Assembly: GCF_016862935.1 (NCBI RefSeq)
Contig: NZ_BONX01000015.1
Location: 1-44,100, forward strand
Reading direction: 5' to 3'
DNA: 44,100 nucleotides
Source: Plantactinospora mayteni
Lineage (GTDB): Bacteria; Actinomycetota; Actinomycetes; Mycobacteriales; Micromonosporaceae
The translations under genes and the position numbers were made by a program. Below, piece after piece: positions 1-44,100 of the stretch (position 1 is the stretch's first letter; every line of letters begins with the position of its first letter). Under the pieces are notes generated by a model. That model saw only the letters and a list, made by a program, of their open reading frames with translations, did not search any database and had not been told where the DNA came from.

Positions 1-401
1 TCCCGGTCGAGGCGCTGGCCGGGGACGTCCCGGTCGGGGCGGTGGTCTATGGCCCGGACGGTACGGAGTTGTCGAGCGCCCGCAACGAGCGCGAACTGAC
101 CGGCGACCCCACCGCACACGCCGAGATCCTGGCCCTGCGCCGGGCCGCCCGGGCTGTCGGCGCCTGGCGGCTGACCGGCTGCACCCTGGTGGTGACCCTG
201 GAGCCGTGCACGATGTGCGCCGGTGCGCTGGTGCTGGCCCGGATCTCCACGCTCGTCTTCGGCGCCTGGGAGCCGAAGACCGGTGCGGTGGGTTCGCTCT
301 GGGACGTCGTACGCGACCGGCGGCTCAACCACCGCCCCGAGGTGTACGGCGGCGTCCTGGCGGCCGAGTGCGCCGCCGCGCTCCGAGCCTTCTTCCGCTG
401 A
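1..401 (+). CDS. tadA: tRNA-specific adenosine deaminase TadA (5' end outside the window)
   Basis: Deaminates A34 to inosine in the anticodon of tRNA-Arg(ACG), an essential decoding step. The frame is open from base 3, before any start codon, and reads PVEALAGDVPVGAVVYGPDG, the usual N-terminal beta strand of the family, so the true start lies upstream; GTG at 42 is internal. The zinc/catalytic motifs are visible: HAEI (proton-shuttle Glu) and PCTMCAGAL (two zinc Cys). The C-terminus ends normally with an aromatic/Arg tail (AFFR). Identification is secure; only the first 30 or so codons are missing. Confidence 0.95.
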   Translation, partial: PVEALAGDVPVGAVVYGPDGTELSSARNERELTGDPTAHAEILALRRAARAVGAWRLTGCTLVVTLEPCTMCAGALVLARISTLVFGAWEPKTGAVGSLWDVVRDRRLNHRPEVYGGVLAAECAAALRAFFR

Positions 402-447
402 TCCCGCCCAGCGCCGGACCGGTCGGCGCCCGGTAGGGCCACCTGCC

Positions 448-527
448 CGACGCTGCCCCTGCCCGACGTCGGTCCCGCCCCGACACTGCCCCTGCCCGAC
501 GCTGGTTCCGTCCGACGTCGGTCCCGC
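448..527. repeat. Imperfect 33-bp direct repeats downstream of tadA
   Basis: The stretch at 448-480 (core CTGCCCCTGCCCGACG) recurs from 481 with several substitutions, and CGACGTCGGTCCCGC (464-478) recurs at 513-527. No gene is supported in 402-719, so this is non-coding spacer with repeat expansion. Function unknown. Confidence 0.6.
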
Positions 528-552
528 TCAGCGTTGACCCGGCCCGAAGCCG

Positions 553-616
553 TTCTCCACAGTTCGGGCCGAGGTTGTGCACAGCCTTGTGGATAACCTC
601 GAACGCCTGTGGAAAA
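553..616. promoter_or_regulatory. Cluster of four DnaA-box-like 9-mers
   Basis: Within 64 bases there are TTCTCCACA (553-561), TTGTGCACA (575-583), TGTGGATAA (588-596, an exact reverse complement of the classical TTATCCACA box) and TGTGGAAAA (608-616, reverse complement of TTTTCCACA). The exact box plus three near matches in an intergenic region suggests a DnaA-binding or titration site. This is not oriC itself, because dnaA and dnaN are not adjacent. Site sequences are seen directly; DnaA binding is inferred. Confidence 0.55.
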
Positions 617-667
617 CTCTCGGGTCACCCGGGCACCGGCCACTCGTCCAGCCGCCCGCCTTCTCTC

Positions 668-719
668 CGTGGCGACGTTGCGTGGCGACGTTGCGTGGCG
701 ACGTTGCGTGGCGACTGTG
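668..719. repeat. 13-bp tandem repeat, four copies
   Basis: CGTGGCGACGTTG is repeated at 668-680, 681-693 and 694-706, with a fourth, degenerate copy at 707-719. The array ends exactly at the stop codon (720-722) of the minus-strand histidine kinase gene, so it lies in that gene's 3' untranslated region. Confidence 0.85.
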
Positions 720-2000
720 CTATCTCAGCGTCCGGGCGGGTCCGGCCAGCGGGGCGGGATCACCGACGGGCAGCTCGGGGCGGGGACCGAGGGTGGCGGT
801 CGGGACGGCCGGCGGGGCGTGGTGGTGCGGGACGGCCCGGAGCGACGCCTCGGCCGGCAACAGGACCGTCACGACCAAGCCACCGCCGTGCCGGGGCTCG
901 GCCCGGACCGAACCGCCGTGCGTGCCGGCGACCGCCCGGACGATCGACAGCCCGAGGCCGAACCCGCGACCGCCGCCGACCCGCTCCTGGCGTAGCCGCC
1001 GGAACGGCTGGAACATCGTCTCGACCTCGTACCCCGGCACCACCGGCCCGGTGTTCGCCACCACCAGGGTCACCCAGCCGTCGAACGTGCCGGTGTTGAC
1101 CCAGACCTGGCCGTTGGCCGGTACGTTGTGCCGCAGCGCGTTCTCCAGCAGGTTCTGGGTCAGCCGCTCCAGCAGTACCGGATCTCCGGCGGTGGGTGCC
1201 GGGGCCAGGTGCCGGTGCACCGGAAGCTCGGTACGCATCTGCTCGGCCACGTGCCCGACCACCTCGGCGAGGTCGATCGGGGTACGCTCCACCACCTGTT
1301 GCTCCGAGTCGGCCAGGGTGAGCAGCCCGTCGATCAGCCGTTCGTGCCGCTCGTTGACCGCCAGCAGCGTCTCGCCGAGCTGCGTCAACTCGGCCGGTGC
1401 ACCCGGCCGGGTGACCGCCAGCTCCAGCAGCGACCGGTTCAGCGCCAGCGGCGTACGCAGCTCGTGCGAGGCGTTGGCGACAAACCGCCGCTGCCCGTCG
1501 AAGGACTGGTCCAGCCGTTCCAGCATCAGGTCGAAGGTGTCGGCGAGTTCCTTGACCTCGTCCCGGGGACCGTCCAGCGCGATCCGCTCGTGCAGTCCGT
1601 GACCGGCGGTGCCGGCCCCGGCGATCCGTCGGGCGGTACCGGTGATCTGGTGCAGCGGTTGCAGCGCCCGGCCGGCGATCAGCCAGCCGAAGGCGACGGC
1701 GATCGCCGAGACCACGGCGAGCGCGATGCCGCCCTGGGTGAGCAGGGTCTCCAGGGCGTTGTCCCGGGCCTCGTCCTGGATCTGCCGGGCGAAGATCCGG
1801 AACTGTTCGGCGTCGTTCGGGCTGATCACCCGGCCGGCGGTCGATTCCGGCAGCCGGGTCTTGTTCAGTGCGACCCCGACGGTGCCAGGCATCCGCTGTT
1901 CGACCAGTACGTAGGTGACGGCGAGCAGCACCACCCCGGCGAGCAGGAAGAGGCCGCCGTAGACCAGGGTCAGGCGGGCCCGAATCGTCAGTCGTTTCAC
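720..2000 (-). CDS. Sensor histidine kinase (HAMP, HisKA, HATPase)
   Basis: Membrane sensor kinase that autophosphorylates and passes phosphate to the response regulator encoded just upstream. The 426-aa protein has a TM segment at about 11-33, a short extracytoplasmic loop (about 34-88), a second TM at about 90-110, HAMP at about 111-165, and a HisKA H-box SHELRTPLA with H179. The ATPase domain follows with N-box NLLENALRHN (about 283-292) and G-box GRGFGLGLSIV. The start overlaps the regulator stop by 4 nt (ATGA), so the pair is translationally coupled. The MacB-type exporter operon diverges from the pair, a common arrangement for envelope-stress or antimicrobial-peptide sensing; the ligand is unknown. 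Confidence 0.93.
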   Translation of the reverse strand: MKRLTIRARLTLVYGGLFLLAGVVLLAVTYVLVEQRMPGTVGVALNKTRLPESTAGRVISPNDAEQFRIFARQIQDEARDNALETLLTQGGIALAVVSAIAVAFGWLIAGRALQPLHQITGTARRIAGAGTAGHGLHERIALDGPRDEVKELADTFDLMLERLDQSFDGQRRFVANASHELRTPLALNRSLLELAVTRPGAPAELTQLGETLLAVNERHERLIDGLLTLADSEQQVVERTPIDLAEVVGHVAEQMRTELPVHRHLAPAPTAGDPVLLERLTQNLLENALRHNVPANGQVWVNTGTFDGWVTLVVANTGPVVPGYEVETMFQPFRRLRQERVGGGRGFGLGLSIVRAVAGTHGGSVRAEPRHGGGLVVTVLLPAEASLRAVPHHHAPPAVPTATLGPRPELPVGDPAPLAGPARTLR

Positions 2001-2653
2001 CGGATCTGATACCCCACTCCCGGCACGGTCTCGACGATCTGCGGATCGCCGAGCTTACGGCGCAGTTTCATCACGGTCACCCGGACCACGTTGGTGAACG
2101 GGTCGATGTGCTCGTCCCAGGCCCGCTCCAGCAGCTCCTCGGCGGAGACCACCGCGCCGCCGGCCCGCATCAGCTCGGCCAGTACCGCGAACTCCTTGCG
2201 GGAGAGCGCGACGTACCGGCCGTCCCGGTAGACCTCGTGCCGGGCCGGGTCGACCACCAGACCGGCCCGGGTCAGCTTCGGCGGCGCGGCCGGCCGGGCC
2301 CGGCGGATCAGTGCGTGTACCCGGGCGGAGAGTTCGACCAGCGCGAACGGCTTGATCAGGTAGTCGTCGGCACCCAGCGCCAGCCCGGCCACCCGGTCCC
2401 GGACGGCGGCAGCGGCGGTGAGCATCAGCACCCGGGTCTCGCCGCCGCCCTCCACGATCGCCCGGCACACGTCGTCGCCGTGCACCACCGGCAGGTCCCG
2501 GTCGAGCACCACCACGTCGTAGTCGTTGACGCCGAGTCGCTCCAGGGCGGCGTCGCCGTCGTACGCGACGTCGACCGCGAACGCCTCCCGGCGCAACCAC
2601 TCGGCGACGGCGTCCGCCAACAGCTTCTCGTCCTCGACCACCAGTACCCGCAC
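1997..2653 (-). CDS. OmpR-family response regulator
   Basis: DNA-binding regulator, 218 aa. Receiver domain at about 1-115: acidic pocket E7/D8, phospho-acceptor D51 (VVLDRDLP) and conserved Lys in YLIKPFA. C-terminal winged helix at about 125-218, with EELLERAWDEHIDPFTNVVRVTVMKL typical of the OmpR/PhoB recognition region. It starts with GTG at 2653 and lies first in a two-gene operon with the kinase. The 130-bp gap to the divergent lipoprotein gene at 2785 should hold both promoters and is the likely operator region, though no clear direct-repeat operator was recognised. Confidence 0.93.
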   Translation of the reverse strand: MRVLVVEDEKLLADAVAEWLRREAFAVDVAYDGDAALERLGVNDYDVVVLDRDLPVVHGDDVCRAIVEGGGETRVLMLTAAAAVRDRVAGLALGADDYLIKPFALVELSARVHALIRRARPAAPPKLTRAGLVVDPARHEVYRDGRYVALSRKEFAVLAELMRAGGAVVSAEELLERAWDEHIDPFTNVVRVTVMKLRRKLGDPQIVETVPGVGYQIR

Positions 2654-2784
2654 CGTCCCATGGTGACTCGTTCGGAGATAACCCCGCCGTAAACGTCGAC
2701 GGTTACGCCCCGGATACGCGCTACCGACTTGACTTTGTCCGTATCGGCCGGCGAACCGCGCCGGCCCACGGAAGGAGTTGTGCC

Positions 2785-3327
2785 ATGCGCCGACGAATGT
2801 CGGGCATCTGGCTGGTCCTCCCCCTCCTCGGTCTGGCGCTCGCCGGCTGTGCCAAGGCCGACGAGGGGCCGGGGGTGGCCACCGCCCAGGGCGGAGCCGG
2901 AGCCGGTCCCACCGCCAGTGCCAGCGCCGCTGCTCTGAGTGACGAGGACCGCCGCCTGGAGTTTGCCAAGTGCATGCGGGAGAACGGCGTGGAGATGCCG
3001 GACCCGGAGCCGGGCCAGGGCGGGATCCGGGTCCAGCGGAACCCCGGTGACGATCCGGCCAAGACGCAGGCGGCGATGGAGAAGTGCCGCCACCTGCTGC
3101 CGAACGGCGGCAAGATGGAACTCAACCCGGAGCAGGTCGAACAGTTGCGCAAGATGGCGAAGTGCATGCGGGAGAACGGTGTGCCGAACTTCCCGGACCC
3201 GGGGCCGGACGGCACCATGCAGTTCAACCAGGGCAGTGGAATGAAGATGGACGACCCGAAGTTCCAGGCCGCCATGGAGAAGTGCCGGGGCGAGGGCCCG
3301 GTCCGGATCAGGGGCGGTGGCGAATGA
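2785..3327 (+). CDS. Lipoprotein with duplicated CMRENGV motif, first gene of exporter operon
   Basis: Predicted exported lipoprotein, 180 aa: a signal peptide ends in LALAGC with lipid-modified C22, then a Gly/Ala/Ser linker, then two copies of a short module. Copy 1 (about 55-105) contains KCMRENGVEMPDP and AAMEKCR; copy 2 (about 115-175) contains KCMRENGVPNFPDP and AAMEKCR. The paired cysteines per module could form disulfides. The start is chosen for the AAGGAG ribosome-binding site just upstream. It overlaps the next gene by 4 nt. Similar proteins commonly precede HlyD/MacB-type exporters in actinobacteria; the biochemical role is unknown, perhaps a substrate- or peptidoglycan-side accessory. 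Confidence 0.75.
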   Translation: MRRRMSGIWLVLPLLGLALAGCAKADEGPGVATAQGGAGAGPTASASAAALSDEDRRLEFAKCMRENGVEMPDPEPGQGGIRVQRNPGDDPAKTQAAMEKCRHLLPNGGKMELNPEQVEQLRKMAKCMRENGVPNFPDPGPDGTMQFNQGSGMKMDDPKFQAAMEKCRGEGPVRIRGGGE

Positions 3328-4535
3328 CGGCGGGTACCTCCGTGACCGGAACCAGTCCGTCTCCGGACGGGCCGGTTCCGGCCGCCGCCGGGTCGGGCGA
3401 CACCGGATCGGGCGATACCGAATCGACCGGGACGGGGGCGGTTCCGGCGGCCGGGGGCCGGCCGGGGCGGCGGCGCCGGGGCGGCCGAGGCCGGGCGGTG
3501 GCGGTCGTGACCACCGCCGCGCTGGCGGTCGCCGCCGGGGTCGCCGCCGCTGTGGGTTTCGGCGGTGACGAGCCGGGTACGGCCACCGCCAGCAATATGC
3601 CACCGGCGAACGCACAGGTCAGCAAGCAGACGCTTGTCGACTCGGAGACCGCCGACGGTGAACTCGGGTACGGCGAGACCCGTACCGTGGCGGCCCGGAA
3701 GGCGGGCACCATCACCTCGATCGCCGCCGCCGGTTCCCGGGTCAAACGGGGCAAGCCGCTCTACTCGGTCGACAACCAGAAGGTCGTACTGCTCTACGGC
3801 GGCCTGCCGGCGTACCGGACGCTGCGTTCCGGCGACAGCGGCGAGGACGTCGAGCAGTTCGAGAAGAACCTGAGCGCGCTCGGCTACGACGGGTTCACCG
3901 TCGACGACGAGTACACCTCGGCCACCGCCGAGGCGGTGCGGGAGTGGCAGGAGGACCTCGGCCTCGACGAGACCGGCCGGGTCGAGCTGGGCCAGGTCGT
4001 CTACGCCACCGGCGAGGTCCGGGTGGACAGCACCGAGGCCGAGGTCGGCGACGCGGTACAGCCCGGCGGCGGGGTACTCAGCTACAGCGGTACCTCCCGG
4101 GTGGTCACCGTCTCGCTCGACGTGGACGACCAGCGGCTGGCCAAGCGGGGCGCCAAGGTCACGGTGACGCTGCCGGACGGCAAGGAGGTGGCCGGCACCA
4201 TCGCGGCGACCGAGACGGTCATCGACACCGGGGACCAGCAGAACGGGCCGGAGACCAAGATCGAGGTGACCGTCACCGCCGCCGACCCGAAGGCGTTGGC
4301 CGGGTTCGACAGCGCCTCGGTCGACGTGGCCTTCACCGCGGCCGAGCGGGAGAACGTGCTCACCGTCCCGGTCGCCGCGCTGCTCGCCCTCGCCGAGGGC
4401 GGCTACGGCGTGGAGGTCATCGAGGGTGACGCGACCCGGATCGTGGCGGTGCAGACCGGGCTGTTCGCCTCCGGCCGGGTGGAGGTGACCGGCGACGGGC
4501 TGGTCGAGGGGGCGACCGTGGGGATGCCGAAGTGA
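3324..4535 (+). CDS. Membrane fusion protein (HlyD-like) with peptidoglycan-binding domain
   Basis: Periplasmic-side adaptor for the ABC exporter encoded next, 403 aa from the ATG at 3324, which overlaps the upstream stop (ATGA). Domain order: disordered Pro/Gly/Thr N-terminus (1-50), Arg-rich cytoplasmic flank, single TM helix at about 58-79, barrel-sandwich half (about 100-160), a PG_binding_1 domain (about 168-228; [23 protein letters not shown]), then a second beta-barrel/lipoyl half containing AARKAGTI-type turns earlier and [14 protein letters not shown] here. An adaptor carrying a peptidoglycan-binding insert is typical of Gram-positive MacA equivalents. The longer in-frame reading from 3084 only overlaps the lipoprotein gene. 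Confidence 0.85.
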
Positions 4536-5371
4536 GCCGGGACCTGGCGGCTTCGGGTACCGCGCTCGCCGATCCACCGGCCGGCACCGACGGGGTCGTG
4601 GTGCTCGACGCGGTCACCAAGGTCTATCCGGGCGGCGTGACGGCACTCGGTGGCGTCACGCTGACCATCCGGCCGGGCGAACTGGTGGCGATCGTCGGGC
4701 CGTCCGGCTCCGGCAAGTCCACCATGCTGCACCTGATCGGCACCCTCGACCGCCCGTCGACCGGGACCGTGCACATCGACGGGTACGACGTGGCGAAGCT
4801 GTCGGACCGGCAGCTCTCCGCGCTGCGGTCGTCCCGGATCGGGTTCGTGTTCCAGCAGTTCCACCTCGCACCGGGCGTACCGGTGCTGGACAACGTGGCG
4901 GACGGGCTGCTCTACGCCGGCGTACCCCTCGGGGAGCGGCGGCGGCGCGCGGAGGCCGCGTTGGTCCGGGTCGGGCTGGGACACCGGCTGGACCACCGGC
5001 CGCACGAACTCTCCGGCGGCGAACGGCAGCGGGTGGCGATCGCCCGGGCCGTGGTCGGAAACCCCGCGCTGCTGCTGGCCGACGAGCCGACCGGCAACCT
5101 CGACTCGACGTCCGGGGCCGGGGTGCTGGCGTTGCTGCGTGAGCTGAACGCCGCCGGGACCACGGTGGTGGTGATCACGCACGACCGGGAGATCGCGGCG
5201 AGCCTGCCCCGGCAGGTGCACATGCGCGACGGCCTGGTGCTGTCGGACAGCGGCGGCGGTGCCGTGGTCGGCGCCGGCAGTGCCGGGGGCAGCGACGGCA
5301 GTGCCGGGGGCAGCGGCAACGGTGTCGGTCGGTCGGCCGGCGGTGGCTTCGCGCCGATCGGGGTCGGCTGA
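4532..5371 (+). CDS. MacB/LolD-type ABC transporter ATP-binding protein
   Basis: ATPase subunit of the exporter, 279 aa. Walker [10 protein letters not shown] (56-64), Q-loop FQQFH, signature LSGGERQRV (160-168), Walker [13 protein letters not shown] (DE at 184-185) and switch H217. The PTGNLD string is characteristic of the LolD/MacB subgroup. GTG start at 4532 overlaps the previous stop by 4 nt. The last 40 residues are a Gly/Ser-rich tail not needed for the fold. It works with the FtsX-like permease next door. Confidence 0.93.
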
Positions 5372-6594
5372 TGGCCGGGGCGAACGGCGGGGCGCGACCC
5401 CGGCTGGTACCGGCCCGGATGCGACCCCGGGACATCTTCCGGGTCGGCGGGGTCGGGCTGCGTACCCGGCCACTGCGGGCGTTCCTCTCCGCGCTGGGCA
5501 TCGCGATCGGCATCGCCGCGATGGTCGCGGTGGTCGGCATCTCGTCCTCCTCCCGGGCGGAGCTGGACCGGATGCTGGACGCGCTCGGTACCAACCTGCT
5601 GACCGTCGCGCCCGGCAACACCATGTTCGGCGACGCGGCGCAGTTGCCGGAGGAGTCGGTGGCGATGATCGGCCGGATCGGGCCGGTCCAGCAGGTCTCC
5701 GCCACCGGGCAGCTCTCCGACGCCCGGGTCTACCGGTCAGACCGGATTCCCGAGGTGGAGAGCGGTGGGATCGCCGCCCGGGCGGCCCGGCTGGACCTGC
5801 TCGACACCGTTGGGGCGACCATGGCCAGCGGTACCTGGCTGAACGGGGCGACGGCGCGCTATCCGGCCGTCGTACTCGGGGCGACCGCGGCGGAACGGCT
5901 CGGGCTCGGCAGCGCCGGGCCGGACGTACAGGTCTATCTCGGCGGTCGGTGGTTCACCGTGGTCGGGATCCTGGCACCGGTACCGCTGGCGCCGGAGTTG
6001 GACCTCTCCGCGCTGATCGGCTGGGAGGCGGCGGCGACGTACCTCGGCTTCGACGGGCACCCGACCACCGTCTACACCCGGTCGGCCGAGCAGTCGGTCG
6101 AGGCGGTGCAGACCGTACTCGGTGCCACCGCCAACCCGGAGGCGCCGAACGAGGTCAAGGTGTCCCGGCCGTCCGACGCGCTGGAGGCGCAGCAGGCCAC
6201 CGACGAGGCGTTCACCGGGCTGCTGCTCGGGCTCGGCGCGGTCGCGCTGCTGGTCGGCGGGGTCGGAGTGGCCAACACGATGGTGATCTCGGTACTCGAA
6301 CGCCGGGCCGAGATCGGGCTACGCCGCTCGCTCGGCGCGACCCGGGGCCAGGTACGCACCCAGTTCCTCGCCGAGTCGCTGCTGCTGTCGGCATTGGGCG
6401 GAGTGGGCGGAGTGCTGATCGGCATCGGGGTGACCTCGGGCTACGCCCTGTCCCGGGACTGGCCGACGGTGGTACCGAGCTGGGCGATGGTCGGCGGGGT
6501 CGGTGCGACCCTGCTGATCGGCGCCTTCGCCGGGCTCTACCCGGCGATCCGGGCCGCCCGACTGGCCCCGACCGAGGCGCTCGCCACCCCGTGA
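5371..6594 (+). CDS. MacB-type ABC permease (MacB_PCD plus FtsX)
   Basis: Membrane permease of a tripartite-like exporter, 407 aa. One N-terminal TM at about 38-58 (LSALGIAIGIAAMVAVVGIS), a large extracytoplasmic MacB core domain (about 60-275), then three C-terminal TM helices of the FtsX domain, including GLGAVALLVGGVGVANTMVISV and the conserved RRAEIGLRRSLGATRGQVRTQFL cytoplasmic loop that couples to the ATPase. ATG at 5371 shares one base with the preceding TGA. Such systems move peptides, lipoproteins or toxic compounds by mechanotransmission; the substrate here is unknown. Confidence 0.92.
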   Translation: MAGANGGARPRLVPARMRPRDIFRVGGVGLRTRPLRAFLSALGIAIGIAAMVAVVGISSSSRAELDRMLDALGTNLLTVAPGNTMFGDAAQLPEESVAMIGRIGPVQQVSATGQLSDARVYRSDRIPEVESGGIAARAARLDLLDTVGATMASGTWLNGATARYPAVVLGATAAERLGLGSAGPDVQVYLGGRWFTVVGILAPVPLAPELDLSALIGWEAAATYLGFDGHPTTVYTRSAEQSVEAVQTVLGATANPEAPNEVKVSRPSDALEAQQATDEAFTGLLLGLGAVALLVGGVGVANTMVISVLERRAEIGLRRSLGATRGQVRTQFLAESLLLSALGGVGGVLIGIGVTSGYALSRDWPTVVPSWAMVGGVGATLLIGAFAGLYPAIRAARLAPTEALATP

Positions 6595-6600
6595 GAAACC

Positions 6601-6645
6601 GACCGGGTCGGGAGTACGCGCTCGGGGCGCACTCCCGACCCGGTC
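6601..6645. terminator. Bidirectional terminator between exporter operon and deoD
   Basis: Perfect 15-bp inverted repeat: GACCGGGTCGGGAGT (6601-6615) pairs with ACTCCCGACCCGGTC (6631-6645), with a 15-nt loop. It starts 6 nt after the permease stop and sits between converging genes, so it can serve both. There is no long U-tract, as usual in high-GC actinobacteria. Confidence 0.85.
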
Positions 6646-6685
6646 GCTGTTCGGTGCTGTCCGGTGCTCTGCCGCCGGCCGGCTG

Positions 6686-7393
6686 TCAGGCGACGATGGT
6701 GTCGAGGGCGATCTCGACCATCTGGCCGAAGGTCTGCTCGCGCTCCTGGGCGGTGGTCTGCTCGCCCCGCTTGATGTGGTCGCTGACGGTCAGCAGCGTC
6801 AACGCCCGCGCCTTGAACCGGGCCGCGATCGTGTAGAGCGCCGCCGACTCCATCTCCACCGCCAGTACGCCGTAGTCGGCGAGCGTGTCGTAGAGGTCGG
6901 GACGGTCGGTGTAGAAGGCGTCGGCAGCCAGGATCGGCCCGACCCGCATCGCGATGCCGCGCCGCTCAGCCACCTCGACCGAGGTACGCAGCAGCCCGAA
7001 GTCGGCGACCGGGGCGTAGTCGATCAACCCGTCGAACCGCATCCGGTTCATGTTCGAGTCGGTCGACGACCCGCTTGCCGCGATCACGTCCCGGAGCTGG
7101 AGGTCCTCGCTGAGGGCCCCGCACGAGCCGACCCGGATCAGCGACTTCACGCCGTACTCGTTGATCAGCTCGTGCGCGTAGATGGAGGCGGACGGCATAC
7201 CCATGCCGGAACCCTGGATCGAGACCTCGGTGCCGGTCCAGCGGCCGGTGAAGCCGAGCATGCCGCGCACCGTCGAGTAGCACTTCGCGTCCTCGAGGTA
7301 GGTCTCCGCGATCCACTTGGCCCGCAGCGGGTCGCCCGGCATCAGGACCCGCTCGGCGATCTCGCCAGGCTTGGCGCCAATGTGCGTACTCAT
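6686..7393 (-). CDS. deoD: Purine nucleoside phosphorylase, DeoD type
   Basis: Phosphorolysis of purine (deoxy)nucleosides to base plus (deoxy)ribose-1-phosphate, in cytoplasmic purine salvage. 235 aa, the normal length for the hexameric bacterial class. Visible active-site residues: H4, G20 ([10 protein letters not shown]), R24, R43, R87 and S90 (RVGSCG) for phosphate; EMES (180-183) for ribose; and SDHI (D205), the Asp that protonates N7 in this class. ATG at 7393. Converges with the exporter operon across the shared terminator. Confidence 0.96.
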
Positions 7394-7469
7394 GTGGGGT
7401 CATCCTGCCAGGTCGGTCCGGCCGATACCGCCGCGACGTCGTCCCGGTGCGTCGGGTACCCTTCTCGGC

Positions 7470-7559
7470 GGTGGTGTGTCCGAGTGGCCTAAGGAGCACG
7501 CCTCGAAAGCGTGTGAGGGTTTACGCCCTCCGCGGGTTCAAATCCCGCCGCCACCGCCA
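7470..7559 (+). tRNA. tRNA-Ser(CGA), intact, encoded CCA
   Basis: Acceptor GGTGGTG (7470-7476) pairs with CGCCACC (7549-7555); discriminator G at 7556 and CCA at 7557-7559. The anticodon loop CTCGAAA gives anticodon CGA, reading UCG. It has the long variable arm typical of tRNA-Ser (GAGGG...CCCTC) and T-arm GCGGGTTCAAATCCCGC. From 7501 onward its 3' half is part of the 95-bp direct repeat that bounds the island. Confidence 0.97.
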
Positions 7560-7595
7560 CTGAACAGCCAAGCGCCCGGCAGGTCGGAAACGACC
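7501..7595 (+). repeat. Attachment-site direct repeat, left copy (attL)
   Basis: These 95 bp are identical to 14256-14350. They run from the anticodon loop of tRNA-Ser(CGA) through its 3' end and CCA and into the downstream hairpin. Integration by a tyrosine recombinase at a tRNA 3' half leaves exactly this pattern, with the intact tRNA on one side and a half copy on the other. Confidence 0.93.
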
Positions 7596-7604
7596 GGCCG
7601 GGCG
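7573..7604 (+). terminator. Hairpin after tRNA-Ser(CGA)
   Basis: CGCCCGGCAGGTCG (7573-7586), GAAA tetraloop, CGACCGGCCGGGCG (7591-7604): 14-bp stem with one mismatch. Related hairpins lie at 12828-12859, 14328-14359 and 34413-34444, always beside an integrase-tail fossil. It probably served as a shared terminator between a tRNA gene and a converging integrase gene. Confidence 0.8.
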
Positions 7605-7755
7605 TAGTACTTGTTGGTGTCGTTTTCCGCTTCAAGCCCGCCGCTGCGCGTACCCATCGGCCCCGCTCGATCGCGGTCGGGTCTTCGCGCGTGGGTTCGT
7701 CAATCGACGGGTGGATCGGTGTACCCGCGAACTCCCTGCATCTGACAGCGGAAGC

Positions 7756-7816
7756 AGCTGGCTTGAGCCAGTCGGGAGGTGTAGCGGACAGATGACACGA
7801 GCTGGCTTGAGCCAGT
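7756..7816 (+). promoter_or_regulatory. Twin palindromic operators upstream of the GntR-UTRA gene
   Basis: The 17-mer AGCTGGCTTGAGCCAGT occurs twice, at 7756-7772 and 7800-7816, 44 bp apart. Its core CTGGCT-TG-AGCCAG is a perfect 6-bp inverted repeat with a 2-nt spacer, the size and symmetry of GntR-family operators. Both lie within 110 bp of the GTG start at 7866, so autoregulation of the three-gene operon is likely. The 44-bp spacing is about four helical turns, which would put both dimers on one DNA face. Repeat is seen; binding is inferred. Confidence 0.7.
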
Positions 7817-7865
7817 TGCGGTAGGTTGTTGTCGGCGGGGACCCCCAAATCCAGGCAGGCAGACC

Positions 7866-8648
7866 GTGGACGAGCAGTCCGGCACAGATAGGCGCCCTCC
7901 GAGCCGACGCATCGCTGATGACCTGCGTGCCAGCATCCGGAGCGGCGAACTGGCGTCCGGTGCCAAGCTGCCGTCCGAGCGGGAGCTTGCCGGTCGGTAC
8001 GGGACGGCACGGAACACCGCCAGGGAGGCGATCAGCATCCTGCAAGGGGAGGGCCTGGTCGTGGCGCAGCATGGCCGGGGTGTCTTCGTCCGCCCCCGGA
8101 CACCCCTGATGCGACTCGGCGCCAACCGCTACTCACGGCAACTCCGCAGCGAAACGGGTCTGTCGCCGTTTCGCATCGAAGTCACCAAACAGGGCCGGAC
8201 GCCGAAGACCGAGTGCCGGTCCGTCACCCGGGACAAGCCACCCGCAGACGTTGCCGACCGGCTCGGACTCGACGCGAGCACCGCGACAGTCATCCGGCGA
8301 GAGAACTGGTACTACGCTGACGACGAGCCGGTACAGGTAGGTGTGACCTATATTCCCGTCGATGTCGCCGGTGAGTCGCCGCTCGCCTCGGAGCGGACCC
8401 TCGGCAAGGGCAGCATCTACGCGAGGTTCGAAGACCTCGGCTACCGGATCACGCGCATCCGGGAAGAAATCTCGGCCAGGATGCCGTATCACGAGGAATC
8501 CACCGGCCTAAGCATGCCGCCCGGTGTCCCGGTCATCGAGGTGCTACACACCAGCATTGACGAACAACATAGAGCGTTCGAGGTCACTCGTTTTGTCATG
8601 CGGGGCGATCTCAACGGACTGGACTATGAGATGCCTGTCGAGGACTGA
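7866..8648 (+). CDS. GntR/HutC-type transcriptional regulator with UTRA domain
   Basis: Ligand-responsive repressor-like protein, 260 aa. GntR winged helix at about 10-78 (SRRIADDLRASIRSGELASGAKLPSERELA, then RGVFVRPRTPLMRL as the wing exit), and UTRA effector domain at about 95-255 (e.g. VIRRENWYYADDEPVQVGVTYIP). GTG start at 7866. First gene of an operon: 13 nt to the EamA gene, which overlaps the XRE-UTRA gene. Regulators of this type also occur in actinomycete integrative elements (KorSA-like), but linkage to a transporter suggests metabolite sensing. The twin palindromes upstream are the likely operator. Confidence 0.9.
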   Translation: MDEQSGTDRRPPSRRIADDLRASIRSGELASGAKLPSERELAGRYGTARNTAREAISILQGEGLVVAQHGRGVFVRPRTPLMRLGANRYSRQLRSETGLSPFRIEVTKQGRTPKTECRSVTRDKPPADVADRLGLDASTATVIRRENWYYADDEPVQVGVTYIPVDVAGESPLASERTLGKGSIYARFEDLGYRITRIREEISARMPYHEESTGLSMPPGVPVIEVLHTSIDEQHRAFEVTRFVMRGDLNGLDYEMPVED

Positions 8649-8661
8649 CGAAGGGTGCCTG

Positions 8662-9585
8662 ATGAGACGCGGCAGTCTGGTTCGGCTGTTGATGCTCGCC
8701 CTCTTGTGGGGGTCCGGATTCCTCTGGATCAAGCTGGCGCTACGCGGCTTCTCCCCGGTCCAGATCGTTCTTGTCCGTCTCGCTCTCGGCTCGCTCGTCC
8801 TCGTCCCCATTGCACTTCACCGAGGTCTACGGTTCCCGGCGGACCGCAAGACATGGGGACACCTGTTCGTCGCCGCATTGGTTGCCAACTCGATTCCGTA
8901 CACCCTTTTCGGAGTCGGTGAACGTACCGTCGATTCCAGCGTGGCGGGAGTCCTCAACGCCACAACACCTTTATGGACCGCGCTGTTCGCCTTCGTCGCC
9001 GGAACCGACCGCACAGCAACCTGGTCACGAGGCATGGGCCTAGCGCTCGGCTTCGTCGGAACCGTGCTCATCTTCACGCCGTGGAAATCGGCCAACGAGA
9101 TAGCCAGTTGGGGAGGGCTGGCAATACTCGCCGCATCCGTCAGCTACGGCATCTCCTACGTCTACATGGGCCGATTCCTCGCCAACCGGGGCATCCCCCC
9201 GATCATGCTCTCCGCCTCACAGCTCGCGGCCGGAACCATGCTCATGGTCCTGGCGCTGCCACTGGGCGGACTCACAGCACCGCACTGGCGCCTTGACGCC
9301 GTCATCAGCCTCCTGATCCTCGGCACCCTGGGCACTGGCGTCGCCTACGTGCTGAACTACCGGCTCATCAGCGACGAGGGTCCAACTCTCGCCTCCACCA
9401 CGACCTACCTCCTGCCGGTGGTCGCCGTCGTCCTCGGCGCCATCGTCGTAGCCGAGCCCGTCACCGTGCCGATGGTATTCGGCATGCTCCTCGTACTTGG
9501 TGGCGTCGCACTGACACAGCGCCACGCGCCAAGACTCATCACCCGAGAACGCGACTCGGTGACCACCCGAAACGGTGCGCCATGA
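8662..9585 (+). CDS. EamA/DMT-superfamily transporter
   Basis: Ten-TM drug/metabolite transporter, 307 aa, composed of two EamA repeats of five helices (e.g. LLMLALLWGSGFLWIKLAL at the start, and LLPVVAVVLGAIVVAEPVTV in the second repeat). Proteins of this class export amino acids, metabolites or drugs; the substrate is unknown. ATG at 8662 is preceded by a purine-rich site (GACGAAGGG). The stop overlaps the next start by 4 nt (ATGA). It is sandwiched between two regulators sharing one type of ligand-binding domain, so transporter and sensors probably deal with the same small molecule. Confidence 0.9.
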   Translation: MRRGSLVRLLMLALLWGSGFLWIKLALRGFSPVQIVLVRLALGSLVLVPIALHRGLRFPADRKTWGHLFVAALVANSIPYTLFGVGERTVDSSVAGVLNATTPLWTALFAFVAGTDRTATWSRGMGLALGFVGTVLIFTPWKSANEIASWGGLAILAASVSYGISYVYMGRFLANRGIPPIMLSASQLAAGTMLMVLALPLGGLTAPHWRLDAVISLLILGTLGTGVAYVLNYRLISDEGPTLASTTTYLLPVVAVVLGAIVVAEPVTVPMVFGMLLVLGGVALTQRHAPRLITRERDSVTTRNGAP

Positions 9586-10532
9586 CTGTCGTCGACTTGG
9601 GGTTCGCCCGCCTCATGCGAGAACTTCGACAGGGACAGGGCCTGTCCTTCCGTCGACTCGCGAAGATAGTCCACTACTCACACACATACCTATGGGATAT
9701 TGAAACTGGCATCAAACAACCCACGCCCCATGTCGCCGAAGCGCTCGACAGGGGACTCAACGCAAACGGTCGACTCACACGACTGATCGCCGTTGAGGCA
9801 CAAGCACTCGGCACGGTGGATTCTTCATCGCTCGCAGCGGCCAACTCAGATTCGGCTTTACGCAGCGCAGACGTTCAAGCAGCTGATCGAGCACCACGAA
9901 TGTCAGCCACCCGCTCCCCGGACGGCAGCGCCTCCCAATGGGCACAGGCAGCAAGCCTGCTCTATGACATCTTCGTTCGCAACCGGCCACCCCTCACGCG
10001 TCTCTGCGTAGAGCGATATTCCAGACGCTTACGACGAGAGACCGGCGCATCGCCCTTCCACATGGAAGCGACAATGCAGGGTCGCACACCACACGCAGAA
10101 TGCTACGCGATATCACGACAACCAGCACCGAGCGACATAGCCGGACTACTATCCTTGGCGCCAGGTGAACAGGTCATCTGCCGCGAAAACCGATACTATG
10201 CCGATGGAGAACCCATCCAACTCGGCCACACATACATTCCGCTGAAAATCGCGAAATCGTCGGCACTCTTCCACAAGACAAACTTAGGGCCGGGTGGACT
10301 CTTCGAGAGACTTGAAGATCTCGGGTACCGTGTGGCGCGCATCAGGGAACAGGTAACAACCCGCTTTCCTACCCGCCAGGAAGCCCTTGCCCTCAAGACG
10401 CCACCCTACGTACCCGTGATCCTCGTACTGCACACCGCCACCGACGACAACGGCTCGCCTTTCGAGGTGACCCGCTTCATCATGCGCTCCGACCTCATGA
10501 CTGTCCAGTACGAAATGCCGCTGGGCGACTGA
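9582..10532 (+). CDS. XRE-type helix-turn-helix fused to a UTRA ligand-binding domain
   Basis: Hybrid regulator, 316 aa. Residues 8-68 are an XRE-type HTH (LMRELRQGQGLSFRRLAKIV...YLWDIETGIKQPTP). Residues 75-125 are a low-complexity linker. Residues 130-141 read IFVRNRPPLTRL, matching the GntR wing exit VFVRPRTPLMRL of the paralogue at 7866. Residues 144-315 are a UTRA domain closely similar to that paralogue (RYSRRLRRETGASPF vs RYSRQLRSETGLSPF; RENRYYADGEPIQLGHTYIP vs RENWYYADDEPVQVGVTYIP). So the GntR head appears to have been replaced by an XRE head while the end of the wing was kept. Codon use is less GC-biased than in the core genes. Confidence 0.85.
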   Translation: MTVVDLGFARLMRELRQGQGLSFRRLAKIVHYSHTYLWDIETGIKQPTPHVAEALDRGLNANGRLTRLIAVEAQALGTVDSSSLAAANSDSALRSADVQAADRAPRMSATRSPDGSASQWAQAASLLYDIFVRNRPPLTRLCVERYSRRLRRETGASPFHMEATMQGRTPHAECYAISRQPAPSDIAGLLSLAPGEQVICRENRYYADGEPIQLGHTYIPLKIAKSSALFHKTNLGPGGLFERLEDLGYRVARIREQVTTRFPTRQEALALKTPPYVPVILVLHTATDDNGSPFEVTRFIMRSDLMTVQYEMPLGD

Positions 10533-10742
10533 CAGCAGCGGCCCCGTCCGCATACACACTGGCGAACACTACGTCACTGGTCATTGCCTCTCACGATCGG
10601 AAAACTTGGGCACACGGCGCGATTGTCTAGCGTCCCTTAGCCGATGGCCCCGCATCCACGTTTGGGGCCAGAGGGAGAGGCGGTCCGGCTACGTGACTAG
10701 GGCTCCGTGGCCGGGCCTGCCGTCTCTGATTGAAGGAGCCTC

Positions 10743-11234
10743 GTGTCCTGGATATCAGGTTTAGCCGCAAGTAACGTGTCAGTTCCCGTCAATCTATGCG
10801 TTCGTTGCGTCACTGCCTTGGCCGCCGGGGACAGCAGACACAACTGCATCGAGAGGGACCCGGCCCGCAATCCGGCGGTTCCACTTCGGGACTGGCGGTG
10901 CCAGTGTCCATGCCAGCAAGTCAGCAGCGATGACGATGTAGTGCCGATGCACCTATGTTGTTCGCCCGTCCATCATCACTCGTCGTACAAGCCTCATATG
11001 CCCATACGACCAATCTGGCTCTGCCGATCCTGCGGCGCACCCTGGCCATGCGGACCGGCCCGCCTTTCTCTCATTGACGAGTTCCGAAACGAACCTAGCG
11101 GGCTATCCGTTCACCTGGCCGGCGCGCTGTTCGAGGCAATCAAAGATCTGTACAACCTCAATTTCCCGCCGGGACCCGACATGGTCGCGTTGTTCATGCG
11201 GTTCGTCGGCTGGGCTACTCGCGCTAAGCCCTAG
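10743..11234 (+). CDS. Cys/His-rich small protein of the actinobacterial XRE-associated type
   Basis: 163 aa, GTG start at 10743 with GAAGGAG upstream. N-terminal half has a Cys/His cluster (CVRCVTALAAGDSRHNC, WRCQCPCQ) that could bind zinc. C-terminal half reads IRPIWLCRSCGAPWPCGPARLSLIDEF then a helical segment (VHLAGALFEAIKDLYNLNF...MRFVGWA). The WLCRxCGxPWPCxxAR pattern belongs to small proteins often encoded beside XRE regulators in Streptomyces and Micromonospora; function unknown. It may be a fusion of two such small proteins. The 210-bp gap before it suggests its own promoter, in which no clear -35/-10 was recognised. Confidence 0.65.
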   Translation: MSWISGLAASNVSVPVNLCVRCVTALAAGDSRHNCIERDPARNPAVPLRDWRCQCPCQQVSSDDDVVPMHLCCSPVHHHSSYKPHMPIRPIWLCRSCGAPWPCGPARLSLIDEFRNEPSGLSVHLAGALFEAIKDLYNLNFPPGPDMVALFMRFVGWATRAKP

Positions 11235-11407
11235 TCGTGCGATTAGGAGGTTCAGTGGCACGTCGATGGTCTCCGTAATTTGCGACAGTCTTTCCGGCGC
11301 TTCCGATGGCTCGCTGCATATTGAGGCTCATGTGGGATTCAGTGAGTCGGAATTGTGGGTTGTATGCCTGGTCATCTGTTACAGGAGCACCACCGGCCTA
11401 AACGGAC

Positions 11408-11584
11408 CTACGGCAGCAGGAGCAAGGAAATCCCGGCCAGGAGAACAACCGTCCCTGCTGCCAGTAGGGCGCTGAGCATCGGCCTTCGATGGCTTCCGAC
11501 TTTATCGGCTTGCCAGGTGGCCACGAATGAGATGATGAGAATAGCTGCAAAAGCTAAAACGCCGATAAGCTGAATAGCCAACAT
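11408..11584 (-). CDS. Small two-TM membrane protein, partner of the DUF4231/SLATT-like gene
   Basis: 58 aa from the ATG at 11584, beginning MLAIQLIGVLAFAAILIISF. Two hydrophobic helices (about 3-24 and 38-57) are separated by a short basic loop (DKVGSHRRPM). It starts 13 nt after the stop of the larger membrane-protein gene, so they form an operon. No family recognised. Small two-TM partners are common in membrane-acting toxin or defence systems, but that is only suggestive here. Confidence 0.6.
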   Translation of the reverse strand: MLAIQLIGVLAFAAILIISFVATWQADKVGSHRRPMLSALLAAGTVVLLAGISLLLLP

Positions 11585-11597
11585 TCGAGTTGCCTCA

Positions 11598-12488
11598 TTA
11601 GGCCGTTGTTGTTGGCGTGTCTTCGCGCTTCGTCTCGACTGGCTGATCAAGTTGTTGCTGGCGCTTGTTCTGCTCGTCGCGCAAGCGCTCTACGGTTTCC
11701 GCGAACAACGAGTAGGCGTCTGCGTGATCTAGCTTTGCATATCGTCCAACGCGGAGCTCAACTGCCTCATACTCGCGTTCGATCGAGTCGGCCGTCTGCT
11801 GAAGGTTGTAGCTATTTTCGTGGAACTTGTAGTATCCGGTAAAGCCGGCAGATAGCCCGACGGCGGCCGTAACCGCCACTGCTATCCATCTAGTAACGTC
11901 GAAGGATACCGAAGCAGTAGTTATCGCCGAGGCGAGGATTGAACCGACAATAATCACTGTCTGGTATCTATTGTGAGTTGAGCGGAGTCGGCCTGCTTGT
12001 TCCCGCATCTGTGCGATGATGTCCGGCATGTCGTCCCGATAGCGACGCTGCCTAACCAGTGTTCCTTTGCCAGCTTCCTCGGTGTACCCATCTTGTTGCG
12101 TTTGCTTTTCACGAAGGATGAGTATCGTCTTCTTGATTCCGAGCCGGTTTGAACGCAGCCTTTTATACTGCTGATACATGACAACGGGAGAAGCGAGCGT
12201 CGAGACTATCGCCGCGCCATACAAGATCGGAACTATAGGTGCGGCGCGGTGCCACTGCAGGATATCCGCCAGGACAGTTATAGTCCATAGCGCTATGTTG
12301 CCGAGAATGGCCCAGGCTCTGCCGATCTTTAGCCAGATTCCTTGGAGATGAAGGCGTTCCTCTGCGGAAGCTATTTGACTCTTCAGAAATACAGGACTCC
12401 AGTCCTTTTCAGGCTGGTTGACGATATCCTGAATGGTAGCCCTATATGGCGTTGCTGCGGTTCCGTGCTCCATCGGCACCGTGCCCAT
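11598..12488 (-). CDS. DUF4231/SLATT-like membrane protein (candidate defence effector)
   Basis: 296 aa from the ATG at 12488. Two TM hairpins: about 58-79 plus 84-104, and about 176-192 plus 198-218. Each is followed by a helical cytoplasmic segment. The second unit (RYQTVIIVGSILASAITTAS, then AVGLSAGFTGYYKFHENSYNLQQTADSIEREYEAVEL) resembles DUF4231/SLATT proteins, which are predicted membrane effectors of SLOG/nucleotide-signal conflict systems. ATG 12488 is preferred over the TTG at 12524 because a TTGACA/TAAAAT promoter overlaps the longer reading and would start transcription at this ATG (leaderless). GC content is lower than in neighbours. Family assignment by eye; function inferred. 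Confidence 0.6.
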   Translation of the reverse strand: MGTVPMEHGTAATPYRATIQDIVNQPEKDWSPVFLKSQIASAEERLHLQGIWLKIGRAWAILGNIALWTITVLADILQWHRAAPIVPILYGAAIVSTLASPVVMYQQYKRLRSNRLGIKKTILILREKQTQQDGYTEEAGKGTLVRQRRYRDDMPDIIAQMREQAGRLRSTHNRYQTVIIVGSILASAITTASVSFDVTRWIAVAVTAAVGLSAGFTGYYKFHENSYNLQQTADSIEREYEAVELRVGRYAKLDHADAYSLFAETVERLRDEQNKRQQQLDQPVETKREDTPTTTA

Positions 12489-12496
12489 ATAACGGA

Positions 12497-12524
12497 ATTT
12501 TAGTGGTGAATAGAAGGCTGTCAA
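12497..12524 (-). promoter_or_regulatory. Canonical sigma-70 type promoter for the DUF4231/SLATT-like operon
   Basis: On the minus strand, TTGACA (12524-12519), 16-nt spacer, TAAAAT (12502-12497). Eight bases separate the -10 from the ATG at 12488, so the transcript should begin at or next to the start codon, giving a leaderless mRNA, which is common in actinobacteria. Confidence 0.7.
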
Positions 12525-12674
12525 TCGCGGGTCGAGTGTCTGACCTACTACTTTAAGTGATCACTCAGCTACGGTAAGATGCGCGATCTTGATCATGAAG
12601 CTCGATCAAGGGCCGGTCCCGAGGTGCTGCGAGCGACGCGCTGTGGAAGCGCCAGGTTGGGCTGGCCTGGACCG

Positions 12675-12697
12675 AATTGAGACGGAAACTGAGACGA
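12675..12697 (+). repeat. Paired 11-mer arm-like repeat, copy a
   Basis: AATTGAGACGG followed by AAACTGAGACGA: a degraded version of the pair AACTGAGACCA x2 seen at 12869-12891, 14141-14162, 14369-14390 and 34381-34403. A hairpin (12729-12756) and a tRNA-Ser 3' half (12762 on) follow in the same order as at 34381-34464. Probably a fossil att arm and integrase tail. Confidence 0.6.
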
Positions 12698-12728
12698 GGG
12701 CGACCACTCTGACCAGGGCAAACACGAG

Positions 12729-12756
12729 CAGGCCGGAGCCTAAGGTCCGGCCTGCC
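12729..12756. terminator. Hairpin next to the tRNA-Ser half gene
   Basis: GCAGGCCGGA (12729-12738) pairs perfectly with TCCGGCCTGC (12747-12756), loop of 8 nt. It sits 5 nt from the 3' end of the tRNA-like fragment on the minus strand and is the likely old tRNA terminator. Confidence 0.7.
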
Positions 12757-12761
12757 GCTTG

Positions 12762-12818
12762 GAGGATGCGAGATTCGAACTCGTAAGGGTTTAACCCAAC
12801 ACGCTTCCAAGTCTGTGC
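12762..12818 (-). pseudogene. tRNA-Ser(GGA)-like 3' half gene (att fossil)
   Basis: Read on the minus strand, this matches the 3' two-thirds of the intact tRNA-Ser(GGA) at 34464-34548: anticodon stem-loop, variable arm GGGTTAAACCC, T-loop GTTCGAATC and 3' acceptor strand ATCCTCC. It lacks the D arm and 5' acceptor strand, has lost one A from the anticodon loop and has a mispaired T-stem, so it is not functional. It abuts an integrase-tail hairpin on its broken side. Likely a relic of integration at a tRNA-Ser(GGA), now inside an island sitting at tRNA-Ser(CGA). Confidence 0.75.
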
Positions 12819-12838
12819 CCGAGTGCCCGCCCGGCAGG

Positions 12839-13144
12839 TCAGAAACGACCTACCGGGCGTTCGGCTTGTGGTCTCAGTTTTGGTCTCAGTTGCCGCTCAG
12901 GCGGCGGCACGCGCACCCCGGCGGCGCCCTGGTCGTCCTCGTCGGGTGGATCCTTCGGAGCCTCCCAGAGCAGCCCGCCGACCCGCTTCGCGATGTCCCG
13001 GCGGACCTGCGTCGTCAAGTGCTGGTAGCGGACTGCCATGGCGGAGTTGGACCAGCCCATGATGCCGTCCTGGTTGGCCGGCAACTCTTCGAGGGTCTTC
13101 GTGGTCACGGCCTCGACCTGGGCGTCACCGACCTTCTGCGGGCG
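12839..13144 (-). pseudogene. Tyrosine integrase, C-terminal fragment
   Basis: Reads MGWSNSAMAVRYQH followed by VRRDIAKRVGGLLWE, the end of actinobacterial phage/ICE tyrosine recombinases; the catalytic Tyr is the Y of RYQH. The frame ends QLRPKLRPQAERPVGRF. The core domain with the HxxR motif and everything upstream is missing. The residues just before MGWSNS do not look like an integrase, and the region meets the palindrome-flanked cassette at about 13143. The last 17 codons overlap the paired 11-mers and the hairpin 12828-12859, implying the gene once read into a tRNA 3' end. Confidence 0.75.
12869..12891 (-). repeat. Paired 11-mer arm-like repeat, copy b
   Basis: TGGTCTCAGTT at 12869-12879 and again at 12881-12891 on the plus strand (minus strand AACTGAGACCA twice, 12-bp period). 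It lies within the codons for QLRPKLRPQ of the integrase fragment. Tandem short direct repeats next to the core are typical arm-type sites of tyrosine integrases. Confidence 0.7.
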
Positions 13145-13244
13145 CCTTGATCATGACGGCGTTGTTGTCCAGTTGTCGTCCAGCCGATTTCCAGTGCGCT
13201 CCGGCACTCTACCGGCCTGGATGTAAGTCCTGAGAGGAGTACGG

Positions 13245-13877
13245 ATGTCAGTCCCCAACACCCGCGGTCCATTGCGCCGGCTCGGTATCGTCACCGTGCT
13301 GGCCACGCTGCTGTCGGCGCTGGCGGTCGCCACGACGGCGGGCGCCGCGAGCGCCGACCCGCCTGAGATTCCCTGCCCGTCGGACGCGTTCCCGGCGTTC
13401 GTTGGCACGGCCACCACGTCCGACGTCGGCACCTCGGGGATCATCATCGTTCGACGGACGCTGTACCGGTACGTCTCGGTGGCCTCGGTGTCGACGACCT
13501 TCAACATCGCCTATGCCAGGGTCTTCGACAACGCGGGAAACAGCGCTCCACTCAACACCACCATCGTGACCGAAACGAGCCAGACGTTCAGCGTGACGGT
13601 GTCCGTGGGTACGACGGCGAAGCTCAGCGAGTTCCTCACCCGCAACGTCAGCGCCCAGATCGTCGCGTCGATCACCACGAAGTTCGGAGTCACCATCAGC
13701 ACCACGGTCGCGCCGTACAGCCGGCTGCTGGCCGAGTACGGGGTGGAGGCGTTCAACGTGACATACAACGTCCAGAAGATCGAACAGGTCCAGAACCGGT
13801 GCTTCGACCACGGCATCACGCAGGCGGCAACGAACGCGCCGACGTACGTCGAAGGCTGGCGGCTCAGGAACATCTAA
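13245..13877 (+). CDS. Secreted protein of unknown function, palindrome-flanked cassette
   Basis: 210 aa with a Sec signal peptide (LGIVTVLATLLSALAVATTAGAASA, cleavage likely after ASA at about 38). The mature part is Thr/Val/Ser-rich and beta-like (e.g. TETSQTFSVTVSVGTTAKL, TTKFGVTISTTVAPYS) with two Cys (IPCPSD near the start, NRCFDHG near the end) that could form one disulfide. No family recognised. The ATG at 13245 follows a GAGAGGAG site. CGCCTTGATCATG occurs upstream at 13143-13155, and a 17-bp inverted repeat of the same sequence follows the stop, so the gene looks like an inserted unit that interrupts the integrase remnant. Confidence 0.7.
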   Translation: MSVPNTRGPLRRLGIVTVLATLLSALAVATTAGAASADPPEIPCPSDAFPAFVGTATTSDVGTSGIIIVRRTLYRYVSVASVSTTFNIAYARVFDNAGNSAPLNTTIVTETSQTFSVTVSVGTTAKLSEFLTRNVSAQIVASITTKFGVTISTTVAPYSRLLAEYGVEAFNVTYNVQKIEQVQNRCFDHGITQAATNAPTYVEGWRLRNI

Positions 13878-13882
13878 CCCTT

Positions 13883-13940
13883 CCATGATCAAGGCGTCCT
13901 TCATGTCGCTACGACGACTTGAGGGACGCCTTGATCATGG
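13883..13940. repeat. Long palindrome after the secreted-protein gene
   Basis: CCATGATCAAGGCGTCC (13883-13899) pairs perfectly with GGACGCCTTGATCATGG (13924-13940), with a 24-nt loop. The arm sequence CGCCTTGATCATG is also present upstream of the gene at 13143-13155, and CTTGATCATG occurs at about 12588. It can act as a terminator; its recurrence on both sides of the gene suggests a mobile or recombinogenic palindrome. Confidence 0.8.
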
Positions 13941-14255
13941 AGCGGGGCTATGCGACTTCAAGGTGCAGTCATATGGCCTACTGTCGTCTCGGGCCGTAGC
14001 GCCGGGAAGCCACGGAGAAGCGCGGTCAACCATGGGCACCATGACCAGGAGCGCGACGGGTTGACCTTGGTCCGGATCGGCGCTCCAGCGAGTTCTCCAG
14101 GCTGATGGTCCTGCTACCTCACGGTCCGAGTAGCTGGGAACGGTCTCAGTTGTGGTCTCATTCGCTGTCGTACGCGGTCGTCCGTGCCGGTCCGACGGAC
14201 AGCCGGACTGCTGGTCACGGCCGCTGCCGGACCGGTCCGGATGCATGATCGCAGA
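13941..14255. other. Non-coding spacer before attR
   Basis: No credible gene is seen in these 315 bases. The stretch contains one more degraded pair of the integrase-arm-like 11-mer at 14141-14162 (CGGTCTCAGTT, TGGTCTCATT), so at least part of it is integrase-tail or att-derived debris. Confidence 0.6.
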
Positions 14256-14350
14256 CCTCGAAAGCGTGTGAGGGTTTACGCCCTCCGCGGGTTCAAATCC
14301 CGCCGCCACCGCCACTGAACAGCCAAGCGCCCGGCAGGTCGGAAACGACC
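14256..14350 (+). repeat. Attachment-site direct repeat, right copy (attR) with tRNA-Ser(CGA) 3' half
   Basis: Identical over 95 bp to 7501-7595. It contains the anticodon loop, variable arm, T arm, 3' acceptor strand and CCA of tRNA-Ser(CGA) but no 5' half, so it does not encode a functional tRNA. The identity stops at 14351, where the sequence instead continues as an integrase-tail hairpin and arm repeats. Confidence 0.93.
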
Positions 14351-14368
14351 TACCGGGCGTTCGGCTTG

Positions 14369-14390
14369 TGGTCTCAGTTTGGTCTCAGAC
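14369..14390 (-). repeat. Paired 11-mer arm-like repeat, copy c
   Basis: TGGTCTCAGTT (14369-14379) then TGGTCTCAGAC (14380-14390). Together with 14328-14368 it is nearly identical to 12828-12880, so it is the last codons of a second integrase of the same family converging on the tRNA-Ser(CGA) 3' half. The pair overlaps the stop of the LLM oxidoreductase gene, where the integrase sequence was lost. Confidence 0.7.
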
Positions 14391-15287
14391 CTGCCTGGAT
14401 CCGGGCCCCGGACCGGCCTGATCCACTAGACGGTCGGTCAGGCCGAAGCGCTCGGCGAACGCGGACATCTGGTCGCGCTGCTGCTCCGGCTCCGTACTGG
14501 TGGCGCTCACCACCATGCGGGTCACCCCCTGCGCCGCCAGCGCCTCGACCTGTTCCGTCGACATGTCGATCGACCCCCACCGGGTGTATTCGAGCGCCCC
14601 GGGGTCACGGCCAGCCCGGGCGGCGGTCGATCGGGCCAGGTCGAGTTGGCTGGCCCGCTCCTGCGGCGTGAGCGCACCGCCGGGGAAATAACCGTCACCG
14701 CGCCGCCCGGCCCGCCGGGCCGCCGCCCGACTCGAACCGCCGACGTGGATCGGCAGGTGGGTGACGCCGGACGGCTTCGGAAAGCTGCACAGGTCGTCGA
14801 AGTCGAAGAACTCGCCGTGGAAGCTGACGCCCTTCTCGTCGCCGCCCCAGAGCAGTCGCAGTACGTCGATCGCCTCGTCGGCGCGGCGGCCCCGGCTGGC
14901 GAAGTCGACACCGACCGCCTTCGCCTCGCCGGGCAGGGTGCCGAGTCCCACGGTCAGCAGCCGCATCCGCCCCTTGGACAGTACGTCGATGGTGGCCAGG
15001 CGCTTGGCGAGGGTCACCGGATGGTGGTACGGCAGCAGCAGTACGCCGGTGCCGAGCAGGATCCGTCGGGTGGCCGCCGCGACGAAGTTGAGGCAGTCGA
15101 GCGGATCGGGGTACGACAGTGACGGCGGTATCTCGGACGGTCCGTACATGGCGCCGGGATACAGCACGATGTGCTCGGGCAGATAGAGCGACTCGAAACC
15201 GCACGACTCGGCGTGCTGGGCATAGCCGACGATTTTGTCGGGGTCGACGCCGTAGTAGGGCGTGCTGTAGCTGATCGCGAATTTCAT
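14385..15287 (-). CDS. LLM-class F420-dependent oxidoreductase
   Basis: Luciferase-like monooxygenase fold, 300 aa, probably F420-dependent as usual for this subgroup in actinobacteria. Visible motifs: N-terminal MKFAISYSTPYYGVD, YLPEHIVLYPG (substrate/cofactor face), RILLGTGVLLLPYHHPVTLAKRLATIDVLSKGR, and the GVGxxPGEAKAVGVDFASRGRRADE region. The final DRLVDQAGPGPGSRQV lies at the att junction and its last codons overlap the arm repeats, so the C-terminus may have been rewritten by the integration event. ATG at 15287. A MerR gene lies 130 bp upstream on the same strand and may regulate it. Confidence 0.88.
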   Translation of the reverse strand: MKFAISYSTPYYGVDPDKIVGYAQHAESCGFESLYLPEHIVLYPGAMYGPSEIPPSLSYPDPLDCLNFVAAATRRILLGTGVLLLPYHHPVTLAKRLATIDVLSKGRMRLLTVGLGTLPGEAKAVGVDFASRGRRADEAIDVLRLLWGGDEKGVSFHGEFFDFDDLCSFPKPSGVTHLPIHVGGSSRAAARRAGRRGDGYFPGGALTPQERASQLDLARSTAARAGRDPGALEYTRWGSIDMSTEQVEALAAQGVTRMVVSATSTEPEQQRDQMSAFAERFGLTDRLVDQAGPGPGSRQV

Positions 15288-15358
15288 CGCTGTCTCTCCG
15301 GTAGTCGTCGATCGGTGCCACCTCCGACCACATTCGACGGGCGGGACCGGCGACCATC

Positions 15359-15400
15359 GAGTTCGCCGGTCAGCCGGGCGAGTTCGCCGGTCAGCCGGGC
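15359..15400. repeat. 21-bp perfect tandem duplication
   Basis: GAGTTCGCCGGTCAGCCGGG plus C is present twice back to back (15359-15379, 15380-15400), just downstream of the MerR gene stop and upstream of the LLM gene. Could affect spacing of the LLM promoter region; otherwise unexplained. Confidence 0.8.
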
Positions 15401-15416
15401 CGGCTACTGCGGCTGG

Positions 15417-15779
15417 CTACCGTGGCCGGACCGTGATCGCGTGGGCGAGTTGGGTCTGTAACTGCCGTCGTACCGCGCCGAGCTGGTCGATGTAGTCGTC
15501 GACCTCGGCGAGCTTGCGGCGCAGTACGGCCACCGAGTCCGGGCAGGCGTCGCCGGACGGGTTGCCGGCCCGCAGGCAGGCGACGAACGGGCGGATGTCG
15601 TCGAGGCCGAGGCCGACCGCGAGCAGTCCCCGGATCTCGCGTACGACCCGCAGCTCCGCCTCGTCGTAGCAGCGGTAGCCGTTGGCGGTGCGCTCCGGGC
15701 GTACCAGCCCGTGTGCCTCGTAGTACCGCAGCATCCGGGTGCTCGTGCCGGCCTGCTCCGCCAGCTCGCCGATCAGCAT
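15417..15779 (-). CDS. MerR-family transcriptional regulator
   Basis: 120 aa. The N-terminal MerR HTH is clear: MLIGELAEQAGTSTRMLRYY then EAHGLVRPERTANGYRCYDE, with the wing and second HTH following. Then a dimerisation helix (about 75-115). Two Cys occur in VACLRAGNPSGDACPDS, a pattern common in short actinobacterial MerR proteins; whether they sense metal or thiol stress is not clear. No effector-binding domain is appended. ATG at 15779. It probably controls itself and the LLM oxidoreductase gene downstream. Confidence 0.9.
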   Translation of the reverse strand: MLIGELAEQAGTSTRMLRYYEAHGLVRPERTANGYRCYDEAELRVVREIRGLLAVGLGLDDIRPFVACLRAGNPSGDACPDSVAVLRRKLAEVDDYIDQLGAVRRQLQTQLAHAITVRPR

Positions 15780-16091
15780 TCGACCTCCTCCACCAGCCCG
15801 TACCGGCCACGCTAGACCTTGTCGCCGGTGTCAAGGCAACGTCCGCCCGGTGACGGCCGTCTCGGTCGGCGCCGCGTTCCCGCCACCGGCATTCACCGGC
15901 CGGACTCGTCACCCGGACTGATCGTGCCGGTCGACCCTGCCCGTATGCCGCTGGTCGGCGGTCCGGTCCGATGGGTTAGCCCGATCTTCTTGATCTTGAC
16001 AATAGGTCACTTCGCCTGATCTATCGGCCGCACTCTCCGATCACTTAGCGTCGATGTCGCGACCAAATCTGGTCACGGAGAGGAGTCCACT
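15780..16091. other. Intergenic region with possible promoter for the secreted-paralogue cluster
   Basis: 312 bases with no credible gene. A TTGACA hexamer lies at 15996-16001, about 90 bp before the first secreted-paralogue start, but the bases 17 nt downstream (ATCTAT, 16019-16024) are only a weak -10. A GGAGAGGAG ribosome-binding site precedes the GTG at 16092. Confidence 0.35.
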
Positions 16092-16622
16092 GTGCTCACA
16101 TCGACCGAACCGAGCGCGCCGGCCCGCAAGCCCGGACGCGCCGCCACCTTCACACGGCGTGCCGGACTGGCGCTGGGGCTGACCGCCGCGATGAGCGGTG
16201 TCGCGTTCGTGGGGGCGAGTCCCGCGATGGCCGCTCCCGCCTGCGGGGCGGAACGGGCGTACATCCACCAGACGCCGCCGGGCGGCAGCGGTGGTGGCCC
16301 CAGCATCGACAGCCTGTTCAACCCGACCGAGTTCAACATCAGCGCCAGCGCCGCCTCGGTTCGCAACGTGTTCCTGGCCGGCGTCCACCGGCCGCGCCGC
16401 TCGATCGTCTTCAACTTCTACAACCAGGACAACGCCCTGATCCGGCAGTACACGACCACGGCGTCCGACGACGGCGGTGTGGTCCGGCAGGAGCGGAACG
16501 TCATTCCGTGGGACTACGGGGTCGGTACCCGGATCCGGTTCACCGCCGTCATCCGTACCCGGTGCGGCGGCGACGACGTGCCGAAGACCGTGAACGTGGG
16601 GTCCATCAACACCGTTCCGTGA
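16092..16622 (+). CDS. Secreted protein, tandem paralogue 1 of 3
   Basis: 176 aa, GTG start with GGAGAGGAG upstream. Signal peptide with an RRAGLALGL segment (Sec, or possibly Tat) and cleavage near PAMAA (about 48). Mature domain of about 125 aa: a Cys near the N-terminus (PACGAERA), then VHRPRRSIVFNFYNQDNALI, NVIPWDYGVGTRIRFTAVI and RCGGDDVPKTVNVGSINTVP. The two conserved Cys probably form a disulfide across the domain. Beta-rich, no known family recognised. It is followed by a 15-bp hairpin and then a close paralogue. Confidence 0.75.
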   Translation: MLTSTEPSAPARKPGRAATFTRRAGLALGLTAAMSGVAFVGASPAMAAPACGAERAYIHQTPPGGSGGGPSIDSLFNPTEFNISASAASVRNVFLAGVHRPRRSIVFNFYNQDNALIRQYTTTASDDGGVVRQERNVIPWDYGVGTRIRFTAVIRTRCGGDDVPKTVNVGSINTVP

Positions 16623-16628
16623 TCCGGT

Positions 16629-16685
16629 GCCCGACCGTGGCCAGCCGCTCGGCAGCTACCGGGCAAGGGTTGGCCACGGTCGGGC
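16629..16685. terminator. Hairpin between paralogues 1 and 2
   Basis: GCCCGACCGTGGCCA (16629-16643) pairs perfectly with TGGCCACGGTCGGGC (16671-16685), 27-nt loop. It begins 7 nt after the stop of paralogue 1 and ends 21 nt before the start of paralogue 2. A related hairpin follows paralogue 2. Confidence 0.8.
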
Positions 16686-16706
16686 ATCAGCGAAGGGAGT
16701 CCCCTG

Positions 16707-17237
16707 GTGGCAACGACGACAGAACGAAACACGGGTACGTCCCTGAGGGCCGTGACCGCGTCGCGGCGTACCGGCCTGGGGTTGGCGTTGGCCGCGGCGG
16801 TCGCCGTCGGCGCCGCGCTGGCCGGCACGGGTCCCGTCCAGGCCGCTCCCCCGCCCTGCGGTGAGTACGCGGCGTTCTACGTGGCGAACCCCGACGGCGG
16901 GCCCATCTTGCCGGGCGATGGTGGCAGCGACAGCCGGAACCCGCGGGACGTCTTCCTCAGCGTCAGCAGTCCGGCGCGGTACGTCGCCCTGAGCGGCGTC
17001 CACCAGACGCGCCGCTCGATCATTTTCAGCTTCTACAACCAGGACAACGCCCTCATCCGGCAGTACGTGACCGCGCCCGCCGACGACGGCGGTCTCATCC
17101 GTCCGGAGCGGAACGTCATTCCGTGGGACTACGGGGTCGGTACCCGGATCCGGGTCGATGCCGTTATCCGTGTCCGGTGCGACGGCGACGACAGGCCGAA
17201 GACCGTGTACGTCGGGGTCATCAACACCGTTCCGTGA
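16707..17237 (+). CDS. Secreted protein, tandem paralogue 2 of 3
   Basis: 176 aa, GTG start after GAAGGGAG. Signal peptide ends near VQAA (about 47). Shares with paralogue 1 the strings SIIFSFYNQDNALIRQY, ERNVIPWDYGVGTRIR and VGVINTVP, with the same two Cys (PPPCGEY; VRCDGDD). The most divergent part is the segment after the first Cys (PDGGPILPGDGGSDSRNPRDVF), which could be a variable binding loop. It lies between two similar hairpins, so it can be its own transcription unit. Confidence 0.75.
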   Translation: MATTTERNTGTSLRAVTASRRTGLGLALAAAVAVGAALAGTGPVQAAPPPCGEYAAFYVANPDGGPILPGDGGSDSRNPRDVFLSVSSPARYVALSGVHQTRRSIIFSFYNQDNALIRQYVTAPADDGGLIRPERNVIPWDYGVGTRIRVDAVIRVRCDGDDRPKTVYVGVINTVP

Positions 17238-17249
17238 TCCGGCGCTCCA

Positions 17250-17294
17250 CCGTGGCCAGCCCTCACCGCCCGCCCGGGCGACGGCTGGCCACGG
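17250..17294. terminator. Hairpin between paralogues 2 and 3
   Basis: CCGTGGCCAGCC (17250-17261) pairs perfectly with GGCTGGCCACGG (17283-17294). It shares the CCGTGGCCA / TGGCCACGG arms with the hairpin at 16629-16685, showing that coding region and hairpin were duplicated together. Confidence 0.8.
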
Positions 17295-17320
17295 CCGTCC
17301 TCAGCGAAGGGAGTTCCATC

Positions 17321-17827
17321 GTGGCAACGACGACAGCACAGAATACGGCCGCGCCGCGGCGCAGGGTGAGCGCCTCGCGCCGCCTCGGACAGGTGCTGGC
17401 GGTGGCGGTGGCGTTGGCGGTCACCGCCGGTGCCGCGCTGGCCGGCGGGCGGCCCGCCCAGGCCGCCTCCCCGCCCTGCGGCCAGGAGCACGCCTCGTTC
17501 GCCCAGACGACGGCCGACGGCCGGGGGCAGGGCCCGAGCAGCGACAGCCTTTACGGTCCGCAGGACGTCTACCTCAGTGACAGCGACCCGGAGTGGCGAT
17601 ACCTCCTCCTCTACGGCCAGCACCGACCGGACCGGACGATTCTGTTCACCTTCAGCTACGCCAACGGCATCCTCTTCGGGTCCGTCGAGATCTCGGCACC
17701 GACCGTGATCCCCTGGGCGGGACCGGTCGGCTCCCGACTCCTGGTGCACGCCGTCCTGCACACCCGGTGCGGCGGAGACGACGTACCGCGCCGCGTCTAC
17801 GTGGGCGCGATCAACACCACCCCCTGA
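17321..17827 (+). CDS. Secreted protein, tandem paralogue 3 of 3 (diverged)
   Basis: 168 aa from the GTG at 17321 (GAAGGGAG site upstream; ATTACTACG-type start VATTTAQN resembles paralogue 2's VATTTERN). Signal peptide ends near AQAA (about 48). It keeps the Cys pair (SPPCGQEH; TRCGGDDVPRRVYVGAINTTP) and a shortened FTFSYANGILF segment in place of FNFYNQDNALI, and lacks the ERNVIPWDYG stretch except for TVIPWAGPVGSRL. The most diverged copy; no hairpin like the other two follows it. Confidence 0.72.
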   Translation: MATTTAQNTAAPRRRVSASRRLGQVLAVAVALAVTAGAALAGGRPAQAASPPCGQEHASFAQTTADGRGQGPSSDSLYGPQDVYLSDSDPEWRYLLLYGQHRPDRTILFTFSYANGILFGSVEISAPTVIPWAGPVGSRLLVHAVLHTRCGGDDVPRRVYVGAINTTP

Positions 17828-17918
17828 GCACAGGGCCATCAGGCGGCGGTCGAACTCGAGCCCTGACGCCGACCCGCTCGACCGGGCCAATTGCGAGGAC
17901 CGCTGGATCTCAAGTAGC

Positions 17919-17968
17919 GGCCCCGACCAGTTGAGGCCCCGACCAGTAGAAGGCCCCAACCCAGTAGA
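17919..17968. repeat. Three imperfect 16-18 bp tandem repeats
   Basis: GGCCCCGACCAGTTGA, GGCCCCGACCAGTAGA and AGGCCCCAACCCAGTAGA run head to tail in the 247-bp gap between paralogue 3 and the LAL regulator. They could be binding sites for a regulator or simple expansion. Confidence 0.6.
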
Positions 17969-18074
17969 GGAGCCGCCCGCCCGCCCCGCGCGATGATCGC
18001 GTTCAGTTGCTCTCCAGTTGCGCCTGCCAGCATCTCTCCGGGGAAGAAATGCCTGGCTCCGGGGGTGGAGAGTC

Positions 18075-20636
18075 ATGTCGCAATGGTCGCCGACCGCGTG
18101 GCCCTTCGAGGGGCGGGAGACGGAACTGGCGTCCGTGGCCGAGGCGTTCACCGGGTCGGCCACGAACGCCGTACTGATCACCGCTTCCGCTGGGCTGGGC
18201 AAGACCCGGTTGGCCCGGGAGGCGCTGCACCGGCTCGGCTGCCGTACCCGGTGGGTCGCCGCGACCCGGGCCGCCACCGCGATCCCGTTCGGCGCGCTGG
18301 CCCATCTGCTGCCGGACGAGACCCTGACCCCGGCCGGTCCGGTCGGGTTGGTACGCGCCATCACGGCACAGGTCGCCGGTTGGGGCGGACGGGCCCGGGT
18401 GGCCGTCGGTGTCGACGACGCGCACCTGCTCGACGACGCCTCCAGTACGGTCGTCGCCAACCTGGTGTCCAGCTCGGCGGCGTTCGTGGTGCTGACCGTG
18501 CGTACCGGGGAACCGGTCGCCGACTGCCTGCTCCGGCTGGCCAAGGAGGGCGAGGCGGTACTGCTGGACCTGGCTCCGCTGCCGACCCCGGTCATCGACC
18601 GGCTGATCGACCACAGCACCGGGGGCACGGTGGACACGATCGAGCGGCGTCGACTGCGTACGGGCGCCTGGGGCAACCCGCTGGCCCTGCGCGAGCTGCT
18701 GCACGGCGCGGTCGCGGGCGGGCTGACCGACCTGGTAGCCGCCCGACTGGACCGGCTCGCCCCGGCCACCCGCCGGGTCGTCGAGCTGGTGGCCTGCGGC
18801 GAGCCGGTGCCGCTGGCCTTCCTCGAACGGCTCGCCGGCCCGGAGGTGGTCGCCGCCGCCGAGGAGAGCGGTCTGGTGGTCGCCGAACGGGACGGCGCCC
18901 GGGTGCAGGCTCGACTGGACCATCCGCTTTTCGGCGAGGTGCTGCGTACCCGGATGCCGGCCGCCCGGTCCCGGCAGGCGTACCGGGATCTCGCGGAGGT
19001 GTTGTCGGCGACTCCGTTGCGCCGCCGGGAGGACACCCTGCGTGCCGCGTTCTGGCAGGTGGAGGGGGGCAGGATCACCCGGGCCGACCTGGTCCTGGAG
19101 GGCGCCCGGCACGCGATCGGGCGGTCCGGGCTCGACCTGGCGGAGCGGCTGGCCCGGTCGGCGCGCGAGGCCGAACCGGGCCTGGCGGCCGACCGGATGC
19201 TCGCCGAGATCCTGGAATACCAGGGGCGCAGCGACGAGGCGGCGGCGCTGCTGCCGGTGACCCCGCCGGCCCGGTTGACCGAGCGGCTGGCCTGGGCGGG
19301 GACCCGGGCCGACTGGTACTACTGGGGTCGTGGTGACCTGGCCACCGCCGAGCGGGTGCTGGACAGCGCCGCCGGGCATCCCCGGATCGAGAGCGCGCGG
19401 GCGTTCATCCTCGTCTTCGCCGGCCGGTGCGCGGACGCGCTGCGGGCCGCCGAGACGGTGCTGGACGGTGACCAGGACGATCCGCAGTCCCTGGTCTGGG
19501 CCGCCGCCGCTGCCACCGCCTCGCTGGGCTTCCTCGGCCACCTCGACCGGGCCCAGGCGGTCCGCCGCCGTGGTCTGGCGATCGCCACCGCGCACGCCGG
19601 GACGCTGCCGTGGGGAGCGTTCCAGATCGAGGTCGCGGCCTGCCTGGCCCACCTGGCCGCCGGATATCCGGACACCGCCGCGGTGATCGCCGCCGACGGC
19701 CACCGCACCGCCAGCCGGAGCGGCGTACCGATGATGGTCAGTGCGTGGGCGCTCTACGAGGGCATCGTCGCCACCGTCCAGGGCCGGCTCCAGCACGCCG
19801 AACGGCGACTTGACGAGGCCCGCGCCGGGTTCGACCAGAGCGACACCTTCCGGTTACGGCGTGCCTGCCTGGCCGCACAGGCATTCGGGTACGCGATCCG
19901 TGGCCGGCACGAGGTCGCGGCCGAGCTGATGGCCGACGCCGACCAGACCGACAACGGTACGAACCAGGTGTTCGCGCCGTGGATCGCCACCTGGCGCGGC
20001 TGGCTGGCCCTCGCCGGCGGGGACTCCGCCGCCGCGATCCGGCACGCCGAGCGCGGTGCCGAGCTGGCTGCCGCCGCCGGGATGCCGTACGTGGAGGCCC
20101 AGGCCCGTTACGACATGGTACGGCTGGGCGGGCGCACCGACCTGGCCCGGATGGCGGCACTGCCCGGCCAGGTACCGGGGCTGCTCGGCGCCGCCGCCCA
20201 GGCACTGTCCGAACAGGACGGACCGGCTATGGTACGCGTCGCGGAGCAGCTCGCCCAGCTCGGTCACCACGTCGTCGCCGCCGAACTGGCCAACGCGGCC
20301 GGCCGGGCACTTCGCGCCACCGGCTACCACGCCCGGGCCGCCCTGGCGCAGGCCGCTGCCGCCGAGTGGCGGGCCACCTGCCCCGAGGCGCGTACGCCCC
20401 TGCTGGCCCGCCCCGACCTCGGCAACCTGCTGACCGTACGGGAACGGCAGATCGCCCTGCTGGCCACCCGGCAGGCCAGCAGGTCCATCGCCGAACAGCT
20501 CGGCCTGGCCCTGCCCACGGTCAACAACACCCTCGCCCGCATCTACACCAAGCTCGGCATCACCGGCCGGGCACAACTGCGCACCCTGCTCGAGGAGCCA
20601 ACGAAAGCGGAAGCACGGCCACAGACTGACCGCTGA
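18075..20636 (+). CDS. LAL-type LuxR-family regulator with AAA-like ATPase domain
   Basis: Large ATP-dependent transcriptional regulator, 853 aa from the ATG at 18075 (GGTGGAGAG upstream). N-terminal ATPase: Walker A ASAGLGKT (37-44), Walker B VAVGVDDAHLLDD (D114/D115). A long TPR-like helical middle follows (about 330-770; repeated Ala/Leu-rich helices such as RLAWAGTRADWYYWGRGDL). C-terminal LuxR HTH at about 785-845: LTVRERQIALLATRQASRSIAEQLGLALPTVNNTLARIYTKLGI. LAL regulators typically activate secondary-metabolite or carbohydrate genes. A reading from 18018 only adds a poorly supported extension. Confidence 0.88.
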   Translation: MSQWSPTAWPFEGRETELASVAEAFTGSATNAVLITASAGLGKTRLAREALHRLGCRTRWVAATRAATAIPFGALAHLLPDETLTPAGPVGLVRAITAQVAGWGGRARVAVGVDDAHLLDDASSTVVANLVSSSAAFVVLTVRTGEPVADCLLRLAKEGEAVLLDLAPLPTPVIDRLIDHSTGGTVDTIERRRLRTGAWGNPLALRELLHGAVAGGLTDLVAARLDRLAPATRRVVELVACGEPVPLAFLERLAGPEVVAAAEESGLVVAERDGARVQARLDHPLFGEVLRTRMPAARSRQAYRDLAEVLSATPLRRREDTLRAAFWQVEGGRITRADLVLEGARHAIGRSGLDLAERLARSAREAEPGLAADRMLAEILEYQGRSDEAAALLPVTPPARLTERLAWAGTRADWYYWGRGDLATAERVLDSAAGHPRIESARAFILVFAGRCADALRAAETVLDGDQDDPQSLVWAAAAATASLGFLGHLDRAQAVRRRGLAIATAHAGTLPWGAFQIEVAACLAHLAAGYPDTAAVIAADGHRTASRSGVPMMVSAWALYEGIVATVQGRLQHAERRLDEARAGFDQSDTFRLRRACLAAQAFGYAIRGRHEVAAELMADADQTDNGTNQVFAPWIATWRGWLALAGGDSAAAIRHAERGAELAAAAGMPYVEAQARYDMVRLGGRTDLARMAALPGQVPGLLGAAAQALSEQDGPAMVRVAEQLAQLGHHVVAAELANAAGRALRATGYHARAALAQAAAAEWRATCPEARTPLLARPDLGNLLTVRERQIALLATRQASRSIAEQLGLALPTVNNTLARIYTKLGITGRAQLRTLLEEPTKAEARPQTDR

Positions 20637-20670
20637 GAACGGGAACGGGAACGGGAACGGGAACGGGAAA
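20635..20670. repeat. GGGAAC hexanucleotide microsatellite
   Basis: After the LAL stop codon: GAGAAC, then four exact GGGAAC units (20641-20664) and GGGAAA. Hexamer slippage here would not change the protein. Confidence 0.85.
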
Positions 20671-20676
20671 AGGGAG

Positions 20677-20710
20677 CGCCCGGCCGATCCGGCGGGGGAT
20701 CGGCCGGGCG
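20677..20710. terminator. Bidirectional terminator between LAL regulator and chitinase
   Basis: CGCCCGGCCGATCC (20677-20690) and GGATCGGCCGGGCG (20697-20710) form a perfect 14-bp stem with a GGCGGG loop, between converging genes. Confidence 0.85.
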
Positions 20711-20737
20711 TACCGGTCGGTGGGGTGGGAGCGGCGG

Positions 20738-22162
20738 CTACGGCGTCCAGAGGCCGAGGTCGATGGTGCGGGTCAGGGTCGCCTGCTCGTCGTCACCGTC
20801 CAGCGACCAGATCATCGCGCCGCCCAGCCGCTCGGCGCGGATGTAGAGCGTCTTCTGGAGCAGTACCGCCGGATCGTCGTACGTCCAGAACGTCGTACCG
20901 TCGTAGAGCCACGCGGTGCCGGCGCGGAGGTCGCGGTAGACCTGGAAGCCGTCCTTTCCGGCCTTGGTCTTCAGCACCTTGTAGTCCTCGTAGCCCGCCT
21001 CGAAGGTGGCCGGGGCGGCGCCGCCGGTGGAGGTGCCGAACAGGCCGTTGCGCCCGCCGGTCACCCCGGTCCAGCCGCGCCCGTAGTAGGGGATGCCCAG
21101 CACCAGCTTGCGCCGCTCGGCGCCTCGGTCGAGCCAGGCGTCGATGGTGCGGTCGACCGCGAAGTCCGGCTCGGTGGCCCCGGCCGGTACCCGCAGCGCG
21201 GACTGCTGGTTGGCGACCGGTTCCCAGGTGCCGTGGAAGTCGTAGCCCTGCACGGTGGCGAAGTCCAGGTTCCTGAAGACCTTCCGGACCTCGAAGCCGG
21301 CGTCGATCGCGGCCGGGTTGGCCGGTACGAACGCGGTCAGCTCGTAGTGCTTCCGGGCCGGCCTGCCGAACGCGTCGAGTTGGCGCCGGAACTCGGCGAC
21401 GAGCGCGGTGAAGTTCTGCTTGTCCTCCGGCCGGTAGACCGTGTCGACGTCACCGGCCGAGCCCGGCCACTCCCAGTCCAGGTCGATGCCGTCGAAGACC
21501 CCGGCGAGCGAGCCGGGCCCGCCGGCACTGCCGTCCGGGTTGGGCAGGTTGCCCCTGAGGTAGAGGTCGATGCAGGAGGCGACGAACTTCCGCCGCGACT
21601 CGGGGGTGAGCGCCGCGTCGGAGAAGTGCGTCGACCAGCTCCACCCGCCCAGCGAGATCAGCACCTTCAGGTCCGGATGCGCCGCCTTGAGCTTCTGGAG
21701 CTGCCCGAAGTTGCCGTTCAGCGGCTCGCCCCAGGTGTCGGCGACGCCGTCCACGCTCTCCTCGGCCGGTACCGGCCGCTGGTAGTCGGCCCAGGCGTCG
21801 CCCTCGCCCGGCCCGCCGTCGACGTAGCACCGGCCGTCCGGGCTGACGTTGCCGAAGGCGTAGTTGAGGTGGGTCAGCCGGCTGGCGGCGCCCGAGTCGT
21901 GCAGCTTCTTGACGGTGAACGCCCGGCCGTAGATGCCCCACTGGGTGAAGTATCCGACCTTGACGAAGTCGCCCCGCTGGCCGCCGTCGTGCCGGGACGG
22001 TGCGCCGGGAGCGGCCGAAGCCGGGGGTACGGCGATGCCGGCGAGCAGGGCGGTGACGGCGGCAGCCGCGGTGACGGTACCGAGTCGACGGGCGGTGCCG
22101 AATTGACGGGTGGTGCTGGGTCTACGGGCGGTGCTGAGTCGACGGAGAACGGATCCGCGCAT
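20738..22162 (-). CDS. Secreted family 18 chitinase
   Basis: Endo-acting chitinase, 474 aa from the ATG at 22162, chosen because AGGAG lies 5 nt before it; the GTG at 22168 is too close to that site. Signal peptide about 1-50 (LGTVTAAAAVTALLAGIAVPPASA). GH18 barrel: LKVLISLGGWSWS (strand 3), then the catalytic FDGIDLDWEWPG with the proton-donor Glu at about 231; YELTAFVPANPAAIDAGFE and MIWSLDGDD near the end match the substrate-assisted mechanism. No chitin-binding domain is appended. Divergent from a secreted double-psi-barrel protein, possibly co-regulated. Confidence 0.95.
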   Translation of the reverse strand: MRGSVLRRLSTARRPSTTRQFGTARRLGTVTAAAAVTALLAGIAVPPASAAPGAPSRHDGGQRGDFVKVGYFTQWGIYGRAFTVKKLHDSGAASRLTHLNYAFGNVSPDGRCYVDGGPGEGDAWADYQRPVPAEESVDGVADTWGEPLNGNFGQLQKLKAAHPDLKVLISLGGWSWSTHFSDAALTPESRRKFVASCIDLYLRGNLPNPDGSAGGPGSLAGVFDGIDLDWEWPGSAGDVDTVYRPEDKQNFTALVAEFRRQLDAFGRPARKHYELTAFVPANPAAIDAGFEVRKVFRNLDFATVQGYDFHGTWEPVANQQSALRVPAGATEPDFAVDRTIDAWLDRGAERRKLVLGIPYYGRGWTGVTGGRNGLFGTSTGGAAPATFEAGYEDYKVLKTKAGKDGFQVYRDLRAGTAWLYDGTTFWTYDDPAVLLQKTLYIRAERLGGAMIWSLDGDDEQATLTRTIDLGLWTP

Positions 22163-22205
22163 GTGCACTCCTGAAGCGGGGGTTGGAGCGTCGGCAGAAC
22201 AGTTA

Positions 22206-22216
22206 GGAAACTTTCC
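22206..22216. promoter_or_regulatory. Palindrome GGAAACTTTCC upstream of chitinase
   Basis: GGAAA-C-TTTCC is an odd-centred perfect palindrome, within AGTTAGGAAACTTTCCGG, about 45 bp from the chitinase start in the 239-bp divergent region. Candidate operator for chitin/hydrolase control. An A/T-rich segment (TTAAAGAACATTTAGGAAT, 22301-22319) lies further on, toward the divergent gene. Confidence 0.5.
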
Positions 22217-22401
22217 GGTGTCTGCTCTGCAAGGTAGGGCGGTCGATGTCGGGCGGTCAAGTGTGCCGCGCCGGATCGCACCGAAGCTGTAGCGGTGGGT
22301 AGTTAAAGAACATTTAGGAATCTGAACTGATCCACCTTGGACCCTGCCGCCGTACCCAACCGTGGCTGCAACCGGGCAGCGGACAATCGAGGGAGCGGTG
22401 T

Positions 22402-23076
22402 ATGAACAGGCGACGCAGGACGACCAGCCGGGCGCGCAAGGTGTTCCTGGGCGTGGCGGCGGCGGCCCTGCTCGGCGGCGCGCTGGCCGTCGGCACCGGA
22501 CTCGGCAACGCGGGCGAGAGCTGCGCCGGCCTGGACACCGCGCTGCGCAACAACCTGAACTTCATCGCCGGCCAGCAGGCCAACCCGGACGCCCAGTCCG
22601 AGGCCCGGATCGCCAACCGGCAGGCCGTGGTCGACCTGATCCAGCAGCGCCGGGCCACCGCCGGCTGCACCGCCGACGTACGGGCCGACGCGCCCGCCCC
22701 GCCCGCCGCCCCGCCGGCGGCCGACCCGACCAAGAGCCCGGCGAAGCCTCCGGCTCAGCCGCCAGCCAACTCCGGTGGTGGCTCCTCCACCGATGACGGC
22801 TCGAACGGTGGCGGCTCGACCGGGGCGGGGGAGGTGGTCTGCAAGGGTTCCACGGTCACGCTCTTCAACGAGGCTGCCGGGCCGGCCGCGTCCAGCGGGA
22901 CCTTCCCGATCGGTACCACCCTGAAGGTCACCAACCTGGACAACAACAAGAGCGTCACGGTCAAGGTGACCAGCCCGTCCGGCAGTTGCGTACTGCTCAA
23001 CGACGCGGCGTTCGAGCAGGTCCGGGAGCCGGGCAAGTTCCTGATCCGGCGGCCGGTGATCGAGCGGATCGGCTGA
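22402..23076 (+). CDS. Secreted protein with C-terminal RlpA-like double-psi beta-barrel
   Basis: 224 aa. Signal anchor or signal peptide at about 14-36, a helical N-terminal region (40-92) with two Cys, a Pro/Ala/Gly/Ser-rich linker (95-143), and a C-terminal domain (145-224) reading CKGSTVTLFNEAAGPAASSGTFPIGTTLKVTNLDNNKSVTVKVTSPSGSCVLLN, the double-psi barrel fold of RlpA/expansin-like proteins. Such domains bind or loosen polysaccharides. Divergent from a chitinase, which suggests joint action on cell wall or chitin; not proven. ATG at 22402. Confidence 0.78.
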   Translation: MNRRRRTTSRARKVFLGVAAAALLGGALAVGTGLGNAGESCAGLDTALRNNLNFIAGQQANPDAQSEARIANRQAVVDLIQQRRATAGCTADVRADAPAPPAAPPAADPTKSPAKPPAQPPANSGGGSSTDDGSNGGGSTGAGEVVCKGSTVTLFNEAAGPAASSGTFPIGTTLKVTNLDNNKSVTVKVTSPSGSCVLLNDAAFEQVREPGKFLIRRPVIERIG

Positions 23077-23088
23077 CACCCCGAGCCC

Positions 23089-23128
23089 GGGTGGCCCGGT
23101 CCGCCCCGCCGACCGGTCCGGGCCACCC
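23089..23128. terminator. Hairpin terminator after the double-psi-barrel gene
   Basis: GGGTGGCCCGG (23089-23099) pairs perfectly with CCGGGCCACCC (23118-23128), followed by TT. Confidence 0.8.
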
Positions 23129-23243
23129 TTCCCGCCTACACCTCCGACGAGGCTAAAATTCGGACATAAGCTGATAATCGGGCTATGGTCGACGGGTGAG
23201 TAGTCCCACTGGGCGAGTCTTCGCAGGCAAGGAGGGAACACCG

Positions 23244-23465
23244 GTGGCCTCCGACCGTACGGTTGTGCACTGGCCAACGTGGCGGCGCAGTTCGCGGTGC
23301 GTGACCGAACATCATTGTGTCGAGTTCGCTCTCAGCGGGACCGGAGTCGCGTTACGCAATTCTCAACGTCCGGCGGACGTGCTTCTGATCGGACGCGGTG
23401 TCTGGCGCGATCTCATCGCCGGAATCAAGGACGACGCCTTCGATGCTCCGGATGCCGCCAAATAG
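23244..23465 (+). CDS. DUF397 domain protein
   Basis: 73 aa from the GTG at 23244, chosen because AAGGAGG lies 8 nt upstream; the upstream in-frame GTG at 23196 has no such site. Matches the DUF397 signature: WRRSSRCVTEHHCVEFALSGTGVALRNSQRP then WRDLIAGIKDD. These small proteins usually act with a neighbouring XRE regulator (the WhiJ/BldB-type networks). No XRE gene is adjacent here, so its partner must be elsewhere. Converges with the next gene, ending 15 bp from its stop. Confidence 0.85.
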   Translation: MASDRTVVHWPTWRRSSRCVTEHHCVEFALSGTGVALRNSQRPADVLLIGRGVWRDLIAGIKDDAFDAPDAAK

Positions 23466-23480
23466 ATGGGTCTTACGGCC

Positions 23481-24233
23481 TTATTCTCTCGCCCGCGACT
23501 CTCGGCGCCGCTGTGGGCGTACGACCTTGTCGCCGAGTCGGGCCGCCTTGTGCAGGCCGTCCCAGGGCGGATTGACCGGGAAGGTCGGCGGCTCGTACGA
23601 CCGCGAAGGCGGGCCGGCCTTGACGGCACAGAGATACTCCTCGTTGACCAGTGCCATAAACCGGGCCGCCCGGGTACGTGGCTTGCGGTGCAGATGCCAG
23701 TCGCCGTGCCGTTGCCAGAAGAGTCGGGGGACCTCGCTGTCGAAGAACTGCGCCAGGAAGTTGCGCGCCTCCGGCTCGGTCAGCCCCCTGCGTTCCCATG
23801 CCCGAGTCCAGGACTTGATGACCAGGCTGCAATAGTAGAAGAGCCGTTCGTCCACGTGGTCCGGTGAGACCCGGGCGCCCCAGCACTGGCAGTACTCCGG
23901 ATTCTCGACGGCGAGCTGCACGAGGTCGTCGGTGCGGTGGTAGACGGCCTGCACCCGTTCATACCTGAACTGGTTGTACTGCACGGCCAGCGAGGCGCAG
24001 ACGACCAGCAGGGCGAGCGCGGCAAGCAGTGCGGAGGCGGCGCCGTACGCCTGCCCGACGTCACTGGCCTGTGAATAGTCGTCCTGACCGCTGTAGAACC
24101 GATTCAGGATGGCGGGAGATACTGTCGCGACGAGGAGGGTCCCACCGAGGAGAACCGTGGACACGGCGAGCAGTACCGGCCGACCGAGTCGGCGCCCCAG
24201 TTCGGCCGAGGCGTGGGTTTCGCGAACCGCCAT
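23481..24233 (-). CDS. DUF6082-like two-TM membrane protein
   Basis: 250 aa. Two TM helices at about 20-42 and 66-88 frame an extracytoplasmic loop, followed by a cytoplasmic helical domain with QYNQFRYERVQAVYHRTDDLVQLAVENPEYCQCWGARV and LFYYCSLVIKSWTRAWERRGLTEPEARNFLAQFFDSEVPRLFW. This resembles the actinobacterial DUF6082 group, often encoded singly in accessory regions; function unknown. ATG at 24233. Confidence 0.7.
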   Translation of the reverse strand: MAVRETHASAELGRRLGRPVLLAVSTVLLGGTLLVATVSPAILNRFYSGQDDYSQASDVGQAYGAASALLAALALLVVCASLAVQYNQFRYERVQAVYHRTDDLVQLAVENPEYCQCWGARVSPDHVDERLFYYCSLVIKSWTRAWERRGLTEPEARNFLAQFFDSEVPRLFWQRHGDWHLHRKPRTRAARFMALVNEEYLCAVKAGPPSRSYEPPTFPVNPPWDGLHKAARLGDKVVRPQRRRESRARE

Positions 24234-24390
24234 CCGTGACTCCTCCGTCGGACCGGGTCAGATAGCAATTCTTGCGGGTTCCCCACGATGACTTCTCCTG
24301 TCATGCATGTTCATTCACAAACCAACGCGGGAGCTGCGGATTTGCCCGGTATCATGCCCCGGCCATCCGTGGAAGTTCCATTTACGGCGG

Positions 24391-24555
24391 CTATATCTGA
24401 TCAGCCGTGACGTTGTCGTCGGCGAATGCGAACCCGATGTGGATCGGTGATTCGGCGACCCCCGCCAGATCGGTGAGGGCTGTCGACCGACCGCGTCTCC
24501 GGGATGTCGCCCCGTCCCCACTCGACTCCCGGATGTCGGCTTGTCCGTACTGCTG
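24391..24555 (-). other. In-frame open extension beyond the UGA of the next gene
   Basis: Directly after the stop TGA of the 24556-25092 gene, the same frame stays open for 54 codons, ending TALTDLAGVAESPIHIGFAFADDNVTADQI at TAG 24391-24393. The last 28 codons have coding-like third positions. Either a fused gene cut by a stop, a separate eroded gene, or chance. The rest of 24234-24555 holds nothing else recognised besides the presumed promoter of the DUF6082-like gene. Confidence 0.3.
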
Positions 24556-25092
24556 TCAGCAGGTGCCGAAGCCCTCGTCGAAGAGGCGCTTCGCGTAGTC
24601 GGTGTAGCCGGCGACGGTCTTCCGGACCGTCCGTCCGTCGTGCAGGAACAGGTAGGCCCGGTCGCCCTGCATCGCCAGCAGCCCGTCGTAGCGGTAGCTG
24701 CCGGGCGGCGCGGTCAGCCGAGTGGCGGCCGGATAGGCGGCCTCGACCTGGTCGACCGGGGTGCCGGCGGTGACCCCTTCCGGGGTACGCACCGGTGGGC
24801 TGGCCCAGAGCAGCACCAGCCGGTCGTCGGCGAAGACCGGGCTGACCGTGACCGGGTCGGTCAGGCTCGGGCCGCAGGCGGGGGCGGGTTCGGCGTGGAG
24901 TTCGCCGCGCCGGAGCAACTCCTGCTCGGTGTCGCCGAACTCGACATCGCGGACACCCTGGAGATGGAGGACGTTCGGCCCGTACCCGGGTGCCGTCGCC
25001 GGCTCGTCCGAGAACGTCCGGTACGCATGACAGAGCGCCACCGCACCCGCCACGAGTACGGCGACCAGACGTACGACTTTTCGTGCCTCCAT
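24556..25092 (-). CDS. Membrane-anchored protein of unknown function
   Basis: 178 aa from the ATG at 25092 (GGAGGG site 4 nt upstream). One N-terminal TM/signal anchor at about 6-22 (VVRLVAVLVAGAVALCHAY). The exported part contains LHLQGVRDVEFGDTEQELLRRGELH, PACGPSL, LVLLWASPPVRTPEGVTAGTPV and YLFLHDGRTVRKTVAGYTDYAKRLFDEGFGTC, with two Cys that may pair. No family identified. A longer reading from 25455 overlaps the divergent acetyltransferase and is rejected. Confidence 0.65.
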   Translation of the reverse strand: MEARKVVRLVAVLVAGAVALCHAYRTFSDEPATAPGYGPNVLHLQGVRDVEFGDTEQELLRRGELHAEPAPACGPSLTDPVTVSPVFADDRLVLLWASPPVRTPEGVTAGTPVDQVEAAYPAATRLTAPPGSYRYDGLLAMQGDRAYLFLHDGRTVRKTVAGYTDYAKRLFDEGFGTC

Positions 25093-25236
25093 GCAACCCT
25101 CCGGCGACACAGCGTAGTTTATCCCCGATTCGCCCAGTTCGCCGGGGTGGTGGATCCGCATCCACACCCTGTGGATAGCACATGTGTACGAGAGAAATCG
25201 GTTACGCCGCGCCGACCGCGTCGGCACAATCCGGTG

Positions 25237-26067
25237 ATGGTGATCATCGCCGAACCGCTGCACGCCCGGCCTCGACCCGCAGCGGCACTGGCCTGGCTCG
25301 ACAACGGCTGGCCGGAGTTCGTCTTCCACGACCAGGAGGCCGCTCGACACCTCGGCCGGATCCGACAGCTCTTTGCCGGCCTGGAACTCGTGCTCCTCGA
25401 CGACGTCCCGAACCAGCCGAGGCACCACGCCGACGTCCGGGATCAGGCGGAGCACGATGCCGACGTCCCGAACCAGGCGGAGGAGGACGACGCCAGCCTC
25501 GAGACGAATGCCGAGATCGTGGCCGCCGGCTGGGCGGTGCCGCTGCGCTGGACCGGTACCGTCGACGACCTGCCGACCGGCTACACCGACTCGCTCGCCC
25601 GGGCCCTCGACGCGTACGACGCCGGTGAACCGCCGGACACGCTCGCGATCCTCGCCGCACAGGTCCGCCCCGAGCGGCAGGGTCGGGGACTGGCCGGGAG
25701 ACTGCTACGGGCACTCGGCGACCTCGCCCCGGCCCGGCACCGGGTGATCTGCCCGGTCCGACCGACCCGCAAGGCCCGCTACCCGCTCACCCCGATCGAC
25801 CGGTACGCCGACTGGCTCCGGCCGGACGGCACGCCCTTCGACCCGTGGCTGCGTACCCACCTCAGGTCGGGTGGGCGGATCCTGGCGACGGCGCCCCGGT
25901 CGCAGGTGATCAGGGGCAGCGTCGCTGAGTGGCAGCACTGGACCGGCCTGGAATACCCCGACTCCGGCGAGTACGTGATCCCTGACGGCCTGAGTACGCT
26001 GCACGTCGACCTCGACGCCGACCAGGGTACCTACGTCGAACCCAACATCTGGGTCCAGCACCGGTGA
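25237..26067 (+). CDS. GNAT-like acetyltransferase
   Basis: 276 aa from the ATG at 25237. The central motif A of GNAT enzymes is visible: LAILAAQVRPERQGRGLAGRLLRALGDL (about 145-172; the RQGRGLA pyrophosphate loop binds acetyl-CoA). An acidic, repetitive insert after about residue 50 (ADVRDQAEHDADVPNQAEEDDA) looks like local repeat expansion. The C-terminal third (YADWLRPDGTPFDPWLRTHLRSGGRIL, EYPDSGEYVIPDGLS) resembles the ends of related actinobacterial GNAT proteins. Substrate unknown. A long upstream in-frame reading to 24541 is antisense to the previous gene and rejected. Confidence 0.75.
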   Translation: MVIIAEPLHARPRPAAALAWLDNGWPEFVFHDQEAARHLGRIRQLFAGLELVLLDDVPNQPRHHADVRDQAEHDADVPNQAEEDDASLETNAEIVAAGWAVPLRWTGTVDDLPTGYTDSLARALDAYDAGEPPDTLAILAAQVRPERQGRGLAGRLLRALGDLAPARHRVICPVRPTRKARYPLTPIDRYADWLRPDGTPFDPWLRTHLRSGGRILATAPRSQVIRGSVAEWQHWTGLEYPDSGEYVIPDGLSTLHVDLDADQGTYVEPNIWVQHR

Positions 26068-26118
26068 CCCCTCGACCACGGCCGCCGCCCCGACACCGCC
26101 GCCCGCTTGGGAATCGGG

Positions 26119-27933
26119 TCACGAGGCCGGGAGCAGGTCCTTCGACACCAGTTTGCCGTGCGTGGCGCAGAGCCGGTAGACGTCCAGCCGGGGCTGGAGC
26201 ACGTCGCCGTGCGAGCGGTAGTACCGGCAGTCGGCGCCGGACGGTGTCGGCAGTGGATCCGGATCCGGCGGTTCCAGCATCTCCCGGCGGGGCAGCAGCG
26301 GGAGTGCGGTGGCCCAGTCCTGCCCGACCCGCAGTTCTGCGTACCGCGCCGGGCTGAGCACCGAGTTGCTGGTCGCGTAGAGGTAGTAGCCGAGGGCAGC
26401 GCCGCCGAGGGTCCCGGCGAACGTGGCCAGCACCATCGTCGCCGCGACCAGTCCCCGCCGGGCCTCCCGATGCACCCGGCGACGCCGGTCGGCGGCCGAG
26501 TCAGCACCCGGGAGCGCATCGGACGAGTCAGCCGCCGGGAGCGCACCGGACGAGACCGGATCCGCCGGCGCGGCCGTACCCGGGCGACCGGGCCGGCCGG
26601 GCAGTCGGGCGACGACCTCGAAACCGCCGTCCCGCGCGCCGGTGTGCAGGGTGCCGCCGGCCAGCCGTACCCGCTCGCGGAGACCGACCAGGCCGCGCCC
26701 GCCCCGGGCCGGAACCGGCGGGGGCGGCGGCGCACCGGCCGGCCGGCCGTTCGTGACACTGACCAGCACCGTCCCGGTGTCGTCGGTGTCGAGCCGGACG
26801 TTGACCGCCGTGCCGGGGGCGTGCTTGTTGGCGTTGGTCAGCGACTCCTGTACCACCCGATAGACCGCCCGCCGCACCAGCGGCGGCAGCGGTCCGGTCG
26901 GGCGCCGGTCGTGCAGTTCCACCGGCATCCCGGCCGCCCGCGCCCGATGCACCAGTTCGGCGACACCCCCAGCATCGGCCCGCAGACCCGAACCGGCGAT
27001 CGGATCCCGCCCCGCCACCGGATCCCGCCCCGCCACCGGATCCCGCCCCGCCACCGGATCCCGTCCCGCCACCGGATCGGCAGCGCTCGTCGGCTCAGCA
27101 TCGCCCGCCAGGTCAACATCGCCTGCCGGGGCAACATCGCCCGTCGGGACGGCACCGTCCGTCGCGTCCGGGACGCCATCGTGAGTCGGGTCGAGGTCGT
27201 CCCGGAGGACGTCGATGATGTCCCGCAACTGCCCGGTGGCAGCGGCCGCGCCGGCCCGGAGCTGACCGGCCACCGCCCGGGTCCGGTCGTCCAGGTCGGT
27301 CGAGAGTTCCAGGGCGCCGGCCCGGAGCGCGAGCAGGCTCAACTCGTGGCCGAGCGAGTCGTGCATGTCCTCGGCGATCCGGGCCCGCTCACGGAGGCGT
27401 ACCTCGCGGGTCAGCATCCGCTGTTCGCGTTCGAGCTGTTCGGCCTGCTCCCAGCCGGCGGCGACCAGCGCGCGCTGCTGCCGCCGGTAGCGGCCGACCA
27501 GCCACGGGAAGAGCCCGGCGTAGACCAGCGCGCCGGCCATCGTCGCCCAGGCCACGAAGCCGGACCAGCTCAGCACCAGCGGGGTGCCCAGTACCGCGAG
27601 TGCGGAGTAGCTCGCCGCCGCCGGCCAGGTGCTGGCCATCCGCCGGCCGAGCAGATAGCTGACCAGTGGCAGGCCGAAGCAGTAGTTTCCGTCCAGCGCG
27701 CAGAGCAGTACCACGGCGAAGAGCGGGACCAGCGGCAGCCGGCGCCCCGCCGCCACCGCGCCGCCCCAGACCGCCAGGCCGCCGAGCAGCAACCCGAGGG
27801 GGTACGACCGGTGGCCGGTCCAGGCCGACGTCACCAGGGCGGCCAGCGGCGCCCAGAGCAGCAGGTCCCCGAGGAGGGCCCGGTAGAGCCGCCGCCGGCC
27901 CCCGCACCGGTCTGGCTTAGCCGCAGGTCGCAC
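26119..27933 (-). CDS. NarL-type histidine kinase with extra C-terminal membrane-anchored domain
   Basis: 604 aa. N-terminal membrane part with four or five TM helices (about 20-145), HisKA_3 helix with [18 protein letters not shown] (H191), HATPase with [15 protein letters not shown] (N367) and [17 protein letters not shown]. Residues 286-312 are four VAGRDP repeats encoded by an 18-bp DNA repeat. After the ATPase come a Pro/Ala-rich linker, a TM at about 494-519 and about 85 extracytoplasmic residues ([25 protein letters not shown]; two Cys). A C-terminal membrane domain is unusual for this class. No response regulator is adjacent. GTG 27933 directly abuts GGAGG, so the exact start is uncertain. 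Confidence 0.82.
27001..27072. repeat. 18-bp tandem repeat inside the kinase gene
   Basis: CGGATCCCGCCCCGCCAC occurs four times in tandem (27001-27018, 27019-27036, 27037-27054, and 27055-27072 with one change). It encodes (VAGRDP)n in the linker between the kinase's phospho-acceptor and ATPase domains. The in-frame period means copy-number change would lengthen or shorten the linker without frameshift. Confidence 0.9.
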
Positions 27934-28006
27934 CCTCCGACGGTACGCAGCCGAGCAGTCCCCGGCGATCCGGGATGTCGCCCCGCCGACCCGGAAAAGC
28001 CGGCGT

Positions 28007-28036
28007 CACCGACCCTGAGAAAGGTCAGGGTCGGTG
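28007..28036 (+). promoter_or_regulatory. Perfect hairpin in the divergent promoter region kinase/ATPase
   Basis: CACCGACCCTGA (28007-28018), loop GAAAGG, TCAGGGTCGGTG (28025-28036): 12-bp perfect inverted repeat between the divergently oriented kinase (start 27933) and P-type ATPase (start 28089). It could be an operator or an RNA hairpin in the ATPase leader. It lies 53 nt before the ATPase start. Confidence 0.6.
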
Positions 28037-28088
28037 GCTGACGATCGGGCGAAGCCGAGGGGCGGCCCGGGTTCGTAGCGTCGAGCCC

Positions 28089-30476
28089 ATGCTGACAACC
28101 GAGGCCGGGCTGAGTACTGCCCAGGTCGCCGAGCGGATCGCGGCGGGGCAGGTCAACGACGTACCGGTGCGGTCCGGGCGGAGCGTCGGGGAGATCGTCA
28201 AGGCGAACCTCTTCACCAGGATCAACGCGATCATGGGTGTGCTGTTCGGGGTGATCCTCGCGGTGGGTCCGATCCAGGATGCCCTGTTCGGCGGCGTGAT
28301 CATCGCCAACACCCTGATCGGGGTGGTGCAGGAGCTGCGGGCCAAGCGCACCCTGGACCGGCTGGCGATCGTCGGCGCGGCCCGCCCGGTGGTACGCCGG
28401 GACGGTCACGCCGTCGAGGTAACCTCCGCCGACCTGGTGTTGGACGACCTGATCGAGCTGGGATCCGGCGACCAGATCGCGGTCGACGGGGTGGTGGTCG
28501 AGGCGGAGCAACTGGAGGTCGACGAGTCGCTGCTGACCGGCGAGGCCGACCCGGTGGTGAAGCAGGTCGGCGACCCGCTGCTCTCCGGCAGTTTCGTCAC
28601 TGCCGGTGCCGGGGCGATGCGGGCCACCAAGGTCGGCCGGGCGGCGTACGCGGCCCGGCTCGCCGAGGAGGCCAGCCGGTTCACCCTGGTCAACTCGGAG
28701 CTGCGCGGCGGGCTCAACACCATCCTGCGGTTCGTCACCTGGCTGATCGTCCCGACCGGACTGGCCCTGATCGTCAGCCAGTACCTGGTCAACTCCGACG
28801 ACCTGCCGGAGGCGGTCCGCCGGATGGTCGCCGGGTTGGTCCCGATGGTGCCGGAGGGGCTGGTCCTGCTCACCTCGGTGGCGTTCGCGGTCGGGGTGAT
28901 CCGGCTCGGCCGGCGACGCTGCCTGGTGCAGGAGTTGCCGGCGATCGAGGGACTGGCCCGGGTCAGCGTGGTCTGCCTGGACAAGACCGGCACGCTCACC
29001 GACGCGGCGATGGCGGTGGCCGAGGTACGCCAGCTCGACCCGACCGCCCCGGTTCCGGAGTTGCTCGGTCTGCTCGGCGCCGCCGACGAGCGGCCGAACG
29101 CCAGCCTGCGGGCGATCGTCGAGGCGTACCCGGCGCCGCCGAGCGGAACGGGGTCGACGGCGGGGTGGCGGATCGGGGAGCGGATCCCGTTCTCGTCGGT
29201 CCGGAAGTGGAGCGGGGCCACCCTCACCGACCCGGACGGGATCAGCGCGCAGTGGCGGCTCGGCGCCCCGGACGTACTGCTGCCGGCCGGGCACCCGGCG
29301 CTGACCGAGGCGGACGAGTACGGTGCCCGGGGGCTACGGGTGCTGTTGCTGGCCCGGACCACCACCGCCGACGGGTTGGCGCCGGAGCCGGTGCACCCGG
29401 TCGCGCTGGTGGTGCTCGCCCAGCGGCTCCGCCCGGAGGCGCCCGACACGTTGCGCTACTTCGCCGAGCAGGGCGTGGCGGTGAAGGTCCTCTCCGGCGA
29501 CAACGCGCTGTCGGTGGGCGCGGTGGCCCGTACCCTCGGACTGCCCGGTGCCGAGCACCCGGTCGACGCCCGGGAACTCCCCACCGATCCGGCGGAACTC
29601 GCCGAGGTGGTGCAGCGGCACACGGTGTTCGGCCGGGTCGGGCCGCAGCAGAAGCGGGACATGGTCGCGGCGCTCCAGGGCGCCGGGCACACGGTGGCGA
29701 TGACCGGGGACGGGGTCAACGACGTACTCGCGCTCAAGGACGCGGACATCGGGGTGGCGATGGGCTCGGGCAGTCCGGCCAGCCGGGCGGTGGCCCAGAT
29801 CGTGCTGCTGGACAACAACTTCGGCGCGCTGCCGGCGGTGGTCGCCGAGGGGCGGCGGGTGATCGGCAACATCGAGCGGGTCGCGAACCTGTTCCTGACC
29901 AAGACGGTCTACTCGGTGCTGCTCGCCGTGATCGTGGTGCTGAGCCAGGTGCCGTACCCGTTCCTGCCTCGGCATTTGACCATCATCTCGTCGCTGACCA
30001 TCGGCATTCCGGCGTTCTTCCTGGCGCTGGCGCCCAACCACGAGCGGGCCCGGCCCGGTTTCGTGGGCCGGGTGCTGCGGTTCGCCGTACCGTCCGGGGT
30101 GGTGGCGATGGCGGCGACGATCACGTCGTACCTGGTCGCCCGGAGCGTCTACGGCGGCGACCTGGCCGCGGAGACCTCGGCCGCGACGCTGACCCTGTTC
30201 CTGGTCGGGCTCTGGGCGGTGGCGATCATCGCCCGGCCGTACACCTGGTGGCGGATCCTGCTGGTGCTGGCCCTCGGGTGTGCGTTCGCGGTCATCCTGG
30301 TGGTGCCGTTCCTCCAGGAGTTCTTCCAGTTGAGCCTGGTCGGGACGACCGCGCCGGGCATCGCGGTCGGGCTCGCGGTCGCCGCCGGGGCGCTGCTGGA
30401 ACTGATCCGGGTCACCCTGCGCCGGACCGGCGCCGACACTCCCGCGGTACGCCGACAGCCTGCCGGTACGCCGTGA
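28089..30476 (+). CDS. ctpE: CtpE-like cation-transporting P-type ATPase
   Basis: Inner-membrane cation pump, 795 aa from the ATG at 28089. Actuator LTGEADPV (about 149-156), M4 motif [17 protein letters not shown] (253-269), phosphorylation site CLDKTGTLT (D298), hinge [23 protein letters not shown], then six C-terminal TM helices. The M4 sequence [38 protein letters not shown] matches the CtpE group, described in mycobacteria as a calcium-linked pump; symbol assigned by similarity. Divergent from the orphan kinase across a 155-bp gap holding a hairpin, so regulation by that kinase is possible. Confidence 0.85.
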
Positions 30477-30898
30477 AACGGCGCGCCGAACCGCGGTAAC
30501 CCGCCCGGGGAGGCTCTTCGGCAAGGGGTGGTCGACAGCCGACCGCCCAGGCCGAATGCTCTCGAGGACCAGTCGTCGCCTCGGGAGCATCCGGCGGCAC
30601 CCACAATTCGTGGCCTACGTGTCGCCGGCGTGGCTTACGTGTCGTCGCAGCGTTACCGTCCAAGCCCCGACCGCCGCCGTACGCCGGTTGCCGGTGTCGG
30701 GTCTCTTTCTCGGCTACCCGGAAGGGCGGCACGAATTGGTGAGTCGAGTGTGGACCTCTATCTCGTAACGTCGTTGTCGGCCGGGAGAACCCAGGTCGGA
30801 GGCGGTTCGGCCCCGAAAGAAAGTGAGTTCGGGGAACTGTCGGGGAATTGACAGTACGGGCGCCCGAACAGGGAACGAGAAATGAGGAGAGCTGCCCG
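30477..30898. other. Non-coding gap after the P-type ATPase
   Basis: About 420 bases without a credible gene. It holds a terminator-like hairpin (30556-30590), a 20-bp-period direct repeat GTGGCYTACGTGTCG around 30609-30643, and the ribosome-binding site GAGGAG of the next gene. A TTGACA at 30848-30853 has no convincing -10. Confidence 0.5.
30556..30590. terminator. Hairpin terminator after the P-type ATPase
   Basis: ATGCTCTCGAGG (30556-30567) pairs with CCTCGGGAGCAT (30579-30590): 12-bp stem with one wobble, loop of 11 nt, 80 nt after the stop. Confidence 0.6.
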
Positions 30899-31777
30899 AT
30901 GTACGTACGACGGAATGGTGCTGGGCGTACCCGACGGATCGCCACCACGGCGGGCCTGGCGTCCGCCGCGTTGCTGGTGACCCAGTTGGCGCTGGTCGCG
31001 CCGGCCAGCGCGGTCCCCGGCCTGATGTTGAAGGTGACGGGCGGCCCGAGCAACAGCGACTGGAAGACGACGAACGCGCAGTGCCCGGTCGGCACGACGG
31101 TGCTCGGCGGCGGCGGGCGGATCGTGAGCGACAACGGGAACGGTCAGGTGACAATGGACACCATGCTGCCGCTGTTCGGCGGCGGAGGATATTCGGTGAC
31201 CGGTCGGGAGGACGGCAACGGGTTCGGCGGCGACTGGTCGATCACCACCAGCGCGCTCTGCGCACCGGAAGCGGCCGGCCTGGAGACCCGGACCCAGCTC
31301 TCGGACAACAACTCCAACGTCGGCAAGACGATGGACGTCGAGTGCCCGCCCGGTAAGAAGGTCCTCGGTCTCGGCGCCGACATGTCCGGCGGGATGGGCC
31401 GGGTGGTCATCGACGACCTGCGGCCGAGCGCCGACCTGACCAAGATCACGGTGGCCGGCATGGAGGACGGCGGCCCCGACTACCTCGACAACTGGACCAT
31501 GGTCGGCAAGGCGATCTGCGCGACCCCGCCGGCCGGACTGGTCCGGGTCACCGGCTTCGGGACGCTGGACTCGAACACCCCGAAGACGGCGGTCGCGCGG
31601 TGCCCGGAGGGCAAGCGGGTACACGGCGTCGGCGGCGAGATCGACAACGGCCAGGGCGAGGTCCGGATGACCGCGATGTGGGCGAACTCGTCCACCACGG
31701 TCACCGTGACCGGCGCCGAGGAGGAGGGCGGCTACGGGAACAGTTGGGCCGTCAAGGCGTACGCGATCTGCGCCTGA
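30899..31777 (+). CDS. Secreted threefold-repeat protein
   Basis: 292 aa from the ATG at 30899 (GAGGAG 9 nt upstream). Signal peptide about 1-38 (LASAALLVTQLALVAPASA). The mature part is three tandem repeats of about 80 aa, each starting with a CPxGxxV turn and ending in a Cys-Ala: NAQCPVGTTVLGGGGRIV ... SALCA; DVECPPGKKVLGLGADMS ... AICA; ARCPEGKRVHGVGGEI ... AICA. One Cys pair per repeat. Threefold symmetry of this kind suggests a beta-prism or beta-trefoil fold, often carbohydrate-binding; that is inference. Alone between two terminators. Confidence 0.78.
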   Translation: MYVRRNGAGRTRRIATTAGLASAALLVTQLALVAPASAVPGLMLKVTGGPSNSDWKTTNAQCPVGTTVLGGGGRIVSDNGNGQVTMDTMLPLFGGGGYSVTGREDGNGFGGDWSITTSALCAPEAAGLETRTQLSDNNSNVGKTMDVECPPGKKVLGLGADMSGGMGRVVIDDLRPSADLTKITVAGMEDGGPDYLDNWTMVGKAICATPPAGLVRVTGFGTLDSNTPKTAVARCPEGKRVHGVGGEIDNGQGEVRMTAMWANSSTTVTVTGAEEEGGYGNSWAVKAYAICA

Positions 31778-31801
31778 CCTGCGCCGGCTCCGCCGTACCC
31801 C

Positions 31802-31840
31802 CGGATCCCCGTCCGCCCGCGCAGGGCGCACGGGGATCCG
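31802..31840. terminator. Terminator after the threefold-repeat gene
   Basis: CGGATCCCCGT (31802-31812) pairs perfectly with ACGGGGATCCG (31830-31840); the loop itself holds GCCC...GGGC. Confidence 0.8.
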
Positions 31841-31962
31841 TCGTCATTCCGGCTGCCGTGGGCGCCGGCCGGCGAACTCCCGGGTTGGTATCGCCGGGAC
31901 CCCGGGCAGCACGAATATCCTCTGAATCGGCCGACGGCCGACGGCCGACGAAGCGGGGTGGC

Positions 31963-32994
31963 GTGGTGGGTCTGCGGGGCGATCAGGGCTGGCGAGCGCT
32001 TCCGGCGAGCGTACGGGCCGAGGTCCGCCGTCGAGCGGGGAGCGGCGACGGGCATCCGGATCCCGCCGTCGCGGAGGCGGCCGTGGCCTGGGCGGGGCGG
32101 GCTCGCCTGACCCGGACCGGGTTGCTCGCGGGCTGTTACGTGGCGCTGGTGTTCGCCGCCGGCTTTGCCGCCAGCAGCTTCGCACCACTGGCCACGATGA
32201 CCGGCTGGGGCGAAGGGCTCGTGGTCACCGCCGTCCTGGTGCTGCCCTTGACGGTGGTAGTCGGGGCCGCCCGCAGGCTGAGCCGGTCACCGGCCGACAT
32301 CACAGCCGCCAACCTCGCGGTGCTGGTCGAGAACGAGCCTGCCGGAACGGTCGAACCGCCGTCGGTGCCGATGGTGCCGATGGCGATCCGCCTCCGCCGG
32401 CCGCTGCTCTCCTGGATCTGGCAACTGTTCCTCTCCCTGCTCTGCTTCTGGAACTTCGCGCGGGGCGAGAGCCTGCTGCGGCTGGGCTCCTGGCCCTACC
32501 TCGTACTCGGGATCCTGCTGGCCCTGGCGGCGGTGGCCGGGTACGCGCAGTCACGCAGGCCGCTGGCGCTGCTCGCCCCCGATGGCGTACGCCTCGTTCG
32601 GGCCGGGACACCCGAGCCGATCCCGTGGGCGGAGATCGCACACGTCCGGCCCCTCGTGGCGACCGTCTGGAACCCTCCGCACGGCTTCAGGGTGACGTAC
32701 CGCAGCTTCGTGGCCTGGGAGATGCCGGGCGTTCCCGATCCCGAACGCCGGCTCGGAATCGACGGCGACGACGAGTATCCGGTGCTCTCCCGTCGGCCAC
32801 CGGGATTCCTCTTCGACACCGCCCGGATCCAGCCCGACGCCCTGGAGGTCATCCGAGCCTGCCGCGCCTTCGCCGCCGCTGCCGCTGCCGGATCTTCGGT
32901 GGAGGTCGGTTCCTCGGTCGAAGTCGGTTCGTCGGTCGAAGTGGAGAAGCGCGCCGAGGACGGCGCACGCGTTTCCGGCACCGGCTCCGAGTGA
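31963..32994 (+). CDS. Four-TM membrane protein with C-terminal PH-like region
   Basis: 343 aa, GTG start at 31963 (an adjacent GTG at 31966 is equally possible). Four TM helices: LLAGCYVALVFAAGFAASSF, LVVTAVLVLPLTVVVGAA, SWIWQLFLSLLCFWNFA and YLVLGILLALAAVAGYA, in a 2+2 arrangement. Then a cytoplasmic beta-rich region (LLAPDGVRLVRAGTPEPIPWAEIAHVRPL) resembling bacterial PH-like domains of membrane proteins. The C-terminus has three GSSVEV repeats encoded by 18-bp DNA repeats (about 32895-32945). No specific family or function recognised; hairpin GTCGGGCC...GGCCCGAC follows. Confidence 0.65.
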   Translation: MVGLRGDQGWRALPASVRAEVRRRAGSGDGHPDPAVAEAAVAWAGRARLTRTGLLAGCYVALVFAAGFAASSFAPLATMTGWGEGLVVTAVLVLPLTVVVGAARRLSRSPADITAANLAVLVENEPAGTVEPPSVPMVPMAIRLRRPLLSWIWQLFLSLLCFWNFARGESLLRLGSWPYLVLGILLALAAVAGYAQSRRPLALLAPDGVRLVRAGTPEPIPWAEIAHVRPLVATVWNPPHGFRVTYRSFVAWEMPGVPDPERRLGIDGDDEYPVLSRRPPGFLFDTARIQPDALEVIRACRAFAAAAAAGSSVEVGSSVEVGSSVEVEKRAEDGARVSGTGSE

Positions 32995-33010
32995 GCTGAT
33001 TTCCAGGCGA

Positions 33011-33032
33011 GTCGGGCCGCGCACGGCCCGAC
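33011..33032. terminator. Short hairpin after the four-TM gene
   Basis: GTCGGGCC (33011-33018), loop GCGCAC, GGCCCGAC (33025-33032): perfect 8-bp stem. Confidence 0.6.
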
Positions 33033-33097
33033 CGAGGTAGTCGACGCGGAGTACGTACCACCACGCTGCCATCCAAAGGGTCAAGGAGAAGGAAAAT

Positions 33098-33646
33098 ATG
33101 GTCATGCGCCAGGACATGGTGGAGCTGTACGGCTCCGAAAAGCTTGTCACCGTGTCGTCAGAGGATGTCGAGCGTCTTCGGCTCCGCGCAGCGGACGCGG
33201 AGGTGTTGACGATGGTCGGGCTCCCTCGGCTCAGTTCGCCGTTCTTCACGACCGACGTGCAGGGCGGGCCCGAGTTCCTGCGCATTATCGATGTCACGAC
33301 GCGGGACGGCAAGGAGCACCGAGAGGTCATCATCGGCGGGCCGCCCGGTGACCCCGGGATGCGGTTCTCCGTGTCCGCGTACGAAGGTTTCATCACACTG
33401 GCCCAGTTGGAGGGGACGCGGCCGCGAGGCGAGATCGTGAACAACAACCTGAGCGAATTCGTCGAGTTCCTCTACCGGATCGAACTCCACCGGACCCGTG
33501 CGGCGGATGATCCGGCCCGCAGGGAAGAGCAACTCGAAGAGCTAAGGAACACGCTGATGAAGATTGATCCGCACTCGTTCGAGCTAGCGGACGACTGGTG
33601 GTCGATCGTTCTCCACCAGTTGGGGGGAGGCGGAATCGGGTGGTGA
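33098..33646 (+). CDS. SUKH-4-like immunity protein
   Basis: 182 aa, ATG after a strong AAGGAG. The pattern fits the SUKH-4 group of antitoxin/immunity proteins: GLPRLSSPFFTTD near the start, then FLRIIDVTTRDGKEHREVIIGG, RFSVSAYEGFITLAQLEG, EIVNNNLSEFVEFLYRIE and the C-terminal helical cap (RREEQLEELRNTLMKIDPHSF). SUKH proteins neutralise polymorphic or contact-dependent toxins. No toxin gene is adjacent in this window, so it is an orphan immunity gene or protects against outside toxins. Confidence 0.65.
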   Translation: MVMRQDMVELYGSEKLVTVSSEDVERLRLRAADAEVLTMVGLPRLSSPFFTTDVQGGPEFLRIIDVTTRDGKEHREVIIGGPPGDPGMRFSVSAYEGFITLAQLEGTRPRGEIVNNNLSEFVEFLYRIELHRTRAADDPARREEQLEELRNTLMKIDPHSFELADDWWSIVLHQLGGGGIGW

Positions 33647-33649
33647 ACA

Positions 33650-33760
33650 TACCGCGTGGACGGCCACGGCCTGCACGTTCATCCCGCAGACGCGGTGCTT
33701 GCCGGAGAACAGGTCCTGCAGCGACCGAGACGCCAGATCGATGACCTGGACCGAAGGCCG
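33650..33760 (-). pseudogene. Transposase remnant, IS5-like DDE type
   Basis: On the minus strand an open stretch reads SVQVIDLASRSLQDLFSGKH then RVCGMNVQAVAVHAVC. FSGKHxxxGMNVQ is the signature around the second catalytic region of IS5-family (DDE_Tnp_4/HARBI1-type) transposases, usually YSGKHHRHGMNVQV. Only about 37 residues survive, with no inverted repeats or flanking duplication visible. Assignment rests on this single motif. Confidence 0.45.
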
Positions 33761-33799
33761 GCCGATCGGGGCATGTCATCTCGGTTAGCATGCGCGCCC

Positions 33800-34306
33800 A
33801 TGGCAGACATCCGGGAATTCCTGGTATCGATGAACCTGTCCGGCGACCTGTCCGACACAGAGATCGCCGAACTGCGCTGGCACCTGGGCCTCGGGCCGCA
33901 GCCCGAGGAGTTCACCATCATCACCGACTTCACGAACACGGACATCGATGAAGACGGGAACCCGGTTACGATCAACGAGCCGTACCCGGTGTGGGGTCGG
34001 GAGCCGTACCCGGCTCGACGCATCGGCGGGGTGGTCTTCTCCCTGCTGGTTCACGAGGAGACCGAGTGGGGCGGTCGCTGGGCGCTCACCTGCCGCTGGG
34101 AGATCCACCCCGAACAGCACGAAATCGTGGCGAAGCTGTTCGACTGGCTGGCGACGTACGAGACGGATCATGGCTTCATGGGCTATCTGCGCTGGTACGA
34201 GGACGACTGGCCGGAATGGCCGGTCGGCATCGAGGGCGGCGCCCTGGTGGTGCACCACGAGCAGGGCTTCGAGCCGTTCGCCCAGGCAGCCCTGCTGCGG
34301 GCCTGA
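33800..34306 (+). CDS. Hypothetical acidic protein, possibly immunity-like
   Basis: 168 aa from the ATG at 33800; a longer reading from 33656 overlaps the transposase scrap. Soluble, acidic, aromatic-rich: MADIREFLVSMNLSGDLSDTEIAELRWHLGLG, then GGVVFSLLVHEETEWGGRWALTCRWEI, LFDWLATYETDHGFMGYLRWYEDDWPEWPVG. No signal peptide or TM. No family recognised with certainty; composition and its place after a SUKH-like gene suggest another immunity or defence accessory protein. It lies between the transposase scrap and the integrase-tail fossil, so it is accessory DNA. Confidence 0.6.
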   Translation: MADIREFLVSMNLSGDLSDTEIAELRWHLGLGPQPEEFTIITDFTNTDIDEDGNPVTINEPYPVWGREPYPARRIGGVVFSLLVHEETEWGGRWALTCRWEIHPEQHEIVAKLFDWLATYETDHGFMGYLRWYEDDWPEWPVGIEGGALVVHHEQGFEPFAQAALLRA

Positions 34307-34377
34307 TGACGGAGCACCCGGTTTAAGATCCGGCAACCACACCGGAGGGGTCAGGTTCGTCGGGGGTACTCGTACCG

Positions 34378-34448
34378 GTCAACTGAGACCGAAACTGAGA
34401 CCACAAGATCAACGCCCGGTGGGTCCGTTACGACCTACCGGGCATTGA
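34378..34448 (+). pseudogene. Integrase C-terminal tail fossil with arm repeats (copy e)
   Basis: Codons read GQLRPKLRPQDQRPVGPLRPTGH then stop, matching the end of the integrase fragment at 12839 (QLRPKLRPQAERPVGRF). The paired 11-mers AACTGAGACCG (34381-34391) and AACTGAGACCA (34393-34403) lie within it, and hairpin 34413-34444 covers the last codons. It converges on the 3' end of tRNA-Ser(GGA), the normal place for an integrase gene at attL/attR. The rest of the gene is gone. Confidence 0.65.
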
Positions 34449-34463
34449 TGCTGCTCAGGTGAG

Positions 34464-34548
34464 CGGAGGATACGAGATTCGAACTCGTGAGGGTGTGAAC
34501 CCAACACGCTTTCCAAGCGTGCGCCCTAGGCCTCTAGGCGAATCCTCC
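34464..34548 (-). tRNA. tRNA-Ser(GGA)
   Basis: Minus strand: acceptor GGAGGAT (34548-34542) pairs with ATCCTCC (34471-34465), discriminator G at 34464; no CCA is encoded (next bases CTC). The anticodon loop TTGGAAA gives anticodon GGA (34514-34512), reading UCC/UCU. Long variable arm TGGGTTCACACCC marks a serine tRNA. An integrase-tail fossil points at its 3' end, so this locus has also been an integration site. Confidence 0.96.
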
Positions 34549-34631
34549 GTCCGACAGGATACAGGCTCCCCGGCGTACGCCCACCCCGCCCATCCCCCCG
34601 AAGATCCCACAGCCGGCCGGGTACACTTGGC

Positions 34632-34720
34632 GGCACCCCCCGTGTGGCGTCACCTCGTGAACCTCCCCAGGGCCGGAAGGCAGCAAGGATAAGCGGGCTC
34701 TGGCGGGTGCACGGGGGGCC
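34632..34720 (+). ncRNA. ffs: Signal recognition particle RNA (4.5S type)
   Basis: Folds end to end: CCCCCCGTG at the 5' side pairs with CACGGGGGG at the 3' side. The apical domain contains the conserved CCAGGGCCGGAAGGCAGCAA element with the GGAA tetraloop that binds Ffh. It lies just before dnaX, its usual neighbour in actinobacteria. Boundaries are approximate to a few bases. Confidence 0.93.
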
Positions 34721-34972
34721 TTGTCTTCCCCCGAACGTCCCTGATCAGCCCTCTGGCCAGGCCCGAGGTCGCCGGCCCAGCCGGGGTACGGCCCAACCCG
34801 GCCCGGCCGACCAGGCGCGCCACACCACCCGCCCGACCATGATCACCCCGGGTCCGGCACCCACCACCCGGCCCGCGTGATCGACGTGAAAACGTCGGGC
34901 GCGCGTGACAACCTGGCACGCGGCAGCGCGGCACCGGGTGGAGAATGGCCCGGTCGAGAGGAGGCGGGACGA

Positions 34973-37579
34973 GTGGCACTGGCGCTCTACCGCAAGTACC
35001 GGCCCCGCACGTTCGCCGAGGTGATCGGGCAGGAGCACGTCACCGAGCCGCTGTCCCAGGCGTTGCGTACCGGTCGGTTGAACCACGCCTACCTCTTCTC
35101 CGGTCCACGTGGCTGCGGCAAGACCTCCAGCGCCCGGATCCTGGCCCGATCGCTCAACTGCGCGCAGGGGCCGACCCCGGAGCCGTGCGGGGTCTGCGAC
35201 TCCTGCAAGAGCCTGGCCGCCGACGGGGCCGGCTCGATCGACGTGATCGAGATCGACGCGGCCAGCCACGGTGGCGTGGACGACGCCCGCGAGCTGCGCG
35301 AACGTGCCTTCTTCGCGCCGGCCAGCAGCCGCTTCAAGATCTATGTGATCGACGAGGCGCACATGGTCTCGACCCAGGGCTTCAACGCCCTGCTCAAGCT
35401 GGTCGAGGAGCCGCCGGAGTACGTCAAGTTCATCTTCGCCACCACCGAGCCGGAGAAGGTCCTCGGCACGATCAAGTCGCGGACCCATCATTACCCGTTC
35501 CGGCTGATCCCGCCGGGCGTGCTCCGCCCCTACCTGGAGCAGCTCGCCTCGGCCGAGGGCGTCAAGATCGAGCCGGCGGTCTTCCCGCTCGTCGTCCGGG
35601 CCGGCGGCGGCAGTGCCCGGGACTCGCTCTCGGTGCTCGACCAACTTATCGCCGGTGCCGGCCCGGAGGGGGTCAGCTATTCCCGCGCGGTCGCCCTGCT
35701 CGGGGTGACCGACGTCGCCCTGATCGACGAGATGTGCGACGCGCTGGCCGCCGGGGACGGCGCTGCCGCGTACGCCACCATCGACCGGGTCGCCGAGGCC
35801 GGGCACGATCCGCGCCGGTTCGCCTCCGACCTGCTCGAACGGCTCCGTGACCTGATCGTCATGCGGCAGGTGCCGGACGCGGTCGCCAAGGGCCTGATCG
35901 ACGGCCCGGCCGACCAGGCCGAGCGGATGGCCGCCCAGGCCGAACGGCTCGGCCCGGCCACACTGTCCCGCTGTGCCGACATCGTGCACAACGGCCTGGT
36001 CGAGATGCGCGGCACCACTGCCCCGCGACTGCTGCTCGAACTGATCTGCGCCCGGATGCTGCTGCCCGGCGCCGAGGACTCCACCGGCAGCCTGCTGCAA
36101 CGCCTCGAACGCGTGGAGCGCCGCCTCACCCTCTCCGGCGACGCCGCCCCGCCCGCCGCCGCCAGCCGCCCGCCGGCCGCCGCCGTAGACCCGGGCACGC
36201 CCCCCGCGACCGCTCCCGCACCGCCGGCCGCAGCCAGCGCCGCGCCCATCGCTCCCCCTCGGGAGGTACCCGAAACCGCCGCACCCGGGCCCAGCCAGGC
36301 GCCCGCCGGAGCAGCCGTGGAGCACCCGGCCGCCCCGGAGCAGCCGGCTCGGCGGCCGGTCCCGCCGGAGGCGGTGATGCCCGACCCGGCCACCCCGGAT
36401 CCGGTACCGGCCGGTGCCGAGCCGACGGGCGACCTCGACGCCGCCGCCGTACGCCGGGTCTGGGGCGATGTCGTCGGCATGGTCAACCGCAGCAACAAGC
36501 GGATAGCCGCCCTGATGCGCGATGCGGTCGTACGCGACCTCGACGGCGACACCCTGGTCCTCACCGTCAAGTCTCCGGTACTCGCCCAGATGCTCGCCAA
36601 CGCCTCCGGTGTACTCACCGACGCCCTCTACGAGGAGCTGGGCGGGCGCTGGCAGATCCGTTGCGAGGTGGCCGGCGAGCAGCGTGGACCGGCACCGACC
36701 GCCCCGCCCCGGCAGGCGACCGGCAGCGGACCGACCACGAACAGCACCCAGCCCCGGAACGGCGGCAACGGCTCGGCCTCGTCCGGCGGCAGCCGGGGCG
36801 CGACCGGTGGCCGGGAGCGCACGACCGGCGCCTCCGGCTCGGGCAGCGGTGCGCCGTCCAGCGCCGATGACGACGACTGGCCGGAACCGGCCCGACCAGG
36901 TGGCACCGCGCCGAGCGGATCGGCCGACGACGACTGGCCGGAGCCGACCCCACCCGGCGGCAACGGTCCCGCCCCCACGACGGGTACGACACCCGGAGTC
37001 TCGTCCTCCCCGACCGGACGAGGTGACGCTCGACATCCGGGCGAGGGCGGCAGCGGTGCGCCGGCGGCCGGCAGTGGCCCGACCGGCAGCGCCGGTACCC
37101 GTACCAACGGCACCGGCGCGTCGAGCGGCAACGGTGTCCGGCCGGCGGGCAGGGGCGGCCCGACCGGCGGCAACGGGACCACGGTCGGCGGTAACGGCGT
37201 ACCCGCCGGTCACGGCGCCGGCAGCGACGGAGTCGGGGCGGCGAACGGTGGGCGTACCAGCGGAGGAGCGGGCGGCGGCGCGGTCAGTTCCGGGCTCGCG
37301 GCGGCCCGGGCGGCGGCGGCCGGCCGGGCACCGAAACCCGCCCCGGCCCCGGAGCGGACGGCGGACCGGGACTGGGCCGGCGAGCCGCCCTACGACCCCG
37401 AATACGACGGCGCGCGCCCGTCGGCGGGGGTCGGATACGAGGGTTTCGACCCGGGTGACGAGCCCCTCGACGAGGTGATCGACGAGCGGACCGCCCGGCA
37501 GACCAGTGAACAGCAGGCGGTGCAGTTGTTGCAGCAGACCCTCGGCGCGGAGCGGATCGGCGAGGTCGACCTCAAGTAG
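34973..37579 (+). CDS. dnaX: DNA polymerase III subunit gamma/tau
   Basis: Clamp-loader ATPase and replisome organiser, 868 aa from the GTG at 34973 (AGGAGG about 9 nt before it). Walker A GPRGCGKTSSAR (44-55), zinc Cys 63, 72, 75 and 78 (CAQGPTPEPCGVCDSC), Walker B IYVIDEAHM, and sensor-1 FIFATTEPEKV. The AAA+ core and lid reach to about 380; a domain reading AVRRVWGDVVGMVNRSNKRIAALM lies near 490. The rest is an unusually long Gly/Ser/Pro/Thr-rich region (about 565-800) and a short acidic C-terminus. The upstream in-frame ATG at 34877 lacks homology. ffs is upstream. Confidence 0.95.
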   Translation: MALALYRKYRPRTFAEVIGQEHVTEPLSQALRTGRLNHAYLFSGPRGCGKTSSARILARSLNCAQGPTPEPCGVCDSCKSLAADGAGSIDVIEIDAASHGGVDDARELRERAFFAPASSRFKIYVIDEAHMVSTQGFNALLKLVEEPPEYVKFIFATTEPEKVLGTIKSRTHHYPFRLIPPGVLRPYLEQLASAEGVKIEPAVFPLVVRAGGGSARDSLSVLDQLIAGAGPEGVSYSRAVALLGVTDVALIDEMCDALAAGDGAAAYATIDRVAEAGHDPRRFASDLLERLRDLIVMRQVPDAVAKGLIDGPADQAERMAAQAERLGPATLSRCADIVHNGLVEMRGTTAPRLLLELICARMLLPGAEDSTGSLLQRLERVERRLTLSGDAAPPAAASRPPAAAVDPGTPPATAPAPPAAASAAPIAPPREVPETAAPGPSQAPAGAAVEHPAAPEQPARRPVPPEAVMPDPATPDPVPAGAEPTGDLDAAAVRRVWGDVVGMVNRSNKRIAALMRDAVVRDLDGDTLVLTVKSPVLAQMLANASGVLTDALYEELGGRWQIRCEVAGEQRGPAPTAPPRQATGSGPTTNSTQPRNGGNGSASSGGSRGATGGRERTTGASGSGSGAPSSADDDDWPEPARPGGTAPSGSADDDWPEPTPPGGNGPAPTTGTTPGVSSSPTGRGDARHPGEGGSGAPAAGSGPTGSAGTRTNGTGASSGNGVRPAGRGGPTGGNGTTVGGNGVPAGHGAGSDGVGAANGGRTSGGAGGGAVSSGLAAARAAAAGRAPKPAPAPERTADRDWAGEPPYDPEYDGARPSAGVGYEGFDPGDEPLDEVIDERTARQTSEQQAVQLLQQTLGAERIGEVDLK

Positions 37580-37587
37580 CCGACCTC

Positions 37588-37710
37588 TCAGTAGTCGACC
37601 TCAAGCAGCAGCCGCGTCTGCTGGCCGACGTCCACCACCGGTCCGGTGAGCGGCCCGCCGTCGAGGACCTCGGTGGCCAGGGTGATGGCGGTGGGGCGGC
37701 CTGACGTCAC
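37588..37710 (-). pseudogene. Possible short gene remnant between dnaX and ybaB
   Basis: A minus-strand frame from GTG 37710 reads MTSGRPTAITLATEVLDGGP then LTGPVVDVGQQTRLLLEVDY, a coding-like, beta-type sequence of 40 aa ending 9 bp after the dnaX stop. It could be the C-terminal scrap of a lost gene or a small real gene; no family recognised. Confidence 0.3.
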
Positions 37711-37805
37711 CGATCCGTCCTGCCGGCCGGGCGCGGGCCGTCGAGCCGTCCGCGACCGGTCCGACTAGGCTGGACGCGACCAGTTTCCGCAACCGAGGAG
37801 TCGCC

Positions 37806-38138
37806 GTGCGCCCGGGTGGACAGCCCAACCTGCAACAGATGATGAAGCAGGCGCAGAAGATGCAGCAGCAGCTCGCCGCCGCGCAGGCGGAGCTGGCCGA
37901 GGCGGAGCTGACCGGTACGGCCGGGGGCGGGCTGGTCACCGTGACCATCTCCGGTGCCGGCGAGGTCAAGGCCATCAAGATCGACCCGAAGGCGGTCGAC
38001 CCGGAGGACGTCGAGACCCTCGAAGATCTCGTGCTGGCGGCCGTGCACAACGCCCACGACGAGGTACGCAAGCTGACCGAGGAGAAGATGGGCCCGGTCA
38101 CCGGCGGCATGGGCGGCCTCGGCCTGCCCGGTTTCTGA
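37806..38138 (+). CDS. YbaB/EbfC nucleoid-associated protein
   Basis: 110 aa, GTG start after CGAGGAG. Typical YbaB: Met/Gln-rich N-terminal helix ([25 protein letters not shown]), then [48 protein letters not shown]. Dimeric, binds DNA without strong sequence preference and works beside RecR and DnaX, to which it is usually linked, as here. Stop is 12 nt before recR. Confidence 0.95.
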
Positions 38139-38149
38139 GCCACCCCGCG

Positions 38150-38743
38150 ATGTACGAGGGTGCCATCCAGGATCTGATCGACGAGTTGGGGCGCCTGCCG
38201 GGGGTCGGTCCGAAGAGCGCCCAGCGGATTGCCTTCCATGTGCTCTCGGCCGATCCGGCCGACGTCACCCGGCTGGCCACCGCGCTGCGCCGGGTCAAGG
38301 AGCTGGTGCGGTTCTGCACCGTCTGCTACAACGTCGCCGAGTCCGAGCAGTGCCGGGTCTGCCGCGACCCACGCCGGAGCGAAGAGGTGCTCTGTGTGGT
38401 CGAGGAGCCCAAGGACGTGGTGGCGATCGAGCGGACCGGCGAGTTCCGGGGCCGCTACCACGTGCTCGGCGGCGCGATCAACCCGCTGGAGGGCGTCGGC
38501 CCGGACAACCTGCGGATCCGGGAACTGCTGGCCCGGCTCGGCACCGGCTCGGTCCGCGAGCTGATCCTGGCCACCGATCCGAACACCGAGGGCGAGGCCA
38601 CCGCCACCTATCTGGCCCTGATGGTCAAGCCGATGGGCATCGCGGTGACCCGGCTCGCCAGCGGCCTGCCGGTCGGCGGCGACCTGGAGTACGCCGACGA
38701 GATCACCCTGGGCCGCGCCTTCGAGGGCCGCCGCGCCGTCTGA
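38150..38743 (+). CDS. recR: Recombination mediator RecR
   Basis: Loads RecA in the RecFOR pathway of gap repair. 197 aa, normal length. N-terminal helix-hairpin-helix ([20 protein letters not shown]), four-Cys zinc finger C56/C59/C68/C71 ([16 protein letters not shown]), Toprim domain ([21 protein letters not shown], then [23 protein letters not shown]), and a Walker-B-like C-terminus. Adjacent to ybaB, 12 nt downstream of its stop, so probably one operon. Confidence 0.97.
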
Positions 38744-39199
38744 CCCGCTCGCGCGGTCTGACCCGTGCTCTCCGCACGGTCTGACCGGCTGGCCGTTCCG
38801 TCTGATGTGCTGGTCGCGCGGGTCTGACCTGCTGGCCGAGGTCTTCCGGGCCGGCGCCGCACCACCCCCTCCGGTGCGGGGCCGGCCGCCCTTGTTCAGC
38901 CTTCCGACGGGCTTCGTTCCACCGCCGTTCAGACCCGCTGGCGACCCCGCCGTCCGTCTGACATCGCTTGTGATCAACCCGACGGACGATGTAACAAATT
39001 CGCATAGCCAGATCCGGACAAAGGCCCCGATTGTCGACTGCGCGCGACGCTCTGTCGCTGGTGCCATGACGGTAAAGACACGATCCGGTACCAACCCATT
39101 CGCGGGCCGTTTCCGCCCGGTCCGCACGGCGGCTAATGTCTCGCCATCGGTGGCCCCCGTCACCGCGTTTGTCGTATCCACAGGACGAGGTGAAGCACC
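38744..39199. other. Non-coding region between recR and the peptide transporter
   Basis: 456 bases without a credible gene. The first 90 bases repeat the motif GCGGTCTGACC or close variants about every 20-30 bases (38752, 38777, 38819 areas). The later part is AT-richer (GATGTAACAAATTCGCATAGCC at about 38978-39000) and should hold the promoter of the substrate-binding protein gene; no -35/-10 pair is convincing. Confidence 0.5.
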
Positions 39200-40867
39200 A
39201 TGCGTGCACCAAGACCGAAGGTCGCCATCGCGGCCGTAGCGGTCGCGGCCCTCGCGGTAGCCGGCTGTGCCGAGAGCGACCGCGGCGATTCGGGCGCAAG
39301 CCAGAAGGACACCCTGGTCTTCGGCGTGGCCGGCGACCCGAAGGTGCTCGACCCCAGCCTGGCCAGTGACGGTGAGTCGCTGCGGGTCGCCCGTCAGGTC
39401 TTCGAGACGCTGGTCCGCCCCGAGGAGGGTGGCACCAAGATCACGCCCGGCCTGGCCGAGACCTGGACCCCGGACGCGACCGGCACCGTCTGGACCTTCA
39501 AGCTCCGCTCGGGCGTGAAGTTCCACGACGGTACGGACTTCAACGCCGAGGCGGTCTGCGTCAACTTCAACCGCTGGTACAACGCCAAGGGTCTGATGCA
39601 GAGCCCGGACGTCACGCCGTACTGGCAGGACGTGATGGGTGGCTTCGCCGCCAACGAGCGGGACGACCTGCCGCCGAGCCTCTTCAAGTCCTGCACCGCC
39701 AAGGACGCGACCACCGTCGATCTCGCCTTCACCCGCGTCTCCAGCAAGGTCCCGGCCGCGCTGATGCTGCCGTCGTTCTCCATCCACAGCCCGAAGGCGC
39801 TGGAGCAGTACCAGGCCAGCACCATCGGCGGTAGCGCGGACAACATCCAGTACCCGTCGTACGCGATGGAGCACCCGACCGGCACCGGGCCGTTCAAGTT
39901 CAAGTCCTGGGACATCGCCAACAAGACGCTGACCCTGGAGCGGAACGAGGAGTACGGCGGCACGCAGAAGGCCAAGCTGAAGACCCTCATCTTCAAGACC
40001 ATCTCGGACGAGAACGCCCGGAAGCAGGCGCTGCGCTCCGGCGACATCCAGGGCTACGACCTGGTCGGTCCGGCGGACGTCGAGCCGTTGAAGAGCGAGG
40101 GCTTCAACATGCTGACCCGCCCGGCGTTCAACATCCTCTACCTGGCGATGAACCAGAACGGCGGGAACCCGAAGCTCAAGGACCTCCGGGTCCGGCAGGC
40201 GATCGCGTACGCCCTGAACCGGCAGGCGCTGGTCGACTCGAAGCTGCCCCCGGGCGCCAAGGTCGCCACCCAGTTCATGCCGGACACGGTGGAGGGCTGG
40301 AACCCGCAGGTCACCACGTACGACTACAACGTGGAGAAGGCCAAGCAGCTGCTCGCCGAGGCGGGCGCCAGCAACCTGACGCTGCGGTTCCACTACCCGA
40401 CCGAGGTCACCCGGCCGTACATGCCGAACCCGAAGGACCTCTTCGAGCTGCTCTCGGCCGACCTCCAGGCCGTCGGCATCAAGATCACGCCGATCCCGCT
40501 GAAGTGGACCCCGGACTACCTCAACGCCACCAGCACCGGCACCGAGCACGACCTGCACTTCCTGGGTTGGACCGGTGACTACGGCGACGGCTACAACTTC
40601 ATCGGCACCATGTTCGACCGGCAGAAGCCGGAGTGGGGCTTCAACAACCCGGCGCTGTTCGAGCTGTTCAAGAAGGCCGACACCACCGCGGACGCCACCG
40701 CCCGGTACGAGGTCTACAAGGAGCTCAACGCCGAGGTCATGAAGTTCCTGCCGGGTGTGCCGATCTCGCACTCGCCGCCGGCGATCGTGTTCGGTAAGGA
40801 CGTGACCGGCGTCAAGGCGAGCCCGCTCACCGACGAGCGGTTCGCCACCGCCGAGTTCAAGTCCTGA
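39200..40867 (+). CDS. Peptide ABC transporter substrate-binding lipoprotein (SBP_bac_5)
   Basis: Captures di/oligopeptides or similar ligands outside the membrane, 555 aa. Signal peptide with lipobox AVAGC (C23). SBP family 5 motifs: DTLVFGVAGDPKVLDPSLASDGESLRVARQVFETLV at the start of domain I, then LAETWTPDATGTVWTFKLRSGVKFHDGTDFNAEAVCVNFNRW. The GTGPFKF and GYDLVGP segments and NQNGGNPKLKDLRVRQAIAYALNRQAL are typical of the Dpp/Opp class. First gene of a transporter operon; a long hairpin separates it from the permease genes. Confidence 0.94.
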   Translation: MRAPRPKVAIAAVAVAALAVAGCAESDRGDSGASQKDTLVFGVAGDPKVLDPSLASDGESLRVARQVFETLVRPEEGGTKITPGLAETWTPDATGTVWTFKLRSGVKFHDGTDFNAEAVCVNFNRWYNAKGLMQSPDVTPYWQDVMGGFAANERDDLPPSLFKSCTAKDATTVDLAFTRVSSKVPAALMLPSFSIHSPKALEQYQASTIGGSADNIQYPSYAMEHPTGTGPFKFKSWDIANKTLTLERNEEYGGTQKAKLKTLIFKTISDENARKQALRSGDIQGYDLVGPADVEPLKSEGFNMLTRPAFNILYLAMNQNGGNPKLKDLRVRQAIAYALNRQALVDSKLPPGAKVATQFMPDTVEGWNPQVTTYDYNVEKAKQLLAEAGASNLTLRFHYPTEVTRPYMPNPKDLFELLSADLQAVGIKITPIPLKWTPDYLNATSTGTEHDLHFLGWTGDYGDGYNFIGTMFDRQKPEWGFNNPALFELFKKADTTADATARYEVYKELNAEVMKFLPGVPISHSPPAIVFGKDVTGVKASPLTDERFATAEFKS

Positions 40868-40884
40868 CATAGAGAAAAGGGACC

Positions 40885-40950
40885 GCGGGCGGGCGCGCCC
40901 TGATCCCGGCCGGTAGACCCCGGCCGGAGGTCAGCCGAGCGCCCGCCCGC
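40885..40950 (+). terminator. Two-tier hairpin between substrate-binding and permease genes
   Basis: Outer stem GCGGGCGGGCGC (40885-40896) with GCGCCCGCCCGC (40939-40950), 12 bp perfect; inner stem CCGGCCGG (40906-40913) with CCGGCCGG (40920-40927). Such structures between a binding-protein gene and its permeases usually act as partial terminators or 3' stabilisers that let the binding protein be made in excess. Confidence 0.7.
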
Positions 40951-40981
40951 GCGACCCTCCGCACCCCGCCAGAGGCCGCCC

Positions 40982-41986
40982 GTGTTCCGGTTCATCGTCA
41001 GACGCCTGTTGCAGCTGATACCCGCGCTCTTCGGGCTCTCCATCCTGTTGTTCATCTGGCTGCACCGGCTGCCCGGCGGCCCGGAGACCGCGATCCTGGG
41101 CGAGCGTGGCACCCCGGAGATGCGCGCCGCGATCCGGGACAACCTCGGGCTCGACGAGCCGGTCCTGGTGCAGTACGGCCGGTTCATGCAGCGCATGTTC
41201 CGGCTCGACCTGGGCACCTCGATCGCCACCAAGCGCGAGGTGACCACCGAGTTCCTGCAACGCTTCCCGGGTACCGTCGAACTGGCCACGACCGCGATGA
41301 TCATCGCGATCCTGGTCGGCATCCCGCTCGGCTACCTCGCCGCCCGCCGTCGCGGCCGGCTCCTCGACCACGTCTCGGTGGCCGGATCGCTGATCGGGGT
41401 CTGCATCCCGGTCTTCTTCCTGGCTTACGTGCTCAAGGCGATCTTCGCGGAGAACCTGCACCTCTTCCCGGCCAGCGGCCGGCAGGACCCGACGATCGAG
41501 GCGACCCGGATCACCAACTTCTTCGTCCTGGACGGACTGATGACCCGGGAGTGGGACGCCGCCGCCGACGCGCTCTGGCATCTCGTGCTCCCCGGCCTCG
41601 CCCTGGCCAGCATCCCGCTGGCGATCATCGTCCGGATCACCCGGGCGAGCGTGCTGGAGGTACTCGGCGAGGACTTCGTCCGGACCGCCGAGGCCAAGGG
41701 CCTGACCGAGCGGGTCGTACGCCGCCGGCACGTGCTGCGCAACGCCATGCTGCCGGTGGCCACCACGATCGGCCTGCTCACCGGCGGTCTGCTCTCCGGC
41801 GCGGTACTCACCGAGACGGTCTTCGCGTTCAGCGGCATCGGGGCGTTCATCGCCGACTCGATCAGCCAGCGGGACTATCCGGTGCTGATGGGCTTCATCA
41901 TGATCATTGCGGTGCTCTTCGTACTGGTGAACCTGCTGGTCGACCTGTCGTACAGCCTGATCGACCCGAGGGTGAGGGTCCGGTGA
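40982..41986 (+). CDS. Peptide ABC transporter permease, DppB type
   Basis: 334 aa, GTG start at 40982. Six TM helices in the OppB/DppB arrangement: N-terminal FRFIVRRLLQLIPALFGLSILLF, then the large loop, TM block FLQRFPGTVELATTAMIIAILVGIPLGYLAARRRG, and the EAA loop ITRASVLEVLGEDFVRTAEAKGLTERVVRRRHVLRNAMLPV that contacts the ATPase. Forms the channel with the DppC-type subunit. Its stop is overlapped by a 19-codon mini-ORF. Confidence 0.94.
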   Translation: MFRFIVRRLLQLIPALFGLSILLFIWLHRLPGGPETAILGERGTPEMRAAIRDNLGLDEPVLVQYGRFMQRMFRLDLGTSIATKREVTTEFLQRFPGTVELATTAMIIAILVGIPLGYLAARRRGRLLDHVSVAGSLIGVCIPVFFLAYVLKAIFAENLHLFPASGRQDPTIEATRITNFFVLDGLMTREWDAAADALWHLVLPGLALASIPLAIIVRITRASVLEVLGEDFVRTAEAKGLTERVVRRRHVLRNAMLPVATTIGLLTGGLLSGAVLTETVFAFSGIGAFIADSISQRDYPVLMGFIMIIAVLFVLVNLLVDLSYSLIDPRVRVR

Positions 41987-42042
41987 GCGCGAGGAATGAG
42001 CTTGCGAGTCCCGCAGTCGCGAACGAAGGCGGGCTCCGATGA
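41983..42042 (+). CDS. 19-codon mini-ORF 1, chained between dppB and dppC types
   Basis: GTG at 41983 overlaps the permease stop (GTGA) and the frame reads MSARNELASPAVANEGGLR then TGA (42040-42042), which overlaps the next mini-ORF start (ATGA). It shares AGTCGCGAACG and the CCGATGA end with mini-ORF 2, i.e. a diverged 56-bp repeat unit. Whether it is translated as a useful peptide or only keeps ribosomes moving to the second permease gene is unknown. Confidence 0.5.
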   Translation: MSARNELASPAVANEGGLR

Positions 42043-42098
42043 GAGGGCCGGCGCAGCGCGTGAGCACCGTAGTCGCGAACGGATGGTGGGCCCGATGA
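42039..42098 (+). CDS. 19-codon mini-ORF 2, chained to the second permease
   Basis: ATG at 42039 overlaps mini-ORF 1's stop; reads MRGPAQRVSTVVANGWWAR then TGA (42096-42098), which overlaps the DppC-type ATG at 42095. Same length (60 nt) as mini-ORF 1. AGTCGCGAACG lies at the same place in both units. Peptide function unknown; likely a translational relay. Confidence 0.5.
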   Translation: MRGPAQRVSTVVANGWWAR

Positions 42099-43072
42099 CG
42101 ATCACCGAACGGGCCAGGAAGAAGGCCGAGAAGCTCGACCGGCTCGGCGAACTCTCCGCGGCCCGCGACGAGGAGCGCGGCGTCAGCCTCTGGCAGGAGG
42201 CGTTCCGCCGGCTCCGGCGCAACCCGGCGGCCATCGTCGGTGCCGTCGTACTCGGCATCTTCCTGCTGGTCGCGATCGTCGGGCCGTTCTTCGTGCCGTT
42301 CGGGCCGACCGACACCATCGGGATCCGGGAGGGCCTGGTCAAGTCGGGCCAGGGCATCATCCCCGGCCCCTCCGGCGACCACTGGCTCGGCTTCGACCAC
42401 CAGGGCCGGGACGAGTTCAGCCGGCTGATCGTCGGGGCCCGGCAGACCCTGCTGGTCGGCGTGGTCTCCACGCTGATCGGTCTGGCGATCGGCGCCCTGG
42501 TCGGCGGCGTCGCCGGTGCCGCCGCCGGGCTCGGCGGGCGCTGGGGGCGCTGGGTCGACACCACACTGATGCGGATCGTCGACATGATGCTGGCGCTGCC
42601 GAGCCTGCTGCTCGCGGTCAGCATCGCGGCACTGCTCGGCGCCAGCCTGACCACCGTGATGATCGCGGTCGGCGTGGTCTCGGTACCGGTCTTCGCCCGG
42701 CTGCTGCGCGGCGCGATGATCGCCCAGGCGAACAGCGACTACGTACTCGCCGCGACCTCGCTCGGGGTACGCCGCTCGAAGATCGCGCTCGGCCACATAC
42801 TGCCGAACTCGCTGGCCCCGGTCATCGTGCAGGCCACCCTGACCCTGGCCACCGCGATCATCGAGGCGGCGGCGCTCTCCTTCCTCGGCCTCGGCAACCC
42901 GGACACGGCGATACCGGAGTGGGGCGTGATGCTCGCCGACGCGCAGCCGTACCTGGGCATCCGGCCGGCGCTGGCGATCTATCCGGCGGTCGGGATCATC
43001 ATCACCGCGCTGGGCTTCACCCTGCTCGGTGAGGCGATGCGCGAGGCCCTCGACCCGAAGCTGCGGAAGTGA
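42095..43072 (+). CDS. Peptide ABC transporter permease, DppC type
   Basis: 325 aa from the ATG at 42095, coupled to mini-ORF 2 by a 4-nt overlap. Cytoplasmic N-terminus (1-45), OppC N-terminal TM (NPAAIVGAVVLGIFLLVAIVGPFFVPFGP), HWLGFDHQGRDEFSRLIVGARQTLLVGVVST (Dpp/OppC signature), and the EAA loop VRRSKIALGHILPNSLAPVIVQATLTLATAIIEAAALSFLGLG. A start at 42083 is also in frame. Pairs with the DppB-type subunit; the ATPase gene follows after 6 nt. Confidence 0.93.
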   Translation: MTITERARKKAEKLDRLGELSAARDEERGVSLWQEAFRRLRRNPAAIVGAVVLGIFLLVAIVGPFFVPFGPTDTIGIREGLVKSGQGIIPGPSGDHWLGFDHQGRDEFSRLIVGARQTLLVGVVSTLIGLAIGALVGGVAGAAAGLGGRWGRWVDTTLMRIVDMMLALPSLLLAVSIAALLGASLTTVMIAVGVVSVPVFARLLRGAMIAQANSDYVLAATSLGVRRSKIALGHILPNSLAPVIVQATLTLATAIIEAAALSFLGLGNPDTAIPEWGVMLADAQPYLGIRPALAIYPAVGIIITALGFTLLGEAMREALDPKLRK

Positions 43073-43078
43073 TCTGTC

Positions 43079-44100
<1,022 letters not shown>

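Follow-up and report, generated by a model that had tools for sequence, protein, structure and literature searches.

We found two consecutive copies of a small dispersed repeat between two ABC permease genes of Plantactinospora mayteni. The repeat is very probably of the MIRU kind and sits at stop/start junctions of the form RTGA (ATGA or GTGA), where the phase of its mini-ORF would keep the genes of an operon coupled. The window, i.e. the whole stretch of DNA that was analysed, comprises 44,100 nucleotides, and the features of the junction are collected in Table 1. As the sequence-only reading had stated, no free bases remain between the DppB- and DppC-type genes: the permease stop, two 60-nt ORFs and the next start are joined via GTGA, ATGA and ATGA, and the coordinates were confirmed. 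Both flanking genes encode BPD_transp_1 permeases, with BPD_transp_1_N and OppC_N domains present. Since no NCBIfam equivalog cut-off was reached, DppB and DppC are used here as type names only. By eye, unit 2 has a 3′ end like those of the inserts found at the same place in two genomes of the genus (G002 and G004), and unit 2 is probably the older copy of the two.

Table 1. Features at the junction of the two permease genes (positions in the window)
Feature	Coordinates	Strand	Basis or remark
DppB/OppB-type ABC permease gene	40982..41986	+	stop is the TGA (41984-41986) of the first GTGA
GTGA, overlap of permease stop and unit 1 start	41983..41986	+	sequence
Repeat unit 1, 56 nt, typical copy	41983..42038	+	56.2 bits, E 1.4e-16, model without both window copies
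Mini-ORF 1, 19 sense codons plus stop	41983..42042	+	ORF list
AAGG, Shine-Dalgarno-like, 9 nt gap to next ATG	42026..42029	+	sequence
ATGA, overlap of mini-ORF 1 stop and unit 2 start	42039..42042	+	sequence
Repeat unit 2, 56 nt, diverged copy	42039..42094	+	24.1 bits, E 1.4e-6
Mini-ORF 2, 19 sense codons plus stop	42039..42098	+	ORF list
ATGA, overlap of mini-ORF 2 stop and DppC start	42095..42098	+	sequence
DppC/OppC-type ABC permease gene	42095..43072	+	domains BPD_transp_1, OppC_N

Both units contain the 11-mer AGTCGCGAACG, at 42015-42025 (unit 1) and 42071-42081 (unit 2). With one mismatch allowed, the 11-mer has two matches in the window against a shuffle mean of 1.81, and hence it is not rare. 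Genome-wide, 11 exact copies were counted against 1 for the reversed control. These copies form seven sites, four of which are pairs 56–60 nt apart. A profile, R2, was then built from seven copies located elsewhere in the genome, excluding both window copies to avoid circularity. Its only matches in the window were 41983-42031 (E 1.4e-16) and 42037-42088 (E 1.4e-6). The proposal that the two ORFs are diverged copies of one repeat is thus confirmed, since a model built without either copy finds precisely both. The accompanying description as a 56-bp unit holds for the two window units, which are both 56 nt long; elsewhere 56 nt is one of several lengths (53–68 nt in single inserts).

To follow the repeat beyond the window we used a broader model, R1, trained on 9 copies, the two window copies among them. 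R1 gave 25 matches at E ≤ 0.01 in its own genome, lying in 17 fetched regions, and it had matches in all seven genomes of the genus. At E ≤ 1e-4 it matched 70 of 150 family genomes and at least 31 of 199 order genomes, and all 31 belong to the Micromonosporaceae; in the order survey weak matches may be lost, and match counts in copy-rich genomes are lower bounds. A repeat of the AGTCGCGAACG type is therefore dispersed in the Micromonosporaceae, as the sequence-only reading had it. A scan of named genomes with a 22-nt core pattern yielded at least 119 stretches and, among the matches listed, 80 loci: 73 in Micromonospora, two each in Plantactinospora and Phytohabitans, one in Paractinoplanes and two in an unclassified Micromonosporaceae bacterium. 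The 96 genus sites, from seven genomes, represent 45 orthologous site families. Single inserts measure 53–68 nt and tandem units are mostly spaced 54–62 nt apart. Tandem copies are frequent, with one to six units per site (seven by a looser count), and the number of units at shared sites varies between species from one to six. We found no prior description of this Micromonosporaceae element in the literature searched, in which coverage of subscription journals was poor.

The genomic context of the units was analyzed in two sets of sites, with genes called by a simple codon-usage caller. The genus set comprised 96 regions, 17 from the own genome and 79 from six relatives, and the best 150 of 157 matches were used. 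At 87 of the 96 sites the element lies between co-directional genes in sense orientation. The upstream gene was called on the opposite strand at four of the remaining sites, four further sites lie inside a called gene, and one is antisense between two genes. The second set, mostly from Micromonospora, was derived from the 80 loci chosen by the 22-nt core alone and contained 87 sites, or 85 without the two Plantactinospora loci. Its sites were obtained independently of the genus set, although all were selected through the element's core sequence. Nine of the 85 sites were too near the end of their stretch; 70 lie between co-directional genes, four have an opposite upstream call and two are inside a gene. 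Thus, 70 of the 76 non-edge sites are sense-oriented between co-directional genes, and the expectation that units occupy such positions was borne out in both sets. In total there are six sites inside genes and eight (4 + 4) with upstream calls on the opposite strand. The upstream stop falls precisely at the fourth base of the unit at 46 of 87 genus and 50 of 70 second-set co-directional sites. It lies outside the unit's RTGA at 53 of 157 co-directional sites, which were excluded from the phase counts below. The four genus sites with an opposite upstream call (L074, L122, L139 and L156) are one orthologous site. At L074 a 34-codon ORF, MVTEIGFVSLLVAGFGALAGCLVYLAVRISRGRW (by eye), was missed by the caller and ends in the element's GTGA; it resembles a small membrane protein, and the flanks of L315 and L343 are similar to those of the L074 site.

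Next, we analyzed the length of the inserts relative to the codon frame. The insert length modulo 3 is set by the frames of both genes and is independent of the choice of start. In phase 2 the frame opened at the element's GTG terminates precisely at the next RTGA, in phase 0 it enters the next gene in frame, and in phase 1 it enters out of frame. The strict set consisted of 47 single-unit sites (27 from the second set and 20 from the genus) in which the RTGA of the unit provides the upstream stop. The other 134 of 181 sites were dropped (73 for tandem units, 40 because the upstream stop lay elsewhere, 14 for context, 3 with no start in range and 4 with no recognised core). Single-unit inserts were found in phases 2, 0 and 1 at 38, 9 and 0 sites, respectively. 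When one site was taken per flanking-protein family the counts were 31, 7 and 0 of 38, with P-values of 1.3e-9 for phase 2 and 2e-7 for phase 1. A looser rule, which demanded neither a recognised start nor a recognised core, gave 43, 10 and 1 (n = 54); the sole phase-1 exception, L290, contains a second, truncated unit in our own reading. Copies elsewhere thus respect the phase, in agreement with the earlier claim. At multi-unit sites phase 1 occurs in 21 of 50, and 20 of these 21 have two units, for which 2 + 2 predicts exactly this phase. Spacing between adjacent tandem units was 2, 0 and 1 mod 3 in 37, 35 and 7 cases, although copies within arrays are non-independent.

The preferred phase is reached through different lengths. 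Inserts measure 56, 59, 62, 65 or 68 nt in phase 2 and 57, 60 or 63 nt in phase 0, with body and spacer in combinations such as 42 + 14, 47 + 12, 47 + 15, 45 + 14 and 51 + 14. Bodies of 42 nt have a 14-nt spacer in eight of nine cases, and those of 47 nt mostly one of 12, 13 or 15 nt. In 20,000 trials with permuted spacers at most 27 of 38 inserts were in phase 2 (31 seen) and at least three in phase 1 (none seen). Since the lengths vary and compensate each other, the pattern does not come from a single inherited length, and selection on the translated frame can produce it. Phase avoidance together with body/spacer compensation points to selection on the translated frame and not on the peptide, and selection against the third phase is presumably the cause of the phase pattern. 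The mini-ORF frame is open at all 47 single-unit sites, which is what one would also expect if the encoded peptides were the functional product. However, bodies of 42 nt and 47 nt share a 3′ half whose reading frame differs between them (e.g. SPAVANE vs. APQSRTK), so that there is no common peptide, and in phase 0 (0 mod 3) the product would be a fusion with the following protein; we regard a peptide function as extremely improbable. These 0 mod 3 inserts make up nine of the 47 and predict fusion to the next gene instead of a relay.

To assess whether the mini-ORFs link the flanking genes we applied a strict relay test, which accepted ATG or GTG starts and no overlap other than a 4-nt RTGA. 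Forty-four of the 96 genus sites were eligible; the 52 excluded ones comprised 9 for context, 34 for the upstream stop and 9 with no RTGA start. At 38 of the 44 sites a chain of one, two or three ORFs connects the upstream stop with the downstream start, and five of the six unchained sites carry 0 mod 3 inserts. The corresponding null rates were 0.44 for shuffled and 0.25 for frameshifted inserts. Counted per family, 22 of 25 were chained, whereas dinucleotide shuffling gave 11.3 on average and the deletion of one or two bases 5.4, and none of 20,000 simulations reached 22. When TTG starts and 1-nt overlaps were allowed, 69 of 75 sites were chained with high null rates (0.64 shuffled, 0.56 frameshifted), and per family the count was 33 of 36, with null values of 24.8 and 20.2. 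An SD-like tetramer is located 5–16 nt before the next start in 42 of 47 single-unit copies, a count for which no null was computed.

The shuffled inserts, chaining at 0.44–0.64, demonstrate that GC-rich DNA gives open frames easily. The repeat might accordingly be a site that acts in regulation or processing, at the RNA or DNA level (a hairpin, terminator or promoter), with mini-ORFs as by-products of a stop-poor, GC-rich sequence. RNAalifold on the first 9 copies returned 12 weak pairs, two with changes on both sides and a covariation term of 0.04, and promoter activity of the senX3-regX3 MIRUs is reported (PMC4213456). However, the 150 aligned copies gave 0 pairs and no consensus structure, and single folds are near their shuffles (z −0.48, −1.33 and −0.62). 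Moreover, phase-locked lengths and body/spacer compensation are left unexplained by such a site, which we therefore consider unlikely. In the region 41800-42300 no promoter-like site, no sense-strand terminator and no Rfam family at gathering score were found. Elsewhere in the window, Rfam families mark a bacterial small SRP RNA at 34634-34723 (+) and a tRNA at 7470-7556 (+).

At dppB-dppC the relay is unbroken in all seven genus genomes, with inserts of 56 to 197 nt. The mini-ORFs have 19 + 19 codons in G000 and G003, 19 in G001 and 16 + 19 in G006, a single ORF of 66 codons is present in G004, and by eye we counted 21 codons in G002 and 22 + 11 in G005. In the window the DppC frame is open upstream as far as an ATG at 41996, and a DppC longer by 33 residues is therefore formally possible. 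Read in this way, the insert would be part of DppC and the mini-ORFs incidental, which is very unlikely for three reasons. In G026, where both proteins are 89–91% identical to those of the window, the gene of the DppC orthologue (89%) starts in a bare ATGA that also holds the DppB stop. Upstream of the 325 shared residues, the open frame varies from 13 to 36 residues among the seven genus genomes. Finally, the same element also precedes unrelated genes.

Orthologous junctions lacking the insert were surveyed next; the survey left out L074, where the upstream gene is uncalled, and the element-like orthologues L285 and L273. An in-frame RTGA start was present at 36 of 48 orthologues without element-like sequence, compared with 70 of 218 background co-directional pairs taken from the fetched loci. 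At least one empty orthologue with an in-frame RTGA was found for 11 of 13 site families, the two without being L136 and L078; by locus, the counts were 12 of 15 for dppB-dppC and 3 of 3 for the ribosomal L3-L4 pair. At the latter locus (L112, G006:C1:6509900-6514900) the element lies between genes identified by Pfam as ribosomal L3 and L4, with a bare RTGA in three relatives. Orthologous junctions without the insert are thus mostly bare RTGA overlaps, and the element at these loci is not unique sequence but repeated, as the earlier reading had it. The preference for this target is partly expected, because RTGA, given as the commonest gene spacing in bacteria in PMC12548453, is found at 32% of the background pairs here. 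Gain of the element at pre-existing RTGA overlaps would be the simplest reading, the alternative being its precise loss.

Just upstream of the first RTGA, the sequence is more similar to that preceding the next RTG of the same site than to that of other sites. The suffix run for the same site vs. other sites was 1.12 vs. 0.46 in single units and 3.17 vs. 0.78 in the first unit of tandem arrays. Repetition of these bases above chance was seen at L120, L128, L074, L136 and others. In single units the repetition may reflect a target duplication longer than RTGA; in tandem arrays, duplication at AGG would account for part of the likeness. At L069, L114 and L133, each with at least one bare relative having ATGA, the filled site has GTGA at its 5′ end and ATGA at its 3′ end, as would be expected if the element supplied the GTGA itself. 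This pattern is not universal, as the dppB-dppC inserts begin with ATGA in G002 and G006 and end with GTGA in G001, G003 and G006.

The element is placed directly before a start codon overlapping the previous gene's stop in an RTGA. It opens with an RTGA of its own, mostly GTGA, which serves as the upstream gene's stop and as a start codon. It is open in that frame and carries an SD-like AAGG or GGAG near its 3′ end, followed by the native RTG start. We propose that the upstream stop would pass ribosomes to the mini-ORF, typically 18–22 codons per unit, and from its end on the native RTGA they could reach the downstream gene. In this way coupling could survive several units. At a bare junction the SD of the downstream gene would be located in the end of the upstream gene; after insertion this native SD would face the start of the mini-ORF, and the 3′ end of the element would supply a new SD-like tetramer. 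At each RTGA either reinitiation or local unfolding, the two coupling models set out by Brown and Wade (PMC12548453), would pass translation on. The idea that a phase-correct repeat preserves stop/start coupling is supported by the relay at 38 of 44 sites, by phase 1 at 0 of 47 and by RTGA at 36 of 48 empty junctions. The mini-ORFs are presumably translated in vivo, and the element is presumably mobile. Its role is probably that of a mostly neutral or selfish element in operons, where it would be tolerated because it is translationally transparent.

MIRUs of mycobacteria were reportedly described by Supply et al. in 1997 and are said to be located between operon genes, in their orientation. 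A MIRU-type unit is about 40–100 bp long and occurs at numerous dispersed loci (PMC2734929); units of 77 and 53 bp are reported (PMC4213456). MIRUs appear to be mobile and are inserted at start codons, and the ORF inside them is coupled at −4 nt (PMC12548453, Brown and Wade). Our comparison further draws on PMC3635867. The concept of a repeat that lies in operons and carries a coupled ORF is hence not new, mycobacterial MIRUs being so described (PMC12548453). The element described here has a unit of similar size (53–68 nt) and is dispersed, with 25 matches in its own genome and 96 sites in 45 site families in the genus. It is likewise sense-oriented between co-directional genes (87 of 96 and 70 of 76), as judged by gene arrangement. 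It chains mini-ORFs (38 of 44 sites), an RTGA terminates 35 of the 38 single inserts in phase 2, and its tandem copies vary from one to six units and differ between species. The MIRU lengths of 77 and 53 bp given in PMC4213456 are both 2 mod 3, which is the same rule. The difference lies in the host family: the 199 order genomes, which may include no MIRU-bearing species, had matches in Micromonosporaceae only. Because insertion at start codons, a coupled internal ORF and the 2 mod 3 rule are shared, we assign the element to the MIRU kind by analogy of design with the MIRU descriptions.

The label REP-like, given to the element in the sequence-only reading, had to be abandoned. REPs are described as extragenic palindromes. 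Like REP, BIME and REPIN sequences, the element is short, numerous, dispersed and mostly intergenic. Unlike REPs, it has no conserved hairpin among the 150 aligned copies, keeps a nearly fixed orientation to the genes (one of 96 sites is antisense between two genes) and respects the codon phase. REP is the wrong comparison because of the missing hairpin and the nearly fixed orientation. A hairpin reading was rejected in view of the 150-copy alignment and the single folds, despite the weak consensus from 9 copies. Rickettsia palindromic elements are small frame-respecting repeats that are inserted within genes and incorporated into the encoded protein; the element here differs in being intergenic and mostly leaves both proteins unchanged.

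It is conceivable, though in our judgement just short of probable, that the repeat represents an independent second class of translation-transparent mobile element, convergent with MIRUs, in which the machinery recognises RTGA junctions and selection keeps the codon phase. If so, one bacterial family would offer hundreds of natural experiments on termination-reinitiation relays. Independently of this, the phase-locked lengths are evidence from evolution for the translation of mini-ORFs about 20 codons long between operon genes, and for the ability of a stop/start relay to replace a single overlap. With many filled and empty junctions and several copy numbers, these soil actinomycetes may serve studies of translational coupling, and MIRU-type spread could be studied outside mycobacterial pathogens. 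For annotation, the element is a warning of spurious small genes and false N-terminal extensions. In one site family (L077, L111, L123, L141 and L161) the tandem units run in frame into the downstream gene; at L077, with six units, the downstream protein would carry an N-terminal extension of about 120 residues if the upstream start were used.
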